Assembly: GCF_004795255.1 (NCBI RefSeq)
Contig: NZ_SSBQ01000002.1
Location: 4,432,001-4,496,000 of the forward strand
Reading direction: 5' to 3'
Length of the DNA: 64,000 nt
DNA from: Streptomyces sp. RKND-216
GTDB taxonomy: Bacteria > Actinomycetota > Actinomycetes > Streptomycetales > Streptomycetaceae
Part shown: positions 1 to 64,000 of the stretch, piece by piece
How the letters are laid out: every line of letters begins with the position of its first letter
How positions within the stretch are numbered: the stretch's first letter is position 1
The notes under the pieces: model-generated
Database searches by the model: none
What the model was told of the DNA's origin: nothing
The model's input: only the letters and a program-made list of their open reading frames with translations
Program-made: the position numbers and the translations under genes

Positions 1-1
1 C

Positions 2-79
2 CACCGCCTGACCACCACGAGGCCGTACGTCTTCGATCCCTCCTCGCCCGGCCACCGCTGGAACGAGGCTCCGGTATGA
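2..79 (+). CDS. C-terminal end of an unidentified protein (partial)
   Basis: Only the last 25 codons are in the window, ending with TGA at 77-79. The frame has G or C in nearly every third position and overlaps the next ATG by four bases (ATGA), which is how translationally coupled genes are arranged in this genome. The peptide ends GHRWNEAPV and contains no motif I recognise. The frame of the downstream gene is also open back to base 1, but its codon bias is worse. Function unknown. Confidence 0.5.
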   Translation, partial: HRLTTTRPYVFDPSSPGHRWNEAPV

Positions 80-453
80 ACGGCACCGACGAGGAACGCC
101 TCCTCTCACTGGCCCAGGCGTGGGCGGACGCGATCGTCGCCAACGACGTGCGCGCCATCGGCCGTTACGTGACGGACGACTGGGTCCTCGTCGACCAGGA
201 CGGCGTCGGCACCCGGGAGAAGTTCCTGTCGCTGGTCGCCTCCGGCGACCTGACGCACGAGGTGATGCGCACCGTCGGGGGCACCGCCCGGGTCCGCGTG
301 TACGGGGATACCGCCGTCCTCACCGCGCGGGTGGTCAACACCGCCCACTACCGCGGCAAGGCGTTCCACGCCGACGAGTGGACCACCGACGTCTACCTCC
401 GCACGCCCAACGGCTGGCTCTGCACCCACTCCCACGTCACCCCTGCGGCGTGA
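76..453 (+). CDS. SnoaL/NTF2-like (DUF4440-type) protein
   Basis: A 125-residue protein with the usual length and pattern of the SnoaL-like/DUF4440 cone fold. It has an N-terminal helix (about residues 8-30), the segment DDWVLVDQDG, then alternating strands, ending with a Trp-Leu strand (GWLCTHSHVTP). Proteins of this fold include small-molecule isomerases, hydrolases and stress-associated binding proteins, so the substrate cannot be named. The start ATG overlaps the stop of the preceding gene (ATGA), suggesting coupling to that unknown protein. The convergent thioesterase gene ends 23 bases downstream. Confidence 0.75.
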   Translation: MNGTDEERLLSLAQAWADAIVANDVRAIGRYVTDDWVLVDQDGVGTREKFLSLVASGDLTHEVMRTVGGTARVRVYGDTAVLTARVVNTAHYRGKAFHADEWTTDVYLRTPNGWLCTHSHVTPAA

Positions 454-475
454 GCCGACACGGCGCGGCACCGGG

Positions 476-952
476 TCAGGGGGCTGGGTGAACGGTCGTC
501 ATGGTGGCCTGCATCAGGGCGATCTGCTTGCTGGAGCCGTCCGCGGCGAGGGCGAAAACGTCGGCGGAGCAGACCGTGAGGGTGCGGCCGGCGCGGACGA
601 CGGCGGCCTCGGCCCGGAACCGTTCGCCGACCGCCGGGCGCAGCAGGTTCACCTTGAACTCGACGCTGAGGACGTCGCTGCCCTCCGGCATCAGCGTCTG
701 CGCGGCGTAGCCGCACGCCGAGTCGGCGACCGTCGTGATCGCACCGGCGTGCACGAAGCCGTTCTGCTGGCAGACGTCGCCGCGGAAGGGCATCTCCAAA
801 ACGACGCGCCCCGCGCCGACCTCGGCGACCTCCACCCCAAGCGTGGCCAGCATCGTCTGGCGTTCGATGCTCTCGCGTATCAGCTTCTCGCGCGCCGGAC
901 CCAGGTCGGCGTCGTGCATGGCGGCCCTCTCCTCGTCCACAGGTGTCGCCAC
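476..952 (-). CDS. PaaI-family acyl-CoA thioesterase (hotdog fold)
   Basis: A 158-residue hotdog-fold protein. The hallmark stretch NGFVHAGAITTVADSACGY (residues 64-82) is the PaaI/YdiI-type central helix with its HAG turn (H68-G70) and the acidic residue D77 that normally helps activate water. The family hydrolyses small or aromatic acyl-CoAs as cytosolic dimers or tetramers. The first 20 or so residues are charged and not part of the fold. A palindromic operator-like site lies 15 bases upstream of the start, so the gene is probably under its own repressor. Substrate cannot be predicted. Confidence 0.85.
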   Translation of the reverse strand: MATPVDEERAAMHDADLGPAREKLIRESIERQTMLATLGVEVAEVGAGRVVLEMPFRGDVCQQNGFVHAGAITTVADSACGYAAQTLMPEGSDVLSVEFKVNLLRPAVGERFRAEAAVVRAGRTLTVCSADVFALAADGSSKQIALMQATMTTVHPAP

Positions 953-966
953 TCAGCCTGACATGG

Positions 967-982
967 GTTAACGTCCGTTAAC
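967..982. promoter_or_regulatory. Operator-like inverted repeat upstream of the thioesterase gene
   Basis: GTTAACGTCCGTTAAC has two perfect 7-bp arms around a 2-bp centre. It sits 15-30 bases upstream of the thioesterase ATG, where it would cover the core promoter. The size and symmetry suit a TetR-family repressor, but no regulator gene is adjacent, so the protein is unknown. Confidence 0.55.
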
Positions 983-1099
983 AAGGGTTGTGGAGGAGAG
1001 AGAGGGGTCACGTGCCGGAAGTGCCGCGGACGGGGGCCGCCCCCGGCCGCGAGGGGGGGAGTGCGGCCGGGGGCGGTGGGTGGGGGCGGGGCCGGGGTG

Positions 1100-3079
1100 T
1101 CAGGTGCCCGGTGCGGCCCCCACGGCGGTGAGCAGGGCGAGCGGCGTCGCGGCCGCCCATGCCTGCGGGGAGCAGGAGTGCGGGTAGGAGACGGGCTCCG
1201 GATGGTCGTCGCGGCCGTGGCCGGCCAGGACCTCCGGGAGTCGCCAGCCGGTGCGTTCGGCTGCCGCGAGGACGCCCTCGGCGAGGCGGCGGCCCTCCTC
1301 GTGCAGGCCGTGGCGTGCCAGGCCGAGCGCGATGACCGCGTTGTCGTGCGGCCAGACGCTGCCCCGGTGGTACGTCAGCGGGTGGTACGCGGGCTGGCCT
1401 GCGGCGAGCGTGCGGACGCCCCAGCCGCTGAAGAAGTCCGGTTCCAGCAGGCGCCGTCCGACAGCTCGTGCGTCACGGCCGCCGAGGATGCCGGACCACA
1501 ACAGGTGCCCGGCGTCCGAGGCGAGCGCCGTGACCCGGCGCCCGGAGCCGTCCAGGGCGAGGGCGGGGAAGTCCTCGGCGTCCATCCAGAAGTCGCGCCG
1601 GAAGCGGGACTTCAGGTCGTCGGCCGCCTCCTCCAGCCGGTCGGCCCACGCCGCGTCGTCCCACACCTTGCGGGCCAGGCGGGCGGTACGGCGCAGCGCG
1701 TCGTAGGCGTAGCCCTGCACCTCGCTGACGGCGAGGGCGCCCTGCGCCGGGGTGCCGTCGGCGTCGCAGATCGAGCCGGGGGAGTCCTTCCAGCTCTGGT
1801 TGGCCAGCCCGCCCGCGTCGGCCTCGTAGACGAGGTAGCCGCGCTCGTCCAGTCCGCCGTGCCGGAACATCCAGTCCACGGCGGCTCGTGCGTGCTTCTC
1901 CAGGCGCCGGGCCGTCGTCGTGTCGCCGGTGTGGTCGGTGTACGCCCCGAGCAGTACCAGGAACAGCGGCGTGGCGTCGACCGTGCCGTAGTAGCGGCCG
2001 AACGGGACCTGGCCGAAGTGGGCGAGCTCGCCGTGCCGGATCTCGTGCACGATCTTGCCGGGTTGGGCGACCCGGGAGGGGTCGGCTCCGCCGGCCTGGG
2101 TGGCGGCGAGCGCGGGCAGCGTCGCGGCGGCCAGGTCTGGCCTGTAGGGCAGCGCGTACAGGGAGGTGAGCAGCGAGTCGCGGCCGAAAAGGGTGAGGAA
2201 CCACGGCACGCCCGCGGCGGGCGGAAGCAGCGGCTCGTCGTCCGGTCCGGCGGCGGGCACGCGGAGCCCGGCCAGGTCGGCGAGGCCCTGCTCGCAGGCG
2301 CGCAGCAGTTCCGGCCACCGGGTGAGCTGTGCCGGCGCGGGGTCGGCACAGACGTAGGCGTCCACCTCGGCACAGACGCGGTCGCGCGCGGCGGCGGGCG
2401 AGGGAGCCGGCTCGCCCGAGCCGAGGCCGGTGTGTGGACGGGCGATCACTCTGAGGTCAATGCGGGCGCTGCCGTGCGGCGGGAGGGTGACGGTCCACTC
2501 CAGCCGGTGCGCGGCGCCGCCGTCCGCCGGACGCCCGTCCGCCGCGTCCACCGGGGTGACGGACTCGGGCGGGGGCTGGGCGGTGACCGTCGTTCCGGCT
2601 CGCCAGTCCTCGCGCCGGTAGCCGAACGCGACGCCGTCCGCCAGGAGTCGGGCGCTGCGCTCGGCGCCGGGCGTGCCGAAGGTGTGGTCGCCGCGCAGGG
2701 CGAACACGTCGGCGAAGTCGGCCGCCGCCGTGAGCCCCACGCGGACGGTGACCTCGTGGCCGACGTTGGCCGTCAGCCGCAGCCGTTCGACGAGGGCGCC
2801 CGAGTCCACGGCCTGCTCGCGGTGCACGGTGCAGGCCGGGGGCCGGTCGCGGCGGAACGGCGGGCACAGCACGGCCGTTCCCCCGCTGCCGTCGGCCCTC
2901 AGCGGCACCAGCACGTCCGGGGCCGAGCCGTCCAGGCTGAGCCGCCACCGGCTGAGGTGGCGGCCGTCCTGCAGGAACAGCCCGTCGGGGGACACGCCGC
3001 TGCGGCCGGTGACGTCGCCGGCGGCGTCCAGCACGGCGAACGTGCCGTCGTGGACGAGGAGTCGGGAGTCGGGGATCAC
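1100..3079 (-). CDS. Glycogen-debranching-like/amylo-alpha-1,6-glucosidase family protein
   Basis: 659 residues from a GTG start at 3079 that overlaps the preceding stop (GTGA); a longer open frame upstream runs out of frame through the neighbouring hydrolase and is spurious. Residues about 5-210 form the beta-rich N-terminal domain of bacterial debranching-enzyme-like proteins (PDGLFLQDGRHLSRW near residue 31). Residues about 255-655 form the (alpha/alpha)6 barrel with FGRDS (298-302) and a YHRGSVWPHDN segment near residue 555. There is no signal peptide, so it acts in the cytosol. It probably cleaves alpha-glycosidic bonds of an imported sugar. It is the last gene of a four-gene operon with a second barrel hydrolase, an isomerase and a dehydrogenase. 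Confidence 0.85.
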   Translation of the reverse strand: MIPDSRLLVHDGTFAVLDAAGDVTGRSGVSPDGLFLQDGRHLSRWRLSLDGSAPDVLVPLRADGSGGTAVLCPPFRRDRPPACTVHREQAVDSGALVERLRLTANVGHEVTVRVGLTAAADFADVFALRGDHTFGTPGAERSARLLADGVAFGYRREDWRAGTTVTAQPPPESVTPVDAADGRPADGGAAHRLEWTVTLPPHGSARIDLRVIARPHTGLGSGEPAPSPAAARDRVCAEVDAYVCADPAPAQLTRWPELLRACEQGLADLAGLRVPAAGPDDEPLLPPAAGVPWFLTLFGRDSLLTSLYALPYRPDLAAATLPALAATQAGGADPSRVAQPGKIVHEIRHGELAHFGQVPFGRYYGTVDATPLFLVLLGAYTDHTGDTTTARRLEKHARAAVDWMFRHGGLDERGYLVYEADAGGLANQSWKDSPGSICDADGTPAQGALAVSEVQGYAYDALRRTARLARKVWDDAAWADRLEEAADDLKSRFRRDFWMDAEDFPALALDGSGRRVTALASDAGHLLWSGILGGRDARAVGRRLLEPDFFSGWGVRTLAAGQPAYHPLTYHRGSVWPHDNAVIALGLARHGLHEEGRRLAEGVLAAAERTGWRLPEVLAGHGRDDHPEPVSYPHSCSPQAWAAATPLALLTAVGAAPGT

Positions 3080-4473
3080 GCGGTGTCCTCCTCGGGAGTC
3101 GGTGCGGCGGGTGGGCGCGCGGCGGCGAGCAGGTCGAGCGCCAGCGCGGCCGTCCAGCTGAAGTCGCGGGTGCCGCGCGCCTCCCCGCTGTACGGGTCGA
3201 CGTACTCGGCGAACCCGGAGCTGCCCGCGGCGTCCAGGGCGGCGTCTCGCAGAGCGTCGGCCCGGTCGGTGTACCCGTGCTGCCGCAGGCCGCGTTCCAG
3301 CAGCCAGTTGACGTTGAACCAGGCGGGGCCGCGCCAGTATCGGCCGGGGTCGAAGGCGTGACCGGCGAGGTCGTAGCTGGGAGCCATGCGCACGGTGTCG
3401 CCGAGGCCGAAGTGCGGCCCGGCGGCCGTACGCACCAGCGCCCGCACCACGTCTGCGGGGAGGCCGGGCACGAGCAGCGGGACCAGCCCGCCGATACCGA
3501 TTTCGGGCACGAGCGCGTCGGCCCGCAGGTCGCGGCACCGGAACACACCCGTCTCCGCGTCCCACAGCCGGGTCACCAGCGCGTCGGTCAGGGCCTCCGC
3601 GCGCCGGAGGTGTGGCCCCGGGGCTGCGCCGACCTCGGTCGCGATCCGGGCGAGAGCGTGCTCGGAGGCGGCGAACAGCGCGTTCGTGCCCGGGTCTTCC
3701 ACGGCGAAGGCGTGCGCCTCGCCGGGGCCGCCGTCGCGGTAGCCGCGGTCGCGGTAGTCGGCGGCGAGCCGCACGTACCGGCCGTAGTCGAGGTCGGTGG
3801 GCCGGTCGGAGGCCGCGCCGTGGTCGAGGTCGGCGCGGCGGAACGTGCTCGCCGGGACCGGCTCGACGCGCTGCAACGGCCCGTCCCAGCACGGGCTGTT
3901 GTCCATGCCGGGCTCCCACGGGTGCAGCACGGCGGCCAGTCCGCCGCCGCCCAGGTCGCGGCGGTCGGCCAGGTAGTGGTGCCAGGCGGCCAGACGCGGG
4001 TAGAGCCTGGGGAGGAAGCCGCGACGGTGCGATGCGGCCGGGTCGGCCTCGTGCACCAGCCAGGCCGCGAGGGCGTGTACCGGCGGCTGCACGATGCCGG
4101 AGGTCTCCACCTCCTGCGGAGCCCCGGCCGCCGCCCCGGCGGTGGAGGAACGCCAGAAGTCGGGGCTGGGGAAGTACGCGCCGAGCGGCACGGCCCGGTT
4201 GAAGACGATGTGCGGTACCCGCCCGTCGCCCCACTGGGCGGTCGTCAGCGTCTCCAGCTCATGTTGCGCCCGGCGTACGGACAGGTGCCGCAGGCCGATG
4301 GCGACGAACGCGGAGTCCCAGCTCCACTGGTGCGGGTACAGGCCGTGGGAGGGCACGGTGGAGCTGCCGGTCCAGTTGTGCAGCAGCACCCGGCGGGCGG
4401 CGCGGCGCAGCGCCGTGTGCCCCTGTGGGGTGTGGGCGGGGCCGTGCAGGCGGGTGAGGACGGGCGCGGTCAT
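3076..4473 (-). CDS. GH63/MGH1-like (alpha/alpha)6-barrel glycoside hydrolase
   Basis: 465 residues from ATG 4473, which overlaps the isomerase stop (ATGA). Motifs match the GH63/mannosylglycerate-hydrolase-like clan: HQWSWDSAFVAIGLRHL (48-64), HPWEPGMDNSPCWD (184-197) and WRGPAWFNVNWLLERGL near residue 396. In this clan an Asp in the WD segment and a later acidic residue are catalytic. No signal peptide is present, so the substrate must be imported, presumably by the divergent ABC transporter. The pairing with another barrel hydrolase by a 4-base overlap suggests sequential trimming of one substrate. Glucosylglycerate, mannosylglycerate or another small glycoside are possible; the sequence does not decide. 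Confidence 0.8.
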   Translation of the reverse strand: MTAPVLTRLHGPAHTPQGHTALRRAARRVLLHNWTGSSTVPSHGLYPHQWSWDSAFVAIGLRHLSVRRAQHELETLTTAQWGDGRVPHIVFNRAVPLGAYFPSPDFWRSSTAGAAAGAPQEVETSGIVQPPVHALAAWLVHEADPAASHRRGFLPRLYPRLAAWHHYLADRRDLGGGGLAAVLHPWEPGMDNSPCWDGPLQRVEPVPASTFRRADLDHGAASDRPTDLDYGRYVRLAADYRDRGYRDGGPGEAHAFAVEDPGTNALFAASEHALARIATEVGAAPGPHLRRAEALTDALVTRLWDAETGVFRCRDLRADALVPEIGIGGLVPLLVPGLPADVVRALVRTAAGPHFGLGDTVRMAPSYDLAGHAFDPGRYWRGPAWFNVNWLLERGLRQHGYTDRADALRDAALDAAGSSGFAEYVDPYSGEARGTRDFSWTAALALDLLAAARPPAAPTPEEDTA

Positions 4474-5318
4474 CCGTCGGCCTCCCGCAGCCCGGCGTGC
4501 CGCAGTCCGGTCTCCCGCAGTCCGGCCGCGCGCTTGAGGAACGGCGGGACGGACCGTACGGCCTCCGCCGGGTCGCCGGTCAGGCGGCATTCGAGGGCCA
4601 GTTCGCCGGCGTAGCCGGCGGCGTCCAGCGCGCCCAGCCAGGCCGGCCAGTCCAGGTGGCCCGCGCCGGGCTGGAAGCGGTTGGAGTCAGAGACCTGGGC
4701 GTGCCCGATGTACGCGGCGGCGGCGAGGATCGCCGCCGCGGGGTCGGTCTCCTCGATGTTCATGTGGTAGCTGTCGATGCCGATCCGCACCGATTCCAGG
4801 CCGAGCTCCCGGATCAGGTCCACGGCCTGGTCGAGTCGGTTGACCATGTGGTCCTCGTAGCGGTTCAGCGGCTCCAGGAAGAGCGTGACGCCCTCCGCCT
4901 TCGCGTGTGCGCCGAGTTCGGACAGGCCCTCCAGCAGCACTTCGCGGTCCTCCTCCTCACCGCGCGGCGGCGTGAACGGCGGGAGCCGGCGGGAGAACAT
5001 GCCGTACGAGGCGGGGGTCTGCGCGCCGCGTCCGCCGATCTCGGCGATGGCGGTGAGCTGGGACTTCATTTGGGCGACGGCGTCCTTGCGCTGCTCGTCG
5101 TCGAACGCGCCGAGGAAGTGCGGCATGTCGACGCAGACAGTCGGCATGACGACGCCGTCGGCGGCGGCCTGCCGCAGCTCCGGCAGGCGGTCACGGAAGG
5201 CGAAGTCGCCCTTTCCGCGCACCTCGACGGCGTCGTATCCCGCGGCCAGGGCGAACTCCCACTTCTCCTGGAGGGTGTCGCCGGGAAGGAGTTGTTCCTG
5301 GCAGGCGGTTCTGAACAT
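4470..5318 (-). CDS. Sugar phosphate isomerase/epimerase-type TIM-barrel protein
   Basis: 282 residues of the xylose-isomerase-like/AP-endonuclease-2 TIM barrel. The predicted metal ligands are E149 (in FLEPLNRYEDH), D182 and H185 (IDSYHMNIEE), H206 or H221 (HAQVSD, GAGHLDW) and E243 (ALECRL). Members isomerise, epimerise or dehydrate sugars, and some eliminate glycosyl groups from 3-keto-glycosides. It is translationally coupled to the downstream GH63-like gene and sits 72 bases after the dehydrogenase gene, so oxidation followed by isomerisation or elimination is plausible. The C-terminus carries an imperfect GLRE/GLRH repeat after the barrel. Confidence 0.85.
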   Translation of the reverse strand: MFRTACQEQLLPGDTLQEKWEFALAAGYDAVEVRGKGDFAFRDRLPELRQAAADGVVMPTVCVDMPHFLGAFDDEQRKDAVAQMKSQLTAIAEIGGRGAQTPASYGMFSRRLPPFTPPRGEEEDREVLLEGLSELGAHAKAEGVTLFLEPLNRYEDHMVNRLDQAVDLIRELGLESVRIGIDSYHMNIEETDPAAAILAAAAYIGHAQVSDSNRFQPGAGHLDWPAWLGALDAAGYAGELALECRLTGDPAEAVRSVPPFLKRAAGLRETGLRHAGLREADG

Positions 5319-5390
5319 GGAGGGGGCCTTTCCGGAGGTTCCGTGCGGCGTGGCGTGGAGACGTGCGCCGTCGCGTGGAGAGGGGGAGGG

Positions 5391-6437
5391 TCAGAACTCG
5401 AGGACGGTCTGCAGCGCGTCCTGCGGCCGTTCGTCCAGAAGGACGTACGCCTCGGCGGCGTCGGCGACCGGCACCACGTGGCTGACCAGGGACTCCACGT
5501 CGACCCGCCCCTCGGCGACGAGCCGCAGGAAGGTCTGCTGCAGCCGTTCGACGGTCCAGCGGCCGGAGAGCTGCTGCGGCACGCCGCCGATCTGCGAGCA
5601 GACCAGCTGGACCCGGTTGTGGTGAAACTCGTCGCCGAGCCGCAGCCCGGCGCCGTCGCCCTGGTAGAAGCCGGAGGCGACGACGCGGCCTCCGACCGTG
5701 ACCGCGCGGAGCGCCTCGTGCAGGGCCGGGTAGACGCCGCTGATCTCGATGGCGACGTCTGCGCCGAGCCCTCCGGTGGCCTCCCGGGTCCGTTCGGCGA
5801 CGTCGTCCGTGCGGGCGTTGAGGGTGAGGGCGGCGCCGTACCGTGCGGCCCACTCCAGGCGGCCGTCGAGGGCGTCGACGGCGGTGACGCGGGCGCCGTT
5901 GAGCTGGGCGAGGCGCGTGGCGAGCAGGCCGATGACGCCCTGCCCGAACACCACGACGTCCTCGCCGACGTGGATGTCGGAGGCCAGCACCGCGTTGTAG
6001 GCGATGGCGCCGACCCGGGCGAACGCGCCGGCCAGTGGTTCGAGACCGGCGGGGAGGGTGTGTCCGTTCAGCTTCTGCGCGGGGACGACGCCCTCGCTGC
6101 GATGGCCCCAGATGCCCCACACCAGGTCGCCGACGGCGGGGGTGCCGGGTGTGCCGGCGACGTCGGGGGACACCTCGGTGACCTCGCCGACCTCGGAGTA
6201 GCCCCAGCCGACGACCGGGTACTCGATGCCGGCCGCGCCGTCCCGGAAGATCCGCGCCCCGGCGTCCCAGGTGCGGGTCAGGTAGGGGTTCGTGCCGCGG
6301 TAGGCGGTGAGTTCGGTGCCTGCGGAGATGCCGGAGTAGCGGGTGCGGACCCGCAGGTGTCCGGGGGGCAGCGGCGTGCTCGGGAGTTCGGCGACTTCGA
6401 CCTGACGGGGACCGGTGAACTGGACGACGCGTTCCAC
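5391..6437 (-). CDS. Zinc-less medium-chain dehydrogenase/reductase
   Basis: 348 residues with MDR architecture: a GroES-like N-terminal domain and a Rossmann domain with GQGVIG at 165-170. The usual catalytic GICGTD is replaced by GISAGTEL (37-43) and the structural four-Cys lobe is absent; the only Cys lies near residue 286. It therefore cannot bind zinc in the classical way and probably uses a non-zinc hydride-transfer mechanism. It is the first gene of the leftward operon and is divergent from the sugar-binding-protein gene. A role in oxidising the imported glycoside or sugar is inferred. Confidence 0.8.
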   Translation of the reverse strand: MERVVQFTGPRQVEVAELPSTPLPPGHLRVRTRYSGISAGTELTAYRGTNPYLTRTWDAGARIFRDGAAGIEYPVVGWGYSEVGEVTEVSPDVAGTPGTPAVGDLVWGIWGHRSEGVVPAQKLNGHTLPAGLEPLAGAFARVGAIAYNAVLASDIHVGEDVVVFGQGVIGLLATRLAQLNGARVTAVDALDGRLEWAARYGAALTLNARTDDVAERTREATGGLGADVAIEISGVYPALHEALRAVTVGGRVVASGFYQGDGAGLRLGDEFHHNRVQLVCSQIGGVPQQLSGRWTVERLQQTFLRLVAEGRVDVESLVSHVVPVADAAEAYVLLDERPQDALQTVLEF

Positions 6438-6576
6438 GAGCGCTCCGCTTCGGGTTGGGCTTCGGACCGCGTGAGGGCCCGTTGTGTCTGGAACACCTTA
6501 AGGATACGTCTTGTCATAACGCAAAAGTGGTGCTGTGATGCGTGCCGAAGAAGCGGAAGTGGTGTAAGGACTAGGC
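6438..6576. promoter_or_regulatory. Divergent promoter region of the carbohydrate locus
   Basis: 139 bases separate the dehydrogenase and the substrate-binding-protein genes. The stretch 6481-6545 is notably A+T-rich for this genome, as expected for two promoters. It contains the 8-bp palindrome CCTTAAGG (6496-6503) and a direct repeat AAGTGGTG (6525-6532 and 6557-6564, 32 bp apart). A ribosome-binding site GTAAGGA lies at 6564-6570. The ROK regulator encoded at 9950-11182 is the natural candidate to bind here. Confidence 0.5.
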
Positions 6577-7974
6577 ATGCGCATACGGACCCGAGGGTTG
6601 AGGACGACCGCGGCCGCACTCGCCCTGACACTGGGCACCGGCCTGCTGGCCGGCTGCGGCGACACGGCGTCGGCGAAGCCCGACAACCAGATCACGGTGT
6701 GGTCGCTGGAGAACCTGCCGCCCCGGATGGCCGTCGGGAGGGAGGTCGTCGCCCGCTTCGAGAAGAAGACGGGCGTCGAGGTGAAGCTCGTCGGCGTCGA
6801 CGAGAGCAAGCTGCCGCAGCTCATCATGTCGGCGGCGGCCGCGGGCAACCTGCCCGACGTCATCGGCGCCGCACCGCTGGGCCAGATCTGGCAGATGTAC
6901 GGCAACGAACTGCTCGACACCAACCTGACCGGCGAGATCGTCGACGACCTCGGGTCGCGCACGTTCAACGACAACGCCCTCGGCCTCGCCTCCGACGACG
7001 GCACCCGCCTCGCCGTGCCGTCCGACTCCTGGCAGCAGATCCTCGTCTACCGCAAGGACATGCTGGAGCGGGCCGGCCTCCCGGTGCCCGACAGCTACGC
7101 CGACCTCCGCCGCGCCGCGAAGGCACTCGACGAGGGCCCGGGCACCGGCATCTCGCTGGCCACCGACCCCAGCGACCTCTTCACCCAGCAGAGCTTCGAG
7201 AGCTTTGCTCTCGCCAACGACTGCCGCCTCGTCGAGAGCGACGACGTCGCCCTCGAATCCCCCGCCTGCCGCTCGGCTTTCGCCGCCTACGACGAGCTGG
7301 CCAGCGAGTACGGCGCGGACGGCGTCCAGACCGTCGACACCACCCGCGCCACGTACTTCGCCGGGCGCTCGCCGATCATCATGTGGTCCTCCTTCCTCCT
7401 CGACGAGCTGGCCGGGCTGCGCAAGGACGCGCTGCCGAGCTGCCCGGCGTGCCGGAAGGACCCGGGCCACCTCGCCGAGAACAGCGGCGTGGTCACGGCG
7501 CTCGAAGGCCCGGACGGAGCCGAGCCCGCCCAGTTCGGCGAGATCAGTTCCTGGGCGGTGACCCGCACCGCGGAGAAGGAGGCATCGGGGAAGTTCGTCC
7601 GCTTCATGCTCACCGAGGGCTACGAGGAGTGGTTCGGGATGGCCCCCGAGGGCAAGATCCCGGTCCGTGAAGGCACGGCGAGCGACCCGGACAGGTTCCA
7701 GCAGGCCTGGCGGGCCAGCGAGATCGGCGTCGACAGCAAGAAGCCCCTCGAGGAGGTCTACCCCTCCGAACTGCTCGACCGGATGTCCGAGGGCGTCGGC
7801 AACATGCGCCGTTGGGGCATCACGCAGGGCGAGGGACTGCTCGTCGGCGCCACGAACGGCGAATTGCCGGTGCCGCAAGCCATCGGAGCCATGGCAAGCG
7901 ACCAGATCCCGCCGCGCGAGGCCGCCCGCCAGGCGGACGAGGAAGTCACCGCGCTGCGCGAGTCCCTCCAGTGA
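6577..7974 (+). CDS. Extracellular sugar-binding lipoprotein of an ABC transporter
   Basis: 465 residues beginning with a lipoprotein signal (MRIRTRGLRTTAAALAL, then LLAGC as lipobox), so it is anchored outside the membrane. The body matches family-1 extracellular solute-binding proteins: QITVWSLENLP opens the first lobe and WAVTRTAEKEASGKFVRFM lies in the second. It captures an oligosaccharide or glycoside and hands it to the two permeases encoded downstream. A clear Shine-Dalgarno GTAAGGA supports the start. It is divergent from the catabolic genes, which indicates shared regulation. Confidence 0.9.
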   Translation: MRIRTRGLRTTAAALALTLGTGLLAGCGDTASAKPDNQITVWSLENLPPRMAVGREVVARFEKKTGVEVKLVGVDESKLPQLIMSAAAAGNLPDVIGAAPLGQIWQMYGNELLDTNLTGEIVDDLGSRTFNDNALGLASDDGTRLAVPSDSWQQILVYRKDMLERAGLPVPDSYADLRRAAKALDEGPGTGISLATDPSDLFTQQSFESFALANDCRLVESDDVALESPACRSAFAAYDELASEYGADGVQTVDTTRATYFAGRSPIIMWSSFLLDELAGLRKDALPSCPACRKDPGHLAENSGVVTALEGPDGAEPAQFGEISSWAVTRTAEKEASGKFVRFMLTEGYEEWFGMAPEGKIPVREGTASDPDRFQQAWRASEIGVDSKKPLEEVYPSELLDRMSEGVGNMRRWGITQGEGLLVGATNGELPVPQAIGAMASDQIPPREAARQADEEVTALRESLQ

Positions 7975-7994
7975 CCCCCGAGGAAGTCCGCCCC

Positions 7995-8996
7995 ATGACG
8001 ACGACAGCACCCGAGGCCGCGCCCCCGGCCGCCCCCACACCGCCGAGCACCGGCCGCCGCCGCACCGCCCGCGCACGGGAGAACCGTGCCGGCCTGGCCT
8101 TCGTGTCCCCCACGTTCCTGGTCGTCCTCGTGGTGGTCATCCTGCCCATCCTGTGGACCGTCCTGCTGGCCTTCCAGGACGCCCGGCTGGTCGACATCCA
8201 GGGCATGGGCCTCTTCGGCGACTGGACGCTGGAGAACTTCGACGCCGTCTTCGGCTCGCCCGGCTTCTGGACCAGCCTGTGGACCACCCTGGTCTACACC
8301 GTGGGCGCCACCGTCGGCTCCGTCCTCCTCGGCCTGGTCGCCGCGCTCGCCCTGCGCCGCACGTTCCCCGGCCGCGGCCTGATGCGGGCCTCCATGCTGC
8401 TCCCGTACGTCGCGCCGGTCGTGGCCGTCACGTTCGTCTGGCAGATCGCGCTCAGCCCGCAGTTCGGCATCCTCAACGAGTGGGGCACCTCGGTCTTCGG
8501 CTGGGAGGAGCCCATCGCGTTCCTCTCCACCCGCTCCTACGAGGTGGAGCTGCTCGGCCTCTCCTTCGACGTCCCCCTCGCGCTGCTGACCGTCATCGCG
8601 TTCGAGGCATGGCGCTACTTCCCGTTCGCGTTCCTCTTCCTGCTGGCCCGGCTCCAGGCCGTGCCGGACGTGCTGGAGGAGGCCGCGACGGTGGACGGCG
8701 CCACCCTCACCCAGCGTTTCCGCCACGTGCTGCTGCCGCAGCTGATGCCGGTCATCGCGCTGCTGTGCGTGCTGCGTTTCATCATGAGCTTCAACAAGTT
8801 CGACGACGTCTACCTGCTGACCGGCGGCGGCTCCGGCACGGACGTCGCCGCGGTGCGGGTCTACGACTTCCTCACCGCCCGCTACGACGTCGGCGCCGCA
8901 GCCGCCCAGGCGCTCGTCCTGGCCGTGATCCTCATGGTCCTGCTGGGCGTCTACTTCAGGTTCTTCGCCAAGAAGGTGCAGGAGGAGTCCGCATGA
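7995..8996 (+). CDS. Sugar ABC transporter permease (MalF/UgpA type)
   Basis: 333 residues from ATG 7995; an upstream in-frame extension overlaps the binding-protein gene and is rejected because GAGGAAG precedes ATG 7995. The protein has an Ala/Pro-rich cytosolic N-terminus and six hydrophobic segments. Near residue 230 it has the EAA loop of binding-protein-dependent permeases (LEEAATVDGATLTQRFRHV), which docks on the ATPase. It pairs with the permease encoded next, overlapping it by four bases. No ATPase gene is in the locus. Confidence 0.9.
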   Translation: MTTTAPEAAPPAAPTPPSTGRRRTARARENRAGLAFVSPTFLVVLVVVILPILWTVLLAFQDARLVDIQGMGLFGDWTLENFDAVFGSPGFWTSLWTTLVYTVGATVGSVLLGLVAALALRRTFPGRGLMRASMLLPYVAPVVAVTFVWQIALSPQFGILNEWGTSVFGWEEPIAFLSTRSYEVELLGLSFDVPLALLTVIAFEAWRYFPFAFLFLLARLQAVPDVLEEAATVDGATLTQRFRHVLLPQLMPVIALLCVLRFIMSFNKFDDVYLLTGGGSGTDVAAVRVYDFLTARYDVGAAAAQALVLAVILMVLLGVYFRFFAKKVQEESA

Positions 8997-9859
8997 GCCG
9001 CGCAGTCTTCGAGGAGCGGTTCTTCGGGATCGCCCGCTGGATCGTGATCGCGTTCCTCGCGGTCATCACGATCGTGCCCTTCTACTACATGCTGCTGCTG
9101 TCGGTGAAGTCCATCGACTCGCTGCTGCTCGACCCCGGCAGCCTGTGGGTGTCGGCCAAGGAGTTCACCACCGCCACCTACGAGGAGGTGCTCCGGCCCA
9201 CCTCCGAGGGCGGCCAGGGCTTCGTCGGGATGCTCGCCAACTCGGCGGTCGTCTCCCTCGGCACCGTCCTGCTCACGCTGGTCGCCGCCGTGCCCGGCGC
9301 GTACGCGATCAGCCGGCTCCGCTTCTTCGGCGGCCGCCAGGTCAGCGCACTCTTCCTCGCCGTGTACCTCTTCCCGGCGACGCTGCTCGCGGTGCCGCTG
9401 TTCGTCATGTTCGCCAAACTCGGGCTCCAGGGAAGCCTGGTCGGCCTCGCCGTCGTCTACATCGCGCAGACCGTGCCGGTGTCGATCTACATGATGAAGA
9501 ACTACTTCGTCACCATCCCCACCAGTATCGAGGAGGCCGCAGCGCTGGACGGCTGCTCCCGCCTCCAGACCGTCCGCCGTGTGGTGCTGCCCCTGGCGAC
9601 CCCCTCGATCATGGCGACGGCGCTGTACATCTTCATGATCGCGTGGAACGAGTTCCTGTTCGCGCTGCTTTTCCTCGCCGCCGAGCCCGAGGAGTGGACG
9701 GTCTCGCTCGGCCTCCAGCTCCTCTCCGACGGCATCGAGGTCTCCAAGACCGTCCTGATGGCCGGTTCCGTGGTGCTCACCGTTCCCGTGGTACTGCTGT
9801 TCTTCGCAGCGGAACGCATGCTCACCGAGGGCCTCACCAGCGGCGCGGACAAGAGCTGA
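8993..9859 (+). CDS. Sugar ABC transporter permease (MalG type)
   Basis: 288 residues from ATG 8993 (ATGA overlap with the first permease). There are six hydrophobic segments and an EAA loop IEEAAALDGCSRLQTVRRV around residues 178-196. The C-terminus (AERMLTEGLTSGADKS) matches MalG-type subunits ending in the LTxGLTxGAVK pattern. It forms the transmembrane channel together with the preceding permease. The missing ATPase is probably supplied by a shared MsiK-like protein encoded elsewhere, as is common for streptomycete sugar importers. Confidence 0.9.
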   Translation: MSRAVFEERFFGIARWIVIAFLAVITIVPFYYMLLLSVKSIDSLLLDPGSLWVSAKEFTTATYEEVLRPTSEGGQGFVGMLANSAVVSLGTVLLTLVAAVPGAYAISRLRFFGGRQVSALFLAVYLFPATLLAVPLFVMFAKLGLQGSLVGLAVVYIAQTVPVSIYMMKNYFVTIPTSIEEAAALDGCSRLQTVRRVVLPLATPSIMATALYIFMIAWNEFLFALLFLAAEPEEWTVSLGLQLLSDGIEVSKTVLMAGSVVLTVPVVLLFFAAERMLTEGLTSGADKS

Positions 9860-9949
9860 CGGCGCGGGCACGCTGCGGCGCACACGACGGGGAACGAGGC
9901 AGGACGGGAAGCACGTGGCACACGGCAAGCACCTGACGGAGACGCAGGC

Positions 9950-11182
9950 ATGAACGGCACCCAGGGGACCGCGGGTCACCTGCTGCGGCTCATCCGCACC
10001 GGCACCGCCACCACGCGTGGTGCGCTCCAGCGCACCACCGGACTGTCCCGTTCCACCGTCGGCCACCGGCTCGACCAGCTCTTCGCCGCAGGCTGGATCC
10101 GGGAGGCCGCACCCGGCACCGGCGGAGCGACCGCCGCGCACCCCACGGGCGGACGGCCGTCCACCCGCCTGGAGTTCGACGGCACGCACGCCGTGGTGCT
10201 CGCCGCCGACCTGGAGACGCGCAACGCCCGCGCCGCCGTCCTCGACCTCAACGGCCGGACGCTGGCCGAACACCGCGGCCCGCTGCTCATCGAGGACGGC
10301 CCGGACGGCGTGCTCGACACCCTCGGCCGGTGGTTCGGGACGCTGCTCGGCGAGGCGAGCGTGCCGTCCGCCCGCGTGTGCGGGGTCGGGCTGTCCGTGC
10401 CGGGGCCGGTCGACCACGCCTCCGGCCTCGTCGTCCAGCCGCCCATCATGCCCGGCTGGGACGGCTACCCCGTCGCCGAGCGGATGCGCCGCGCGTACGC
10501 CGAACACGTCGGCGACCCCGAAGGCACCGACGCGGGCGGGCCGCTGCCCGTGTTCCTCGACAACGACGCCAACCTCATGGCGTACGCCGAACAGCGCGCC
10601 GGCCACGCCGACTGCGCCGCCTTCCTGCTGGTGAAGGTATCCACCGGCATCGGCGCCGGACTCGTCGTCGACGGCGAGATGTACCGCGGCATCGACGGCG
10701 GCGCCGGCGACATCGGCCACATCCGCCTGCACGATCGCACCGACGCGCTGTGCATGTGCGGCTCCTACGGCTGTCTCGCCGCCGTCGCCAGCGGCCGTGC
10801 GCTCGCCGGCCGGCTCACCGCCGCGGGCGTCCCCACCGCCTCCGGCTCCGACGTCAGCGCCCACCTGGCCGCCGGGCAGCCCGACGCCGTACGGCTCGCG
10901 CGGGAGGCCGGGCGCCGGGTGGGCGAGGTGCTGGTCACCGTCGTCACGGTGCTCAACCCGGGCGTGCTGATGATCGCCGGCGAACTCGCCGGGACGCCCT
11001 TCCTCACCGGAGTCCGCGAACTCCTCTACCAGCGCGCCATGCCGCGCACCACCGCCCACCTGGAGGTCGTCACCTCCCAACTCGGCGACCGGGCCGGGCT
11101 GGCGGGCGCCGCCGCCATGGTCGTCGAACAGCTCTACGCCCCAGACCGAGCCGACGCCCGGCTCGCGGACCTGGGGCGCTAG
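9950..11182 (+). CDS. ROK-family transcriptional regulator
   Basis: 410 residues. Residues about 5-55 form a winged HTH (TTRGALQRTTGLSRSTVGHRL) and the rest is a ROK sugar-kinase-like domain. It has GVGLSVPGPVDHASG, an FLDNDANLMAYAE substrate-site segment, STGIGAGLVVDG and the zinc-binding CMCGSYGC. The usual Glu after GCL is replaced by Ala (GCLAAVAS), so sugar binding may be altered. It follows the transporter genes and precedes the oxidoreductase gene by 12 bases. It is very probably the repressor of this locus, released by its sugar. Confidence 0.9.
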   Translation: MNGTQGTAGHLLRLIRTGTATTRGALQRTTGLSRSTVGHRLDQLFAAGWIREAAPGTGGATAAHPTGGRPSTRLEFDGTHAVVLAADLETRNARAAVLDLNGRTLAEHRGPLLIEDGPDGVLDTLGRWFGTLLGEASVPSARVCGVGLSVPGPVDHASGLVVQPPIMPGWDGYPVAERMRRAYAEHVGDPEGTDAGGPLPVFLDNDANLMAYAEQRAGHADCAAFLLVKVSTGIGAGLVVDGEMYRGIDGGAGDIGHIRLHDRTDALCMCGSYGCLAAVASGRALAGRLTAAGVPTASGSDVSAHLAAGQPDAVRLAREAGRRVGEVLVTVVTVLNPGVLMIAGELAGTPFLTGVRELLYQRAMPRTTAHLEVVTSQLGDRAGLAGAAAMVVEQLYAPDRADARLADLGR

Positions 11183-11194
11183 GAAGCGGAACCC

Positions 11195-12106
11195 ATGCCC
11201 GACACCGTCCCCCGTACCGCCGACACCGCCCCCCGCGCCCACGAGCCCGTACGCGTCGGTCTGGTCGGCGCCGGGCCGTGGGCGCGCGCCATGCACGCCC
11301 GGATGCTCGCCGCCGGCCCCGAGACCACGCTCACCGCCGTCTGGGCACGGCGGCCGGAGGCCGCCCGGGAGGTCGCCGGACCGTGCGGCGCGGACGTCGC
11401 CGAGAGCTTCGACGCACTGCTCGGCCGGTGCGAGGCGGTGGCCTTCGCCGTCCCGCCCGCCGTCCAGGCCCAACTGGCGCCGCGCGCCGCGCGGGCCGGG
11501 AAGGCAGTGCTGCTGGAGAAGCCGCTGGGCCCGGACCTGCGCACCGCACGCGGCGTGGCCGAGGCCGTCGCCGAGGCTGGCGTCGTCTCGCAGCTCGTCC
11601 TCACCAAGCGGTACCACCCGGCGACCCGCGACTTCCTCCGCCGCGCGGCCGGCGCGGAGGTCGCGGGCGCCCGCTCCTGCTACCTGCACGGCGCCTTCCT
11701 CGGCGGCGACCTGGCCACCGCCTGGCGCCTGGAGCACGGCGCCCTGCTCGACCTGGGCCCGCACCTGCTCGACCTCCTCGACGAAACCGTCGGCCGCATC
11801 ACCACCGTGCGCGGCACGGGCGACCCGCGCCGCTGGATCGAGCTGACCTGCGCGCACGAGAACGGCGCCGTCAGCCAGGCGTCCCTCTCGGGAGCGGTGA
11901 ACCTCCCGCGCGCCCGCACGCGCGTCGAACTCCTCGGCCCGGGGCCCGAACTGGTCTACGACACGGCCGAACTGGACCACGAGGAGTGCTGGCCGGTGCT
12001 GCGCGCCGAGTTCGCCGCCGCCGTCCGCACCGGCCGCGCCTCCCCACTGGACGCCCACCGCGGTCTCCGCCTCCAGCAACTCCTGGAACAGGCCGTGACG
12101 GGTTGA
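11195..12106 (+). CDS. Gfo/Idh/MocA-family oxidoreductase
   Basis: 303 residues. An N-terminal Rossmann domain starts VRVGLVGAGPWARAMHARM near residue 19 and the family's Lys-containing motif is present as LLEKPLGPD. The C-terminal alpha/beta domain (HPATRDF onward, with GPHLLDLLDE) is shorter than in typical 340-380-residue members. These enzymes oxidise or reduce sugar hydroxyls with NAD(P). With the zinc-less dehydrogenase and the TIM-barrel protein it gives the locus two oxidoreductases, consistent with a pathway through keto-sugar intermediates. It is convergent with the lipoprotein gene. Confidence 0.85.
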   Translation: MPDTVPRTADTAPRAHEPVRVGLVGAGPWARAMHARMLAAGPETTLTAVWARRPEAAREVAGPCGADVAESFDALLGRCEAVAFAVPPAVQAQLAPRAARAGKAVLLEKPLGPDLRTARGVAEAVAEAGVVSQLVLTKRYHPATRDFLRRAAGAEVAGARSCYLHGAFLGGDLATAWRLEHGALLDLGPHLLDLLDETVGRITTVRGTGDPRRWIELTCAHENGAVSQASLSGAVNLPRARTRVELLGPGPELVYDTAELDHEECWPVLRAEFAAAVRTGRASPLDAHRGLRLQQLLEQAVTG

Positions 12107-12173
12107 GAGCGAAGGGCGGCACGGGCGTCGGCGGCTGCGTTGTGGCCGGCGGCGGCCGGCCGGTGGCGGGGGG

Positions 12174-12974
12174 TCAGCCGAGCTTGGCCGCCTGGGCTTC
12201 GATGACGGCGGCGGGCTGGCCGAACGCCTCGCCACGGGTGACCGCCGCGATGTTGAACGACGAGAAACCGGCGAGTGTGGTGCCCTGCCGGAAGACGGCG
12301 ACCTTCGTCTCGGCGGGCGTGCCGTCCTGCTTCGTCCCGACCGTCCAGGCGACAGCCCCCTGACCGACGGACAGCTTCTCTACACCGACCTCGGTGACCC
12401 TCTGCTCCGTTCCGTCGACCGTCATGGTGAAGCCGTCGGCGCATTTCTCGCCCGCCTCACGCAGCGCCGTGAGCGCCTGCTCGGCGCCCTCGGCGTCGTA
12501 CGACCACAGCGAGGTCCACGTTTTGGTGAGGTCGAGCGAGTCGAGTGTCGCCTCCTCGGCCTCCTCGGGCGTCATACCCCCGAGCTCCTCCACGGAGGGC
12601 ATGCCCTTCTTCGCCGCTTCGGACTCGTGGACGACGAGCCGCTGGGCGGTCGCGGCCGGGTCACCGGTCGGCAGGAACGACAGCGCCCGGGCGACGGGCT
12701 CGCACGCGGCCCTGTCGACGGCCAGGCTTGCCGGGTCGAAGAGATCCTTCTTCTCCAGCTTCGTGACGTCGTGGCCCTTGATGTCGCCCTGGGCGACCAC
12801 CAGCTTCTCCAGCTCCGTGGCCCTGAGGGCCTTCGCCGCCGGCTGAGCGGCCCCGGCGCCCTTCGTTTCTCCGTCCTCGCCGGTCTTCTCCGCGTCACCG
12901 CAGGCGGTGGCCAGAAGCGCGAAGGAGACCGCCGTGGCGGTCAGGGCGGTACGGCGGATGGTGGCGGCGCGCAA
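12174..12974 (-). CDS. Putative lipoprotein of unknown function
   Basis: 266 residues. The N-terminus has Arg residues, a hydrophobic stretch and LLATAC with Cys25 as the likely lipidated residue; the -3 position is Ala rather than the usual Leu. After a charged linker the body is soluble and has no catalytic motif I recognise. Streptomycetes encode many such 250-300-residue lipoproteins. The gene stands alone, convergent with the oxidoreductase gene. Function unknown. Confidence 0.75.
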   Translation of the reverse strand: MRAATIRRTALTATAVSFALLATACGDAEKTGEDGETKGAGAAQPAAKALRATELEKLVVAQGDIKGHDVTKLEKKDLFDPASLAVDRAACEPVARALSFLPTGDPAATAQRLVVHESEAAKKGMPSVEELGGMTPEEAEEATLDSLDLTKTWTSLWSYDAEGAEQALTALREAGEKCADGFTMTVDGTEQRVTEVGVEKLSVGQGAVAWTVGTKQDGTPAETKVAVFRQGTTLAGFSSFNIAAVTRGEAFGQPAAVIEAQAAKLG

Positions 12975-13493
12975 CGGTGCTTCTCCCTTTGTCCGTGCCC
13001 GGGCCGGATGCGGCGCGGGGGGTGCTCGTGAGCAAGACAGGCAGGTGGAGGGCGGGGTTGTACTCCCCGGGCGTGCGATGGATCACTCTCCCTGCATGGG
13101 TCCACGGACGGTCCGCATCGTGGGCGAAGCGTCGGCGTGACCGCGTGATTCTCGCCACCCTGAGAAGGGAGATGCTCATATGAGCGCTCAAATGTGAGCG
13201 TCGAGACTCCAAGGAGCGGGCGCCGACTTTGCCGTCCTGGGTTCGAAAGGTGAACGCCAGTCACGCGAATGGGCGAAGAGTGCGTGCTCAGTGTGTGTGA
13301 AGCATGGCGTGCCGTAGCGATGCGTTTGGTTCATGAAGAAAGGAACCCCGATCCTCCTACTCGCTGGTTACTTTTGATCACTCGGCGAACGGGTGGTCAC
13401 ACCCACATGGCGTACCAATGGACGTGCTCCTGTGCCTTCGAAATGGGTACGCTCCCCGCCGTCAGGGCAACCGTTCGCGAGGAGTCGAGTCCC
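12975..13493. other. Divergent intergenic region between the lipoprotein and PPDK genes
   Basis: About 520 bases without a convincing gene. The open frame continuing upstream of the PPDK gene has no ribosome-binding site and its protein (from 13269) resembles nothing. The region holds the palindrome cluster at 13174-13199 and the Shine-Dalgarno CGAGGAG at 13478-13484 before the PPDK GTG. A moderately A+T-rich stretch at 13320-13385 may hold the PPDK promoter. Confidence 0.5.
13174..13199. promoter_or_regulatory. Two abutting palindromes forming one larger operator-like site
   Basis: GCTCATATGAGC (13174-13185) is a perfect 12-bp palindrome and is followed directly by GCTCAAATGTGAGC (13186-13199), a near-palindrome. 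Their junction is itself the perfect palindrome TGAGCGCTCA (13181-13190), and symmetry extends over 13175-13196 with 9 of 11 pairs matching. The nested symmetry is typical of a site for a dimeric repressor, for example ArsR/SmtB or MarR type, but the protein is not identifiable here. Confidence 0.5.
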
Positions 13494-16214
13494 GTGTCGG
13501 AACACGCGGTGAACACACCACCCCAGCAGGGTCAGAAGCTCGTCTACGACTTCACCGAGGGCAACAAGGACCTCAAGGACCTGCTCGGCGGCAAGGGGGC
13601 CAACCTCGCCGAGATGACCAACCTCGGCCTCCCCGTGCCGCCCGGCTTCACCATCACCACCGAGGCGTGCAAGGTCTACCTCGACTCCGGCGCCGAACCC
13701 CCGGCGCTGCGTGACGAGGTGAGCGCCCACCTCGACGCGCTCGAGCGGAAGATGGGCAAGAAGCTCGGCCAGGCCGACGACCCCCTCCTGGTGTCCGTCC
13801 GCTCGGGCGCCAAGTTCTCGATGCCCGGCATGATGGACACCGTCCTCAATATCGGCCTGTCCGACGCCTCCGTGCAGGGGCTCGCCTCGCAGTCCGGCGA
13901 CGAGCGGTTCGCCTGGGACTCCTACCGCCGCCTGATCCAGATGTTCGGCGAGACCGTGCTCGGCATCGACGGCGAACTGTTCTCCGACACCCTCGACGAG
14001 GCGAAGAAGACGCACGGCGCCCGCACTGACGTCGACCTTCCGGCCTCCGAACTCCGGAACCTCGTCGACGCGTTCAAGGCGATCGTCGCCAAGGAGACGG
14101 GCCGCGACTTCCCGCAGGACCCGCGCGACCAGATGGACCTCGCCGTGCGGGCCGTCTTCGACTCGTGGAACGGCGACCGCGCCAAGCTGTACCGCCGCCA
14201 GGAGCGCATCCCGCACGACCTCGGCACCGCCGTCAACATCTGCTCCATGGTGTTCGGCAACCTCGGTCCCGACTCCGGCACCGGCGTGGCCTTCACCCGT
14301 GACCCGGCCAGCGGCCACCAGGGCATCTACGGCGACTACCTCCAGAACGCGCAGGGCGAGGACGTCGTCGCCGGCATCCGCAACACCGTGCCGCTCGCCG
14401 ACCTCGAACAGCTCGACAAGACGTCGTACGACCAGCTCCTCGCCATCATGGAGCGGCTGGAGAACCACTACCTCGACCTCTGCGACATCGAGTTCACCAT
14501 CGAGCGCGGCAAGCTCTGGATGCTCCAGACACGCGTGGGCAAGCGCACCGCCGCCGCCGCGTTCCGCATCGCCACGCAGCTCGTCGACCAGGGCCTCATC
14601 GACGAGGCGGAGGCGCTGCGCCGCGTCAACGGCGCGCAGCTCGCGCAGCTGATGTTCCCGCGCTTCGCCTCCGACGTGGAGCTGGACACCATCGGCCGGG
14701 GCATCGCCGCCTCTCCGGGCGCGGCCGTCGGCAAGGCCGTCTTCGACTCGTACACGGCCATCAAGTGGTCGCGTTCCGGCGAGAAGGTCATCCTCATCCG
14801 CCGCGAGACCAACCCCGACGACCTGGACGGCATGCTCGCCGCCGAGGGCATCCTCACCAGCCGCGGCGGCAAGACCTCGCACGCCGCCGTCGTCGCCCGC
14901 GGCATGGGCAAGACCTGCGTGTGCGGCGCGGAGGAGCTGGAGGTCGACACCAAGCGCCGTCGGCTGACCACCGCCGCCGGGACGGTCGTCGAGGAGGGCG
15001 ACGTCGTCTCCATCGACGGCTCCACCGGCAAGGTGTATCTAGGCGAGGTGCCCGTCGTGCCGTCGCCGGTCGTGGAGTACTTCGAGGGCCGCATGCACGC
15101 GGGCGCCGACGACGCCGACGAGCTGGTCAAGGCCGTGCACCGGATCATGGCGTACGCCGACCGCGTCCGCCGCCTCCGGGTGCGCGCCAACGCCGACAAC
15201 GCCGAGGACGCCGGCCGCGCCCGCCGCTTCGGCGCCCAGGGCATCGGTCTGTGCCGCACCGAGCACATGTTCCTCGGCGAGCGCCGCGAGCTGGTCGAGC
15301 GGCTGATTCTCGCCGACACCGACGACGAGCGCGAAGAGGCCCTGGGCGCGCTGCTCCCGCTGCAGAAGGCCGACTTCGTCGAGCTGTTCGAGACCATGGA
15401 CGGTCTGCCGGTGACCGTGCGGCTGCTCGACCCGCCGCTGCACGAATTCCTGCCGGACATCACCGAGCTGTCCGTACGCGTCGCCCTCGCCGAGTCCCGC
15501 AAGGACCACAACGAGAACGACCTGCGGCTCCTCCAGGCCGTGCACCGCCTGCACGAGCAGAATCCGATGCTCGGCCTGCGCGGCGTCCGCCTCGGTCTGG
15601 TCATCCCCGGCCTGTTCACCATGCAGGTGCGCGCCATCGCGGAGGCCGTCGCCGAGCGGAAGACCCAGGCGAAGGGCGACCCGCGCGCCGAGATCATGAT
15701 CCCGCTGGTCGGGACGGTGCAGGAGCTGGAGATCGTCCGCGACGAGGCGGAGGAGGTCATCGCCGAGGTCGAGGGCGCGTACGGCACCTCGCTGGGCCTG
15801 ACCCTCGGGACCATGATCGAGCTGCCGCGCGCCGCGCTGACCGCCGGCCAGATCGCGGAGTGCGCCGACTTCTTCTCCTTCGGCACCAACGACCTCACGC
15901 AGACCGTGTGGGGCTTCAGCCGGGACGACGTGGAGGCCAGCTTCTTCACCGCCTACCTGGAGAAGGGCATCTTCGGTGTCTCCCCGTTCGAGACCATCGA
16001 TAAGGACGGCGTCGGCTCGCTGGTCCGCAACGCGGTCGAGGCCGGGCGGGCCACCCGCCCCGACCTCAAGCTCGGCGTCTGCGGCGAGCACGGCGGCGAC
16101 CCGGAGTCCGTGCACTTCTTCCACGAGGCCGGACTGGACTACGTGTCCTGCTCGCCGTTCCGCATCCCGGTCGCCCGCCTGGAGGCGGGCCGCGCCGCCG
16201 CCGACGGCGGCTGA
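13494..16214 (+). CDS. ppdK: Pyruvate, phosphate dikinase
   Basis: 906 residues from GTG 13494, chosen because CGAGGAG lies 9 bases upstream and the length then matches the family (about 875-905). The enzyme interconverts pyruvate, ATP and phosphate with PEP, AMP and diphosphate in the cytosol. Domains in order are the ATP-grasp region starting LLGGKGANLAEM near residue 30, the phospho-histidine domain with GGKTSHAAVVARG (H463), and the PEP/pyruvate barrel with KLGVCGEHGG (catalytic C863) and FGTNDLTQ. All key residues are present. The gene is monocistronic, with a strong hairpin 70 bases after the stop. Confidence 0.95.
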   Translation: MSEHAVNTPPQQGQKLVYDFTEGNKDLKDLLGGKGANLAEMTNLGLPVPPGFTITTEACKVYLDSGAEPPALRDEVSAHLDALERKMGKKLGQADDPLLVSVRSGAKFSMPGMMDTVLNIGLSDASVQGLASQSGDERFAWDSYRRLIQMFGETVLGIDGELFSDTLDEAKKTHGARTDVDLPASELRNLVDAFKAIVAKETGRDFPQDPRDQMDLAVRAVFDSWNGDRAKLYRRQERIPHDLGTAVNICSMVFGNLGPDSGTGVAFTRDPASGHQGIYGDYLQNAQGEDVVAGIRNTVPLADLEQLDKTSYDQLLAIMERLENHYLDLCDIEFTIERGKLWMLQTRVGKRTAAAAFRIATQLVDQGLIDEAEALRRVNGAQLAQLMFPRFASDVELDTIGRGIAASPGAAVGKAVFDSYTAIKWSRSGEKVILIRRETNPDDLDGMLAAEGILTSRGGKTSHAAVVARGMGKTCVCGAEELEVDTKRRRLTTAAGTVVEEGDVVSIDGSTGKVYLGEVPVVPSPVVEYFEGRMHAGADDADELVKAVHRIMAYADRVRRLRVRANADNAEDAGRARRFGAQGIGLCRTEHMFLGERRELVERLILADTDDEREEALGALLPLQKADFVELFETMDGLPVTVRLLDPPLHEFLPDITELSVRVALAESRKDHNENDLRLLQAVHRLHEQNPMLGLRGVRLGLVIPGLFTMQVRAIAEAVAERKTQAKGDPRAEIMIPLVGTVQELEIVRDEAEEVIAEVEGAYGTSLGLTLGTMIELPRAALTAGQIAECADFFSFGTNDLTQTVWGFSRDDVEASFFTAYLEKGIFGVSPFETIDKDGVGSLVRNAVEAGRATRPDLKLGVCGEHGGDPESVHFFHEAGLDYVSCSPFRIPVARLEAGRAAADGG

Positions 16215-16284
16215 CCGGAACCCGCTTCCGGAGCCGCCGGCGTTCTCTTCACCCTCACCGACGCCGGCCGGCTCCGGGACCGAA

Positions 16285-16324
16285 GGAGGGGGCGGTGCCT
16301 CGTGCGGAAGGCACCGCCCCCTCC
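16285..16324 (+). terminator. Intrinsic-type terminator after the PPDK gene
   Basis: A perfect 16-bp stem (16285-16300 with 16309-16324) encloses an 8-base loop, 70 bases downstream of the stop. It lacks a T-run, which is normal for high-GC actinobacteria. Confidence 0.8.
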
Positions 16325-16715
16325 GCCATGCCCGCGCCGGGGCTCCGCGGGGCGACGGGACACCGGATGAAGTGTCATCAATGGTGACGAATAGGGCAAA
16401 AGAATCGTGAGGTGCTGGGTGCACCGCGCATCGATCGCCCCCGGGGTCTCCTCATCTGCGGGTTCGGTCCCTAGCATGAACGGGCAATGACTCGAACCTT
16501 CATTCGGTCATCACCGGCAGATCCGGCAATGAGGGCGGACGCGGTGATGGCATCCACCACGGCGTGCACAGGAGGAGCTGTGCCGCCGAGGCGTTCCGGC
16601 CCGGCCTTCCCCCGCCGGTGAGGACCGCTCTTCCCGGCCCCCGCCGTCTGCCTGCTCGGCGCACACGCCGCGCGGGCGTGCGGCTCCGTCCCCCCGACCT
16701 CCGAGGGCATCTCCT
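16325..16715. other. Intergenic region upstream of the CstA gene
   Basis: 390 bases between the PPDK terminator and the transporter gene. The 16360-16400 part is relatively A+T-rich and may carry the promoter. A 44-codon open frame (16487-16621) starts with ATG but has no clear ribosome-binding site and no recognisable product, so I do not call it a gene. It could be a leader peptide. Confidence 0.4.
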
Positions 16716-18416
16716 ATGAACGCACTGCCGCTGCTCCTGATCGGCCTCGCGATGTTCGCGGGCGGCTACCTCCTGTACTCGAAGTTCCTCGCCAACCGGG
16801 TCTACAAGCTCGACGCGTCGTTCAGAACCCCCGCGCACGAGATGCAGGACGGCGTCGACTACGTCCCGACCAACAAGTTCGTGCTGTGGGGCCACCACTT
16901 CACCTCGGTCGCGGGAGCGGCGCCGATCGTCGGCCCCGCCGTCGCCGTGATCTGGGGCTGGGTCCCCGCGTTCCTGTGGGTCACCCTCGGCACCGTCTTC
17001 TTCGCGGGCATGCACGACCTCGGCGCCCTGTGGGCCTCGGCGCGCAACAAGGGCCGCTCGATCGGCGCGCTCTCCGGCCGCTACATCGGCGCCCGGGGCG
17101 CGAACCTCTTCCTCGTCGTGATCTTCCTGCTGCTCCTGATGGTGGTCGCGGCCTTCGCGGTCGTCATCAAGAACCTGCTGATCTCCACCCCCTCGGCGGT
17201 CATCCCCGCCTGGGGCGCGGTCGCGGTCGCCCTGCTGGTCGGCCAGGCTGTCTACCGCTACAGGATGAGTCTCGGCCTGGTCACCGTGGTCGGCGTCGCG
17301 GCGCTCTACGGCCTGATCGCCCTCGGCGACGCCTTCCCGGTGGAACTGCCCGACCCCATCCTGGGCATGTCCCCGGCCACCTTCTGGATCCTCGCGCTCT
17401 TCGTCTACGCCGGCATCGCCTCCCTGCTGCCGGTGTGGGTGCTGCTCCAGCCGCGCGACTACATCAACGGCGTCCAGCTCTTCGTCGGCCTCGGCATCCT
17501 GTTCGGCTCGGTGCTGCTCAGCGCCCCGACGATCGTCGCCCCGGCCCTCAACGACGCCGTGCCCGCAGGCACTCCGGGCCTCATGCCGCTGCTCTTCGTC
17601 ACCGTCGCGTGCGGTGCCATCTCCGGCTTCCACGGCATGGTCTCCTCCGGCACCAGCTCCAAGCAGCTCGACAAGGAGACCGACGTCCGCTTCGTCGGCT
17701 ACTTCGGCGCGGTCGGCGAGGGTCTGCTCGCGCTCGGCGCGATCATCGCGGCCATCGCGGGCTACCGCACGCTGGCCGACTGGGAGGCCGTCTACAGCGC
17801 CTTCGGTGAGGGCGGCGTCACGGCGTTCGTCGACGGCGGCGGCGCGATCCTCAACGCCGGCCTGGGCCTGCCGGTCTCGCTCAGCGCGACGGTCCTGGCC
17901 ACCATGGCGATCCTGTTCGCCGCCACCACCATGGACACCGGCGTGCGCCTGCTGCGCTTCGTCGTCCAGGAGGCCGGCGAGGTCGCGAAGGTGAAGATCA
18001 ACAACGGCGTCGGCACCCTCATCGCCGTCGGCGTCGGTCTGGGACTCACCTTCAGCCAGGGCGCCGGAGGCGAGGGCGGCCTCCGCATCTGGCCGCTGTT
18101 CGGCACCAGCAACCAGCTGCTGGCCTCGCTGACCCTGTCCATCGTCGCGGTCATGCTGATCCGCAAGCGGCGCAACCCGGTGCCCGCGCTGGTGCCGCTC
18201 GCCTTCGTGTTCGTGATGGCGTTCTGGGCAGCCCTCGTGCAGCTCGGCGACTTCTACGACACGGGGGACTGGCTGCTGCTGGTCATCGACCTCGTCATCA
18301 TCGTCGCCGCCGTGTGGGTCGCCTTCGAAGCGGTCGTCGCGATGCGGAAGGCTTCCCAGGAGCCCCCGGAGGCCCTGGACGCCGACGCGACGCAGAAGGC
18401 CGAGATCAAGGGGTGA
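16716..18416 (+). CDS. cstA: CstA-family pyruvate/peptide transporter
   Basis: 566 residues with many hydrophobic segments. It is shorter than E. coli CstA (about 700) but carries the family signatures: the DYVPTNKFVLWGHHFTSVAG stretch near residue 48, MHDLGALWAS, WVLLQPRDYINGVQL and LFGTSNQLLA. CstA-family proteins import pyruvate or peptides under carbon limitation. The gene is followed with a 4-base overlap by a small Cys-Cys-ending protein, much as E. coli CstA and YjiY are paired with YbdD/YjiX. Its position after PPDK fits pyruvate handling. Confidence 0.9.
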   Translation: MNALPLLLIGLAMFAGGYLLYSKFLANRVYKLDASFRTPAHEMQDGVDYVPTNKFVLWGHHFTSVAGAAPIVGPAVAVIWGWVPAFLWVTLGTVFFAGMHDLGALWASARNKGRSIGALSGRYIGARGANLFLVVIFLLLLMVVAAFAVVIKNLLISTPSAVIPAWGAVAVALLVGQAVYRYRMSLGLVTVVGVAALYGLIALGDAFPVELPDPILGMSPATFWILALFVYAGIASLLPVWVLLQPRDYINGVQLFVGLGILFGSVLLSAPTIVAPALNDAVPAGTPGLMPLLFVTVACGAISGFHGMVSSGTSSKQLDKETDVRFVGYFGAVGEGLLALGAIIAAIAGYRTLADWEAVYSAFGEGGVTAFVDGGGAILNAGLGLPVSLSATVLATMAILFAATTMDTGVRLLRFVVQEAGEVAKVKINNGVGTLIAVGVGLGLTFSQGAGGEGGLRIWPLFGTSNQLLASLTLSIVAVMLIRKRRNPVPALVPLAFVFVMAFWAALVQLGDFYDTGDWLLLVIDLVIIVAAVWVAFEAVVAMRKASQEPPEALDADATQKAEIKG

Positions 18417-18697
18417 CGACGACGTCCCGGCGGGCCTCGTTCCGGGCCCGCTGGTCCGCGTTCCGGGCCGGGCTGGAGGAGTTCTACGCCGGTCCCTACC
18501 GGCGTACCTTCGCCCGCGCCCGGCGCGAGGAGGACGACCTCTTCCGGATGGTCGTCCTCGCGGAGGCCCTGGGCGTGCCCGACCCGGCGGCGTACTACAC
18601 CGCCGAGCTGATGCCCGCCCTCTACGAGGACTTCCACGCCTGGCACCGCCGCATGGGCATGGACCGCTCACCCCTGGAGCACGTCGGATGCTGCTAG
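18413..18697 (+). CDS. Small protein with C-terminal Cys-Cys (cory-CC-star-like)
   Basis: 94 residues from GTG 18413 (GTGA overlap with the transporter gene). It is rich in aromatic and charged residues (EEFYAGPYRRTFARARREE, YYTAELMPALYEDFHAWH) and ends HVGCC. The terminal Cys pair and context match the small family called cory-CC-star, found beside ArsA-type ATPases. They also recall YbdD/YjiX, CstA partners that end in CC. The cysteines could bind a metal or be the handle recognised by the ATPase. It overlaps the ATPase gene by 10 bases. Function is unproven. Confidence 0.75.
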   Translation: MTTTSRRASFRARWSAFRAGLEEFYAGPYRRTFARARREEDDLFRMVVLAEALGVPDPAAYYTAELMPALYEDFHAWHRRMGMDRSPLEHVGCC

Positions 18698-19683
18698 GCC
18701 CTGCCCCGGAACTCCTCGCCGCGCGCCGGGTCGTCTTCGTCGGCGGCAAGGGGGGCGTCGGCAAGACGTCCGTCGCCGCGGCGCTCGCCCTGGGCCGTGC
18801 CCGGGCGGGCGCCCGCGTGCTGCTGGTCTCCACCGACCCCGCACACAACCTCGGCTACCTCTGGGACCGCCCGGTGGGCGACGAGCCCGTACGCCTCGCC
18901 GAACCCTCCGGTGCAGGGGAGACCGGGGGCCACGTGGACGGGCTGGAGATCGACCCGGACCGCACGGTCGAACAGCACCTGTCCGCCGTCTCCGCCACGA
19001 TGCGGCGGCTGCTCCCCGAACGGATGCACGCACCCGCCGCCCGCCACCTGGAGCTGGCCCGGCAGGCCCCCGGCACCCACGAGTCGGCCGCCCTGGAACG
19101 GATCGCCGAGGCGGTGCAACTCGGGGACGCCTCCTACGACCTGGTCGTCTTCGACACCGCCCCCTCCGGCCACACGTTGCGGCTGCTCGCCCTACCCGAA
19201 CAGCTCACGGCCTGGACCGAGACCCTGCTCGCCAACCGCGACCGCTCCGAACGGTTCGGCGCCGCGCTGCGCGGACTCGGCGGCGACGAGGAGAGCGACC
19301 GCGACGCCGAGCTGCGCCGCATCCTGCTGCGCCGCCGCGACCGCTTCGCCCGGCTGCGCGAGGTGGTGACGGACCCGGCGCAGTCGGCCTTCGTGCTCGT
19401 ACTGACCGCCGAACCCCTCCCGATCGCCGAGACGCTGGAGGTGCAGGAGAAGCTCACCGGCCTCGGCGTCGAGGTGACCGCACTCGCCGCCAACCGCCGC
19501 TCCCCGGCGGACGCCGGTGAACTCCTCGCCCAGCGGCGGAAACAGGAGGACGCCCATCTCGCCCGCCTCCGGGACCGGCTCCCGGGCGTCCCCCTCCTCG
19601 ACATCCCGCTCCTCCCGGGCGACCTCGTCGGCCCCGAAGCCCTCGCCACCCTGGCAGACCACCTCGGGAACGCCTCTGCGTGA
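18688..19683 (+). CDS. ArsA/GET3-family ATPase
   Basis: 331 residues, a single ArsA-type P-loop ATPase unit. It has the deviant Walker A GGKGGVGKTS (19-28), a switch I STDPAHNLG segment and DTAPSGHTLRLL (switch II). It lacks the duplicated halves of plasmid ArsA and the Cys residues needed for arsenite binding, and no other ars gene is nearby. Single-domain members such as GET3 deliver tail-anchored membrane proteins. The overlap with the Cys-Cys protein and CstA genes suggests it targets, assembles or regulates that transporter. Confidence 0.85.
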   Translation: MLLGPAPELLAARRVVFVGGKGGVGKTSVAAALALGRARAGARVLLVSTDPAHNLGYLWDRPVGDEPVRLAEPSGAGETGGHVDGLEIDPDRTVEQHLSAVSATMRRLLPERMHAPAARHLELARQAPGTHESAALERIAEAVQLGDASYDLVVFDTAPSGHTLRLLALPEQLTAWTETLLANRDRSERFGAALRGLGGDEESDRDAELRRILLRRRDRFARLREVVTDPAQSAFVLVLTAEPLPIAETLEVQEKLTGLGVEVTALAANRRSPADAGELLAQRRKQEDAHLARLRDRLPGVPLLDIPLLPGDLVGPEALATLADHLGNASA

Positions 19684-19699
19684 GGCCGCAGTTGTCCTA

Positions 19700-19955
19700 C
19701 GGCCGCGCGTCCCGAGGGCCAGCCGGTCGATCTCGGCGAGCACGCAGGCCACATGCGGACGCACCCGCGCGCGCAGCGCCCCGCTCCAGCGCTCCTCGGA
19801 GTAGCGGCAGTGGAGGTAGAGCCGCCTGGCGTGCTCGACGGTGCTCGCGCGGAGCCGACGCGGGAGCTGTAGCGTCCGGTAGCGCGCCGGGCCGCGCCGG
19901 CAGACAGCCGGGGCAGGCGATGAGGGCTGCGTCGGTGTGGAGGCGCTGCACCGCA
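19700..19955 (-). pseudogene. Remnant of an unidentified gene
   Basis: On the minus strand, codon bias is clearly coding from about 19920 to 19700. The frame reads STVEHARRLYLHCRYSEERW and then RPHVACVLAEIDRLALGTRG. The part before it is better coding in another frame (from 19951: TDAALIACPGCLPARPGALP). The switch of frame, the lack of a complete start and stop, and the run into the antisense of the ATPase gene indicate a frameshifted fragment. I do not recognise the family. Confidence 0.35.
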
Positions 19956-20209
19956 CGTGCGCCGTTCCCTCACACCTGGGGGACCCTTTCGGCCAACTGT
20001 CCGGTCTGCAGCGCTCGCTATGACGCCGAGCAATCATTGCCTCCCGGCAATCAGTGCAGGTTGGAGGACATCCGCCGGCGGGGCTTGTTCTCGCACGTTT
20101 GAGCCTGGAGCACCGCATATTCAGCGCTCAGTGTGCAGAGATGTGGAATGTTGTGCGAGTCAGGCGGTCAGGGGAGGCCGTCGACTGACACTTCCTTGGG
20201 GGGAAGCGC

Positions 20210-20830
20210 ATGCGTACACGTGCTGAAAGCACGTCTGTTCGGCATGCCCGCGTCGCGAGCGTGCGGGGGTTCGCCGATGGTGTTCCCGCGGTCCGGCGTC
20301 GGCGAAGGCTGCTGCCGTGGGGCAGGGCGGTGTCCGCGGTCGCCGCGGGCGCGGTGCTGTCCCTGATGGGCAGCGGCGTCGCGGTGGCGGGATCGGGCCC
20401 GGAGCCCGAGCGGGATCCGGCGTCGGGGTCGGCAGCGACCGAGGCGGGAAACCCGGCGAGTGTCCGGGCGCAGGCGGCGGGGGTGTGTGCGGACGCCTAC
20501 CAGATCGGCACGACGTCCTATGCCTACCGCCAGGGCGAGGAGATCGCTTCGGTGAAGCAGTTCTACTCGCCGGAGTGCAACGAGAACTACGGCTATGTGT
20601 GGGTGTGGAAGTCCTTCCTCGACAAGGACATCACCTTCGACCTGACGGTGGGCGTGTGGTCCTACGAACGGGAGTACGTGGTCGGGGCACAGACCACGTT
20701 CGACACGCACGAGCAGGAGTTCTGGAGCGGTGGCGCCGACACGGTCGAGGAGTGCACCTCAGGCGACGGCGTGTTGACCGTGCCCGGTGAGCAGGGTGGT
20801 TACCCGGCGCGCACCTCGAAGCGCTGCTGA
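20210..20830 (+). CDS. Secreted protein of unknown function upstream of the RHS gene
   Basis: 206 residues. An Arg-rich N-terminus precedes a hydrophobic signal (about 38-60) with a likely cleavage after VAVA60. The exported part has four Cys and the segment SVKQFYSPECNENYGYVWVW. This recalls the Cys-containing small secreted proteins of the DUF2690 type, which have a YSP-x-C core, though the match is loose. GGGGGGAAG precedes the ATG. It is 187 bases from the RHS gene in the same direction with a hairpin between, so it is a neighbour but probably a separate transcript. Confidence 0.65.
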   Translation: MRTRAESTSVRHARVASVRGFADGVPAVRRRRRLLPWGRAVSAVAAGAVLSLMGSGVAVAGSGPEPERDPASGSAATEAGNPASVRAQAAGVCADAYQIGTTSYAYRQGEEIASVKQFYSPECNENYGYVWVWKSFLDKDITFDLTVGVWSYEREYVVGAQTTFDTHEQEFWSGGADTVEECTSGDGVLTVPGEQGGYPARTSKRC

Positions 20831-20847
20831 GAGCCGCTTCCGGTCAG

Positions 20848-20881
20848 GAACACGCCGGCTCCCCGACGGAGCGGTGTGTTC
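20848..20881 (+). terminator. Hairpin after the secreted-protein gene
   Basis: GAACAC (20848-20853) pairs with GTGTTC (20876-20881), and an inner GCTCC pairs with GGAGC around a short loop, 18 bases after the stop. Probably a terminator. Confidence 0.5.
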
Positions 20882-21017
20882 TGTTCCGGTCTCCCTTGCG
20901 CCGGGCCCTCAGGTCTCTGAGCGAGAAGGCAAGGGGCGCGGGTGGTGCCGCTGGCACGGCACCACCCGCCATGGAACGTCCCGGTCCATCCGATTGCGAC
21001 AGTTGGGGGAGTCCCAC

Positions 21018-24000
21018 ATGCATGTTGGCATGCCCGCTATACGGCGCCGTAGACGCCGGGTCCGCATGGCGGCGGTGTCCGTCGCCGCTGCGACGGCCAC
21101 GGTCGTCGCGCTGGTGCCCGCCACGGCGGCAGACCAGACCGCGTCACCGGCCAGGTCGGTGTTCACCGCCGACCCGCCGCCGGTGCCGCAAGGAGTGACC
21201 AAGGCGCCGGCCAGTACGCCGATAGGTGTGCCCGGCAGTAAGCGGCCGACGGTCACCGCAGGCATCCTGCAGTCCTCCTTCCAGGGCATCGGCACGGGGA
21301 AGGTGCCCTGGTCGGACTTCCATCAGGCGCAGTTGACCGACGCGGTCGCCGCGCAGGTGAACGTGGGCAACGGCAACCTGCTGCTCACGCTGACCGCTTT
21401 CGACGTCGCCGACCCCGGACCGGGTGGGGGGCTGAAGTTCGGGCACGCCTACAACGGCCTGAACACCTCCTGGAAGTCCTCCACGGGCGCGGACTATCTG
21501 GTGCGGGAGCCGAACTCCGGCGCCGTATACGTCCAGGGCCCCAGCGGCACGATCGCCGTCTTCGAGCGGGACGGCGACGACCTCACCCCGGCTCCGGGGT
21601 ACCGGCAGGACCTGGAGGAGTCCTCGGACGGCAAGACCTTCACCCTCACCGACCGCGGCAGCGGCCGCGAGACGACCTTCACCCGTCCGGACGACGACAT
21701 CAGCACCGCGGCGCGGGTCTCGAGGATCGAGGACAACAACGGCAACGCCACCACCTTCGCCTACGACGGTGACCTGACCCGCACCATGACCGGCGTCTCG
21801 GGGCGGAAGCTGACCTTCACCCATCAGGACGGACGCCTGGTGAAGGTGGCCGACCACACCGGACGGGAGGCCACCTACGACTGGGACGGGCCGGACCTGG
21901 CCTCGTTCACCGACACCGCCGGTGCCACCACCCGTTTCGACTACGACGCCTCCCACCGGCTCACGAAGGTGACCACTCCGGAGGGTCGGCAAACGACCTT
22001 CACCTGGGACACCAACCGTGTCGGCTCGATCACGCGCGTCACCGACGAAGCCGAAGGCACCGGTCCTACGACCGCCTTCCGCTGGGTCCTGCCGCAGCCC
22101 GGCTCGCCCGGCGAGGGCGTGGTACGCATCACCGACCCACGTGGTGAACACACCCTCAAGACGGTCGACTCCCGCTGGCGCACCCGCAAGACCGAAAACC
22201 CCCTCGGCCACGAACGCAGCGCCGAATGGAACGCCGACAACAGCGTGGTGACCGCCACCGACGCCATGGGAGTGGGCGGCGACCCCGGCAACGCCACCAC
22301 CTTCGGCTGGAACAACCGCGGCGCGATGACCTCCGCCGAACTGCCCACCGGCGCCACCACCTCACTCAGCGCCTACCAGACCATCTCGGGCGCCGACCTG
22401 CCGGGCACGATCACCACCCCGGACGGGGAAGAGACCGACTACGACTACGACACGAAGGGCAACACCCTCTCCGTCGCGGTCACCGGCGACGACGGCGGCA
22501 GCCGGGAGTTCACCTACCAGGACTCCGACACCGACTGCGGCGGTTTCGACGGTCAGCGTTGTACGGCAGAGCAGCCGCACAAGGACGGCGAGTCTGCTCC
22601 CACGACGCACTTCACCTACAACGGCGACGGTGACCTGACCACGGTCGATCCCCCGGAGCCGAAGGGCGACACGACCTACACCTACGACGCTCTGGGCCGG
22701 ACGAAGACCGTCACCGACGGCCGCGGGCAGACCCTCACCTACACCTACGACGACCGCGACCGCGTCACCCGCGTGGAGCCCGAGACCGGCGCCGCGATCG
22801 TCTACACCTGGGACGACGACGGGAATCGCACCTCCCGCACCGACACCACGGGCACCACCGGATACACCTACGACGACCTGAGCCGTGAGACGGTGCGCAC
22901 CCTCCAGGACGGCTCGCAGACCGTGCTGGCCTACACCCCGAACGGCAACCTCGACTACTACCGCGACGCCGGCGGCGAGACCGACTACACCTACGACGCC
23001 GCGAATCGTCTGACCGACCTGACCGCGCCGGACGGCAAGACCACCACCTTCGACCACAACAGCAACGGCGAGCGCACCAAGACCACCTATCCCGGTGGCA
23101 CCGTTCAGGAGATCGATCTGGACGATTCGGGACGTCCGCAGCGGATCACCGCCACCTCCGACGCCGGCACCCTGGTCGATCTGTCCTACGACTACTCCCG
23201 CACCGAGGGCGGTGAGACGGTCGACGGGACGAAGATCCGAGCGAAGACCGACCATGTCACGGGTCTGGACTACACCTACAGCTACAACTCGGCGGGCCGA
23301 TTGTCCTATGCGGAGGAGCAGGACGGTTCGGAGAAGGTGGCGGGCTGGCAGTACTGCTACGACCCGGCGGGGAACGTCACTTCCCAGGGCGTGACCGAGG
23401 GGTGTCCTCGCGGTACCGAGTACACCTACAACGACGCCTCCCAGCTCACCGCGAAGAACGGGGAGGGCTCGGGCTGGTCCTACGACGAGGCCGGCAACGA
23501 GACTGCCGGTGCGCCGACGACGGCCGACACCCGTACCGGTGAGAAGTACTCCGCCTACAACCAGCTCACCGAGATCACCCACGACGGCGCCACCTACACC
23601 GCGGAGTACGCGGGCACCAGCAACGCCGAACGTGTGCGTTTCGGTGACACGACGTTCCGCAACACGCCGCTGGGTCTGTCCGCTCAGACGACGAGTGGCG
23701 TCACCACCGGGTTCGTTCGCGAGCCGGCGGGCACACTCAACTCCATGACGCGGGGCGGGGAGAGCTACTACTACCTGACCGACGCTCTCGGTTCCGTCGT
23801 CGCTCTGACCGACGAGTCCGGTAACAAGGTCAACTCCTACGACTACAAGCCCCGCGGCTCCTTGCGCGCCGGCAGCAGCGAAGAGGTGCCGCAGCCTTAC
23901 CACTTCACCGGCACTTACCACGACCCCACTCACCTCTACAAGATGGGAGTCCGCTACTACGACAGCCGCACCGGCCGCTTCACCCAACCCGACCCCAGCG

Positions 24001-24326
24001 GCCAAGAGGTAAACCCCTACCTCTACGCCAACGGCGACCCTGTCAACAACATCGATCCCACGGGGAAACTCTTCGGTGCCGTCGCCCTCGGTATTACCGT
24101 CGCGACGATCGGGTACGCCTACTACACTAACGGCCAAAACGGGGCAGAGGCGGCAACCGCTGCCGCCATCGCGGACGCGGGAGTAGTCGCCCTTTGCGAG
24201 GTGGGAGCCGCAGCAACCACGGGACCAGGAGCGGTGGCTGCCCTGCCAGCATGCATGACTATCGGAGCTGCTGCAGGAATGGCGGTGAGCAACATGTACA
24301 AGCAGAAACAGAGCTACGGCTACTGA
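21018..24326 (+). CDS. Secreted RHS/YD-repeat protein
   Basis: 1102 residues from ATG 21018, preceded by GGGGGAG; an open frame further upstream lacks a ribosome-binding site. A signal peptide (residues 1 to about 38, Arg-rich then ATVVALVPATA) shows export. Residues about 330-1000 are tandem YD repeats (YTYD, FDYDA, YDWDG) that form the hollow RHS shell. The RHS-core end is YYLTDALGSVVALTD to RYYDSRTGRFTQPDP and DPTG at about 1013. The last 88 residues are a distinct hydrophobic, Ala/Gly-rich tail with two Cys. RHS tails usually carry a toxin, but none is recognisable here. The tail changes in the second partial copy downstream. Confidence 0.9.
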   Translation: MHVGMPAIRRRRRRVRMAAVSVAAATATVVALVPATAADQTASPARSVFTADPPPVPQGVTKAPASTPIGVPGSKRPTVTAGILQSSFQGIGTGKVPWSDFHQAQLTDAVAAQVNVGNGNLLLTLTAFDVADPGPGGGLKFGHAYNGLNTSWKSSTGADYLVREPNSGAVYVQGPSGTIAVFERDGDDLTPAPGYRQDLEESSDGKTFTLTDRGSGRETTFTRPDDDISTAARVSRIEDNNGNATTFAYDGDLTRTMTGVSGRKLTFTHQDGRLVKVADHTGREATYDWDGPDLASFTDTAGATTRFDYDASHRLTKVTTPEGRQTTFTWDTNRVGSITRVTDEAEGTGPTTAFRWVLPQPGSPGEGVVRITDPRGEHTLKTVDSRWRTRKTENPLGHERSAEWNADNSVVTATDAMGVGGDPGNATTFGWNNRGAMTSAELPTGATTSLSAYQTISGADLPGTITTPDGEETDYDYDTKGNTLSVAVTGDDGGSREFTYQDSDTDCGGFDGQRCTAEQPHKDGESAPTTHFTYNGDGDLTTVDPPEPKGDTTYTYDALGRTKTVTDGRGQTLTYTYDDRDRVTRVEPETGAAIVYTWDDDGNRTSRTDTTGTTGYTYDDLSRETVRTLQDGSQTVLAYTPNGNLDYYRDAGGETDYTYDAANRLTDLTAPDGKTTTFDHNSNGERTKTTYPGGTVQEIDLDDSGRPQRITATSDAGTLVDLSYDYSRTEGGETVDGTKIRAKTDHVTGLDYTYSYNSAGRLSYAEEQDGSEKVAGWQYCYDPAGNVTSQGVTEGCPRGTEYTYNDASQLTAKNGEGSGWSYDEAGNETAGAPTTADTRTGEKYSAYNQLTEITHDGATYTAEYAGTSNAERVRFGDTTFRNTPLGLSAQTTSGVTTGFVREPAGTLNSMTRGGESYYYLTDALGSVVALTDESGNKVNSYDYKPRGSLRAGSSEEVPQPYHFTGTYHDPTHLYKMGVRYYDSRTGRFTQPDPSGQEVNPYLYANGDPVNNIDPTGKLFGAVALGITVATIGYAYYTNGQNGAEAATAAAIADAGVVALCEVGAAATTGPGAVAALPACMTIGAAAGMAVSNMYKQKQSYGY
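23303..24004 (+). repeat. RHS-core duplication, copy 1 (inside the RHS gene)
   Basis: These 702 bases recur at 24812-25513, offset 1509 bases, with no gaps and 9 substitutions. The copy covers the end of the YD-repeat region and the RHS core up to the start of the variable tail. Confidence 0.95.
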
Positions 24327-24335
24327 TATCGAGAT

Positions 24336-24366
24336 GATGGGGGGCGAATTCAATTCGCCCCCCATC
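24336..24366 (+). terminator. Near-perfect palindrome just after the RHS stop
   Basis: 15-bp perfect arms (24336-24350 and 24352-24366) around one central base, 9 bases after the RHS stop. In RNA this folds to a G/C-rich stem topped by an AATT-rich end, suitable as a terminator or transcript stabiliser. Confidence 0.7.
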
Positions 24367-24406
24367 CGGCACCGTCCGCGCTGATTTTGAGATCAATAGG
24401 AGAATT

Positions 24407-24601
24407 ATGCCCACGCCTAGAAATCCAAGGCAGGTCGCCTACCTCGGAGCCATCACGGCAACGTGCGGAATCTTGTTGCTTTTGGTGCCCACTATGTTCG
24501 GACGACCGGGAATTGAATGGGTCCCCACGGGAGCGCTCGGATTTATCCTACTCATCGCGGGACTCGGCAGTATGGCGGTAGTGAAGCTCAAGCGACGATA
24601 A
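24407..24601 (+). CDS. Small membrane protein downstream of the RHS tail
   Basis: 64 residues with two hydrophobic segments (about 10-28 and 40-57) and a basic tail (KLKRR). TAGGAGA lies 4 bases before the ATG. Codon use includes TTG, TTT, CGA and GAA, more A+T-rich than the neighbours, which suggests transferred DNA. Its position directly after an RHS variable tail is where immunity genes are found, and a membrane location would suit protection from a hydrophobic, membrane-active tail. No homologue recognised. Confidence 0.6.
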   Translation: MPTPRNPRQVAYLGAITATCGILLLLVPTMFGRPGIEWVPTGALGFILLIAGLGSMAVVKLKRR

Positions 24602-24630
24602 CCTTGAGGAGAAAGGGTAGACTCAAGTAA

Positions 24631-24759
24631 ATGCATCTAACTGAGACGCTCAGCGGCAAGTACACGCCTATACCGGATGGACAGAGCGCGATACTCTTCA
24701 CGGTGGTATTCATCGTCTCTACTTGCGTAATTATCTACCTGTTCAACCGCAAAAAGTAG
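24631..24759 (+). CDS. Tiny single-pass membrane protein
   Basis: 42 codons after ATG 24631, with one hydrophobic segment (ILFTVVFIVSTCVIIYLF) followed by NRKK. Codon use is A+T-rich like the preceding small gene, from which it is separated by 29 bases. GAGGAGA lies rather far upstream (24606-24612), so translation may depend on coupling. It could be a second immunity protein, part of a membrane complex with the 64-residue protein, or chance; the charged ends and hydrophobic core argue against chance. Confidence 0.45.
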   Translation: MHLTETLSGKYTPIPDGQSAILFTVVFIVSTCVIIYLFNRKK

Positions 24760-24811
24760 ACATTTTTCTGTATCTTGCACATGGGCTATCCCGAACAAGA
24801 CGTACGCACCC

Positions 24812-25513
24812 GTCCTATGGGGAGGAGCGGGACGGTTCGGAGAAGGTGGCGGGCTGGCAGTACTGCTGCGACCCGGCGGGGAACGTCACTTCCCAGGGCG
24901 TGACCGAGGGGTGTCCTCGCGGTACCGAGTACACCTACAACGACGCCTCCCAGCTCACCGCGAAGAACGGGGAGGGCTCGGGCTGGTCCTGCGACGAGGC
25001 CGGCAACGAGACTGCCGGTGCGCCGACGACGGCTGACACCCGTACCGGTGAGAAGTACTCCGCCTACAACCAGCTCACCGAGATCACCCACGACGGCGCC
25101 ACCTACACCGCGGAGTACGCGGGCACCAGCAACGCCGAACGTGTGCGTTTCGGTGACACGACGTTCCGCAATACTCCGCTGGGTCTGTCCGCTCAGACGA
25201 CGGGTGGCGTCACCACCGGGTTCGTTCGCGAGCCGGCGGGCACACTCAACTCCATGACGCGGGGCGGGGAGAGCTACTACTACCTGACCGACGCTCTCGG
25301 TTCCGTCGTCGCTCTGACCGACGAGTCCGGTAACAAGGTCAACTCCTACGACTACAAGCCCCGCGGCTCCTTGCGCGCCGGCAGCAGCGAAGAGGTGCCG
25401 CAGCCTTACCACTTCACCGGCACTTACCACGACCCCACTCACCTCTACAAGATGGGAGCCCGCTACTACGACAGCCGCACCGGCCGCTTCACCCAACCCG
25501 ACCCCAGCGGCCA
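24812..25513 (+). repeat. RHS-core duplication, copy 2 (orphan)
   Basis: Second copy of the 702-base segment at 23303-24004, with 9 substitutions and no indels. The 1509-base offset is a multiple of three, so recombination between the copies would keep the reading frame and replace the first tail with the second. Confidence 0.95.
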
Positions 25514-25757
25514 GGAAACCAACCCCTACCTCTACGCCCAAGGCGACTTCATCAACCGGATCGATCCGAGCGGCCTGTTCAGCTTCGCCGATTCGGTGGG
25601 CATCGTGACGGGCACCTTGGCTGGAGCCGCTGGAATTGCCCTTGTGGCCAGTTCCTGCGCACTTACTGCGGGCATCACCTGCGTCGCGGGCGCGATGGTG
25701 ACCGGAGCGCTGTGGGGAGCCGGTGGCGGCGCGTTGGGCTCGACCCTCGCCCCGGGC
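24812..25757 (+). pseudogene. Orphan RHS core and alternative C-terminal tail without a start
   Basis: The frame enters at GEERDGSEKV, inside what would be the YD-repeat region, with no promoter, ribosome-binding site or sensible start. It then repeats the RHS core of the upstream gene almost exactly (two Tyr to Cys changes, one Val to Ala). After PDPSGQE it changes to a different tail: DPSGLFSFADSVGIVTGTLA, hydrophobic, Ala/Gly-rich and with two Cys. The tail breaks off near GSTLAPGG at a 45-bp palindrome, after which the frame is antisense to an antitoxin gene. It is best read as a silent tail cassette that could recombine into the full RHS gene, now truncated. Confidence 0.75.
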
Positions 25758-26070
25758 GGCGGCCCTGGGTCTGGTCCAGGCCCTGGACCAGACCCAGGGC
25801 CGCTTCGACCTCGCGGCGTTCCTGCTCGGTCAGTGCTGCGGTCGGCTTCGGAGCGGAGTCGGGGGATAGCCCGTCCGCTGCCCGCTCAGCCTGGGCGATG
25901 AGGGCGTCGACCTGAGCGAACTGTGCCTCTATGGCGTCGCTCTCCGCCATCTGGCGTGTTGCGGCATGCAGAACATAGGCCGAGACATCCATGCCAGCTC
26001 GTTCCGCGTGCTGCTTGATGCGTTCGGCCTGGTCGTTCTCCAGACTGATGGTGATGCGCGTCTTCGCCAT
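25675..26070 (-). CDS. Orphan ribbon-helix-helix/CopG-like antitoxin
   Basis: ATG 26070 begins MAKTRITISLENDQAERIK, an N-terminal beta strand and helix typical of ribbon-helix-helix antitoxins, followed by an acidic helical stretch (ATRQMAESDAIEAQFAQVD). An 18-bp palindrome lies 9-26 bases upstream, as expected for autoregulation. No toxin gene follows. After EAALGLVQGL the frame crosses the 45-bp palindrome and continues antisense to the orphan RHS tail. The last 30 or so residues (RRPGRGSSPTRR onward) are therefore probably a run-on created by a rearrangement that removed the toxin. Confidence 0.65.
   Translation of the reverse strand: MAKTRITISLENDQAERIKQHAERAGMDVSAYVLHAATRQMAESDAIEAQFAQVDALIAQAERAADGLSPDSAPKPTAALTEQERREVEAALGLVQGLDQTQGRRPGRGSSPTRRHRLPTALRSPSRPRRR
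25759..25803. repeat. 45-bp perfect palindrome at the orphan-tail/antitoxin junction
   Basis: 22-bp perfect arms (25759-25780 and 25782-25803) around a single central C. The right arm is antitoxin coding sequence on the minus strand and the left arm is its inverted copy. An exact inverted duplication with no spacer is unusual. It may be the scar of a fold-back repair event, or serve as a bidirectional terminator. Confidence 0.9.
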
Positions 26071-26078
26071 GAAAGAAT

Positions 26079-26096
26079 CGTCATACGCGTATGACG
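26079..26096. promoter_or_regulatory. Antitoxin operator (18-bp perfect palindrome)
   Basis: CGTCATACGCGTATGACG is perfectly self-complementary and lies 9-26 bases upstream of the antitoxin ATG, within the expected core promoter. Such sites are bound by ribbon-helix-helix antitoxin dimers. Confidence 0.65.
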
Positions 26097-26313
26097 GCAG
26101 TGCCAGTGTGAGCACGCGGAGGGCATGGGGCGCGCCCTGCCGTCGGCCCCCTCCGTTTCGCTTCCCCGGGTAGCCCGCCTCCACCGCAGGGCAGCCGCCC
26201 CGAGGCTGCGGGACCGCGGGCGACGCCGCCGGGCGAGTGTGCGATACGCGCGACGCGGGTCGCCCGCGCTCGCAATGCGTGACGGAAGCGCTCAGCGGCT
26301 TCGAGGAGACCGG

Positions 26314-26601
26314 TCAGCCGTTGCGCGGCTTCCGTACGAGGCCGACGACGCCGGCGGTCAGGCCGCCCACGACCAGGACCAGTCCGCCGATGTTGTCCCA
26401 CTGCGGTCCGGACTCGGCCTCGCGGATGCGGTTGTAGCTCTCGATGGATATCGGGCAGCCCTTCTCCTCGTCGACGAAGCCCGACGTCACCCCGGGGTCC
26501 TTGGCGCACTCCGCCTCCGGCCCCTCGGGCTCCCACACCATGAGTCCCACGCCGATGACGATCAGGAGGGCGGCGAGTGCGAACAGTCTGGATCTGGTCA
26601 T
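26314..26601 (-). CDS. Small membrane protein of unknown function
   Basis: 95 residues from ATG 26601 (GAGGT 6 bases upstream); an open frame further upstream has no start signal. The N-terminus is a hydrophobic signal or anchor (LFALAALLIVIGVGLMVW). A soluble middle with two Cys (EAECAKDPGV, EKGCPISIES) follows, then a second transmembrane segment (IGGLVLVVGGLTAGVVGLV) and a basic end. The two Cys probably lie outside the membrane and may pair. No family recognised. Monocistronic and divergent from the VOC gene. Confidence 0.7.
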   Translation of the reverse strand: MTRSRLFALAALLIVIGVGLMVWEPEGPEAECAKDPGVTSGFVDEEKGCPISIESYNRIREAESGPQWDNIGGLVLVVGGLTAGVVGLVRKPRNG

Positions 26602-26803
26602 GACATACCTCGGTTGCTGTGCGAGAGATGGTGAACTGCGAAGGGCGACAGGAACGTACACCGGGCCGCCGACAGTCCACGCGCCAGCCGGGCAAGGTGT
26701 GGAAACATCGGGGAGTGGGGACGGTGCCCGAGCGTTCTCTCTGTCGTCACGCGCTCGTGTGGCGTGAGCGTGCAGCCTCGCGGCGGTCCATATGCTCAGG
26801 CGC

Positions 26804-27244
26804 ATGAGCATTCAGCGGATGGACAACGTCGCCATCGTCGTCGAAGACCTTGACGCGGCCGTCGAGTTCTTCACGGAACTCGGCATGGAGGTGGAGGGCC
26901 GGGCACAGATCGAGGGCCGGTTCGCCGACCGCACCGTCGGACTCGACGGCATCCGGAGCGAGATCGCGATGATGCGGACCCCGGACGGCCACAGCAAGCT
27001 GGAGTTGACCAAGTACTTCGCCCCCGAGCTGTCCGGCGCGGGCCCGGAGAACCCTCCGCCGAACACGCTGGGCCTGCACCGCGTCATGTTCGCCGTCGAC
27101 GACATCGACGAAACCCTCGCCCGCCTGCGGGCCCACGGCGCCGAACTCCTGGGCGAGGTGGCGCAGTACGAGAACACGTACCGGCTCTGCTACCTGCGCG
27201 GCCCCGCGGGCATCATCGTCGCCCTGGCCGAACAGATCGGCTGA
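26804..27244 (+). CDS. VOC-superfamily (glyoxalase-like) protein
   Basis: 146 residues from ATG 26804 (an ATG 12 bases upstream is possible). It has two beta-alpha-beta-beta-beta units: DNVAIVVEDLDAAVEFFTEL at the start and GLHRVMFAVDDIDETLARL in the second half. The end YLRGPAGIIVALAEQI is characteristic of glyoxalase/bleomycin-resistance/dioxygenase proteins. His and Glu residues at usual metal positions (H93, E144 region) are partly present. The substrate is unknown. It is convergent with the DUF397 gene. Confidence 0.85.
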   Translation: MSIQRMDNVAIVVEDLDAAVEFFTELGMEVEGRAQIEGRFADRTVGLDGIRSEIAMMRTPDGHSKLELTKYFAPELSGAGPENPPPNTLGLHRVMFAVDDIDETLARLRAHGAELLGEVAQYENTYRLCYLRGPAGIIVALAEQIG

Positions 27245-27259
27245 GCCGGGGCCCTGTCT

Positions 27260-27478
27260 TCAGGAACGGATGCCCTGGCGTGCCGCGTAGACCGTGAACG
27301 CCGTCCAGCCTGCGGGAGAGACGATGAAGCCGGGACGCGCGACGTCCTTGGAGTCCCGCACGTGCACGGCGTCGGTCGCGGCGGCGACCTCGATGCACTC
27401 GGGTCCGTCGTTGCTGCTGTAACTGCTCTTCGTCCACCGCAGCGCCGAACCGTCCCCGATGCTGGTCCTGAGCGTCAT
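27260..27478 (-). CDS. DUF397-domain protein
   Basis: 72 residues with the complete DUF397 pattern: LRWTKSSYSSNDGPECIEVA, VHVRDSKD and the C-terminal WTAFTVYAARQG. DUF397 proteins are small cytosolic partners of the Scr1/WhiJ-type XRE regulators in streptomycetes. The ATG overlaps the stop of the XRE gene by four bases, so the two are made together. They probably form a regulator plus cofactor or antagonist pair. Confidence 0.9.
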   Translation of the reverse strand: MTLRTSIGDGSALRWTKSSYSSNDGPECIEVAAATDAVHVRDSKDVARPGFIVSPAGWTAFTVYAARQGIRS

Positions 27479-28323
27479 GTCTCTCCCCGCACTTTGTCGA
27501 CGTAGGCCAGGGACTCACGTGGCGTGAGCGCCTGTGATCGGATGATCCCATATCGCATCTCCAGGATCTGGAGCTCTTTCGGCCTGGAGATGATCCGGTT
27601 GGTGAGCTGAGTTTCGGTGTGGCCGACAGACCCGCCGTCCTGGAGCTTGATCAGTTCCATCGGGCCGCCGAGCCCGGCGTGGACGTCCCGGTCGGTCGGC
27701 ATCACCTGCAGGTTGACATGTCGAAGGCCACCGATCGTCAGCAAGTGCGCCAACTGACGCCGCAGGCAGTCCCTCCCGCCGATCGGGCGCCGCAGCGTCA
27801 CCTCCTCCAGCACGAAGGTCAGCATGGGCGGTCGGGCCTGATGGATGATCTCCTGACGTGCCATGCGCGCTGCCACGTGCCCGTCGACCTCTTCCTCGGA
27901 GAACGCGGGCCAACGCATGTCGTACAGAGCACGCGCGTACTCCTCGGTCTGCAACAGGCCGTGCATGTTGTGATTCGCGTACAGGTTGAGTTCGACCGCG
28001 TCGGCCTCCAGCTTCGCCAAGTCGCGCACCTTCTTCGGGTACCGCGCCTCCGCCACGTCCTTCTGCAGCGCGGTCAGCAAGCCGTCCGCGTGCAGCACCT
28101 CGTCCGCCTTGCTGAGGAACTCCGGCTTCGGCACCCGTCGGCCGCGCTCGACGGAGGAGACCTGCTCCAGGCTGTACCCGATTGCCGCACCGAGTTCCGC
28201 CTGCGTCATCCCGGACCGCTCGCGGCAGAGTTTCACCAGCTTGCCGACCGTCCGCACGACGGCCGCCGTGTCGTCCTCGTCCCACGCCGCGCCTCCGGGC
28301 GGGTGTTCGGTCCCGTCCTCCAT
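27475..28323 (-). CDS. WhiJ/Scr1-type XRE regulator (HTH plus DUF5753)
   Basis: 282 residues from ATG 28323, chosen for GGAGGTGG just upstream. Residues about 22-80 are an XRE HTH (GMTQAELGAAIGYSLEQVSSVERGRRVP). The rest is the DUF5753 domain, with NMHGLLQTEEYARALYDMRWP and RRQLAHLLTIGGLRHVNLQVMP. These regulators act in pairs with DUF397 proteins and often next to RsbW-like ATPases, controlling development or secondary metabolism. All three parts are present here. Confidence 0.9.
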   Translation of the reverse strand: MEDGTEHPPGGAAWDEDDTAAVVRTVGKLVKLCRERSGMTQAELGAAIGYSLEQVSSVERGRRVPKPEFLSKADEVLHADGLLTALQKDVAEARYPKKVRDLAKLEADAVELNLYANHNMHGLLQTEEYARALYDMRWPAFSEEEVDGHVAARMARQEIIHQARPPMLTFVLEEVTLRRPIGGRDCLRRQLAHLLTIGGLRHVNLQVMPTDRDVHAGLGGPMELIKLQDGGSVGHTETQLTNRIISRPKELQILEMRYGIIRSQALTPRESLAYVDKVRGET

Positions 28324-28476
28324 GCCCACCTCCATGTCCCGGCTGTGCTCAACCGCCGCTCTCCGCACGCCGTCACGCTGTGCAGCCCGGACACGACCGG
28401 ACGGCAGCCGGACGGTGACCGTGCGTACGGGCGGAATCACTGTTCACCGTAGAGGTGGACGGACACGCTGGGTGAC

Positions 28477-28920
28477 GTGAATCGTCAAAGTTCCCCCGTA
28501 ACGGGTCGTCAGTTCTCCGTGCAGTTGTCCGCCACCCGCCGTGGCGCCCGGCTCGCACGTCGGCTCTCCGTCCAGCAACTCGCCGAGTGGGGCTGGGGCT
28601 ACGACTCCGCCGCCTCCGGGGCCGTCGCGCACGTCGTGGCCGAGCTGGCCGTGAACGCTGTCCAGCACGGACGCGTGCCGGGACGGGACTTCCGGTTGCG
28701 ACTGGCCCTCGACGACGCGGAACGGCTTCGCGTCGAGGTGGTCGACGCGCGGTTCGACCGGCTGCCGCCCGGCCCGGCTCGCAGGGCTGACGCTTTGGCG
28801 GAGACCGGCCGCGGACTCGTCATCGTCCGCGCCCTCGCCGACCGCTGGGGCGTCGAACTCCGGCCCGCGCCCTGCAAGACCGTGTGGGCCGAACTGGATC
28901 TACGCCCGGCCGCCCGGTGA
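28477..28920 (+). CDS. RsbW-like HATPase_c protein (anti-sigma-factor type)
   Basis: 147 residues from GTG 28477. The GHKL ATP-binding fold is clear: N-box ELAVNAVQHG (residues about 53-62), G1 region VVDARFDRLP and G2 region TGRGLVIVRALADRWG. Single-domain proteins of this type bind sigma factors or anti-anti-sigma factors, or act beside WhiJ-type regulators. It is divergent from the XRE/DUF397 pair with 150 bases between, the standard streptomycete arrangement. No sigma factor or antagonist gene is adjacent. Confidence 0.85.
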   Translation: MNRQSSPVTGRQFSVQLSATRRGARLARRLSVQQLAEWGWGYDSAASGAVAHVVAELAVNAVQHGRVPGRDFRLRLALDDAERLRVEVVDARFDRLPPGPARRADALAETGRGLVIVRALADRWGVELRPAPCKTVWAELDLRPAAR

Positions 28921-28923
28921 GGG

Positions 28924-28965
28924 CATGTGTGGGGGGCGGCAACGAGGTTGCCGTCCCCACACATG
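28924..28965. terminator. Bidirectional terminator hairpin
   Basis: An 11-bp outer stem (28924-28934 with 28955-28965) and a 7-bp inner stem (28937-28943 with 28947-28953) lie between two convergent genes. Confidence 0.8.
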
Positions 28966-28980
28966 GAAGCGGTGAGTGCG

Positions 28981-29781
28981 TCAGAAGCCCCGGGCCAGGA
29001 GGCCGTCGCTGAGGAGCTTGGTGCGGATCATGCCCGCGTCGCTGCCCCGGTCGAGGCTGCCGCTGAACGGCACCGGGGACCAGGCGTACTCGCCGGGGAA
29101 CTGGTGGCCGGACAGTTCGTCGATGCGCCGGGCCCCGTCCTCGCCCACGTTGTGGACCGCGTACTGCCGGGTGAAGCTCTCCGAGCAGTGGTCGTTGCCC
29201 AGCGCCCCGTCCTCGCACGAGCCGAGCGAGGCGTAGTTGCCGTGCTTGTTCTCGGCCGAGTAGATCCGTGCGACGTAGGGCGAGCCGCCGGCGTTCCGTC
29301 CCCAGGCGCAGTCGTTGCCGAGCAGGCGTTCGTCGGTGTGCTCGAAGGCCGTGCCCTGGTGGGCGGTCGTCTTCAGCGCGAAGGCGCCGTAGCCGTTGGG
29401 GCAGTCGGCGCGGGGAGCGAGCGTCAGGGCGAACGGCTCGACGTCGCCGGAGTGCCCGCCGCCGAACCAGTCGCCGCAGTCCTGCCGGTACAGGATTGTG
29501 TACATGATGGCGATCTTGCCCGGGTCTGCGGGGTGGGGTCTGACCCGGGCGAGCGCGGTGCCCGGGTTGCTGCTCGTCGCCGGGTCGGTACAGCCCGAGT
29601 CCTCGCCGCTGTCGAACCAGACCCAGGGGAAGTGCCGGGCGGCGAGGGTGTCCTCCAGTGCGTCGTCGAGCCCGTCGCCGTCCCCGTCTCCGGCCGCCTG
29701 GGCCTGCGCGGGACCGGACATCATCGCGGTGAAGAGGACGAGCAGGGACGCGAGCAGGCCGCGCAGCAGATGACGTTTCAC
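28981..29781 (-). CDS. Secreted Cys-rich protein, possibly NPP1/DUF946-like
   Basis: 266 residues with a signal peptide (MKRHLLRGLLASLLVLF, likely cut near AQAQAA). Next comes an EF-hand-like loop DGDGDGLDDALE (about 32-43) that should bind calcium. The main domain has six Cys and the segments GGHSGDVEPFALTL and YSAENKHGNYASLGSC. These resemble the GHxxDxE and later HxxY motifs of NPP1 and DUF946/Vps62-type beta-sandwich proteins, but the match is not strong. It acts outside the cell. The gene is monocistronic, convergent with the ATPase-domain gene. Confidence 0.65.
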   Translation of the reverse strand: MKRHLLRGLLASLLVLFTAMMSGPAQAQAAGDGDGDGLDDALEDTLAARHFPWVWFDSGEDSGCTDPATSSNPGTALARVRPHPADPGKIAIMYTILYRQDCGDWFGGGHSGDVEPFALTLAPRADCPNGYGAFALKTTAHQGTAFEHTDERLLGNDCAWGRNAGGSPYVARIYSAENKHGNYASLGSCEDGALGNDHCSESFTRQYAVHNVGEDGARRIDELSGHQFPGEYAWSPVPFSGSLDRGSDAGMIRTKLLSDGLLARGF

Positions 29782-30009
29782 GTCTCTCCTTCAGGGATGG
29801 CTGAGGGGAAGTGCCTTCCGTGCCGTGGCGGCGTTCCGGGCGCAGCCGGGGGCGCCAGGCGCGACGGGACGGTACAGCCGACTCCGGCCGCGCGATCCCG
29901 TCCGCGTGGCGGGATCGAAGGAGACCCCCATTCTCCGGCCGCCCCGGGTGTAACCCGGGTGCGTCCCGCATCTGTCGCGCGGCGCCGACGTCCGGGATGC
30001 TGGCGAGCT

Positions 30010-31605
30010 ATGACGAGACCAGGTTCCGGGTTGAAGTCCCGTACACGTGCCGGAGTGTGGGTGGTCGCCGCCGGGCTGGCGCTGACGCTGAGCGGAGGAC
30101 CGCCCGCGGGCGCCGACACCGACACGCCGCAGGGCACCGCGCTTGCGGGCGCCCTCGACCGCATCCTCGCCGACGAACGCCTCGACGGCGGCGCGGCGAG
30201 CGTGGTCGTGCAGGACGCTGAGAGCGGCGAGGTGCTGTACGCACACGAGTCCGACGACCGGCTGATGCCCGCCTCCAACACGAAGCTGGCCACCTCCGTG
30301 GCCGCCACCGCGCTACTGGGGACTGACCACCGCTTCCGCACCGACGTCCTCGCTGACGGGCGGCAGCGCGGGAGCGTGCTGCGCGGCGACCTCTACCTGC
30401 GCGGCACGGGCGACCCGACGATCCTCGCGAAGGACTACGACAAGCTCGCCGAGGAGGTCGCCGACTCCGGCATCAAGCACGTGTTTGGCGACCTGGTCGC
30501 CGACGACACCCGGTTCGACGACCAGCGTCTCGGGCGTTCCTGGGCCGCCGACGACGAGTCCGCGTACTACTCCTCGCAGATCTCACCGCTGACCGTCGCC
30601 CCCGACACCGACTACGACGCCGGCACCGTCTACGTCGAGGCCGCACCGGGCGACGAACCCGGTGACGAGCCGAAGGTCACGGTCACCCCGCCCAACGACT
30701 ACGTGACGGTCGACGTGCGCGGCACCACCGTCGCCGAGGGCGAGACCGACACCCTCTCCATCGACCGCGAGCACGGCAACAACACGATCGTCGTCGACGG
30801 CGACATCCCCGTCGGGGCGAACCCGACCCGCTCCTGGACGGCAGTGTGGGAGCCCACCGGCCTCGCCGCGGCCGTCTTCGCCGACGCCCTCGCCGAACAC
30901 GGCGTCCGCGTCCACGGCGACACCCGCCTCGGACGCGCCGCGCCCGACGACGCCGACGTGCTCGCCGCACACGACTCCATGAAGCTGGAGGACCTGCTGG
31001 TCCCCTTCATGAAGCTGTCCAACAACAACCACGCCGAGGTGCTCACCAAGGCCGTCGGCCACGAGGTCGCGGGGGAGGGCACCTGGGACGCCGGCCTCTC
31101 CGCGATCGAGGACTACCTCGCCAAGGAGGGCGTCGACACCTCCACCCTCCGCCAGGTCGACGGCTCCGGGTTGTCCCGGATGAACAACATTCCCAGCGCG
31201 GAGCTCGCCCAGCTCCTGGTCTCCGTGCGCGACGCGCCCTGGTTCGACGCGTGGTACGCCTCGCTGCCCGTCGCCTGCGAGTCCGACCGCATGGTCGGCG
31301 GCACGCTGCGCTCCCGCATGTGCGACACCCCGGCCGCAAGCAACGTCCACGCCAAGACCGGTTCGCTGACCGGCGCTTCGGGTCTCTCCGGGTACGTCAC
31401 CGACGCCGACGGCCGCGAGCTGGTCTTCAGCATCCTGCTCAACAACTACCTGGCCTCCTCGGTGAAGGGCATCGAGGACGCCATCGCGGTCACCCTCGCC
31501 ACGCACGGCGAGGACGGCACCCGCCGCATCACCCCGCCCACCGCGCGGAACGGCGAACCCCCGGCCCACGTGGAGTGCTCCTGGCTCAAGCCCCGCCACT
31601 GCTGA
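30010..31605 (+). CDS. dacB: D-alanyl-D-alanine carboxypeptidase/endopeptidase (PBP4, DacB type)
   Basis: 531 residues from ATG 30010; a much longer open frame upstream is antisense to the secreted-protein gene and rejected. A signal peptide precedes the penicillin-binding domain. The three active-site motifs are intact: SNTK with S89 and K92, SNN (337-339) and KTG (449-451). An insert between the first two motifs (about 155-300) is typical of class C PBPs. The enzyme trims or cuts peptidoglycan cross-links outside the membrane. Monocistronic, followed by a strong hairpin. Confidence 0.92.
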   Translation: MTRPGSGLKSRTRAGVWVVAAGLALTLSGGPPAGADTDTPQGTALAGALDRILADERLDGGAASVVVQDAESGEVLYAHESDDRLMPASNTKLATSVAATALLGTDHRFRTDVLADGRQRGSVLRGDLYLRGTGDPTILAKDYDKLAEEVADSGIKHVFGDLVADDTRFDDQRLGRSWAADDESAYYSSQISPLTVAPDTDYDAGTVYVEAAPGDEPGDEPKVTVTPPNDYVTVDVRGTTVAEGETDTLSIDREHGNNTIVVDGDIPVGANPTRSWTAVWEPTGLAAAVFADALAEHGVRVHGDTRLGRAAPDDADVLAAHDSMKLEDLLVPFMKLSNNNHAEVLTKAVGHEVAGEGTWDAGLSAIEDYLAKEGVDTSTLRQVDGSGLSRMNNIPSAELAQLLVSVRDAPWFDAWYASLPVACESDRMVGGTLRSRMCDTPAASNVHAKTGSLTGASGLSGYVTDADGRELVFSILLNNYLASSVKGIEDAIAVTLATHGEDGTRRITPPTARNGEPPAHVECSWLKPRHC

Positions 31606-31624
31606 CCGCTCCCTCCCGCACACC

Positions 31625-31664
31625 AACGGGCCGGCCTCCGTCGGGATACGGCGGCCGGCCCGTT
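31625..31664 (+). terminator. Terminator after the PBP4 gene
   Basis: A 12-bp perfect stem (31625-31636 with 31653-31664) plus an inner CCG/CGG pairing, 20 bases after the stop. Confidence 0.75.
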
Positions 31665-31723
31665 CGTCGTGGGCCCGTCGGCCGGTAGGTTCGGCACGGA
31701 GCCGACGGCCAGGGGGAGGAACC

Positions 31724-31987
31724 ATGAGCGAGCCCGGCGAACCGCGGGCGGCCGACGCGGCCGAAGCCGCCGAGAGGCGGAGCGGGGACGAGCCGGCGGA
31801 CCGCGACACACCGCGTCCAAGCAGCCGGGGCAAGCAGTACGCCCTGTGGGCCGGACTCGCCCTCTGCATCGTCGTCATCGCCTGGGTTGCCTGGGGCCTC
31901 ATCCAGTTCGACCACGCCCTGGAGCATCCGCAGGAAGGCGGCTTCTCCGGCTGGCAGTGCGAACCCGGGCGCGACTGCTCGCGCTGA
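31724..31987 (+). CDS. Small single-pass membrane protein
   Basis: 87 residues. An acidic, Ala/Glu/Arg-rich cytosolic part (1-36) is followed by one transmembrane segment (YALWAGLALCIVVIAWVAWGL). A short outer tail with two Cys follows (WQCEPGRDCSR). GGGGGAGG lies before the ATG. No family recognised. It is convergent with the pyruvate carboxylase gene. Confidence 0.7.
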   Translation: MSEPGEPRAADAAEAAERRSGDEPADRDTPRPSSRGKQYALWAGLALCIVVIAWVAWGLIQFDHALEHPQEGGFSGWQCEPGRDCSR

Positions 31988-32053
31988 CGCCCCTCGCCGT
32001 CGCGTGGACGGCCGGGGCGCGGCGGGTGGCCCGCCGTGCCCCGGCCGTGCGGG

Positions 32054-35000
32054 TCAGTTCATTTCGATCAGCAGGTCGCCGCCCTCAACCTGCTGAACCT
32101 TGCCGATGGCGAGGCGGGAGACGGTGCCGGAGCGCTGGGCGGTGATGGAGGCCTCCATCTTCATCGCCTCGATGGTGGCGACGGTGTCGCCCTCCGTCAC
32201 CTCGTCGCCCTCGCCGACCTGGAGGGTGACCGCGCCCGCGAACGGGGCGGCGATGTGGCGGTCGTTGGAGGTGTCCGCCTTCTCCGCGACCTTCACGTCC
32301 GTGGTCACCGACCGGTCGCGGACCGACACCGGGCGGAGCTGACCATTGAGCGTGGTCAGGACGGTGCGGTGACCGGTCTCGTCCGGCTCGGAGATGGCCT
32401 CCAGCTGGATCAGCAGGGTGACGCCCGGCTCCAGTTCGGCGGTGTGCTCGATGTCCGGTTCGAGGCCGAAGAAGAAGTCCTTGCTGGTGAGGACCGAGGT
32501 GTCGCCGTAGGAGCTGCGGTGCTCGCGGAACTCCTTGTCCGGGCCGGGGAAGAGCAACCGGTTGAGCGTGCCGCGCCGGTCGTCGCGCAGCCCGTCGCGG
32601 TCCTCCCCGGACAGCGGCACGGACTCGGCGCCCGGCTTGCGGCCCTGGAGGGCGCGGGTGCGGAACGGCTCGGGCCAGCCGCCGGGCGGGTCGCCCAGCT
32701 CGCCGCGCAGGAAGCCGATCACCGAGTCCGGCACGTCGAACTTCCCCGGATCGGACTCGAAGTCCTTCGGTTCGACGCCCGCGCCGACCAGGTGCAGCGC
32801 CAGGTCGCCGACGACCTTGGAGGACGGGGTGACCTTGACCAGCCGGCCCAGCATCCGGTCGGCGGCGGCGTAGCAGTCCTCGATCAGCTCGAAACGGTCG
32901 CCCAGCCCGAGCGCGATGGCCTGCTGGCGCAGGTTGGAGAGCTGCCCGCCGGGGATCTCGTGCTGGTACACGCGACCGGTGGGGGAGGGCAGCGCGGCCT
33001 CGAAGGGGGCGTAGATCTTGCGGACGGCCTCCCAGTACGGTTCCAGGTCGCCGACGGCGGCCAGGTCCAGGCCGGTGGCCCGTTCGGTGTGGTCGGTCGC
33101 CGCGACCAGCGCCGACAGCGACGGCTGGCTGGTCGTGCCGGCCATCGAGGCCACCGCGGCGTCCACCGCGTCCACGCCCGCGTCGATGGCGGTGATGAGG
33201 GTGGCGAGCTGGCCGCCGGCCGTGTCGTGGGTGTGCAGGTGAACCGGCAGGTCGAAGCGCTCGCGCAGCGCGGTGACCAGCTTCCGCGCGGCCGGCGGGC
33301 GCAGCAGCCCGGCCATGTCCTTGATGGCCAGCACGTGCGCCCCGGCCTCGACGATCTCCTCGGCGAGCCGCAGGTAGTAGTCGAGGGTGTAGAGCTGCTC
33401 GGACGGGTCGGAGAGATCCCCCGTGTAGCAGAGCGCGACCTCCGCGACCGAGGTGCCGGTCTCGCGTACGGCGTCGATCGCCGGGCGCATCTGCGACACG
33501 TCGTTGAGCGCGTCGAAGATGCGGAAGACGTCCATGCCGGTGGCCGCGGCCTCCGCGACGAAGGCGCTGGTGACCTCCGTGGGGTACGGCGTGTAACCGA
33601 CGGTGTTGCGGCCGCGCAGCAGCATCTGGGTGCAGAGGTTCGGCGCGGCCTCGCGCAGCGCCGCGAGCCGTTCCCACGGGTCCTCGGCGAGGAAGCGCAG
33701 CGCCACGTCGTACGTCGCCCCGCCCCAGCACTCCAGGCTGAGGAGCTGCGGCGCGATGCGCGCGACGTGCGGGGCGACGGCCAGCAGGTCGCGGGTGCGC
33801 ACGCGGGTGGCCAGCAGCGACTGGTGCGCGTCGCGGAACGTGGTGTCGGTGACCGCCACGGCCTTCTGCTGCCGCAGCCGCTCCGCGAACCGCTCCGGGC
33901 CCAGCTCGCGCAGCAGCTGCCGGGAGCCGTCCGGTGCGGGGGCGTTCAGGTCGACGGCGGGCAGCTTAAGCGCCGGGTCGGCGACCTGCGGGCGGGGGCC
34001 GTGGGGGCGGTTCACGGTCACGTCGGCCAGGTAGTGCAGCAGCCGGGTGCCGCGGTCGGCCGGCTTGCGGGCCTCCAGCAGCTCCGGGTGCTCGTCGATG
34101 AAGGAGGTGGTGACCCGGCTCTCGGAGAAGTCCGGATGGTCGAGCACGGAGGCGAGGAACGGCAGGTTGGTGGCGACGCCGCGGATGCGGAACTCGGCGA
34201 TGGCGCGCCGCGCCCGCCGTACGGCCGTCTCCCAGTTCTCGCCGTTGCAGGTGAGCTTCACCAGCATGGAGTCGAAGTGCGCGCTGGTCTCGGCGCCGGT
34301 GTGGGTGGTGCCGCCGTCCAGCCGCACTCCCGGGCCGCCGGGAGAGCGGTAGGCACTGATGAAGCCGGTGTCGGGGCGGAAGCCGTTCGCGGGGTCCTCG
34401 GTGGTGATGCGGCACTGCAGGGCGGCGCCGGTCGTGCGGATGGCGTCCTGGGTGTAGCCCAGCTCGTTCAGCGTGGCGCCTGCTGCGACGCGCAGCTGGG
34501 CGATGACCAGGTCGCGTCCGGTGACCTGCTCGGTCACGGTGTGCTCGACCTGGATGCGCGGGTTCATCTCGATGAAGACGTGCCGCCCGCGCTCGTCCAG
34601 CAGGAACTCCACGGTGCCGGCGTTGACGTAGCCGATGTGCCGGGCGAACGCCACCGCGTCGTCGCAGATCCGCTGCCGCACCTCGGGGTCCAGATTCTGC
34701 GCGGGGGCGATCTCCACGACCTTCTGGTGGCGGCGCTGCACGGAGCAGTCGCGCTCGTAGAGGTGGACGACGTCGCCGGAGGCGTCGGCGAGGATCTGCA
34801 CCTCGATGTGGCGCGGCTTGACCACGGCCTCTTCGAGGAAGACCGTCGGGTCGCCGAAGGCGGACTCGGCCTCGCGCATCGCCGCCTCGACGGACTCGCG
34901 CAGCTTCTCGGGCTGCTCCACGCGGCGCATGCCGCGCCCGCCGCCACCTGCGACGGCCTTCACGAAGACGGGGAAGCCGATGTCGTCGGCCGCCGCGACG

Positions 35001-35431
35001 AGGGCGTCCACGTCGGCGGACGGCTCGGACGACCGCAGCACGCTCACGCCCGCCTCGCGGGCCGCCGCCACGGCGCGCGCCTTGTTCCCGGTCAGCTGGA
35101 GCACGTGGGCGGGCGGGCCGACGAACTTGATGCCCGCGTCCTCGCAGGCCTGCGCCAGCTCCGGGTTCTCCGACTGGAAGCCGTAACCGGGGTAGACGGC
35201 GTCGGCGCCGGCCCTCCGGGCCGCCTTCACCACCTCGTCCACCGACAGGTACGCCCGAACGGGGTGCCCGGGCTCGCCGATCTGGTACGCCTCGTCCGCC
35301 TTGGCTCGGTGCAGGGAGTTGCGGTCTTCGTACGGGTAGACGGCGACGGTCGAGACACCCAGCTCATAGGCGGCGCGGAACGCCCTGATGGCGATCTCGC
35401 CCCGGTTGGCCACGAGCACCTTGCGCAACAT
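32054..35431 (-). CDS. pyc: Pyruvate carboxylase
   Basis: 1125 residues from ATG 35431 (AGGGAG upstream; a 28-residue longer frame has no start signal). It makes oxaloacetate from pyruvate, bicarbonate and ATP. The biotin carboxylase domain (1 to about 450) opens LRKVLVANRGEIAIRAF and has the ATP-grasp Gly-rich loop VAGGGGRGMRRV. The carboxyltransferase barrel has VTDTTFRDAHQSLLATRVR near 530. The biotin carrier domain ends the protein with IEAMKMEAS, K1091 being the biotinylated residue. With PPDK and CstA in the same window it controls flow around pyruvate. Monocistronic. Confidence 0.96.
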   Translation of the reverse strand: MLRKVLVANRGEIAIRAFRAAYELGVSTVAVYPYEDRNSLHRAKADEAYQIGEPGHPVRAYLSVDEVVKAARRAGADAVYPGYGFQSENPELAQACEDAGIKFVGPPAHVLQLTGNKARAVAAAREAGVSVLRSSEPSADVDALVAAADDIGFPVFVKAVAGGGGRGMRRVEQPEKLRESVEAAMREAESAFGDPTVFLEEAVVKPRHIEVQILADASGDVVHLYERDCSVQRRHQKVVEIAPAQNLDPEVRQRICDDAVAFARHIGYVNAGTVEFLLDERGRHVFIEMNPRIQVEHTVTEQVTGRDLVIAQLRVAAGATLNELGYTQDAIRTTGAALQCRITTEDPANGFRPDTGFISAYRSPGGPGVRLDGGTTHTGAETSAHFDSMLVKLTCNGENWETAVRRARRAIAEFRIRGVATNLPFLASVLDHPDFSESRVTTSFIDEHPELLEARKPADRGTRLLHYLADVTVNRPHGPRPQVADPALKLPAVDLNAPAPDGSRQLLRELGPERFAERLRQQKAVAVTDTTFRDAHQSLLATRVRTRDLLAVAPHVARIAPQLLSLECWGGATYDVALRFLAEDPWERLAALREAAPNLCTQMLLRGRNTVGYTPYPTEVTSAFVAEAAATGMDVFRIFDALNDVSQMRPAIDAVRETGTSVAEVALCYTGDLSDPSEQLYTLDYYLRLAEEIVEAGAHVLAIKDMAGLLRPPAARKLVTALRERFDLPVHLHTHDTAGGQLATLITAIDAGVDAVDAAVASMAGTTSQPSLSALVAATDHTERATGLDLAAVGDLEPYWEAVRKIYAPFEAALPSPTGRVYQHEIPGGQLSNLRQQAIALGLGDRFELIEDCYAAADRMLGRLVKVTPSSKVVGDLALHLVGAGVEPKDFESDPGKFDVPDSVIGFLRGELGDPPGGWPEPFRTRALQGRKPGAESVPLSGEDRDGLRDDRRGTLNRLLFPGPDKEFREHRSSYGDTSVLTSKDFFFGLEPDIEHTAELEPGVTLLIQLEAISEPDETGHRTVLTTLNGQLRPVSVRDRSVTTDVKVAEKADTSNDRHIAAPFAGAVTLQVGEGDEVTEGDTVATIEAMKMEASITAQRSGTVSRLAIGKVQQVEGGDLLIEMN

Positions 35432-35622
35432 ACGGCTCCCTGCTCTCTTCCGGACCGGATGCCGAGATCGTAGAGGGTGACACCCTTCCCCGGAACAGGT
35501 GGCACTCGGTGCCATTCATCACGCCGTGACCCGCGCATACGGTTCGGCCTGCTGGGCATCCGCTCCCGGTGGTGCCGCGGCAGGGGTCGGCGCCCTCATG
35601 GGAGCACGTGGCACCTTTCCGC

Positions 35623-35639
35623 GTACTACCGTGTAGTAC
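35623..35639. promoter_or_regulatory. Operator-like repeat overlapping the phd promoter
   Basis: GTACTACCGTGTAGTAC is a perfect 7-bp inverted repeat around CGT, immediately before the ATG at 35640. It is where Phd/YefM-type antitoxins bind to repress their own operon. It is intact although both genes are frameshifted. Confidence 0.6.
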
Positions 35640-35881
35640 ATGGAAGCCACGGCGCGCGAGTCAACCAGCATTCCTCCCGCATGCTGACCGCTGCCGAAGC
35701 GGGCGACACGATCACCGTGACGAAGAACGGGCGCCCGGTGGCGACCGTCCGCCCCTACGTCACCGGGAACGTCCCGCATCATCCCGTCGGTCCCATGGGA
35801 GACATCGAGCTTCCCGACCTGGACCTGCCGGACCTCACCGACGACGAGATCGACGACACGCTGCGAGGGATGGGTTCGTGA
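35640..35881 (+). pseudogene. Phd/YefM-type antitoxin gene with an N-terminal frameshift
   Basis: From ATG 35640 the first seven codons read MEATARE, the standard opening of streptomycete Phd antitoxins. The match then continues only in another frame: VNQHSSRMLTAAEAGDTITV, then TKNGRPVATVRPYV and an acidic toxin-binding tail (DLDLPDLTDDEIDDTLRG). One missing base after GAG (35658-35660) explains the shift. The first frame stops 8 codons later. A shorter product could start at ATG 35684 but would lack most of the DNA-binding region. Its stop overlaps the toxin GTG (GTGA). Confidence 0.7.
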
Positions 35882-36323
35882 CCGAACTCGCCATCGCGGA
35901 CTCCCACGCGCTGTACCGGATGCTCGACCCGAAGCTGAGCGGCCATGAGGCCCACCGCAAGGCGCTGGGTGCCATCGGCCACCTCGTCATCTCGCCTCTC
36001 GTCCTGGGGGAGCTCGACCACCTGATCTCCCAGCGGTCAGGGGCGGACAACGCCGTGGCGACACTCCGCTTCGTGGAACGCTACGCGGCGTTGAAGCGCT
36101 TCGAGATCGCCGACGTGGCACCGCACGTCGGAACCGCCGTCGCCGTCATGCGGGGCTACCGAGACGCCGACCAGGGTTGCGGCGTCGGGCTCGTGACGTG
36201 ATGAACGTGGCCCTGGCCGCCGCCTACCGTACGGACACCGTGTTCACGACGGACCGCCACTTCCGGATGATGCGGCCGCTGACCGGCCACAGCTCCTTCC
36301 GCCTGCTGCCCGAGGACCTGTGA
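35878..36323 (+). pseudogene. PIN-domain toxin gene with a frameshift before its last catalytic Asp
   Basis: GTG 35878 begins VTELAIADSHALYRML (first catalytic Asp) and continues with VLGELDHLI (Glu), ending at TGA 36199 after GCGVGLVT. The natural continuation is in the next frame, MNVALAAAYRTDTVFTTDRH to 36323. Adding one base after CTCGTG (36190-36195) restores LVDVMNVALA, the conserved Asp-containing segment of PIN nucleases. The deletion therefore removes both the third catalytic Asp and the C-terminal strand. Together with the antitoxin frameshift this is a dead toxin-antitoxin pair. Confidence 0.75.
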
Positions 36324-36341
36324 GCGGGGCAAAGGGCCGAC

Positions 36342-36971
36342 TCAGACGTCCGTGTCCTGCCCCGCGTAGGAGAGGAAGGCGGACCAGCCGTGGGCGGGGA
36401 AGCGGAGCCGGGGGCCGTGGTGGTCCTTGGAGTCGCGCACGTGGACCATGCCGGGCGTGGCGGCGACCTCGACACAGTCGCCGCCGTCCGAACCGCTGTG
36501 GCTGCTCGTCACCCAGCGCAAGTGGCTCGGCTCCACCGTGATGCTGCTCATGCCAGTGCCCGGCGAAGAGGGCCCGCACTCCTCGGTCTGGGGTAACCCC
36601 GGCACCAGCAGCGGGTCGTAGGAGAAGCGGCTGACCGCCTCCGCCTCGATCAGGGCGAAGTTTTGGAAGAAGGGGGGGAGTTTCGCCAGGTCCACCTGGT
36701 CCTGGTGGACGTTCAGCGTGCCGCCCGCGTCGAGTGCGCGTTCGACCGAGTCGGTGAAGGAGCCTTTCGCCGGGCGGCGTCCCTGTTCCACCGAGGCCAC
36801 ATGCTCGTAGGAGTAGCCGATCGCCTCCGCCAGCCGTTGCTGCGTCAGTCCGGCCCGCTCACGATGGAGCTTGAGGATCTTGCCGTATCCCACCCAGATG
36901 TCGGGGCGGTCGTCGTTCGCCTCCCGGTTCGTCTCGCGCCGCTTCTGCCGTCGGTCGGTCCCCATGCGCAT
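36342..36971 (-). CDS. Fused, internally deleted XRE regulator plus DUF397 protein
   Basis: 209 residues from ATG 36971 (GGAGGGG just upstream). Residues about 18-80 are an XRE HTH (GLTQQRLAEAIGYSYEHVASV) and the protein then enters the start of DUF5753 (LIEAEAVSRFSYDPLLVPGL). At PQTEE, where a normal protein continues for about 160 residues, it joins in frame to a full DUF397 domain (MSSITVEPSHLRWVTSSHS, VHVRDSKD, WSAFLSYAG). The Met at 36551 was evidently the original DUF397 start. A deletion has removed most of the sensor domain and fused regulator and partner. Whether the fusion works is unknown. Confidence 0.75.
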   Translation of the reverse strand: MRMGTDRRQKRRETNREANDDRPDIWVGYGKILKLHRERAGLTQQRLAEAIGYSYEHVASVEQGRRPAKGSFTDSVERALDAGGTLNVHQDQVDLAKLPPFFQNFALIEAEAVSRFSYDPLLVPGLPQTEECGPSSPGTGMSSITVEPSHLRWVTSSHSGSDGGDCVEVAATPGMVHVRDSKDHHGPRLRFPAHGWSAFLSYAGQDTDV

Positions 36972-37080
36972 CAGCCCCTCCGCGTGTCGATGCCAGCCGG
37001 ACCAACAGGGTGCGGGTGGACAGGACACGGCCGACGACCCGCGAGCCCGGAGCCGGCCCGTACACGCGGCGCTCGGAGGG

Positions 37081-37485
37081 TCAGAGCTTCACGACGACGG
37101 CGCGTTCGCCGCAGAGCTTGCGCATGTCGTCCTCGTCGGAGGTGAAGACCGTGACGGGGCCAGGCTGGCGGAGGGCGACGGCGGCCAGCGCGGCGTCGGT
37201 GGCGTACTTGTGGCCGTGCAGTCCTGCGTCGCGGAGGAGTTCGACCGCTTCCTTGGCGACGGTCTCGGTGACCGGTTCGATGTGGAGGCGGGAGAGCGCC
37301 CAGTGCCAGGCGGGGCGGTAGGTCTTCATGTCGTACGCCTCGATCAGCGTCATCGACGTGGTCAGTACGCGAACGTCCGCCTTGGCGGCGTCCTTGAGTC
37401 GCAGGCCCATGCGGCGGTCGCCGGAAACCCACTGGGAGAGACCTTCGCAGTCGAGCAGGTAAGTCACCTCTCCGCGCAGCGTCAC
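37081..37485 (-). CDS. PIN-domain (VapC-like) toxin
   Basis: 134 residues from GTG 37485, overlapping the antitoxin stop (GTGA). PIN-domain acidic residues are present in order: D in TYLLDCEGLS, E in LIEAYD, and D in KYATDAALAAVAL, with TSDEDDMRKL near the end. VapC toxins are metal-dependent endonucleases that cut tRNA or rRNA and are held inactive by the antitoxin. It is part of a two-gene operon with the ribbon-helix-helix antitoxin. Unlike the pair 1 kb away it appears intact. Confidence 0.85.
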   Translation of the reverse strand: MTLRGEVTYLLDCEGLSQWVSGDRRMGLRLKDAAKADVRVLTTSMTLIEAYDMKTYRPAWHWALSRLHIEPVTETVAKEAVELLRDAGLHGHKYATDAALAAVALRQPGPVTVFTSDEDDMRKLCGERAVVVKL

Positions 37486-37778
37486 GCCGCCTTCTCGTGT
37501 GCGACGGGGGCGTGGTCGTCGGCATGCCGGGCCCGGGCGCGCTCGGCGTGCATTCGCTCGATCTCCCGACGCTCGGCCTCCGCTTCGCGTATCTCCGCCT
37601 CGGTGACCTCGCCGTACTCGGACTCCCACCAGTCCACGGCCTCGTTCAGCCGGTCGCGTTCGTGCTGGCGCTCTATGGCCTGTGTGACGTAGCGGCTGAA
37701 GCCGCCGGTGCCGACCTCGGCGCGGATGGCCTCGGCGAGCTCCTCGGGGAGGGTCACGGTGTACTTCTTGGTTGCCAT
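37482..37778 (-). CDS. Ribbon-helix-helix antitoxin of the PIN toxin
   Basis: 98 residues from ATG 37778 (MATKKYTVTLPEELAEAIR); an ATG 12 bases upstream is the alternative. The N-terminal strand and two helices (KYTVTLPEELAEAIRAEV, FSRYVTQAIERQHERD) are the DNA-binding fold. The long, highly charged C-terminal helix (EAEIREAEAERREIERMH) should wrap the toxin. No Shine-Dalgarno sequence is evident and a TATGGT box ends 7 bases before ATG 37778, so the message may be leaderless. The stop overlaps the toxin start. Confidence 0.85.
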   Translation of the reverse strand: MATKKYTVTLPEELAEAIRAEVGTGGFSRYVTQAIERQHERDRLNEAVDWWESEYGEVTEAEIREAEAERREIERMHAERARARHADDHAPVAHEKAA

Positions 37779-37793
37779 ACCGTCGACCATACC
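37775..37793 (-). promoter_or_regulatory. Direct repeat at the antitoxin start
   Basis: On the minus strand GGTATGG occurs twice (37793-37787 and 37781-37775), 12 bases apart, spanning the predicted -10 box and the start codon. Ribbon-helix-helix antitoxins often bind such tandem sites on one face of the helix. Confidence 0.4.
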
Positions 37794-37904
37794 GGACGAG
37801 GGGTCCCCGAGATGCCTGCGACCAGTGGATGTCCCGCGAACCGGTGAACCGACGGAACGTGCCGTTCACGCCGGTGAAACAGCAGCCGGGCACAGTGCGG
37901 GGGC

Positions 37905-38390
37905 ATGAGGATCGGGCAGGTGGCATGGGCGCACCCGGCCGCGGAGGCGCTGCGGGCCGGGCAGCGGGCGGAGATCGCGGCGCTCTACGGCAGGCCGGAC
38001 AGCGAACCCGGGACGCCGCCGACCGCGGCGGACGTCGCCGCGTTCTTCGTGGCGTGGGACGACGATGCGCGGCCGGTCGGCTGCGGCGGTCTGCGCGCCC
38101 TCGGCGACGGGATCGGCGAGGTGAAGCGCATGTACGTGGTCCCCGAGGCACGCGGAACGGGCGTGGCGGACGGCGTACTGGCCGCGCTCGAAGAATGGGC
38201 GCGGGGGCAGAAGTGGTCCGCACTGCGGCTGGAGACCGGCGACGGACAGCCTGCCGCCGTCCGGTTCTACGAGCGCTCCGGCTATCGGCGCATCCCGAAC
38301 TTCGGAGCGTACGCCGGGGTGGACGGCTCCTGGTGCTTCGAGCGGAGGCTCGACGCCGTCAGAGCTTGTCCATCCCCTTGTACGGGGTGA
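37905..38390 (+). CDS. GNAT-family N-acetyltransferase
   Basis: 161 residues. The acetyl-CoA-binding core is visible: VGCGGLRALGDGIGEVKRM (strand 4 region), YVVPEARGTGVADGVLAAL (motif A with RGTGVA) and AVRFYERSGYRRIPNFGAY (motif B). It transfers acetyl from acetyl-CoA to an unknown amine. The last 30 bases overlap the convergent small gene at 38359-38580, so the final residues (RACPSPCTG) may not be conserved. Downstream and divergent from the toxin-antitoxin operon. Confidence 0.85.
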   Translation: MRIGQVAWAHPAAEALRAGQRAEIAALYGRPDSEPGTPPTAADVAAFFVAWDDDARPVGCGGLRALGDGIGEVKRMYVVPEARGTGVADGVLAALEEWARGQKWSALRLETGDGQPAAVRFYERSGYRRIPNFGAYAGVDGSWCFERRLDAVRACPSPCTG

Positions 38391-38580
38391 CGATCCGGGC
38401 CTGATGCGACCCGAAGTCGACGATCAGGGCGTCGTCGTGGCCGACGCTGAGGACGCGGCCGAGGCCGTAGCGGTCGTGCGAGACGCGGTCTCCGGCCGCG
38501 TACTCCTCGACGGCCGCCACGACGGCGGGGGCGAACGGACTGGTGGGGAGGTGGCGCCGGGGCGCGGTGGGCTTCGTCAT
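38359..38580 (-). CDS. Small SH3/Tudor-like domain protein
   Basis: 73 residues. The C-terminal part, GDRVSHDRYGLGRVLSVGHDDALIV then VDFGSHQARIVTPYKGMDKL, has the pattern of the Tudor-like domain at the end of UvrD/PcrA helicases (GDRVxHxxFGxGxV), a nucleic-acid or RNA polymerase contact module. Stand-alone versions are common in streptomycetes. The N-terminus is Pro/Ala-rich and flexible. It probably binds a transcription or repair partner. Confidence 0.75.
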   Translation of the reverse strand: MTKPTAPRRHLPTSPFAPAVVAAVEEYAAGDRVSHDRYGLGRVLSVGHDDALIVDFGSHQARIVTPYKGMDKL

Positions 38581-38635
38581 GGGCCCTCAGTATGCGCCCT
38601 CCACCCCGCCTCATGGGAAGGGGCGTGTCAGGGAG

Positions 38636-38841
38636 CTAGGACGACGCGTCCCTGCGGGCGTGGTCCTCGACCACGTCGGAGAGGTGCTGGGAGAGCAGGC
38701 CGGCCACCGGAAGCCGCACACCGGTGTCCCGGGCGGCGGCGACCACGTCCCACAGATCCTTGCTCCACGAACGTTCGCTCACCGGCGTGCCCACGCGGTC
38801 GTAGTCGGCGGCCATCCGGTCGAAGAAGCCCCAGTTGTGGG
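38636..38841 (-). pseudogene. C-terminal remnant of a hydroxyacid-dehydrogenase-like gene
   Basis: The frame HNWGFFDRMAADYDRVG, SWSKDLWDVVAAARDTGVRLP and VAGLLSQHLSDVV ends at TAG 38636. It resembles the C-terminal helical domain of beta-hydroxyacid or 6-phosphogluconate-type dehydrogenases (the Lys-Asp-Leu, Gly-x-x-x-Pro pattern). The N-terminal NAD domain is missing and the frame joins abruptly, out of phase, to an rpiB-like fragment. Identification of the family is moderate. Confidence 0.55.
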
Positions 38842-39030
38842 CAGCACGCCGCGGTCCACCTCGCCGCGCCGGACCGGATCGCACACCAGGCGGGTGATGT
38901 CGGGGAAGTCGACCGGGTCCGCGGTGTGTGTGCCGACGTCGGTCACCTCGACGCCCATCCGGTCCAGCACCTCCCTGACGTGGTCCTAGAGGCCGAGACC
39001 GCAGTGGTCGTTGCCCAGGGTGTTGCGCAT
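38840..39030 (-). pseudogene. N-terminal remnant of an RpiB/LacAB-type isomerase gene
   Basis: ATG 39030 directly follows the ribokinase stop and has AAGGAG upstream. The frame starts MRNTLGNDHCGLGL, then meets TAG (38988-38986) where RpiB proteins have Lys. It continues DHVREVLDRMGVEVTDVGTH, TADPVDFPDITRLVCDPV and RRGEVDRGVL, all characteristic of RpiB. The match stops at the point where the catalytic GTG loop should follow, and the dehydrogenase fragment begins. A nonsense codon plus a deletion make this a clear pseudogene. Confidence 0.8.
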
Positions 39031-39990
39031 TCAGGCTCCTTCCGGCGAGCGGGTGTTGCGGATGCTGCGGATTTCGTCGTGCCGGGGCATGGCCTCCTGG
39101 GCCCCCGAGCGGGTGACGGCGAGGGAGGCCGCGAGGACCGCTGTCGTGATCGCCGCACGCGGGTCGGCCCCCCGGGCGAGGGCGGCGGCGAGGTAGCCGG
39201 CGAAGGCGTCCCCGGCTCCCACGGTGTCGGTGGCGTCCACCCGGGGTGCGGGAAAGACCTCCGATGCACCGCCCCGCATCGCCAGGGCGCCGCGGGCGCC
39301 GAGGGTGGCGACGACGAGGCAGCCGTTACGAGCGGCCAGCGCGCGGGCCGCGTCCTCGGCAGATTCCGCCCCCGGCTCGCCCCCGGTGCCGGTCGCGGTC
39401 CCGGCGGAGGCCAGCAGCCGGGCCTCGTGCTCGTTGACCAGCAGCACGTCGAGTTCCGGCAGCGGCAGGCCGAGTGCGTCCGGCGGCGGCGCGGGTGCCG
39501 CGTTGAGCACCACCGTCGCACCGCGGGCCGCCGCCCGCCGTCCGGCCCGGCGCACGACGCCGAGCGGCACCTCGCACTGCAGCAGCAGCACGTCGCCGGG
39601 TCCGAGCCGGTCGCAGGCGGCGGCCGTGTCCTCGTCCCCGAGGTGCCCGTTGGCGCCGGTCGTGACGGCGATCATGTTCTCGCCGCCGTCCTCGACGAGG
39701 ATCGTGGCCGTTCCGGTGGCCACGTCCGCCCGCCGCCGGACGGCGGTGGTGTCCACGCCCTCCCGGGCCAGGGCCCGCAGCAGCAGGTCCCCGCCCTCGT
39801 CGGCGCCGACGGCGCCGACCATCCGGACCGTCGCGCCCGCGCGGGCGCACGCCACCGCCTGGTTGGCGCCCTTGCCGCCCGGCAGCCGGTGCAGGCGCCC
39901 GCCGGCGACCGTCTCCCCGCGCCCGGGCAGCCGCGGCACGCTCGTGACGAGGTCGACGTTCAGGCTGCCGAGCACCGTCACGGAGCCCAT
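39031..39990 (-). CDS. rbsK: Ribokinase
   Basis: 319 residues from ATG 39990, which shares one base with the stop of the regulator gene (TGATG). It belongs to the PfkB family: VTVLGSLNVDLVTSVPRLP and GGKGANQAVACARAG are the N-terminal sugar-binding motifs, and DTVGAGDAFAGYLAAAL holds the catalytic Asp and anion hole. It phosphorylates ribose or a related sugar in the cytosol. It lies between a LacI regulator and two pseudogenes of the same operon, so the pathway downstream of it looks broken here. Confidence 0.9.
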   Translation of the reverse strand: MGSVTVLGSLNVDLVTSVPRLPGRGETVAGGRLHRLPGGKGANQAVACARAGATVRMVGAVGADEGGDLLLRALAREGVDTTAVRRRADVATGTATILVEDGGENMIAVTTGANGHLGDEDTAAACDRLGPGDVLLLQCEVPLGVVRRAGRRAAARGATVVLNAAPAPPPDALGLPLPELDVLLVNEHEARLLASAGTATGTGGEPGAESAEDAARALAARNGCLVVATLGARGALAMRGGASEVFPAPRVDATDTVGAGDAFAGYLAAALARGADPRAAITTAVLAASLAVTRSGAQEAMPRHDEIRSIRNTRSPEGA

Positions 39991-41000
39991 CAGCGCACCT
40001 CCGTACGGCGGTGGCGTGCGGTGGTCTGCCGCCGCACGATGTGCACGTCGAGCACCTCGCTCGCCGGCTGTTCGTCGTTCATGGCGCTCCCGATGAGCAG
40101 GGCGGCCGCCCGGCGGCCGAGGGTCTGGATCGGCTGGTGCACGGTCGTCAGGCTTGGCCGCAGGTACGACGCCAGGTGGATGTCGTCGAAGCCGACGACG
40201 CTCACCTCGTCCGGCACGGCGAGGCCGACGTCCTCCAGGGCGCGCAGCGCCCCGATGGCCATCAGGTCGTTGCCGCAGAACACGGCCGTGAACGGGCGCC
40301 GGCGGCGGCGCAGCGCGCGCAGCCCGTCGCAGCCGCCCTCCTCCAGGAAGCCGCCCTCGACGACCAGGGACGCGTCGTACGGCAGCCCGGCCTCCTCCAG
40401 CGCCTCCCGGTAGCCGTCGTGCCGGTCCCGCGCCACGGAGAGGTGGGCGGGGCCGCGTACGTGCGCGATCCGCTCGTGGCCCAGCTCTATGAGGTGTTCG
40501 GTCGCCAGCCGTCCGCCGCGCCGGTGGTCGCTGCGCACCACCTGGGAGCCGTCGACGGTCGTGTCCCGGTCCACTGCGACGACCGGCAGCCCGGCGAGGG
40601 CCGCGTCCAGTTGTTCGCTGGCGGCCAGCCCGCCGACCAGGACCACCCCGTCCACCCGCTTGCGCCGCAGGTGCAGCAGCTCCTGCACCGCGATCTCGCT
40701 GTCCTCGGAGGTCTGGCAGAGCAGCAGCAGCTTCTGGTGCGCGGTGGCGACCTCCTGCACCCCCTTGACCAGTTCGGGGAAGAAGGGGTTGGTGATGTCG
40801 GGGACGAGCACCGCGATGGTGCCGGTCGCCTTGCCGTGCAGGCTGCGGGCCAGGTCGTTCGGCTCGTAGCCCAGCCGGCGGGCGGCGTTCAGCACCCGTT
40901 CGCGGGTCGCGCGTCCGACCCGGCCGCTCTCGTTGAGCGCCCGGGAGACGGTGGTGATGGAGACGCCCGCCTCGGCGGCGACGTCCCGGATGGTCACCAC
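39990..41000 (-). CDS. LacI-family transcriptional repressor
   Basis: Starts at GTG 41000 (VVTIRDVAAEAGVSITTVSR), which gives the usual family N-terminus. A TTG at 41045 would add 15 residues but lies inside an operator. HTH residues 3-22 and hinge residues (NDLARSLHGKATGTIAVLVP) are followed by the periplasmic-binding-like domain (DITNPFFPELVKGV, VFCGNDLMAIGALRAL, VSVVGFDDIHLASYLRPSLTT). It should control its own operon, including the ribokinase gene, responding to a sugar. Two matching operators lie just upstream. Confidence 0.88.
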   Translation of the reverse strand: MVTIRDVAAEAGVSITTVSRALNESGRVGRATRERVLNAARRLGYEPNDLARSLHGKATGTIAVLVPDITNPFFPELVKGVQEVATAHQKLLLLCQTSEDSEIAVQELLHLRRKRVDGVVLVGGLAASEQLDAALAGLPVVAVDRDTTVDGSQVVRSDHRRGGRLATEHLIELGHERIAHVRGPAHLSVARDRHDGYREALEEAGLPYDASLVVEGGFLEEGGCDGLRALRRRRRPFTAVFCGNDLMAIGALRALEDVGLAVPDEVSVVGFDDIHLASYLRPSLTTVHQPIQTLGRRAAALLIGSAMNDEQPASEVLDVHIVRRQTTARHRRTEVR

Positions 41001-41042
41001 GTGCGGTGCACCGGGAGGGGTGCGGCGGACCCAGGTGATGGA

Positions 41043-41086
41043 CAATCGTTTGCGCGGAGAGTCCGGGGACCCTGGTCAAACGTTTG
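41043..41086. promoter_or_regulatory. Pair of LacI-type operators
   Basis: CAAACGTTTG (41077-41086) is a perfect palindrome with the central CG typical of LacI-family sites. CAATCGTTTG (41043-41052) differs at one position. Their centres are 34 bp apart and they flank the likely promoter of the regulator gene, indicating autorepression. Confidence 0.7.
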
Positions 41087-41163
41087 CATGCGGAGAAGCT
41101 AGAGTCCCCGCCCACCACCGTCAAGACTTCCGTCCGCGGGCTTACCGGCTCGTGAGGTCGCTG

Positions 41164-41925
41164 TCAGCGAGCCGGCCGAGGCCCCGGCGCGACGCCTGCC
41201 GCACGTGCCACCGCGGCCGCGCTCGCCCGCAGGCCCCGGGCCGCGGTCTCGTCGTGGGCGGGTACGCAGCGGTCGCGCGCCGGATCGTACGCCGCGCCCA
41301 GTACGCCCGCGTGGTCCGCGTCCGGCTCGGTCAGGACGACCTCGTGGCCGTGCGCCCCGAGCACGTCCCGGAAGCGGCGCGACTCCTCCGGCGGCACGGT
41401 CACGTCGTCGGCGCCGTGCACGAGCTCGACGGGGCCCGCGGGGAGCGCCGCACCCGCCGACACCTCCGCCACCGCGGAGCGGGGCATGCCCAACTCCGGC
41501 TTGCCCACGGCGTACCGGCCGGCGATGCCGACGAACGCGGACGGGCGCCACCCGCCGACCCGCTCGGGCCGCAACGTCACGCCGGCCCCGGCGAGCGCCC
41601 CCAGCGACCACCCGGCCAGCACGATCCGGTCCGCGTCGCCGCCGTAGGTCTCCGCGTGCTCCCGCGTGAAGCGGACCGACTCCGACAGGTGCGCCCAGCC
41701 GCCGTCGGGGGCGTCCGGGCGCCAGTCCGGCACGGCGACCAGCAGACCGTGCGCGGCGATCGCGCCCGCGAGCGGCGCCAGCACGTCACGCTCGTCCGGT
41801 CCGCGTCCGTGCCACAGCAGCACCACCGGAACCGGCGAGGACGTCCGGACCGGCCGGTGGACGTCCAGTGCCTTCCCGCTCGGTCCGTACACGATGCCCT
41901 GCCGCACCTCTGCCGTCGCACTCAT
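41164..41925 (-). CDS. Alpha/beta hydrolase (dienelactone-hydrolase-like)
   Basis: 253 residues from ATG 41925. Strand-turn segments PVPVVLLWHGRGPDERDVL and GLLVAVPDWRP lead to the nucleophile elbow GWSLG (S107). The acid is in HGADDVTVP (about residue 183) and the base in DADHAGVLG (about 212). There is no signal peptide, so it acts in the cytosol. Length and order fit small esterases or lactonases; the substrate is unknown. It stands alone, 62 bases downstream of the NadR-like gene on the same strand. Confidence 0.8.
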   Translation of the reverse strand: MSATAEVRQGIVYGPSGKALDVHRPVRTSSPVPVVLLWHGRGPDERDVLAPLAGAIAAHGLLVAVPDWRPDAPDGGWAHLSESVRFTREHAETYGGDADRIVLAGWSLGALAGAGVTLRPERVGGWRPSAFVGIAGRYAVGKPELGMPRSAVAEVSAGAALPAGPVELVHGADDVTVPPEESRRFRDVLGAHGHEVVLTEPDADHAGVLGAAYDPARDRCVPAHDETAARGLRASAAAVARAAGVAPGPRPAR

Positions 41926-41987
41926 GCGGGCGAAGCTACCAGCGTCCGCGGACGGTTCGGGTCGCGGTGCCCCGGGGGCGTGCCCTG

Positions 41988-43088
41988 TCAGCCGTGCACC
42001 GGCAGCGGGTCGGTGAAGTGCCACGGCCCGGCCAGGAGCCGGTCCACCGCTTCGACGGCGGCGCCCAGCCGCCGTTCGTGCGGGCCGGTGATGAGCTCGT
42101 ACGGGAGGTCGCGCGAGGTCAGTTCGGCGCGGAAGCGGGCGGTCATCCAGGCGCGCAGATGCGCGCCGTCGCGGAGGCCGTCGTTCTCGAAGGGCACGCC
42201 GGTGTAGTCGGTGAGCAGCCACAGGTCGTGGGCGCCGCGGGCGGCGACGGCGGCCACCCGCGGATCGTGGTGGCCGATGTACCGCTCGTGCCAGACGGTG
42301 GTGGCCAGTGCGTCGGTGTCGCAGAAGAGGACGGGGGAGCCGGTGCGCGCGGCGCTCTCCTCGTCGGCGAGCTGGCGCACGGCGACGGCGACGAACTCGT
42401 CCGAGTGCCAGGGGACGTCGGCGAAGCCGGCGCCGGGGCGGGCGGCGCGGAGGCGGGCGAACTTCTCCTCGCTGTACCGGCGGCCGTACTCCGGCACCCA
42501 CCGGGTGTCCGCCCAGACGCCGCCCCGGGCCCGGAAGTGCGCGGCGAGGCCGCGCGCCAGGGTGGTCGTGCCGGTGGACTCGGCGCCGACGACGACCACG
42601 CGGCGGGCCAGTGCCGCACGGACGGGCCCGGCGAGGTGGTGCCAGTTGCCCACCGGGTCCTTGCGCACGGCCGTTCCCGAGACGGGGTGCGTGGTGCGGT
42701 CGGGGTCCACGGTCACGGCCGCGGCGCCGAAGCGGCGGCCGAGCTCGGCGCCGTACGGCTCGGAGGTGAAGACCGCGTCCACCGGCTCGGGCACGGCGGC
42801 GCGGAAGACCGCCATGTGCGCGTCCCAGACCGCGTCGTCGGTGTAGTCGACGGGCACGTCGTCGACGGTGCCGACGATCCGCACGTGCGGCTCCGGGTGC
42901 ACCTCGCGCATCCAGGCCACACGGCGGGCCAGGGGGACCGACTCCACGGACGACGCGCACACGAGCACGGTCAGCCGCCGGCAGCGTGCGGCGGCCGTGC
43001 GCACGAGGTGGTGGTGGCCGGCGTGTGGCGGGTAGAACTTGCCCAGCACCAGCCCGTGTGCGAACTCCCCTGCGACGCCCCGGCTCAC
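41988..43088 (-). CDS. nadR: NadR-like NMN adenylyltransferase/nicotinamide riboside kinase
   Basis: 366 residues from GTG 43088, overlapping the pnuC stop (GTGA). The N-terminal nucleotidyltransferase domain has LVLGKFYPPHAGHHHL (the HxGH motif, residues 22-25) and a later SGTAVRKDP. The C-terminal kinase domain has the P-loop VVGAESTGTTTLARGL near residue 170 and an FCDTDALAT segment. It lacks the HTH repressor domain of enterobacterial NadR. It turns imported nicotinamide riboside into NMN and NAD, working with the transporter encoded just before it. Confidence 0.9.
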   Translation of the reverse strand: MSRGVAGEFAHGLVLGKFYPPHAGHHHLVRTAAARCRRLTVLVCASSVESVPLARRVAWMREVHPEPHVRIVGTVDDVPVDYTDDAVWDAHMAVFRAAVPEPVDAVFTSEPYGAELGRRFGAAAVTVDPDRTTHPVSGTAVRKDPVGNWHHLAGPVRAALARRVVVVGAESTGTTTLARGLAAHFRARGGVWADTRWVPEYGRRYSEEKFARLRAARPGAGFADVPWHSDEFVAVAVRQLADEESAARTGSPVLFCDTDALATTVWHERYIGHHDPRVAAVAARGAHDLWLLTDYTGVPFENDGLRDGAHLRAWMTARFRAELTSRDLPYELITGPHERRLGAAVEAVDRLLAGPWHFTDPLPVHG

Positions 43089-43756
43089 GCCGCTGCCCCG
43101 AGCGGCGCGGCCGGTGCGGGGCCCGTCCGGGCCGCGGTCCACTCGGCCCGCCAGCTGCGCAGGCCGACGACGCACAGGATCATGAAGCCGGCGTACAGCA
43201 GCGCGGTGAGGTGGAGGCCCTTGTAGGCGTAGAGCGGGACGTAGACGACGTCGGCCGCGATCCACAGGTACCAGGATTCCAGCTTCTTCCGGCACTGCCC
43301 GTAGGTGGCGGCCAGCGAGAGCGCGGTGGTCAGGGCGTCCCAGAACGGCACGGTGGAGTCGGTCGAGCGGGCCAGCCACAGCGTGAGCAGCGCGGTGACC
43401 GCGAGCGTCGTGGGTGCCAGCACCCACCAGGTACGGGCGTCGGTGCGGCTCACCGGCAGCCGTCCGGCCGCCGCCTCCGGCCCGCCCCGCAGCCAGGCCC
43501 ACCAGCCGTACAGGGCGAGGGCGATGTAGACGACCTGGAGTCCTGCGTCGGCGTACAGGCCGGCCCCGGCGAACAGCAGGATGAAGAACAGGTTGTTGGC
43601 GATGCCGATCGGCCAGTTGGCGATGTGCTGCCGGGCGACGAGCCACACGCACAGCGCGCCGCTGCCGAGGCCGAGCACCTCGACCCAGCTGACAGGGGTG
43701 TCCAGCAGAGTGAAAAGGGGCTGCTGGAGCGGGGCGAGCAGGTCCGCGACGTCCAC
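43085..43756 (-). CDS. pnuC: PnuC-type nicotinamide riboside transporter
   Basis: 223 residues from GTG 43756 with AAGGAGG upstream. Six or seven hydrophobic segments and the family motifs are present: NWPIGIANNLFFILLFAGAG, LYADAGLQVVYIALALYGWW and a SWYLWIAADVVYVPLYAYKG segment near the end. PnuC proteins facilitate diffusion of nicotinamide riboside, which the coupled kinase then traps. The palindrome directly upstream of the ribosome-binding site suggests repression by an NAD-responsive regulator. Confidence 0.92.
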   Translation of the reverse strand: MDVADLLAPLQQPLFTLLDTPVSWVEVLGLGSGALCVWLVARQHIANWPIGIANNLFFILLFAGAGLYADAGLQVVYIALALYGWWAWLRGGPEAAAGRLPVSRTDARTWWVLAPTTLAVTALLTLWLARSTDSTVPFWDALTTALSLAATYGQCRKKLESWYLWIAADVVYVPLYAYKGLHLTALLYAGFMILCVVGLRSWRAEWTAARTGPAPAAPLGAAA

Positions 43757-43770
43757 GCGTCGGCCTCCTT

Positions 43771-43790
43771 AAATGTCACAGTGACGATAA
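43771..43790. promoter_or_regulatory. Operator-like palindrome of the pnuC-nadR operon
   Basis: GTCACAGTGAC (43775-43785) is a perfect 5-bp inverted repeat around one base, with A+T-rich flanks. It sits immediately upstream of the Shine-Dalgarno sequence. From its context an NAD-metabolism repressor such as an NrtR-type protein is likely. Confidence 0.5.
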
Positions 43791-44304
43791 CGGGGGCCGG
43801 GGGTCGCGACAAGGGGGATTTCCGGCAGCGGCCACAACCCCCCGGGGTGTTCGGCCGTCACTCGTCATCACGCTGTCGACACAGTGTCGCCACCGAGTGC
43901 GGGGAGCCGCAGATGACACATCCCTATGCGGGTGGAACGGGCGGAACGAGCGGGCGGGGAGGGCCGTTCGGGCCGCCGCCGGTGGCTCGGGCGGGGTGGT
44001 CGGCCCGGCCCGATGCGGCGCGGGGCGCACGGATCGGCTGCGGCTGAACACCCGCCGCGCAGGACCGCACGGAAGCATCTGATGATCCGCAGAGATGTTC
44101 GTCCGACTCCTCGCGCGGGTGGTGATCGTCACCCGAAAGAGTGGCGGTGGGGGCCGATGCCCCTCCGGGAGCGGCCGGGCCGCGAAGCATGCGTGGTGGC
44201 CGGGTCAACCGGCCGTCACGGCAACGGAGTTCGTCTGGCTGACGGAGTCCGGGGCCGCGCGCGTTCCCGCGCATCAAGCGATTTCTGCGAAAGGACTGTG
44301 CAGC
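43791..44304. other. Intergenic region between pnuC and the chaplin gene
   Basis: About 510 bases. A 44-codon Gly/Pro-rich open frame (43913-44047, MTHPYAGGTGGTSGRGG) lacks a clear ribosome-binding site and I do not call it a gene. CGGGTG and CACCCG form an interrupted palindrome at 44116-44135. The last 100 bases should carry the chaplin promoter and the Shine-Dalgarno GAAAGGA (44289-44295). Confidence 0.4.
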
Positions 44305-44568
44305 ATGACACGTCTGGCGAAGGCCGCCTCCATCGCCGTTGCCTCCGGCGCCGTGATCCTCGCCGGCGCCGGAGGCGCCGTCGCGGACAGCGGCTCGCAG
44401 GGCGCGGCCGTCGGCTCGCCCGGTGTGCTGTCCGGCAACGTCGTCCAGGTCCCGATCCACATCCCGGTCAACGTCTGCGGCAACACCGTCAGCGTGATCG
44501 GACTGCTGAACCCCGCGTTCGGCAACGTGTGCGTCAACGGCGGCCACGACGGCGGCGGCAGCTACTGA
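44305..44568 (+). CDS. Short chaplin
   Basis: 87 residues from ATG 44305 (GAAAGGA upstream). A signal peptide ends near AVA27. One chaplin domain follows (about 36-78): SPGVLSGNVVQVPIHIPVNV, CGNTVSVIGLLNPAFGN and the two invariant Cys, C58 and C76. Chaplins are secreted, assemble into amyloid-like fibres and make aerial hyphae hydrophobic. There is no second chaplin domain or sorting signal, so it is of the short class, extended by a small Gly-rich tail (GGHDGGGSY). Probably expressed during development. Confidence 0.95.
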   Translation: MTRLAKAASIAVASGAVILAGAGGAVADSGSQGAAVGSPGVLSGNVVQVPIHIPVNVCGNTVSVIGLLNPAFGNVCVNGGHDGGGSY

Positions 44569-44591
44569 CCGTCCCCTCGAGGGACGAACGA

Positions 44592-44633
44592 CCCGGGCGG
44601 GGACGCCGGTGACGACCGGCGCCCCCGCCCGGG
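44592..44633. terminator. Bidirectional terminator between chaplin and SPFH genes
   Basis: An 11-bp outer stem (44592-44602 with 44623-44633) and a 7-bp inner stem (44604-44610 with 44615-44621), with one mismatch between them, lie between convergent genes. Confidence 0.8.
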
Positions 44634-44661
44634 GCCGTGTAGGGGAAGAGAGCCGGAGGGC

Positions 44662-45996
44662 TCAGTCCCGCGCGGTGCGCTCCTCGATCGCGTCGCGCAG
44701 CGCGCCCTGCGCCTCCCGTGCCGCCGGCATACCGGACAGGCGGGGCAGGAGCTGGGCCGTCAGCAGCGTGGTGAGCGCCGAGGAGTCGGAGCCGCCGCCG
44801 TCCGGCCCGTCGGTACGGACCACGATCGGCTGCGGAGCCGAACCGGCCAGCGTCGCCCCGACGTCCAGCCGCCGCCGCGCCAGTTCGTACTGGAGCACCG
44901 CCCGGTTGTCCCGGTACGCCTGCGCCAGCCGGCGCTGCGCCCGGGCCTCGTTCTCCGCCGAGATCAGCCCGCTGCGACCGCGCGTCTCGATCTCGAAGCG
45001 GACCTTCTGCGCCTCCGTCTCCTGCTCCTCCAGGAGCTGCGCCACCTGCTCGCGCGCCTGGTTGAGGGCGGCCTTGACCTCGACGATGCGCGCGTCGCGC
45101 ACCTTCTTCGCCCGCTCGATGTCCATGCCCAGCGCGTCGATGCGGCGCTTGCGGGTGAGACCCCACTCCTGCTCGTACGCCGTCCGCTCCTTGGCGACCC
45201 GCTCCTTGGTGGACAGGTGCTGCTGGTACTGCGTCGGAAGCTGCACGTCCGGGATGTTGCAGCCGGTGATGCGCACGCCGTAGCGGTCCAGCTGACGGTT
45301 CAGCAGGTCCTGCATGTCGGCCACGTCCGAGCCGCGCAGGTCGTAGGCCCGCTCGGTCTGCACCTGGCGTCCGCGCTGCCGGATGGCGTCCTGCACCGCG
45401 CTGGACAGCACCAGGTCGAAGTTGCCGGCGCCGATGCTCCGCACGAACAGCACCGCGTCGGTGATGCGGAACTTCAGGAAGAACTCGATGGACCGCAGCG
45501 GCACGTTCTCCCGCGTCGGGCAGGCGACGACCGGTGCCGAGTACGGGATCTCCGTCGCGGTGTCCACCACGAAGTCCACCCGTTCCCACGGGTGCCACAG
45601 GTAGTGGCGGCCCGGGTCCAGCGTGCTCACGATGGCGCCGTAGCGGGTGAGGATGCCATTGGTGCCCTGCTCGATCTCCACGATCGACGAGCGCCACCAC
45701 CACAGCCCGCCCGCGAGCAGGAAGAAGGCGCCGAGCACGTACGCCAGGGTGGCCAGCGCCCCGAACGCGACCTCTCCGGCGCCGCTGTCCGTGTCCTGGA
45801 GGCTCAGCATGACGCCTGCCAGCAGAGAGAAGACGCCGAGCCACATGGGCAGCATCCACCACACCCGACGCAGGTGACGGGGGATGATAACGGGCACGAT
45901 GGTGCCGGCCTCGCCGCCGCGCAGGAGCCGCGGCACGTCGCTCCAGGGAGCGACCTCTTCGGTGATGACCGACCTGCGGTTGTGCGTGGCGCTCAT
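44662..45996 (-). CDS. SPFH/Band-7 domain membrane protein (downstream subunit)
   Basis: 444 residues from ATG 45996, overlapping the preceding stop (ATGA). Two hydrophobic segments (about 47-66 and 80-102) anchor it. The SPFH domain follows (IEQGTNGILTRYGAIVSTLDP to ITGCNIPDVQLP), then a long coiled-coil helix rich in Arg, Glu and Ala. SPFH proteins form large membrane-bound rings that scaffold proteases or signalling complexes. Production from one message with a related, larger protein suggests a hetero-oligomer like HflK-HflC. Confidence 0.85.
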   Translation of the reverse strand: MSATHNRRSVITEEVAPWSDVPRLLRGGEAGTIVPVIIPRHLRRVWWMLPMWLGVFSLLAGVMLSLQDTDSGAGEVAFGALATLAYVLGAFFLLAGGLWWWRSSIVEIEQGTNGILTRYGAIVSTLDPGRHYLWHPWERVDFVVDTATEIPYSAPVVACPTRENVPLRSIEFFLKFRITDAVLFVRSIGAGNFDLVLSSAVQDAIRQRGRQVQTERAYDLRGSDVADMQDLLNRQLDRYGVRITGCNIPDVQLPTQYQQHLSTKERVAKERTAYEQEWGLTRKRRIDALGMDIERAKKVRDARIVEVKAALNQAREQVAQLLEEQETEAQKVRFEIETRGRSGLISAENEARAQRRLAQAYRDNRAVLQYELARRRLDVGATLAGSAPQPIVVRTDGPDGGGSDSSALTTLLTAQLLPRLSGMPAAREAQGALRDAIEERTARD

Positions 45997-47723
45997 TCCG
46001 CCCCCTCCTCGGTGCGCGCGGCGGCCGTGTCACCGGCCGGGACACCGGATACGTCCTGCGTGTCGTCCGCGACGGCGGCCGTCGGGTCCGTCTCACCCGG
46101 CACGGTGGGCCGTTCGGCCTCCCGCAGCGCCTGGATCTCCGGCTCGCGCTCGGCGATCCGCGCCGAGACCTCCTCCAGCCGGGCCCGCACGGCGGCCATG
46201 TCCGCCTCGGAGAACAGCTCCGTGCCGTGCTCGCCGACCATCTCCCGGGCCAGCGCCAGGAAGTCGACCCCGGCCGCGCCGTCACCCGTACCGGCGCCCG
46301 GCCCGCCGATGCGGACCAGCCGCGGCAGGTGGTCGGCGACCTCCTCCAGCGTGTCCAGGATCTGCTGCTGGTAGCGGTACTCCAGGATCTCCGGCGCCTC
46401 CGACGCGGTCACCGCGCGGATGTCCAGCGCCTGCGCCTCCAGCAGCGCCGCGTTCGCCTTCGCCTCCGACTCGGCCTGCACGTACCGCTGCCGGGCCAGC
46501 GCCTGGGCCCGGTTCGTCTCGCGCTCGACGGCGGTGTCCATCTGCGCCTGGTACTGCGCGATCTCCGCCTGGATGCCGGACAGCGTCTCCTGGCGGGTGG
46601 CCAGTTCCTTGCTCAGATCGCCCTCGTCCTGCTCCTTGCGGAGCTGGAGCGCGTACTCGTGGGTGTAGGCGTCCTTGGCCATCCGCACCATCTCCGGCGC
46701 GGCCAGGTGCATCCGGTAGCCCTGGTCGGAGGGTTCGGCGTGCGTGATGTTGGCGTTCGTCAGCTCCACGGCGGGCAGGAACTGGTTGTTCAGCTGCTCC
46801 AGCAGCCGCCCGGTGTCCTCGCCGACCATGTCGTAGATGCCCGAGGCCTCCTGCTCGTAGATGAGGCTGCGGATGGTCTCGCTGACCGCGTTGTTCAGCT
46901 TCTCCTCGAAGCCGCGCACGGCGCCCAGGGTGTAGACGAACTCCTGCGGGTCCCGGATGCGGAACTGGATGAAGAGGTCGATGGACGCCTTCACGCCGCC
47001 CCGCGTCGGAGCCTCCCGCACCGGCGCGTTGAACGGGTACTCGCGGGTCGTGTTGACGATGTACGACACCCGCTTGAACGGGCTGATCAGCACGACCCGG
47101 CCCGGACCGACGACCTTTTCCAGCTTGCCGAACCGGGTGATCAGCGCCTGGCTGCCGTCCGGCACCATCACCATGCCTTGCCGCCACCAGACGAACGCCA
47201 CCGCGGCCAGCGACATGACCCAGTAGTGCAGCCCGAAGAGCGGGTGCGTCAGCGTGCCGACGCCGGTCGCGCCCGACGTGGCCGCCGCGATGGACGTGCC
47301 GATGACGCCGAGGACCAGCAGCAGCGATACGGGCAGCATGCTGAGGAACGACCGGCCGCGCGGGATCACCATCGGGCAGATGGCGTGCACCTTCCGCCGT
47401 CCGTCACGCTCCTGCCGGCTGCGGTTGAGCGCCTCGCCCGCCTCGTCCAGCGGCACGGTCTGCTCGGACATCACGGTGTCGATGTCGCCGCCCTGCTCCC
47501 GCGCTGCCGGGAAGTCGGCCGGGTCGATGCTGTCCTCCTGGAGCAACTCCTCCCGGCTTCCGGACGCGCCCCGGCTCAGCCTGCCGGCGACGCCGCTCCC
47601 GCTCTCCGCCGCATCCCCCGCGTGCTGCCGCAGCGCGTCCTCGGCGACGGAGCGCGGATCGGCTCCGCCTGCCACCGCTTGGGCGGCTCTGCGTAGGTTC
47701 TGGCCACGTGAAGCCACGAACAT
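45993..47723 (-). CDS. SPFH/Band-7 domain membrane protein (HflK-like, upstream subunit)
   Basis: 576 residues. A charged N-terminal part (1 to about 125) is followed by two hydrophobic segments (FLSMLPVSLLLVLGVIGTS and HYWVMSLAAVAFVWW). The SPFH domain runs from MVPDGSQALITRFGKLEKVV through NANITHAEPSDQGYRMHL. A long helix with LARQRYVQAESEAKANAALL and an acidic tail follow. The Gln/Ala-rich coiled coil is typical of HflK and flotillin. The tail (about 520-576) is disordered. It is the first gene of the pair. Confidence 0.85.
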   Translation of the reverse strand: MFVASRGQNLRRAAQAVAGGADPRSVAEDALRQHAGDAAESGSGVAGRLSRGASGSREELLQEDSIDPADFPAAREQGGDIDTVMSEQTVPLDEAGEALNRSRQERDGRRKVHAICPMVIPRGRSFLSMLPVSLLLVLGVIGTSIAAATSGATGVGTLTHPLFGLHYWVMSLAAVAFVWWRQGMVMVPDGSQALITRFGKLEKVVGPGRVVLISPFKRVSYIVNTTREYPFNAPVREAPTRGGVKASIDLFIQFRIRDPQEFVYTLGAVRGFEEKLNNAVSETIRSLIYEQEASGIYDMVGEDTGRLLEQLNNQFLPAVELTNANITHAEPSDQGYRMHLAAPEMVRMAKDAYTHEYALQLRKEQDEGDLSKELATRQETLSGIQAEIAQYQAQMDTAVERETNRAQALARQRYVQAESEAKANAALLEAQALDIRAVTASEAPEILEYRYQQQILDTLEEVADHLPRLVRIGGPGAGTGDGAAGVDFLALAREMVGEHGTELFSEADMAAVRARLEEVSARIAEREPEIQALREAERPTVPGETDPTAAVADDTQDVSGVPAGDTAAARTEEGAE

Positions 47724-47937
47724 CCCCCTGTCTCACGTCTGCGTCTTCGGCCCTCCATCCCACACCATGCTCCGGACCTGCGGAAAGCCGGGCACGCCGA
47801 TCGTGACGCGACCGGTACGGGTGGCCCGCGCGGGATGCGTGTTGACACCCGGCCCTTCGTTCGGTTGGTTGGACGCCGCCGCTGCCGCGCACGGCGGCGG
47901 ACACGGCACAGCGAGAACTCACACGGGGGGCGGCGCC

Positions 47938-48816
47938 ATGAGCGACCCGGGCATGCAACAGGGCGGAGTCGGGGCGACGGCGGCCGACTTCCCGCCGACC
48001 GCGCAGTCGTTGAAGACGGTCCTCCGCGCCTGGACGGCGGTGCTCGCCGCCGCCCCGCTGTTCGCGGCCCTGGGTGTGCTGCTCCTGGCCATGGACGGCG
48101 ACTACGGCTTCTACCTCGTCATCTTCGGCGTGGGCATGACCGTCGGCGCCCTGATGTGGCTGTCCTATGCGCGGAAGATGCGTGCGGCGCTGCAGCGCGG
48201 CCCCTGGGCGGCCTGCCGGGCGACGACGGTCAGCTCGGGCCTCAACAACCCGACGGTGGTGGTCCAGGACCCCGCCACGGCGGAGCTGCGGGTCTACGTG
48301 GCGCGCACGGCCCTGTGGTCGATGGACTGGGCGGACCCCGGGCCCGCCGGAGTGCTGTGGTGGGCCGCACACCCCGAGGGCGGCGCCGTCGTGTGCCGGC
48401 CGGGCGGCACCAGCCTCGTGTGGGCGAAGCCGCTGCGCGCGGGCCGGAAGCGGGACGCCGGGCTGGCGCAGGCGGCCCAGCGCGGCCTGATGCAGCAGCC
48501 CGGAGGGCAGCAGGGGTGGGGCGGACAGCCCCAGCAGCACCCGCAGGCTCCGCACCCGCAGGCTCCGCACCCGCAGGCTCCGCACCCGCAGGCTCCGTAT
48601 CCGCAGCATCAGCCCCCGCAGCCGGGGTGGACGCCGCCGCCCGGCGGTCAGGGCGGACCGGGCTGGGGGCAGCAGCCCCCGGCGGCGCAGCCGCCGCACC
48701 CGCAGCAGCAGCCGGGCTGGGGGCAGCAACCCCAGGCTCCGCAGCCGGGGCACGGGCCCTACCCGGGTCAGGGCCAGGGCGGCCACCCGGGCCAGGGACC
48801 CGGCGGCGGGTGGTGA
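47938..48816 (+). CDS. Membrane protein with a Pro/Gln/Gly-rich repeat tail
   Basis: 292 residues from ATG 47938 (GGGGGGCGG just before). Two transmembrane segments (about 30-52 and 58-75) precede a small cytosolic domain (NNPTVVVQDPATAELRVYVA, then PGGTSLVWAKPLRAGRK). From about residue 185 the chain is a low-complexity tail of Pro, Gln, Gly and His, including four exact HPQAP repeats. Such tails often mediate self-association. No family recognised; divergent from the SPFH operon, which may be more than coincidence. Confidence 0.75.
   Translation: MSDPGMQQGGVGATAADFPPTAQSLKTVLRAWTAVLAAAPLFAALGVLLLAMDGDYGFYLVIFGVGMTVGALMWLSYARKMRAALQRGPWAACRATTVSSGLNNPTVVVQDPATAELRVYVARTALWSMDWADPGPAGVLWWAAHPEGGAVVCRPGGTSLVWAKPLRAGRKRDAGLAQAAQRGLMQQPGGQQGWGGQPQQHPQAPHPQAPHPQAPHPQAPYPQHQPPQPGWTPPPGGQGGPGWGQQPPAAQPPHPQQQPGWGQQPQAPQPGHGPYPGQGQGGHPGQGPGGGW
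48538..48597 (+). repeat. Four tandem 15-bp repeats in a coding sequence
   Basis: CACCCGCAGGCTCCG occurs four times without interruption or mismatch, encoding HPQAP each time; a degenerate unit follows. Exact identity suggests recent slippage, so copy number may vary between strains. Confidence 0.9.
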
Positions 48817-48900
48817 GCCGCGCGTGCGCGGCCTGAACACGACGCCGCCCGGCGCGCCCCGGGAGGGGCGGCGCCGGGCGCGTGCGCGGGGCGGGGTGCC

Positions 48901-50160
<1,260 letters not shown>

Positions 50161-50162
50161 CT

Positions 50163-50335
50163 ACGCCTGCGAGGTGAGCTGTCGGGTTCGGGCTGGAGTT
50201 GCCCGGTCGCCTGTGCGAGCGCATGAGCGGCACTCGCTGCGACTTCACCCCAAGCCGTCCGGTGCGTGACGTACCGGCGCGGCACTTACCTTGGGTCCCC
50301 CACTCCTGCCGTTCGTGGGTCACGGGTGGCTCCTG
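50163..50335 (-). promoter_or_regulatory. ydaO/yuaA-type cyclic di-AMP riboswitch
   Basis: On the minus strand the leader of the Rpf-type gene contains, in order, GGCAGGAGTGGGGGACCCAA, GGTAAGTGCC, TTGGGGTGAAGTCG and AGCCCGAACCCGACAGCTC followed by ACCTCGCAGGCG. These are the conserved blocks of the ydaO motif as found upstream of streptomycete rpfA-like genes. GGCA/TGCC close the first internal stem. The aptamer ends 17 bases before the ATG. Binding of cyclic di-AMP normally turns expression off. Exact 5' edge is approximate. Confidence 0.88.
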
Positions 50336-50724
50336 CTCCGGGCGGCAGGACTCGGCGTCCCGGCTCAGGGCCGCCGCACGAGCGCGGCGGCGGAGGGAAC
50401 GAAAACACAAGGGTTCGGATTGCGGCAAGAAAGTCGGGTTTACGGACGGTCTTCACGCGGGCTTCACGCCACTCCGACACGACTGTGTGCTGCTGTCCGT
50501 TTTCGTTGAGTTGTCGCGATCTTCGTGTGTCGAATGCTCAACTCGACGCTATTGGTGGGGAGTTGAGGAGGCCCCGAATTTTGACCCGGCGCGCGGCGCG
50601 CCCCGCTGAGACCGTGTTGTTATTCGCGTCACGCTGCGAGGAACAGAGCGCCAATATCCATCCTGAAGCACCAAATAGGACGTAACGGTCTTCCCTGCGG
50701 TAATGCATCGGTATCGTGCGGATC
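50336..50724. other. Intergenic region upstream of the riboswitch
   Basis: 390 bases between the riboswitch and the end of the response-regulator gene. The stretch 50395-50560 is more A+T-rich and should hold the leftward promoter for the riboswitch transcript. 50600-50700 is also A+T-rich (about half), unusual here, with no gene or repeat that I can recognise. Confidence 0.4.
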
Positions 50725-51534
50725 TCAGTCCCGTCCGGTCCGGGGTGGCGTGGCGCCGGGGAGGCGGTACCGGCGCTCCGGGCGACCCGTGGTGCCGTAC
50801 CGCAGCGACACCTCGGCCTCGCCGCCGGCCGCGAAGTGCTCCAGGTAGCGCCGCGCGCTCACCCGGGAGAGCCCGCTCAGCTCCGCGCACTCGGCTGCCG
50901 AGAGGTCTCCCGGTGCCTCCTTCAGCGCCCGCCGTACGAGCGCCGCGGTCTGCGCGGTCAGTCCCTTGGGGAGGGCCGGTGGCTCGCGCGGCGGCGCGGC
51001 GGCTCGCGGAAGCCCGGCGGGGGAGCCGAAGACCCGGTCGACCTCCGCCTGCCCGGCCTCGCCTGCCGCCGCGAGTGCCGCCAGTTCGCGCCGCCGCTGT
51101 GCGTAGGCGAGCAGCCGCTCCCGCAGGGTCCTGCTCTCGAACGGCTTGATGATGTAGTGCACGGCCCCGCCGAGCTGGGCTCCGCGCACGGTCTCCACGT
51201 CGCGTGCTGCGGTGACCACCAGGACGTCCACCCCCGGGGAGGCGGGCGCGTTGCCCTTCTCCTCGCCGGGGTCGCCCCGCAGTGCGCGCAGGACGTCCAG
51301 CCCTGACATGTCCGGCAGGTAGATGTCCAGCAGCAGCAGGTCCGGGCGCAGCGCGCGCACCGCCGTCAGTGCCTCGGCGCCGGTCCGGGCCTCTCCGGCG
51401 ACGGCGAATCCGGGGGTCTGATCGACCATCGCGCGGTGCAGTCGGGCGACCATGAAGTCGTCGTCCACGACGAGCACCCGCACCGTCGGCCTGTCGTCCG
51501 GCCCGTTATGTCCTGGTGCGTGGTGGTGTGTCAT
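50725..51534 (-). CDS. CitB/DcuR-type response regulator
   Basis: 269 residues from ATG 51534 (ATGA overlap with the SDR gene). Receiver domain: VRVLVVDDDFMVARLHRAMV with the acidic cluster at 24-26, phosphoacceptor D70 in LLLLDIYLPDMSG, T/A in VVTAARD and K in HYIIKPFE. The C-terminal part has a helix-turn-helix (DLSAAECAELSGLSRVSARR) followed by RYGTTGRPERRYRLPG, as in CitB/DcuR regulators of carboxylate uptake. The usual CitA/DcuS sensor kinase is not next to it, so its partner must be elsewhere. Confidence 0.87.
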   Translation of the reverse strand: MTHHHAPGHNGPDDRPTVRVLVVDDDFMVARLHRAMVDQTPGFAVAGEARTGAEALTAVRALRPDLLLLDIYLPDMSGLDVLRALRGDPGEEKGNAPASPGVDVLVVTAARDVETVRGAQLGGAVHYIIKPFESRTLRERLLAYAQRRRELAALAAAGEAGQAEVDRVFGSPAGLPRAAAPPREPPALPKGLTAQTAALVRRALKEAPGDLSAAECAELSGLSRVSARRYLEHFAAGGEAEVSLRYGTTGRPERRYRLPGATPPRTGRD

Positions 51535-52445
51535 TCCAGGGCCTCGTAGCGCACGCCCGTCAGCTCCTCGGACGCCTCCCACAGCTTCCGGGCCATCGCC
51601 GGGTCCCGCGCCCAGGGCGCCCGCCAGGCTGCGCCCGGCGCGCCGCGCAGCCCCAGCAGTCGCGGCCCCACGAAGGCCCCGGGACCCACCTCCGCGGAGG
51701 TGGCGGCGTAGAGCGTGGCCGCCGCGCCCAGCTCGGCCGACGAACCGACGAGTGAGTTCGCGGCCCGCATCAGCCGCTCGCCGGTCCGGTCGCCGCTCAG
51801 CCGGGGCCCCTTGGTCTGCAGCTCGGTCGACGCGTATCCGGGGTGGGCGGCCGCCACGACCATGCCGCGCTCCCGAGTGCGGCGCGCCAGCTCCAGTGTG
51901 AAGAGCAGGTTCGCCGTCTTCGAGCGCCCGTACGCCGTCCAGCGCCGGTAGCGGCGCTCGCTGTTCAGGTCCGCCGGATCGATGCCCGAGACGACGTGCA
52001 TGAGGCTGGAGACGTTCACGACCCGTGCGTCGCCGGCCGCCAGCAGCCGTTCCGTGAGCAGGCCGGTGAGCGCGAAGTGCCCGAGGTGGTTGACGCCGAA
52101 CTGCATCTCGAAGCCGTCGGCGGTCAGCGAGTGCGGGATCGCCATCAGCCCCGCGTTGTTGACCAGCAGGTGCAGCGGCTTGTCCGGCATCCCGGCCGCG
52201 AACTCGCGGATGCTGCCCAGATCGGCCAGGTCCAGCCGGCGCAGCTCCGCGTCCGCCTCCGGAACCTCCGCGAGCAGCCGCTCCAGCGCCCGTTCGCCGC
52301 GCGACCGGTTCCGGCAGCCCAGCACGACGCGCGCGCCGCGCCGGGCCAGCTCGCGGGCCGTCACATAGCCCAGACCGCTGTTCGCGCCGGTCACGACCGC
52401 GGTGCGGCCGTTCTGGTCGGGAATCCTGCGTGCCGTCCAGCCCAT
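51531..52445 (-). CDS. Short-chain dehydrogenase/reductase
   Basis: 304 residues. Classical SDR features: VVTGANSGLGYVTARELA (TGxxxGLG, 19-26), LVNNAGLMA, NVSSLMH (catalytic Ser) and YGRSKTANLLF (Tyr and Lys). The C-terminal GLRGAPGAAWRAPWARD region matches retinol-dehydrogenase/WW-domain-oxidoreductase-like members. It reduces or oxidises a carbonyl or alcohol with NAD(P). It is coupled to the response-regulator gene, though a direct functional link is not obvious. Confidence 0.88.
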   Translation of the reverse strand: MGWTARRIPDQNGRTAVVTGANSGLGYVTARELARRGARVVLGCRNRSRGERALERLLAEVPEADAELRRLDLADLGSIREFAAGMPDKPLHLLVNNAGLMAIPHSLTADGFEMQFGVNHLGHFALTGLLTERLLAAGDARVVNVSSLMHVVSGIDPADLNSERRYRRWTAYGRSKTANLLFTLELARRTRERGMVVAAAHPGYASTELQTKGPRLSGDRTGERLMRAANSLVGSSAELGAAATLYAATSAEVGPGAFVGPRLLGLRGAPGAAWRAPWARDPAMARKLWEASEELTGVRYEALE

Positions 52446-52607
52446 CGCCTGCCGCGCTCCTCGCCGTGTCGCCCTGCCGACTTCGCCGTGCCGCTGCGTA
52501 CCGCCGTCGGCGTGCCGGCCCGGTGCGTCCGCGCCGACCTGCTGTTTCGTACCCGCCCAGGGTAGAGCGGCCGGCGGGCCACGGCGAGGGCGGCGTCGGG
52601 CGTGGCG

Positions 52608-52839
52608 TCAGGCGGCCGGAGGGGGCGCGGAAGCCGCGGCGGGGGTGGGCGACATGCGCACCGGGTGGACCGGAACCGACACGTCCGCGTCGTCCAGGCA
52701 GCGGCCCGTGGCCAGGTCGAAGCGCTGCTTCAGCAGCGGCGACGCCACGAAGGGCCGCCCCGCGTCCGAACCGGTCAGGCCGCGGGCGGGCGGCGGCCAT
52801 GCCGCCGCCGACCACCAGCCGCCGCTTCTCCGAAGTCAT
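52608..52839 (-). pseudogene. Deletion scar joining the start of nirB to the end of nirD
   Basis: ATG 52839 opens MTSEKRRLVVGGGMAA, the first strand and FAD-binding glycines of the NirB nitrite reductase large subunit, and then diverges at once. In another frame the sequence reads RGLTGSDAGRPFVASPLLKQ, then RFDLATGRCLDDADVSVPV and HPVRM, ending at TGA 52608. This is the C-terminal end of the NirD small subunit. About 16 codons of nirB and 45 of nirD remain; everything between is missing. Neither product can work. Confidence 0.75.
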
Positions 52840-52985
52840 GCACAGCAGCCTGGGGCGGCGGTGTTACCCCACGGGATCATCGCTGTCTCCTCGCGCAACG
52901 CCGTCCTCAGCCCGCGCCTGCCGCCGCTGTGAGCCCCGCCCCGGATCGCCCCCTCACCGGCCGCACGGTCCGGCATGCTGGGGAC

Positions 52986-53666
52986 ATGTACAGCGAGCGC
53001 GGCTCCCGGCTCGGAGGCGGCGCCGTCGTCTGGAGCCGCACGGTCCCCGGGACGGCGACCACCGGGCTGGTGCTGCCGGACGGCTGCATGGACCTGATCT
53101 GGAACGACGGTCTGCTCGTCGCCGGCCCCGACACCACCGGCCACGCCACGCAGGAGACGCCCGGCACCCGCTGGACCGGCGTCCGCTTCGCCCCCGGCAC
53201 CGGCCCCGCCGTGTTCGGCGTGCCCGCGCACGAACTGCGCGACCGGCGGGTGCCGCTGGACGCCCTGTGGCCGGAGCGCGAGGTGCGGCTGCTCGCCGAA
53301 CGCGTCGCCGCCGCGCCGGACCGGGGCGCGGTGCTCGAGACAGCGGCCTGGCGCCGTGAGCGGCCCGACCCGCTGTGCGCACCGCTGGTCGCGGCGCTGC
53401 GGCAGGGCCTCGGCGTCGCGGCGGCGGCCGACGCGGCTGGGCTCAGCGAACGGCAGCTCCGCCGCCGGTCGCTGGACGCCTTCGGCTACGGCCCGAAGAC
53501 CCTGGCCCGGGTGCTGCGGATGCGGCGCACGCTGCGGCTCGCCGAGGCCGGGACTTCGTTCGCCGAGGTGGCGGCCACGGCGGGCTACGCCGACCAGGCC
53601 CACCTCGCCCGCGAGGTGCGGGCGTTGACCGGCTGGACGCTCAGCCGCCTGCTGGCGCGTCGCTGA
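52986..53666 (+). CDS. AraC-family regulator (DUF6597-type N-terminus)
   Basis: 226 residues from ATG 52986. The N-terminal part (TTGLVLPDGCMDLIWNDG, FAPGTGPAVFGVPAHELRD) is the cupin-like sensor common in small AraC regulators. The C-terminal AraC HTH spans about 135-222: GLSERQLRRRSLDAFGYGPK, RMRRTLRLAEAG and FAEVAATAGYADQAHLARE. It is convergent with and overlaps the VOC gene by 26 bases. The target is unknown, possibly that VOC gene. Confidence 0.87.
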   Translation: MYSERGSRLGGGAVVWSRTVPGTATTGLVLPDGCMDLIWNDGLLVAGPDTTGHATQETPGTRWTGVRFAPGTGPAVFGVPAHELRDRRVPLDALWPEREVRLLAERVAAAPDRGAVLETAAWRRERPDPLCAPLVAALRQGLGVAAAADAAGLSERQLRRRSLDAFGYGPKTLARVLRMRRTLRLAEAGTSFAEVAATAGYADQAHLAREVRALTGWTLSRLLARR

Positions 53667-54060
53667 GCGGCGCGAACAGGTCCACGGTGTTGCCGTCCGG
53701 GTCCTCCACCACGGCGTACCGCTGACCCCAGAACGCGTCCCACGGCTCCTTGTGCCCCGGATGCCCGGCGGCCGTCAGCCCGGCGTAGACCTCGTCCACG
53801 CCGGCCGGGCCGTCGCACAGGAAGGCGAGGGAGATGCGCCCGTTGACCTCCGCCCGGGTCGGCCGGGGCCAGCCGGGGTCGAAGGAGGCCACGGTGTCGT
53901 CGGAGTCCCAGGCCATGCGCAGCCCGCCCGGCAGGACCGCCTCCACATGGGCCTCGGTGTCCGCGCCGGCCGGGATGTCCAGGCCGAGGCGCCGGTAGAA
54001 GGCGAGCGAGGCGGCCATGTCCGCCGTGACGATGCCGATGAGGCCGAAACGAGGTGCCAT
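53641..54060 (-). CDS. VOC-superfamily (glyoxalase-like) protein
   Basis: 139 residues from ATG 54060. FGLIGIVTADMAASLAFYRR is the first beta-alpha unit and ISLAFLCDGPAGVDEVYAGL the second. The end YAVVEDPDGNTVDLFAPL is the typical VOC C-terminus with a Glu/Asp pattern. Likely a cytosolic dimer that binds or modifies a small compound. The gene end overlaps the AraC-regulator gene on the other strand. Confidence 0.87.
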   Translation of the reverse strand: MAPRFGLIGIVTADMAASLAFYRRLGLDIPAGADTEAHVEAVLPGGLRMAWDSDDTVASFDPGWPRPTRAEVNGRISLAFLCDGPAGVDEVYAGLTAAGHPGHKEPWDAFWGQRYAVVEDPDGNTVDLFAPLSDAPAGG

Positions 54061-54146
54061 ACCGGGAACGTACGGCCACCGCCCGCCCCAGGTCTTGAAC
54101 GAAACGGCCACGTCCCGCCGTACGGGCTCCCCTTTACCGTGGGGGC

Positions 54147-54500
54147 ATGGCTGAGATCGTTCCGGAGACCCTGACCGTGCTCACGACCGTGGACAGCGCC
54201 GCGAAGGCGGAGAGCCTCGCGCGCGGTGCCGTCGAGCGGCGGGTGGCCGCCTGCGCGCAGATCAGCGCGCCGGTCACCTCCGTCTACCGGTGGGAGGGCA
54301 CGGTGCAGACCGACCCGGAGTGGCAGGTGCTCTTCAAGACGGCCGCCGCCCGCTACGACGCCCTCGAGGCGTACATCCGGGAGGCGCACGACTACGACGT
54401 GCCGGAGATCATCGGCACGCCGGTGGTGCGCGGCGGCGCCGACTACCTGCGCTGGGTCGTCGAGGAGTGCACCGACCCGGAGGCGACCGCCGAGGTCTGA
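54147..54500 (+). CDS. cutA: CutA1 divalent-cation tolerance protein
   Basis: 117 residues. It has the complete CutA pattern: LTVLTTVDSAAKAESLARGA, RVAACAQISAPVTSVYRWEG (with the conserved Cys), TDPEWQVLFKTAAARYDAL and HDYDVPEIIGTPV. It forms very stable trimers resembling PII proteins. The family is linked to copper tolerance in E. coli, but its role in actinobacteria is unclear. Monocistronic. Confidence 0.95.
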   Translation: MAEIVPETLTVLTTVDSAAKAESLARGAVERRVAACAQISAPVTSVYRWEGTVQTDPEWQVLFKTAAARYDALEAYIREAHDYDVPEIIGTPVVRGGADYLRWVVEECTDPEATAEV

Positions 54501-54610
54501 CCGGCCGTCCGGTCCGGCCGGCTCCGGCGGATGTGACGAATCGCTGACGGCGCGCCGCCCGGGCGCGCCGCCACCCGCCCGCACGGCTCGCGGGGCCGTA
54601 CGGTGAGGCC

Positions 54611-55642
54611 ATGCGCGTACTGGTCACCGGCGGGGCCGGATTCATCGGCTCGCACGTCGTCACGGCACTGGAGAAAGCCGGTCACGAACCGGTCGTCCTC
54701 GACATCGCGGCCGACCCCGCGTCCGGCGCGGTGCGCGGAGACGTCCGCGACCGGGAGGCGTTGGCCGCCGCCCTCGCGGGCGTCGACGCGGTCAGCCACC
54801 AGGCCGCGATGGTCGGGCTCGGCAAGGGCTTCACCGACGCCGCGTCCTACGTCGGGGTCAACGACCTGGGCACCGCGGTGCTGCTGGAGGAGATGGCCGG
54901 AGCCGGTGTTCGTACGCTGGTGCTCGCCGGGTCGATGGTGGTCTACGGGGAAGGCCGGTACGTCTGCACCGCGCACGGCGTGGTGCGGCCGGGCCCGCGC
55001 TCCGTGGAGGACCTGGAGCAGGGCCGTTTCGAACCGCCGTGCCCGCACTGCGGCGAGCCGCTGCGGCCCGGCGCGGTGACCGAGGACGCCCCCGTCGACC
55101 CCCGGAACGTCTACGCCACGACGAAACTGGCCCAGGAGCACCTGGCCGCCGTCTGGGCCCGCGCGTCGGGCGGCGGTGCGATCAGCCTCCGCTACCACAA
55201 CGTCTACGGCGACGGCATGCCGCGCGACACCCCGTACGCGGGCGTCGCCTCCTTCTTCCGCTCCTCGCTGGAACGCGGAGAGGCGCCGCAGGTGTACGAG
55301 GACGGTGGCCAGCGGCGGGACTTCGTCCACGTCACGGACATCGCCGCGGCCAATGTCACCGCGCTGGAGGCGCTGGCCGCTGGCGAGGCGCCGCCGAGCG
55401 GGCTGCGGGCCTACAACACCGGCAGCGGACACCCGCACACCGTCGGGGAGATGGCCACCGCGCTGGCCGGCGCGTTCGGCGGCCCGGAACCGGCCGTCAC
55501 CGGTGAGTACCGGCTGGGCGACGTCCGGCACATCACGGCCTCCTCGGACCGGCTCCGCGACGAACTGGGCTGGCGGGCCCAGGTGGGGTTTGCCGAGGGC
55601 ATGAAGGCGTTCGCCGCGGCCCCGCTGCGCCCGGCCGGCTGA
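54611..55642 (+). CDS. NAD-dependent nucleotide-sugar epimerase/dehydratase
   Basis: 343 residues of the extended SDR type: MRVLVTGGAGFIGSHVVTAL (NAD-binding GGxGFIG), VSHQAAMVG, YATTKLAQEH (Tyr and Lys) and SLRYHNVYGDGMPRDTPYAG. Between the Rossmann strands it carries a small insert, PPCPHCGEPLRPG, with two Cys in a zinc-knuckle-like pattern. It converts a nucleotide sugar for surface polysaccharide or glycolipid synthesis. The nearby membrane protein and GT2 operon may use the product. Confidence 0.9.
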   Translation: MRVLVTGGAGFIGSHVVTALEKAGHEPVVLDIAADPASGAVRGDVRDREALAAALAGVDAVSHQAAMVGLGKGFTDAASYVGVNDLGTAVLLEEMAGAGVRTLVLAGSMVVYGEGRYVCTAHGVVRPGPRSVEDLEQGRFEPPCPHCGEPLRPGAVTEDAPVDPRNVYATTKLAQEHLAAVWARASGGGAISLRYHNVYGDGMPRDTPYAGVASFFRSSLERGEAPQVYEDGGQRRDFVHVTDIAAANVTALEALAAGEAPPSGLRAYNTGSGHPHTVGEMATALAGAFGGPEPAVTGEYRLGDVRHITASSDRLRDELGWRAQVGFAEGMKAFAAAPLRPAG

Positions 55643-55652
55643 CGGGCCGCGT

Positions 55653-56129
55653 TCACTCCGCCCTGGCGTCCCGGCCCCTCCGCGGCCGGGACGCCAGCGT
55701 GCGCACGGCGTACAGCAGTGCCGACGCCGCGAACAGACCCGCCGTCAGCAGCAGCCAGCGTCCCCAGAACACGTCCGGGTCGAGGGTGCTGTAGCGCCGG
55801 TAGTTGTCCGACAGGCCCAGGATCAGCGGGTACCACACCAGCAGCAGCACACCGGAGACGAACGCCGGCACCCGCACGTGGTTGACGACCGGGGACGGCG
55901 GGGCGCCGGGCCGTCGGCGGACCAGCACTCCTTGCAGCGCCCGGTCCGCCGCGCCGTACAGCGGCAGCAGGACCAGGTCGTGCAGCAGCGCCGCGCCGAC
56001 GAACCAGATCAGGATGCCGACCACCGGCCCGCCCTCCAGCAGGCGCAGCCCCGCGTAGGCGGTGACGGCGAACGACGCGAGCATCAGCAGTGTGCGCAGG
56101 GGCGCGGTGGCGCTGCGGCCTCCGGTCAT
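55653..56129 (-). CDS. Four-helix membrane protein coupled to the molybdopterin protein
   Basis: 158 residues from ATG 56129, overlapping the oxidoreductase stop (ATGA). It has four hydrophobic segments (about 11-28, 33-58, 90-110 and 122-145) and a basic C-terminus (RPRRGRDARAE). No family signature that I can name. The tight coupling suggests it is a membrane partner or assembly factor of the molybdopterin-dependent oxidoreductase. Confidence 0.75.
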   Translation of the reverse strand: MTGGRSATAPLRTLLMLASFAVTAYAGLRLLEGGPVVGILIWFVGAALLHDLVLLPLYGAADRALQGVLVRRRPGAPPSPVVNHVRVPAFVSGVLLLVWYPLILGLSDNYRRYSTLDPDVFWGRWLLLTAGLFAASALLYAVRTLASRPRRGRDARAE

Positions 56130-57769
56130 GCCGAACCCTCCTGGTTCTGGCCGAAGGTGAGCCGGGTGACCCACTTGGTGTTGTGCACGCCCGGGTTGTT
56201 GGGGACGATCACTCGCGCCGGGAAGCCGTGGTCGAGGGAGAGGTCGGCGCCGTTCACCCGCAACGCCAGGAGCGAGCGGGTGTCGCGCACCTGGTTCTCG
56301 CGCAGCAACGCCGCCCGGAACGATCCGCTGAGCTGCAACGACTCCACGAACACCCCGGGCGCCGGGCCCTGGCCGACCATGGCGGCCAGGTCGGCCAGCC
56401 GGACACCCGTCCACTCCTGGTCGCCGGTCGACCAGCCTTCGACGCAGGCGATGGGCAGCAGCGCGGTGTGCTGCGGCAGTTCCAGCAGCGCCGCCCGGTC
56501 CAACACCTCCCTCCGGCCGCCGGGACCGCGCACCGTCAGCCGCCAGTCCGGGCCGACGTCGGCGGTGCGGACGCCCCGGGAGCGCGCGGTCTTGTTGACC
56601 TGGAACCCGTTCTGTCCCGGGCCGGGGTCCTGACTGCGCGGCGCCAGCAGCGCCACGTCCCGCAGCGGCCCGCCCGTGGACTGGCCGACGGTCACCACGA
56701 CCATGGTCAGGGACCCCAGCCCGACCATCCCCAGCGCGCCCCGGCGGGAGATCGTCGGTGCGGCGGGTGCGGTCGGGACGAGCCCGGTCCCGTCCGGCGG
56801 CTCGGGCTCGGTGCGGCGGGTCGGCGTGCGCAGTTCCTCCCGCAGACTCCGGCCGCGCAGCGCACGGCGCACCCGCCCCACCCGCAGGGCGACGTGCACG
56901 ATCAGCGCGGCGAGGAACACCCACGCACCGTAGAAGTGCAGCGGATAGAACGAGCCGGGGAAAACGTACTCGAGCTGGACGTTGAGCACGCCCGTCACGA
57001 ACTCGAACAGGGTGCTGCCGACCAGCAGCAGCAGCGAGACGCGCTCCAGCGCGTGGTTGACGGAACGTACCGGCGGCCAGGTGAAGAGGCGCGGGATGAC
57101 CGACCACAGCTTCGCCAACAGGACGGGCACGAGCGCCAGACCCACCGTCACGTGCAGGCCCTGGGTGAGCCGGTAGAGCCAGTACGGGCTGGTGGGCCAG
57201 GAGAAGAGGTAGAAGCCGAGCAGTCCCTTACCGGGCGTGCGGTCGTTCGGTGCGCCGAGCCCCGGGTTGTAGGCGGCGTACGACAGCAGACCGGTCACGG
57301 TCACGACGAGCAGGCCGCCGAGCAGCACCAGGCCCAGGACGGAGGTCAGCCACGGGCCGCGCAGCGGGCTGCGCCAGAAGCCGGGCCGGAACGGTCCGGG
57401 CGGTGGGGCGGTGAGGCGGGCGAGCGGCGAAGCCGCGGGTTCGGCGGGTTCGGGTGCGGAGGGCTTCCCGGCGGCCGGGCCGGGGGCCGCGGCGGGCACC
57501 TCCGCGCCCGGTTCCGGTCCTGGTTCTGGCTGGGGTTCGGGTGCCGGCTGGGGTTCCGGTTCTGGTCCGGTCTCCATGCCTCCATCCGGGCGGACTTCCG
57601 GAGTCGGGCGTTCCGGGACCGTGCCCCCCTGCTCCGGCGTGCGTCCGGGCTCACCGTCGGCTGCGGACTCCGTCCCGCCGCCCGGCGCGGACGGCCCGGA
57701 GTCGGCCTCCGGCTCGTGCGCGGGCTCCCGTTCGGGACGTTCGTGCCGTTCGCCGTCGTCGTGGTCCAT
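56126..57769 (-). CDS. Membrane cytochrome b-like/molybdopterin oxidoreductase fusion
   Basis: 547 residues from ATG 57769. Residues 1 to about 130 are a disordered region of Pro, Glu and Gly with PEPEPQ-type repeats. Next come four or five transmembrane segments with His residues (LTQGLHVTVGLALV, SVNHALERVSLLL, PLHFYGAWVFLAALIVHVAL), like di-haem cytochrome b561. A twin-Arg-like segment (ISRRGALGMVGLGSLTMVVV) and a sulfite-oxidase/YedY-type molybdopterin domain follow (PIACVEGWSTGDQEW with the Mo-ligand Cys, ARVIVPNNPGVHNTKWV). It probably passes electrons between quinones and an external substrate. Confidence 0.87.
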   Translation of the reverse strand: MDHDDGERHERPEREPAHEPEADSGPSAPGGGTESAADGEPGRTPEQGGTVPERPTPEVRPDGGMETGPEPEPQPAPEPQPEPGPEPGAEVPAAAPGPAAGKPSAPEPAEPAASPLARLTAPPPGPFRPGFWRSPLRGPWLTSVLGLVLLGGLLVVTVTGLLSYAAYNPGLGAPNDRTPGKGLLGFYLFSWPTSPYWLYRLTQGLHVTVGLALVPVLLAKLWSVIPRLFTWPPVRSVNHALERVSLLLLVGSTLFEFVTGVLNVQLEYVFPGSFYPLHFYGAWVFLAALIVHVALRVGRVRRALRGRSLREELRTPTRRTEPEPPDGTGLVPTAPAAPTISRRGALGMVGLGSLTMVVVTVGQSTGGPLRDVALLAPRSQDPGPGQNGFQVNKTARSRGVRTADVGPDWRLTVRGPGGRREVLDRAALLELPQHTALLPIACVEGWSTGDQEWTGVRLADLAAMVGQGPAPGVFVESLQLSGSFRAALLRENQVRDTRSLLALRVNGADLSLDHGFPARVIVPNNPGVHNTKWVTRLTFGQNQEGSA

Positions 57770-57972
57770 GCTCGGACTCTCTCTCCTCGGAGGCCGGTGC
57801 GGAGCGCCTGCATCCGACGCTAGGCCACGCAGACCCGCCCTCCGGGGAGGTCGCCCATGACGAAACGGTGACGTCACGGGCCCGCGGCCAGGCCCGCGGC
57901 ATCTCTGACATTCCGATGACACCCGCACGGCGGAACCCTGACGCACCCTCCGGTCCGCCTACGGTGAACCGG

Positions 57973-59385
57973 ATGAGCGGAACGCAGCGGGAGGCCACGC
58001 CTCCGGAGGAACAGGACGGCGACGCAAGCCCCGGACGACACTCTGCCGGGACGGCCCGCGACCTCGTAGTGGCCGCGCTCGCGGTGCTGCTCTTCGCCGT
58101 CGCCGCCGTCGTCGGGCATCACCTGCACGTCACCTACGACGCCCTGCACCTCGGCTGGCCGCCGCTGTACGCCCAGTGGGAGCCCCACATCGGGCCCGGC
58201 ACCCCTGCGGCCCTGGTCGTGGCGGCGCTCGTCGTCCTCCAGGGCCCGGCGCTCGCCCGGAGACTGGCCTGGCGTCCCCTGGTCTGGGCGGCCTGGGGCG
58301 GATCGATGGCGTGGTGCTGGGCGCTGGCGCTGGTCGACGGCTGGGACCGGGGCGTCGCGCGCAGGCTCACCACCGGCTACGAGTACCTCCAGGAGGTCGA
58401 CCGGGTCGACGACATCGGCCATACCCTGCGCGTCTTCACCGACCACATCCTGCTCGGCGCGCCCGACAACTGGGTTCCGCACGTGGCAGGGCACCCGCCG
58501 GGCGCCCTGCTGACGTACGTGCTGCTGGACCGGATCGGTCTCGGCGGCGGCCCCTGGGCGTCCGTCTTCACCGTCACCGTCGCCTCCTCCGCCGCGGCGG
58601 CGGTGCTGGTCGCGGTGCGGGCGCTGTGCGGCCCGGACACCGCCCGCGCCGTCGCCCCGTTCGCGGTGCTCTCGCCGGCGGCGGTGTGGTTCGCGGTCTC
58701 CGCCGACGGCTACTTCGCGGCCGTCGCCGCCTGGGCGCTGGCCCTGCTCGCCCTCGCCGCGGCCCGCACCGCACGGTGGCCGAAGGCGGCCGCCGTCGGG
58801 TCCGGCCTGCTGTTCGGGCTGCTGTGTCACCTCTCCTACGGCCTGGTGCTGGTCGGGCTGATCGCCCTGGCGGTGCTGCTCGCGGCCCGCACCTGGCGGC
58901 CGGTGCCGCTGGTGCTGCTCGGCATGCTGCCCTGGTTCGCCGCGTTCACGGCGGCCGGCTTCTGGTGGTTCGACGGCTATTTCACCCTCGTCGAGCGCTA
59001 CTACCAGGGCGCGGCCCGCATCCGTCCCTACGGCTACTTCGTGTGGGGCAATCTGGCCGCGAACGTGGTGACCGTCGGCCTTGCGGCCGTCGCCGGGCTG
59101 CGCCGGGCTGTACCCGAACTCCCGCGTGCGGTGCGGGTGCTGCGCCGGTCCCCGCCGACCGGGCCGACGGCCCTGGCCGTGCTGGTGGCGGGTGCCCTCG
59201 CAGCCGTGCTGGCGGCCGACGTATCCGGGATGAGCAAGGCTGAGACCGAACGGATCTGGCTGCCCTTCACCCTCTGGCTGACCGCGGCCGCGGCCCTGCT
59301 TCCCCGGCCTACGCACCGGTGGTGGCTCGCCGCCCAGGCCGCCGTCGCGCTGGCCGTCAACCACCTGCTCTTCACCGGCTGGTGA
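57973..59385 (+). CDS. Polytopic membrane protein, possibly a GT-C-like glycosyltransferase
   Basis: 470 residues from ATG 57973 with about ten to twelve hydrophobic segments. An outward loop near residue 133 has TTGYEYLQEVDRVDDIGHTL and VPHVAGHPPGALLTYVLLDR. The acidic loop followed by a His-Pro-Pro-Gly motif is reminiscent of GT-C lipid-linked-sugar transferases, but this is only a resemblance. The end (KAETERIWLPFTLWLTAAAA) is well structured. Located between the molybdopterin operon and the GT2 operon, convergent with the latter. Confidence 0.75.
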   Translation: MSGTQREATPPEEQDGDASPGRHSAGTARDLVVAALAVLLFAVAAVVGHHLHVTYDALHLGWPPLYAQWEPHIGPGTPAALVVAALVVLQGPALARRLAWRPLVWAAWGGSMAWCWALALVDGWDRGVARRLTTGYEYLQEVDRVDDIGHTLRVFTDHILLGAPDNWVPHVAGHPPGALLTYVLLDRIGLGGGPWASVFTVTVASSAAAAVLVAVRALCGPDTARAVAPFAVLSPAAVWFAVSADGYFAAVAAWALALLALAAARTARWPKAAAVGSGLLFGLLCHLSYGLVLVGLIALAVLLAARTWRPVPLVLLGMLPWFAAFTAAGFWWFDGYFTLVERYYQGAARIRPYGYFVWGNLAANVVTVGLAAVAGLRRAVPELPRAVRVLRRSPPTGPTALAVLVAGALAAVLAADVSGMSKAETERIWLPFTLWLTAAAALLPRPTHRWWLAAQAAVALAVNHLLFTGW

Positions 59386-59450
59386 CCTGCCCGGGCCGCC
59401 GGGCGCGGCGCCCGGCGGTCGCGCCCGAGACCGTGCGCCCGGGCAGGTCA
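59383..59450. terminator. Symmetrical hairpin containing both stop codons of convergent genes
   Basis: TGACCTGCCCGGG (59383-59395) pairs perfectly with 59438-59450. The first three bases are the stop of the membrane-protein gene and the last three, on the other strand, the stop of the methyltransferase gene. An inner GC-rich stem adds stability. It should terminate both transcripts. Confidence 0.8.
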
Positions 59451-60131
59451 GGTGCGGCGCAGCGCCAGGAAGGGCCGCCCCTGCGCGGACCACTCCTCGA
59501 CGACCGACCAGCCCGCGAACTCCGCGTGGCGGCGCAGCGCGGCCGTTCCGAGCCGCGCCCAGTGAAACGTTTCGCTGCGGCCCCCGTCGCCGTCGTCCAG
59601 GCACACCTCCACACGTTCCTCGATGTCCGCCCGGGCGGCTTCGGCGAGGAGCAGGCCACCCGGCGTCAGCAGGGCGCGGATGCGGTCGAGGAGAACGGCA
59701 GGGTCCCCGCCGATACCGATGTTGCCGTCCATCAGCAGCACGCTGCCCCACCGTCCCTCACCGGGCAGCGGATCGAAGACGGACCGCAGCAGAACCGTCC
59801 CCCCGAGGCCGCGGGCGCGGGCCACCGCGAACGGGGCCGTGTCGATGCCGAGCACCGGCCGCCCGCTGCGCGCCAGAGCCGCGACCATGCGGCCCGGTCC
59901 GCAGCCCACGTCGAGTACCGGGCCCGTGCAGCGCCCCAGGACGGCGAGATCGGCCGCGTCCGCCCGAGCGCACCACCGCTCCACGTCCAGTGGCAGCAGC
60001 CAGCCGTCCGGCCGCCGCAGGTACAGCGGCCCACGGCCGGCGCGCAGCGCCTCGGCATACGGATCGGCGCACCATGGCGGCATCTTCGCCGGGCGGGACG
60101 TGACACGCGCACGTGCCGGGGTGCCGGTCAT
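59448..60131 (-). CDS. Class I SAM-dependent methyltransferase
   Basis: 227 residues from ATG 60131 (ATGA overlap). GPVLDVGCGPGRMVAALA is SAM motif I, GIDTAPFAVARARG motif II, and LLMDGNIGIGGDPAVLLDRI and LLTPGGLLLAEAAR the later strands. The substrate is unknown. It is the third gene of a coupled operon with a GT2 glycosyltransferase and a DUF2064 protein; O-methylation of a transferred sugar is a reasonable guess. Confidence 0.85.
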   Translation of the reverse strand: MTGTPARARVTSRPAKMPPWCADPYAEALRAGRGPLYLRRPDGWLLPLDVERWCARADAADLAVLGRCTGPVLDVGCGPGRMVAALARSGRPVLGIDTAPFAVARARGLGGTVLLRSVFDPLPGEGRWGSVLLMDGNIGIGGDPAVLLDRIRALLTPGGLLLAEAARADIEERVEVCLDDGDGGRSETFHWARLGTAALRRHAEFAGWSVVEEWSAQGRPFLALRRT

Positions 60132-60796
60132 CGCGCGGACACCTCCCGCTGCGCGGCGGCGAACGCCGCGGCGAACCGGCTCCGTGCGCACACCGCCGCG
60201 ATCAGCGCCGCGTCCTCGCCGGTGTCCACGTCGCGCAGCACCGGCAGATCCCTCACCGTCAGCCCGGCGCGCAGCAGGCGGTCGCGCTGCTCGGCTCCGG
60301 TCCGTGCGGTCGACATCGGCACGCCGCGCACCAGTTCCGGGTCCGGCTCGGCCAGGCCCAGCGCCCAGAACCCGCCGTCTGCGGCCGGACCGAACCAGGC
60401 GTCACAGGTGTCCCAGCCGTCCGGCGCCAGCACCGGCGCCAGGAGCCCCGGGCGCAGCTGCGGGGTGTCCATCCCGACCAGCAGCGCCGGGCCGTCGCAG
60501 CCCGCGAACGCGGCGGCGATCCGTTCGTCGAGACCGCCGTCGGCCTGGGGCACGACCTCGAAGCCGGCGTCCCGGGGAAGCCACGCGCCCGGCTGCCCGG
60601 ACAGCACCAGCACCCGTCGGCGGACGGGAAGAGCCGCGACCGTCTCCAGGGTGTCGTGCAGCGCCGCCTCCGCGAGCCGTGCGGCCTGCTCCGGGGAGTA
60701 GGGCGGCGTGAGCCGCGTCTTCACCCGGCCCGGTACCGGCTCCTTGGCGATCACCAGCAGCGTCGTCGGGCCCGTACCCGTGCCCCCCGCCGTCAT
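60128..60796 (-). CDS. DUF2064/TIGR04282-type nucleotide-sugar-transferase-like protein
   Basis: 222 residues from ATG 60796 (ATGA overlap). TLLVIAKEPVPGRVKTRLTP near the start is the glycosyltransferase-A-like nucleotide-binding signature of the DUF2064 family. LLVGMDTPQLRPGLLAPVLA carries the MDTPQ motif, and FGPAADGGFWALGL and DVDTGEDAALI follow. Related to sugar nucleotidyltransferases, it may charge or transfer a sugar. It sits between glycosyltransferase and methyltransferase genes. Confidence 0.87.
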   Translation of the reverse strand: MTAGGTGTGPTTLLVIAKEPVPGRVKTRLTPPYSPEQAARLAEAALHDTLETVAALPVRRRVLVLSGQPGAWLPRDAGFEVVPQADGGLDERIAAAFAGCDGPALLVGMDTPQLRPGLLAPVLAPDGWDTCDAWFGPAADGGFWALGLAEPDPELVRGVPMSTARTGAEQRDRLLRAGLTVRDLPVLRDVDTGEDAALIAAVCARSRFAAAFAAAQREVSAR

Positions 60797-61473
60797 CGGA
60801 GGACCGCCCGCATGTCCTGCACCGCGTGCCAGGTGCCGCGCCAGGTGCCGGTGACCTTCGACTCCCCGGTACGAGGCCGGTACGCCACCTCCGTCTCGTG
60901 GACGCGCCAGCCCGCGTCGGCGGCCCGCACCACCATCTCCAGGGGGTAACCGCTGCGCCGGTCGGTGATCCCCAGTTCGAGCAGCCGGCTCCGCCGCGCG
61001 ACCCGCAACGGTCCCAGGTCGCGCAGTCGCAGGCCGGTACGGCGGCGCACCATGCCGGCCAGCGCCCGGTTGCCGGCCCGCGCGTGCAGCGGCCAGGACC
61101 CCCACGAGGTCGGCCGCCGCCGCGCGAGGACCAGGTCGGCCCTACCGTCCAGGACGCGGGCGGCGACGCCGGGCAGCGCGCCGGGGTCGAGGGAGGCGTC
61201 GCAGTCGCAGAAGGCCACCAGGTCCGCTTCCGCGGCCTCCAGCCCGGCATGGCAGGCGGCGCCGAAACCCCGCCGCGGCTCGTGCACCACCCGGGCGCCG
61301 TGCGCCCGGGCGACGTCCGCCGAACCGTCCGTCGAACCGTTGTCGACGACCAGCGCCCGCCAGCCGTCCGGGATGCGGGCGAGGACCCACGGCAGCGCCT
61401 CCGCCTCGTTGAGGCAGGGCAGCACGACGTCCCCGGTCAGGGGCTGAGGAGATGTCACCGAATCGCTCATCAC
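60793..61473 (-). CDS. GT2-family glycosyltransferase (DPM1-like)
   Basis: 226 residues. GDVVLPCLNEAEALPWVL is the first GT-A strand, VVDNGSTDGSADVARAHG the nucleotide-binding segment and FCDCDASLDPGALPGVAA the DxD-type motif. A later RSGYPLEMVVRAADAGWRV matches polyprenyl-phosphate sugar transferases, but there is no membrane segment. It likely transfers a sugar from UDP- or GDP-sugar. First gene of a three-gene operon with 4-base overlaps; divergent from the two-component system. Confidence 0.88.
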   Translation of the reverse strand: MMSDSVTSPQPLTGDVVLPCLNEAEALPWVLARIPDGWRALVVDNGSTDGSADVARAHGARVVHEPRRGFGAACHAGLEAAEADLVAFCDCDASLDPGALPGVAARVLDGRADLVLARRRPTSWGSWPLHARAGNRALAGMVRRRTGLRLRDLGPLRVARRSRLLELGITDRRSGYPLEMVVRAADAGWRVHETEVAYRPRTGESKVTGTWRGTWHAVQDMRAVLR

Positions 61474-61595
61474 CGTTCACCCTAGGTACGCGGAGGCGCC
61501 GAAGAGGTCATGCGGCTCCTTACGGAATACGGACGTCCGCCGCACGGCGGACGCAACCGCTCCGCGGACCGCCCGCCCGCTGCGAGACTCGAGGC

Positions 61596-62330
61596 ATGCA
61601 GCAGCCCACGAGCCCCCGGCGCGTCCTCGTCGTCGACGACGACCCCACCGTCACGGAAGTGGTCAGCCGGTACCTGGAACGCGCCGGCTTCACCGTCGCC
61701 ACCGCCGCCGACGGGAACGACGCGCTGGTCCGCGCGGAGGCGGGCCCCCCGGACCTCGTGGTGCTCGACCTGATGCTGCCCGGCCGGGACGGCCTGGAGG
61801 TGTGCCGCCTGCTGCGCGCCCGGGGCCCGCTGCCGGTCGTGATGCTCACCGCCCGCGGCGACGAGGAGGAACGCATCCTCGGCCTGGAGGTGGGCGCCGA
61901 CGATTACGTGACCAAGCCGTTCAGCCCCCGGGAACTGGTGCTCCGGGTGGAGTCCGTGCTGCGCCGCGCCGCCGCCGCGCCCTACGGAGGGCCGGGGCTG
62001 AGCGGCGGCGGCGTCACGCTCGACCCCGCCGCGCGAACGGTGCACGACGCCCGCGGCCCCGTTTCCCTCACGCTCCGCGAATTCGACCTGCTGGCCCATT
62101 TCCTGCGTCACCCCGGGCGGGTCTTCCGGCGGGAGGAACTGATGTCGGCGGTGTGGGGCTGGGACTACGGCGACCTGTCCACGGTGACGGTGCACGTGCG
62201 GCGGCTGCGTCACAAGATCGAGGCCGATCCGGCCCGGCCGCGCCTCATCACCACCGTGTGGGGCGTCGGCTACCGCTTCGACGGCGCCCCCGGGGACGAC
62301 GGCCCGGAGAGGGCGGCCCGCGATGCGTGA
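61596..62330 (+). CDS. OmpR/PhoB-type response regulator
   Basis: 244 residues from ATG 61596. The receiver domain has VLVVDDDPTVTEVVSRYL, D58 as phosphoacceptor (VVLDLMLPGRDG), T in VMLTARGD and K107 (DDYVTKPFSP). The winged-helix DNA-binding domain (about 140-235) has LTLREFDLLAHFLRHPGRV, SAVWGWDYGDLSTVTVHVRR and TTVWGVGYRFDG. It overlaps the sensor kinase gene by 8 bases. It probably controls genes of this envelope-related neighbourhood. Confidence 0.94.
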   Translation: MQQPTSPRRVLVVDDDPTVTEVVSRYLERAGFTVATAADGNDALVRAEAGPPDLVVLDLMLPGRDGLEVCRLLRARGPLPVVMLTARGDEEERILGLEVGADDYVTKPFSPRELVLRVESVLRRAAAAPYGGPGLSGGGVTLDPAARTVHDARGPVSLTLREFDLLAHFLRHPGRVFRREELMSAVWGWDYGDLSTVTVHVRRLRHKIEADPARPRLITTVWGVGYRFDGAPGDDGPERAARDA

Positions 62331-63462
62331 CCTGCTGCTCATCGCCTGCTACGCGGCTGCCGGCTCCGCCGTCGCCGGCGTCCTCGGCGCGGTCGCGCTG
62401 CGCGCCGTACGCCGCCGCTCCGTCGCCCTCTCGCTCGCCGTTCCCGCCGTCGTCGCGGTCGGCGCGATGCTCGCCGGCACCCTCTCGGTGGCCTGGGCGA
62501 TGTTCCTCTCCTCGCACGACCTGGCCGTGATCACCATGGTGTGCGCGGTGGCTGCCGCCACCTCCACGGCGACCGCGCTGCTCCTCGGCCGCAGGGTGAG
62601 CCGCGCCCACCGGCGGCTCGAGGACGCCGCGGGAGCCCTCGGCGACGGGCAGGGCTTCCAGGCCCCCGACGCACCCATGCCCGCCGAACTCGCCTCGCTG
62701 GCCCGCCGCCTGACGGACACCAGCGTCCGGCTGACAGCCTCCCGGGAGCGCGAGGCCGCGCTGGAGGCCTCCCGTCGGGAACTGGTCGCGTGGATCTCGC
62801 ACGATCTCCGTTCCCCGCTCGCCGGCCTGCGCGCCATGGCCGAAGCCCTCGAGGACGGCATGACCGACGAGCCCGCCCGCTACCACCGCCGGATGCGCAC
62901 CGAGGTCGAACGCCTGACGGAGATGGTGAACGACCTGTTCGAGCTCTCCCGGATCCAGGCCGGCTCCCTGGCCCCCTCGCTCGCCCGGATATCCGCCTAC
63001 GACCTGGTCGGCGACGCGATCGCCGGCGCCCACCCGCTGGCCGCCGGCCGCGGCGTCCGGCTCACCGGCGACGGCGTGCAGCCCCTGCCGCTGAGGGCAG
63101 ACGGGAACCAGATGTCCCGTGTGCTGGCCAACCTGCTGGTCAACGCCATCCACCGGACCCCGGCGGACGGCACCGTCGCGGTCTCCGCCCGCGAGGTCGG
63201 CGACACCGCGGTGCTCGCCGTCACCGACGGCTGCGGCGGCATCCCCGCGGACGAACTGCACCGGGTCTTCGACACCGGCTGGCGCGGGGAGCACGCCCGC
63301 ACGCCACCGGCCGGTGCCGGACTGGGGCTGGCCATCGTCCGGGGCATCGTCGAGGCCCACGCAGGCTGTGTCTCGGTCCGCAACATCCCCGGCGGCTGCC
63401 GGTTCGAGGTCACTCTTCCGCTGGCTCGCCGCACCGTTCCACGCGCACCGCGCACACCTTGA
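62323..63462 (+). CDS. Sensor histidine kinase
   Basis: 379 residues. Three hydrophobic segments (about 6-28, 36-58 and 67-88) with almost no extracellular domain are followed by a HAMP-like region. The dimerisation helix has LVAWISHDLRSPLAGLRAM with H160. The ATPase domain has N-box QMSRVLANLLVNAIHRTP, G1 VTDGCGGIP, and G2 AGAGLGLAIVRGI. Lacking a large outer sensor, it may sense membrane state or a membrane protein. Pairs with the preceding response regulator. The last 53 bases overlap the convergent nitrate reductase gene. Confidence 0.93.
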   Translation: MRDLLLIACYAAAGSAVAGVLGAVALRAVRRRSVALSLAVPAVVAVGAMLAGTLSVAWAMFLSSHDLAVITMVCAVAAATSTATALLLGRRVSRAHRRLEDAAGALGDGQGFQAPDAPMPAELASLARRLTDTSVRLTASREREAALEASRRELVAWISHDLRSPLAGLRAMAEALEDGMTDEPARYHRRMRTEVERLTEMVNDLFELSRIQAGSLAPSLARISAYDLVGDAIAGAHPLAAGRGVRLTGDGVQPLPLRADGNQMSRVLANLLVNAIHRTPADGTVAVSAREVGDTAVLAVTDGCGGIPADELHRVFDTGWRGEHARTPPAGAGLGLAIVRGIVEAHAGCVSVRNIPGGCRFEVTLPLARRTVPRAPRTP

Positions 63463-64000
63463 ACTCCGGCATCCGCGACACCGGGTCCAGCGCCGGGTTG
63501 GTGACCGTGTTGGCCCGCCCCCGGCCGGGCCAGTGGAACGGCATGAACACCGTGTCCGGCCGGATGTCCGAGGTGACCCGCGTGGGCGCGAAGGCGCGGC
63601 CGCGGCGGGAGACCACGGCGACCGGGTCGCCCTGGCCGTTGCCCTGGCCGGTGAGCGCGCCGTACCCGGACAGCGGGCGGCCCGCCCGGCCCGTCGCCAG
63701 GCACAGGTTGATCCACGCGCCGACCGTGTCCGTCCCCTTGGACTGCTGCTCCGGACCGCGCGCCGTGAGCATCATCGACGCCTCCGCGTCGCAGAACAGC
63801 TCCACCGCCCGGCGGATCCGGGGCAGCGGCACGCCGGTGACGCCCTCCACCAGTTCCGGCCAGTGCGCTATCGCCGCCGCGCGGGCCTCCGCCCAGCCGG
63901 TTGTCCGGGCGTCCACGAACGCCTGGTCGACGCGCCCCCGGCGGCCACCAGGTGCTGCATGCCCAGCGCGAGCGCGAGGTCCGTGCCGGGGCGCGGCGCC
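63410..64000 (-). pseudogene. nasA: Assimilatory nitrate reductase gene, internally deleted and frameshifted (partial)
   Basis: The frame contains FVDARTTGWAEARAAAIAHW, ARGPEQQSKGTDTVGAWINL and SGYGALTGQGNGQG, from the middle of a molybdopterin nitrate reductase. It then jumps to DPVAVVSRRGRAFAPTRV, RPDTVFMPFHWPGRGRANTV and DPVSRMPEFKVCAVRVERC, the C-terminal molybdopterin-dinucleotide domain. The section normally between them is missing, in frame. Further upstream the coding match (PGTDLALALGMQHLVAAG) is in a different frame, displaced at a run of five C at 63935-63939. The gene runs off the window edge. It is probably non-functional. Confidence 0.75.

What the first reader, a model, noticed from the sequence alone, without database searches (positions are those of the whole stretch)
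20210..26096. RHS locus with a silent second tail cassette: a possible switchable surface or toxin system
A secreted RHS protein ends in a short hydrophobic two-Cys tail and is followed by two tiny membrane proteins. A startless copy of the RHS core (702 bp, 9 differences) then leads into a different hydrophobic two-Cys tail. The 1509-bp offset is a multiple of three, so recombination would swap tails in frame and delete the small genes with the first tail. This is the logic of RHS main gene plus orphan cassette known from Gram-negative bacteria, here with membrane-type tails instead of a recognisable enzyme toxin.
Basis: partly seen in the sequence, partly recalled or inferred. Interest (0 to 1): 0.8.

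Follow-up and report, generated by a model that had tools for sequence, protein, structure and literature searches.

The report
Streptomyces RHS toxin with tail relic
A soil bacterium carries a secreted cage-like protein that probably delivers a small membrane-damaging tail, with two tiny membrane proteins likely protecting the producer, and the 'second tail' beside it is a broken leftover of another tail rather than a working spare.

Summary
In detail: a 702-bp RHS-core repeat (9 differences, offset 1509) leads into a second hydrophobic two-Cys tail. The genome is inferred to be Streptomyces. 80 related loci show that the main gene belongs to a large, Streptomyces-centred RHS family. Cores are conserved; tails of about 60-110 aa are swapped: of 86 pairs with cores at least 88% identical, 65 have unrelated tails. 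Of 73 usable tails, 54 have two Cys, 16 have four, 3 have none, none an odd number. In 68 of 73 loci a tiny transmembrane ORF follows (random positions: 6.6%), and similar tails tend to have similar ORFs (68 of 149 pairs; unrelated tails 24 of 1851). Likeliest reading: a membrane-acting polymorphic toxin with membrane immunity proteins; a variant of a known kind.

The second copy is not a usable cassette. It lacks a plausible start, has lost about 30 residues of its tail where it runs into an antisense RHH gene at 25749, has two Tyr-to-Cys changes at near-invariant core positions, and lacks the 2-TM gene that follows its two close complete relatives. It looks like a displaced, decaying tip. 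Nothing was tested functionally, and no structure was predicted.

The parts
21018..24326 (+). Main RHS gene (1102 aa): signal peptide (by eye), RHS repeats, conserved core ending GRFTQPDPSGQEVNPYLYANGDPVNNIDPTG, then tail 1
   Evidence: Pfam RHS_repeat E 1.6e-29; PDB profile match to Rhs proteins including Tse5, E 2.3e-34; database listing of 1102 aa
23303..24004 (+). Core segment repeated downstream (copy 1)
24066..24323 (+). Tail 1: 86 aa, 42% Gly+Ala, two Cys; predicted membrane-acting toxin tip
   Evidence: homologues L045, L091, L056, L119 keep both Cys; no Pfam or NCBIfam match to this tail
24407..24601 (+). 64-aa two-TM protein, predicted immunity protein of tail 1
   Evidence: a 59-73 aa two-TM ORF with a CGxxL-type motif follows the tail in L045, L091, L119, L056; 62-aa database protein 74% identical
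24631..24759 (+). 42-aa single-TM protein, N-out by charge, predicted second immunity or accessory protein
   Evidence: related 37-46 aa ORFs in the same order in L119, L091 (with a shorter start than the one listed) and, more divergent, L045; none seen after L056
24812..25513 (+). Startless copy of the core (copy 2), 9 differences, 6 non-synonymous, Y19C and Y60C
25575..25748 (+). Tail 2 relic: first about 58 of about 88 residues of a tail of the L039/L116 type, 3' part missing
   Evidence: right edge from homology break with L146 at 25749
25675..26085 (-). RHH (NikA/CopG-like) gene whose native end (GRRPGHAA stop in G145) is lost; it now reads on into antisense tail 2
   Evidence: (Pfam NikA-like 1.6e-6)
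20210..20830 (+). 206-aa ORF (secreted, by eye) upstream; a homologue also precedes an RHS gene in G059 contig 34, no significant hit in the 80 loci
20084..25748 (.). Segment without DNA-level match in the relative G145, which has RHS tail remnants, two transposases and a group II intron reverse transcriptase at the same place

Best explanation
The locus is a polymorphic toxin locus of a Streptomyces RHS family that has undergone C-terminal displacement. Shown: conserved core, swapped tails, small membrane genes associated with tail type, conserved DPxG junction, and a truncated second copy with no plausible start and no 2-TM gene after it. Inferred: a Sec-exported RHS shell holds the tail, cuts itself at IDPTG as other Rhs proteins do, and releases a disulfide-bonded hydrophobic tip that inserts into and depolarises the plasma membrane of neighbouring hyphae or Gram-positive competitors. 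In a monoderm the target membrane is reachable from outside, so no injection machine is needed. The 2-TM and the N-out 1-TM microproteins protect the producer in the membrane. A recent single crossover (inferred) brought in core fragment + tail 1 + both small genes and pushed the resident tail 2 downstream, where it has since lost its end and its immunity gene in a deletion reaching the RHH gene. It is a relic, not a switch.
For: Cys counts in 73 usable tails: 2 in 54, 4 in 16, 0 in 3, odd in none. TM micro-ORF with ribosome-binding-like word within 750 bp: 68 of 73 versus 102 of 1553 random positions; within 400 bp, up to 80 aa: 62 of 73 versus 36 of 1553, and 3 of 319 after other long ORFs. 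Pairs with strongly similar tails share a similar small ORF in 68 of 149, intermediate tails in 14 of 278, unrelated tails in 24 of 1851, with the same trend inside each of four core-identity bins. 13 of 13 small-ORF pairs of 55-99% identity have dN/dS below 1 (0.12-0.55; the identity filter favours low values). 65 of 86 pairs with cores at least 88% identical have unrelated tails, 10 strongly similar ones. The final Asp-Pro is kept in 72 of 73 (partly built in, since the motif was used to place the tail start); in PDB 8h8a the chain ends at this IDPTG, while 8h8b, with IAPTG, continues. 38 of 42 single-TM microproteins are more positive on the C-terminal side. GC is 58-59% in 24000-24999 versus 66-70% in 21000-23999. 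Orphan decay.
Against: No toxicity or immunity test exists here. Tails match no known toxin family; the best PDB hit is a non-significant pyocin S5 (E 0.15). 81 of 149 strongly similar tail pairs do not share a detectable small ORF, and 24 pairs with unrelated tails do, some strongly (L056/L059, L035/L066, L041/L066). Some tails are not very hydrophobic (L043, L046, L099), so not all need be membrane-acting. Five of 73 loci (L046, L049, L062, L105, L111) showed no small membrane ORF; L105 is a distant tail 2 relative, so a 2-TM gene after that tail type is not universal. One conserved-site change is in the main copy, not the orphan (A216V). Autocleavage and the disulfide are inferred from sequence.
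Confidence: 0.7

Rival explanations
1. A working silent cassette: recombination between the two core copies switches the cell from tail 1 to tail 2, as shown for orphan Rhs in Salmonella.
For: 702 bp of near identity, in-frame offset; the Salmonella precedent involves 522 bp at 95% identity (PMC3967940, passages).
Against: Tail 2 cut at about 58 of 88 residues at the junction 25749; tail 2-type 2-TM gene absent at the locus and not found in the genome (no positive control); two near-invariant Tyr lost in the orphan core. In the 10 loci with orphans, 11 of 13 orphan copies lack a plausible start and 5 of 13 are followed by a small TM ORF.
Confidence: 0.06
2. The tails are membrane anchors that hold the RHS protein on the producer's own surface (adhesin or developmental surface protein), and the small proteins are assembly partners.
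For: Tails are mostly hydrophobic and C-terminal; small membrane proteins are encoded next door.
Against: An anchor need not be replaced by unrelated sequences between near-identical cores, and cleavage at the conserved Asp would separate tail from shell.
Confidence: 0.15
3. The tails are toxins, but the small membrane proteins are not immunity proteins; they help export or release the tail, and immunity lies elsewhere.
For: Association of tail type and small ORF is partial (68 of 149); single-TM microproteins share a general plan across tail types.
Against: Small TM ORFs are present after some orphan tails, most of which have no plausible start of their own (L053, L089 and one of three in L075 without, two in L075 with a candidate GTG), which fits immunity better than export.
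Confidence: 0.2

Closest known systems
Enterobacterial rhs C-terminal displacement (Jackson 2009, PMC2935791; passages seen)
   Same: Conserved core, non-homologous tips, core-tip fragments downstream of the intact gene, mostly without a start site and partly degenerated; lower-GC tips.
   Different: Here in Streptomyces, with very short, mostly hydrophobic, even-Cys tips and membrane microproteins.
Salmonella LT2 rhs main/orphan (PMC3967940; passages seen)
   Same: Main gene plus orphan sharing about half a kilobase of near identity.
   Different: Salmonella's orphan has an active toxin and its own immunity gene; this one has lost tail end and immunity gene.
Tse5 pore-forming Rhs of Pseudomonas (PMC10684867; passages seen)
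   Same: RHS shell related in sequence (8cp6, E 2.3e-34); autocleavage before a membrane-active C-terminal tip (a similar site is predicted here); cognate immunity gene.
   Different: Tse5 is a type VI effector; its tip is 149 residues (L1169-Q1317) against 86 here; similarity of the tips was not seen in the PDB sequence search, which may not hold the Tse5 tip. That Tsi5 is a membrane protein is recalled.
Streptomyces umbrella toxins (PMC11062931; passages seen)
   Same: Secreted polymorphic antibacterial proteins of Streptomyces.
   Different: Umbrella proteins are built on ALF repeats; 'RHS' does not occur in that paper's held text.
Tox-WTIP and two-TM CdiI immunity (Zhang 2012, PMC3482391; passages seen)
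   Same: A predicted pore-forming, RHS-linked toxin with two TM helices, and a two-TM immunity protein, are catalogued.
   Different: Tox-WTIP is listed for proteobacteria with RxxR and W-TIP motifs; tail 1 has no Arg or Trp (by eye).

Membership tests
RHS polymorphic toxin | RHS repeats forming an Rhs/teneurin-type shell | tested here: met
   Pfam RHS_repeat 1.6e-29; PDB profile matches to Rhs proteins; by sequence only, fold not predicted
RHS polymorphic toxin | Conserved DPxG junction followed by a variable tip | tested here: met
   72 of 73 keep the last Asp-Pro (motif partly used to place the tail); 16 tail clusters; swapping
RHS polymorphic toxin | Tip-specific gene immediately downstream | tested here: met
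   association partial (68 of 149)
RHS polymorphic toxin | Tip is toxic and neighbour gene neutralises it | not testable with these tools
   needs an experiment
Functional orphan rhs-CT/rhsI cassette | Startless core fragment homologous to the main gene | tested here: met
Functional orphan rhs-CT/rhsI cassette | Complete tip | tested here: not met
   about 58 of 88 residues
Functional orphan rhs-CT/rhsI cassette | Own immunity gene downstream | tested here: not met
   RHH gene there instead; two close relatives have a 62 or 65 aa 2-TM gene
Tse5-type pore-forming Rhs | Shell and cleavage site homologous | tested here: met
   (sequence only; the cleavage-site alignment shown is to 8h8a/8h8b, not Tse5)
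Tse5-type pore-forming Rhs | Tip forms membrane pores | tested here: inconclusive
   hydrophobic, Gly/Ala-rich tails; no significant match to any solved structure
Tse5-type pore-forming Rhs | Type VI delivery part at the N-terminus | tested here: not met
   no delivery domain in Pfam scan; N-terminus reads as a signal peptide by eye
Umbrella toxin | ALF repeats | tested here: not met
   none in Pfam scan

The most novel reading that the evidence does not exclude
Streptomyces have a genus-wide arsenal of exported RHS proteins, each armed with an interchangeable, disulfide-stapled, membrane-acting tip of about 60-110 residues: in effect bacteriocins packed in an RHS cage. Each tip is held off by one or two membrane microproteins, mostly of 32-80 residues, that fit no curated family. 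The tips turn over by displacement at stable chromosomal sites, leaving decaying arrays behind. Because a monoderm target's membrane is reachable from outside, no injection machine is required.
Probability: 0.5. Interest if true: 0.75.

Novelty: new variant of a known kind. Interest (0 to 1): 0.55.

Why it matters
If right, it adds a protein weapon family to the best-known antibiotic producers, with dozens of natural tip/microprotein pairs ready to test, and it suggests a function for many micro-ORFs of about 40 and 65 aa. It also shows Rhs tip displacement, described in Enterobacteria, running in Streptomyces, with a recent example (98.7% core identity) of a displaced tip breaking down.

Tried and rejected
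Switchable cassette: rejected for this locus (truncated tail, no 2-TM gene). Assembly error: thought unlikely, because the right junction is a clean homology break to an RHH gene that is intact in G145 and other relatives, but not excluded without reads. Linker with lost toxin: rejected, tails form conserved families with constrained neighbours. The palindrome at 25759-25803 first looked like a terminator of the second tail; it is also in G145, so it belongs to the RHH gene. A toxin partner beside the RHH gene, expected by recall, was not evident by eye in relatives. Family scans of 73 tails and 82 small proteins gave only scattered hits in one or two members each: for tails, SymE in 2 (best E 0.00019), FlgK_2nd in 1 (0.0024), PRK14401 in 1 (0.0037), EntV-type bacteriocin in 1 (0.0059), glycine zipper in 1 (0.0087); for small proteins the most shared is DUF308 in 2 (1.1e-5). 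None was relied on. A search of the large protein database with tail 1 returned one protein, the window's own. Structure prediction: queue full, one job interrupted, then switched off; no fold was obtained. Rows dropped: 8 of 81 main genes (frameshift, contig end or short tail: L057, L088, L092, L094, L102, L103, L107, L112) before the 73-tail counts; 10 of 61 full-length sequences before alignment A2; 16 of 98 small ORFs before A4. Orphans may be undercounted where a contig ends soon after the main gene; one counted orphan (L076) reaches a contig end.
Full report
What is in the window. The window lies in a 5.6-Mb, two-contig genome. That it is Streptomyces is inferred: 78 of the 80 nearest core loci in named genomes are titled Streptomyces, 22 of 37 plasmid records matched are Streptomyces, and the 'same genus' locus L005 has the same tail as the Streptomyces cyaneofuscatus locus L045. 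The main RHS gene runs 21018-24326 (1102 aa). It ends in an 86-residue tail, and two small membrane ORFs follow (24407-24601, 24631-24759). The core piece 23303-24004 recurs at 24812-25513 with 9 differences at offset 1509.

A family with swapped tails. A scan of the species-genome collection with the core alignment found 85 relatives and kept 80 loci: 78 titled Streptomyces, one titled only Actinobacteria, one a Frankiaceae MAG. In a sample of 61 genus genomes, 10 including the window's own hold a match at E 1e-200 or better. In 296 genomes of the phylum two matched the core profile at 1e-60: the window's own and one of the same genus. Of 81 main genes (80 plus the window), 73 had a usable tail: 61-112 residues, 16 similarity clusters. 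Of 86 pairs with cores at least 88% identical, 65 carry unrelated tails and 10 strongly similar ones; conversely 27 of 983 pairs with cores below 68% carry strongly similar tails. That is tail swapping. Each particular tail is rare: counting the window's own genome, tail 1 was found in 5 and tail 2 in 3 of 392 genus genomes.

The tails look membrane-active and disulfide-bonded. Median hydropathy is positive and a median 38% of residues are Gly or Ala, though a few tails are polar. The number of Cys is 2 in 54, 4 in 16, 0 in 3 and never odd; by cluster the even rule holds in 16 of 16. Odd counts would be expected in about half if Cys were scattered. In the largest cluster the Cys are 11-23 residues apart. 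Curated libraries hold no family for them beyond scattered weak hits.

The small genes belong to the tails. A TM micro-ORF with a ribosome-binding-like word lies within 750 bp in 68 of 73 loci, against 102 of 1553 random positions; within 400 bp and up to 80 aa, 62 of 73 against 36 of 1553 and against 3 of 319 ends of other long ORFs. Loci with strongly similar tails share a similar small ORF in 68 of 149 pairs, intermediate tails in 14 of 278, unrelated tails in 24 of 1851, and the contrast holds within each core-identity bin. The 13 small-ORF pairs of 55-99% identity all show dN/dS below 1 (the identity filter favours this). Tail 1 relatives L045, L091 and L119 show the window's order tail, 2-TM, 1-TM; L056 shows only the 2-TM gene. 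The single-TM proteins are mostly N-out by charge: 38 of 42. Against: the match of tail to small ORF is partial, and some unrelated tails share a small ORF.

How it may work. The junction GRFTQPDPSGQExNPYLYAxGDPVNRIDPxG is conserved, with the last Asp-Pro in 72 of 73 (the motif helped to place the tail start, so this count is partly built in). It aligns with the end of PDB chain 8h8a, which stops at IDPTG, while 8h8b, bearing IAPTG, continues; I read this as the autocleavage site of Rhs proteins. Tse5, a pore-forming Rhs, is related in the shell and needs cleavage before its tip (PMC10684867, passages). I infer an exported shell that frees a disulfide-stapled tip onto a neighbour's membrane, with the two microproteins as protection. 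Export, cleavage, disulfide, pore formation and immunity are inferred; family, swapping and association are shown.

The second copy is a relic. The two close tail 2 homologues (L039/L115, L116/L157) are 88 residues and are followed by a 62 or 65 aa 2-TM gene; a distant one, L105, shows no such gene. The window's copy matches for about 58 residues. G145, the closest of 199 genus genomes by a neighbouring gene (92% identity), aligns to the window up to 20083 and again from 25749, where its intact RHH gene ends GRRPGHAA stop; the window has lost those last codons and the two genes read into each other. The tail 2-type 2-TM gene was not found in the genome (which by itself cannot prove absence). 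In the core, 6 of 9 differences change residues; the copy has Cys where 66 of 72 (4 gaps) and 67 of 72 (3 gaps) other sequences have Tyr. The main gene has its own odd residue, Val where 70 of 72 have Ala.

Displacement in Streptomyces. 10 of 81 loci, the window included, have downstream core copies, 13 in all; 11 of 13 lack a plausible start and 5 of 13 are followed by a small TM ORF. S. bohaiensis (L075) has three in a row. At the window's site, G145 keeps two tail remnants of other types, one starting at the left homology break, with two transposases and a group II intron reverse transcriptase. This is the pattern of C-terminal displacement (PMC2935791, passages). A single crossover of a circle carrying core fragment, tail 1 and both small genes would give the repeat, its sharp 5' edge just after the 1-TM gene, and the lower-GC stretch; that step is inference.

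Literature. Searches for Streptomyces with RHS and toxin terms listed no paper that by title or abstract describes this family; the library holds open-licence papers only, so this is not proof that it is undescribed.

Noticed in passing
window 20210-20830: 206-aa ORF, secreted by eye, upstream of the RHS gene; a homologue (55-60%) sits directly upstream of an RHS gene in G059 contig 34 too, but gave no significant hit in the 80 loci; matches in 22 of 150 genus genomes.
   Followed up: partly
L075, 7038-15416 (Streptomyces bohaiensis): Array of one RHS core-tail and three downstream core-tail copies, each with small TM ORFs after it; the last has nearly the first one's tail. The first frame is only 666 aa.
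   Followed up: partly
L146 reverse complement, 2470-3200: In the relative G145: two RHS tail remnants (E 4e-7 and 5e-8) and a stretch that reads, by eye, like a 2-TM small protein, at the site where the window has its RHS locus.
   Followed up: yes
window 25759-25803: Near-perfect 45-bp palindrome inside the 3' end of the RHH gene, also present in G145.
   Followed up: partly
L069, 4552-6657: Orphan core-tail reading frame runs on into a transposase (DDE_Tnp_1_6 E 3e-26).
   Followed up: partly
L053, L089: Orphan tails with no plausible start are followed by single-TM micro-ORFs: possible kept orphan immunity.
   Followed up: no
G000:C2:3565826-3567562: A second, distant RHS protein (1526-aa frame) in the same genome.
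   Followed up: no
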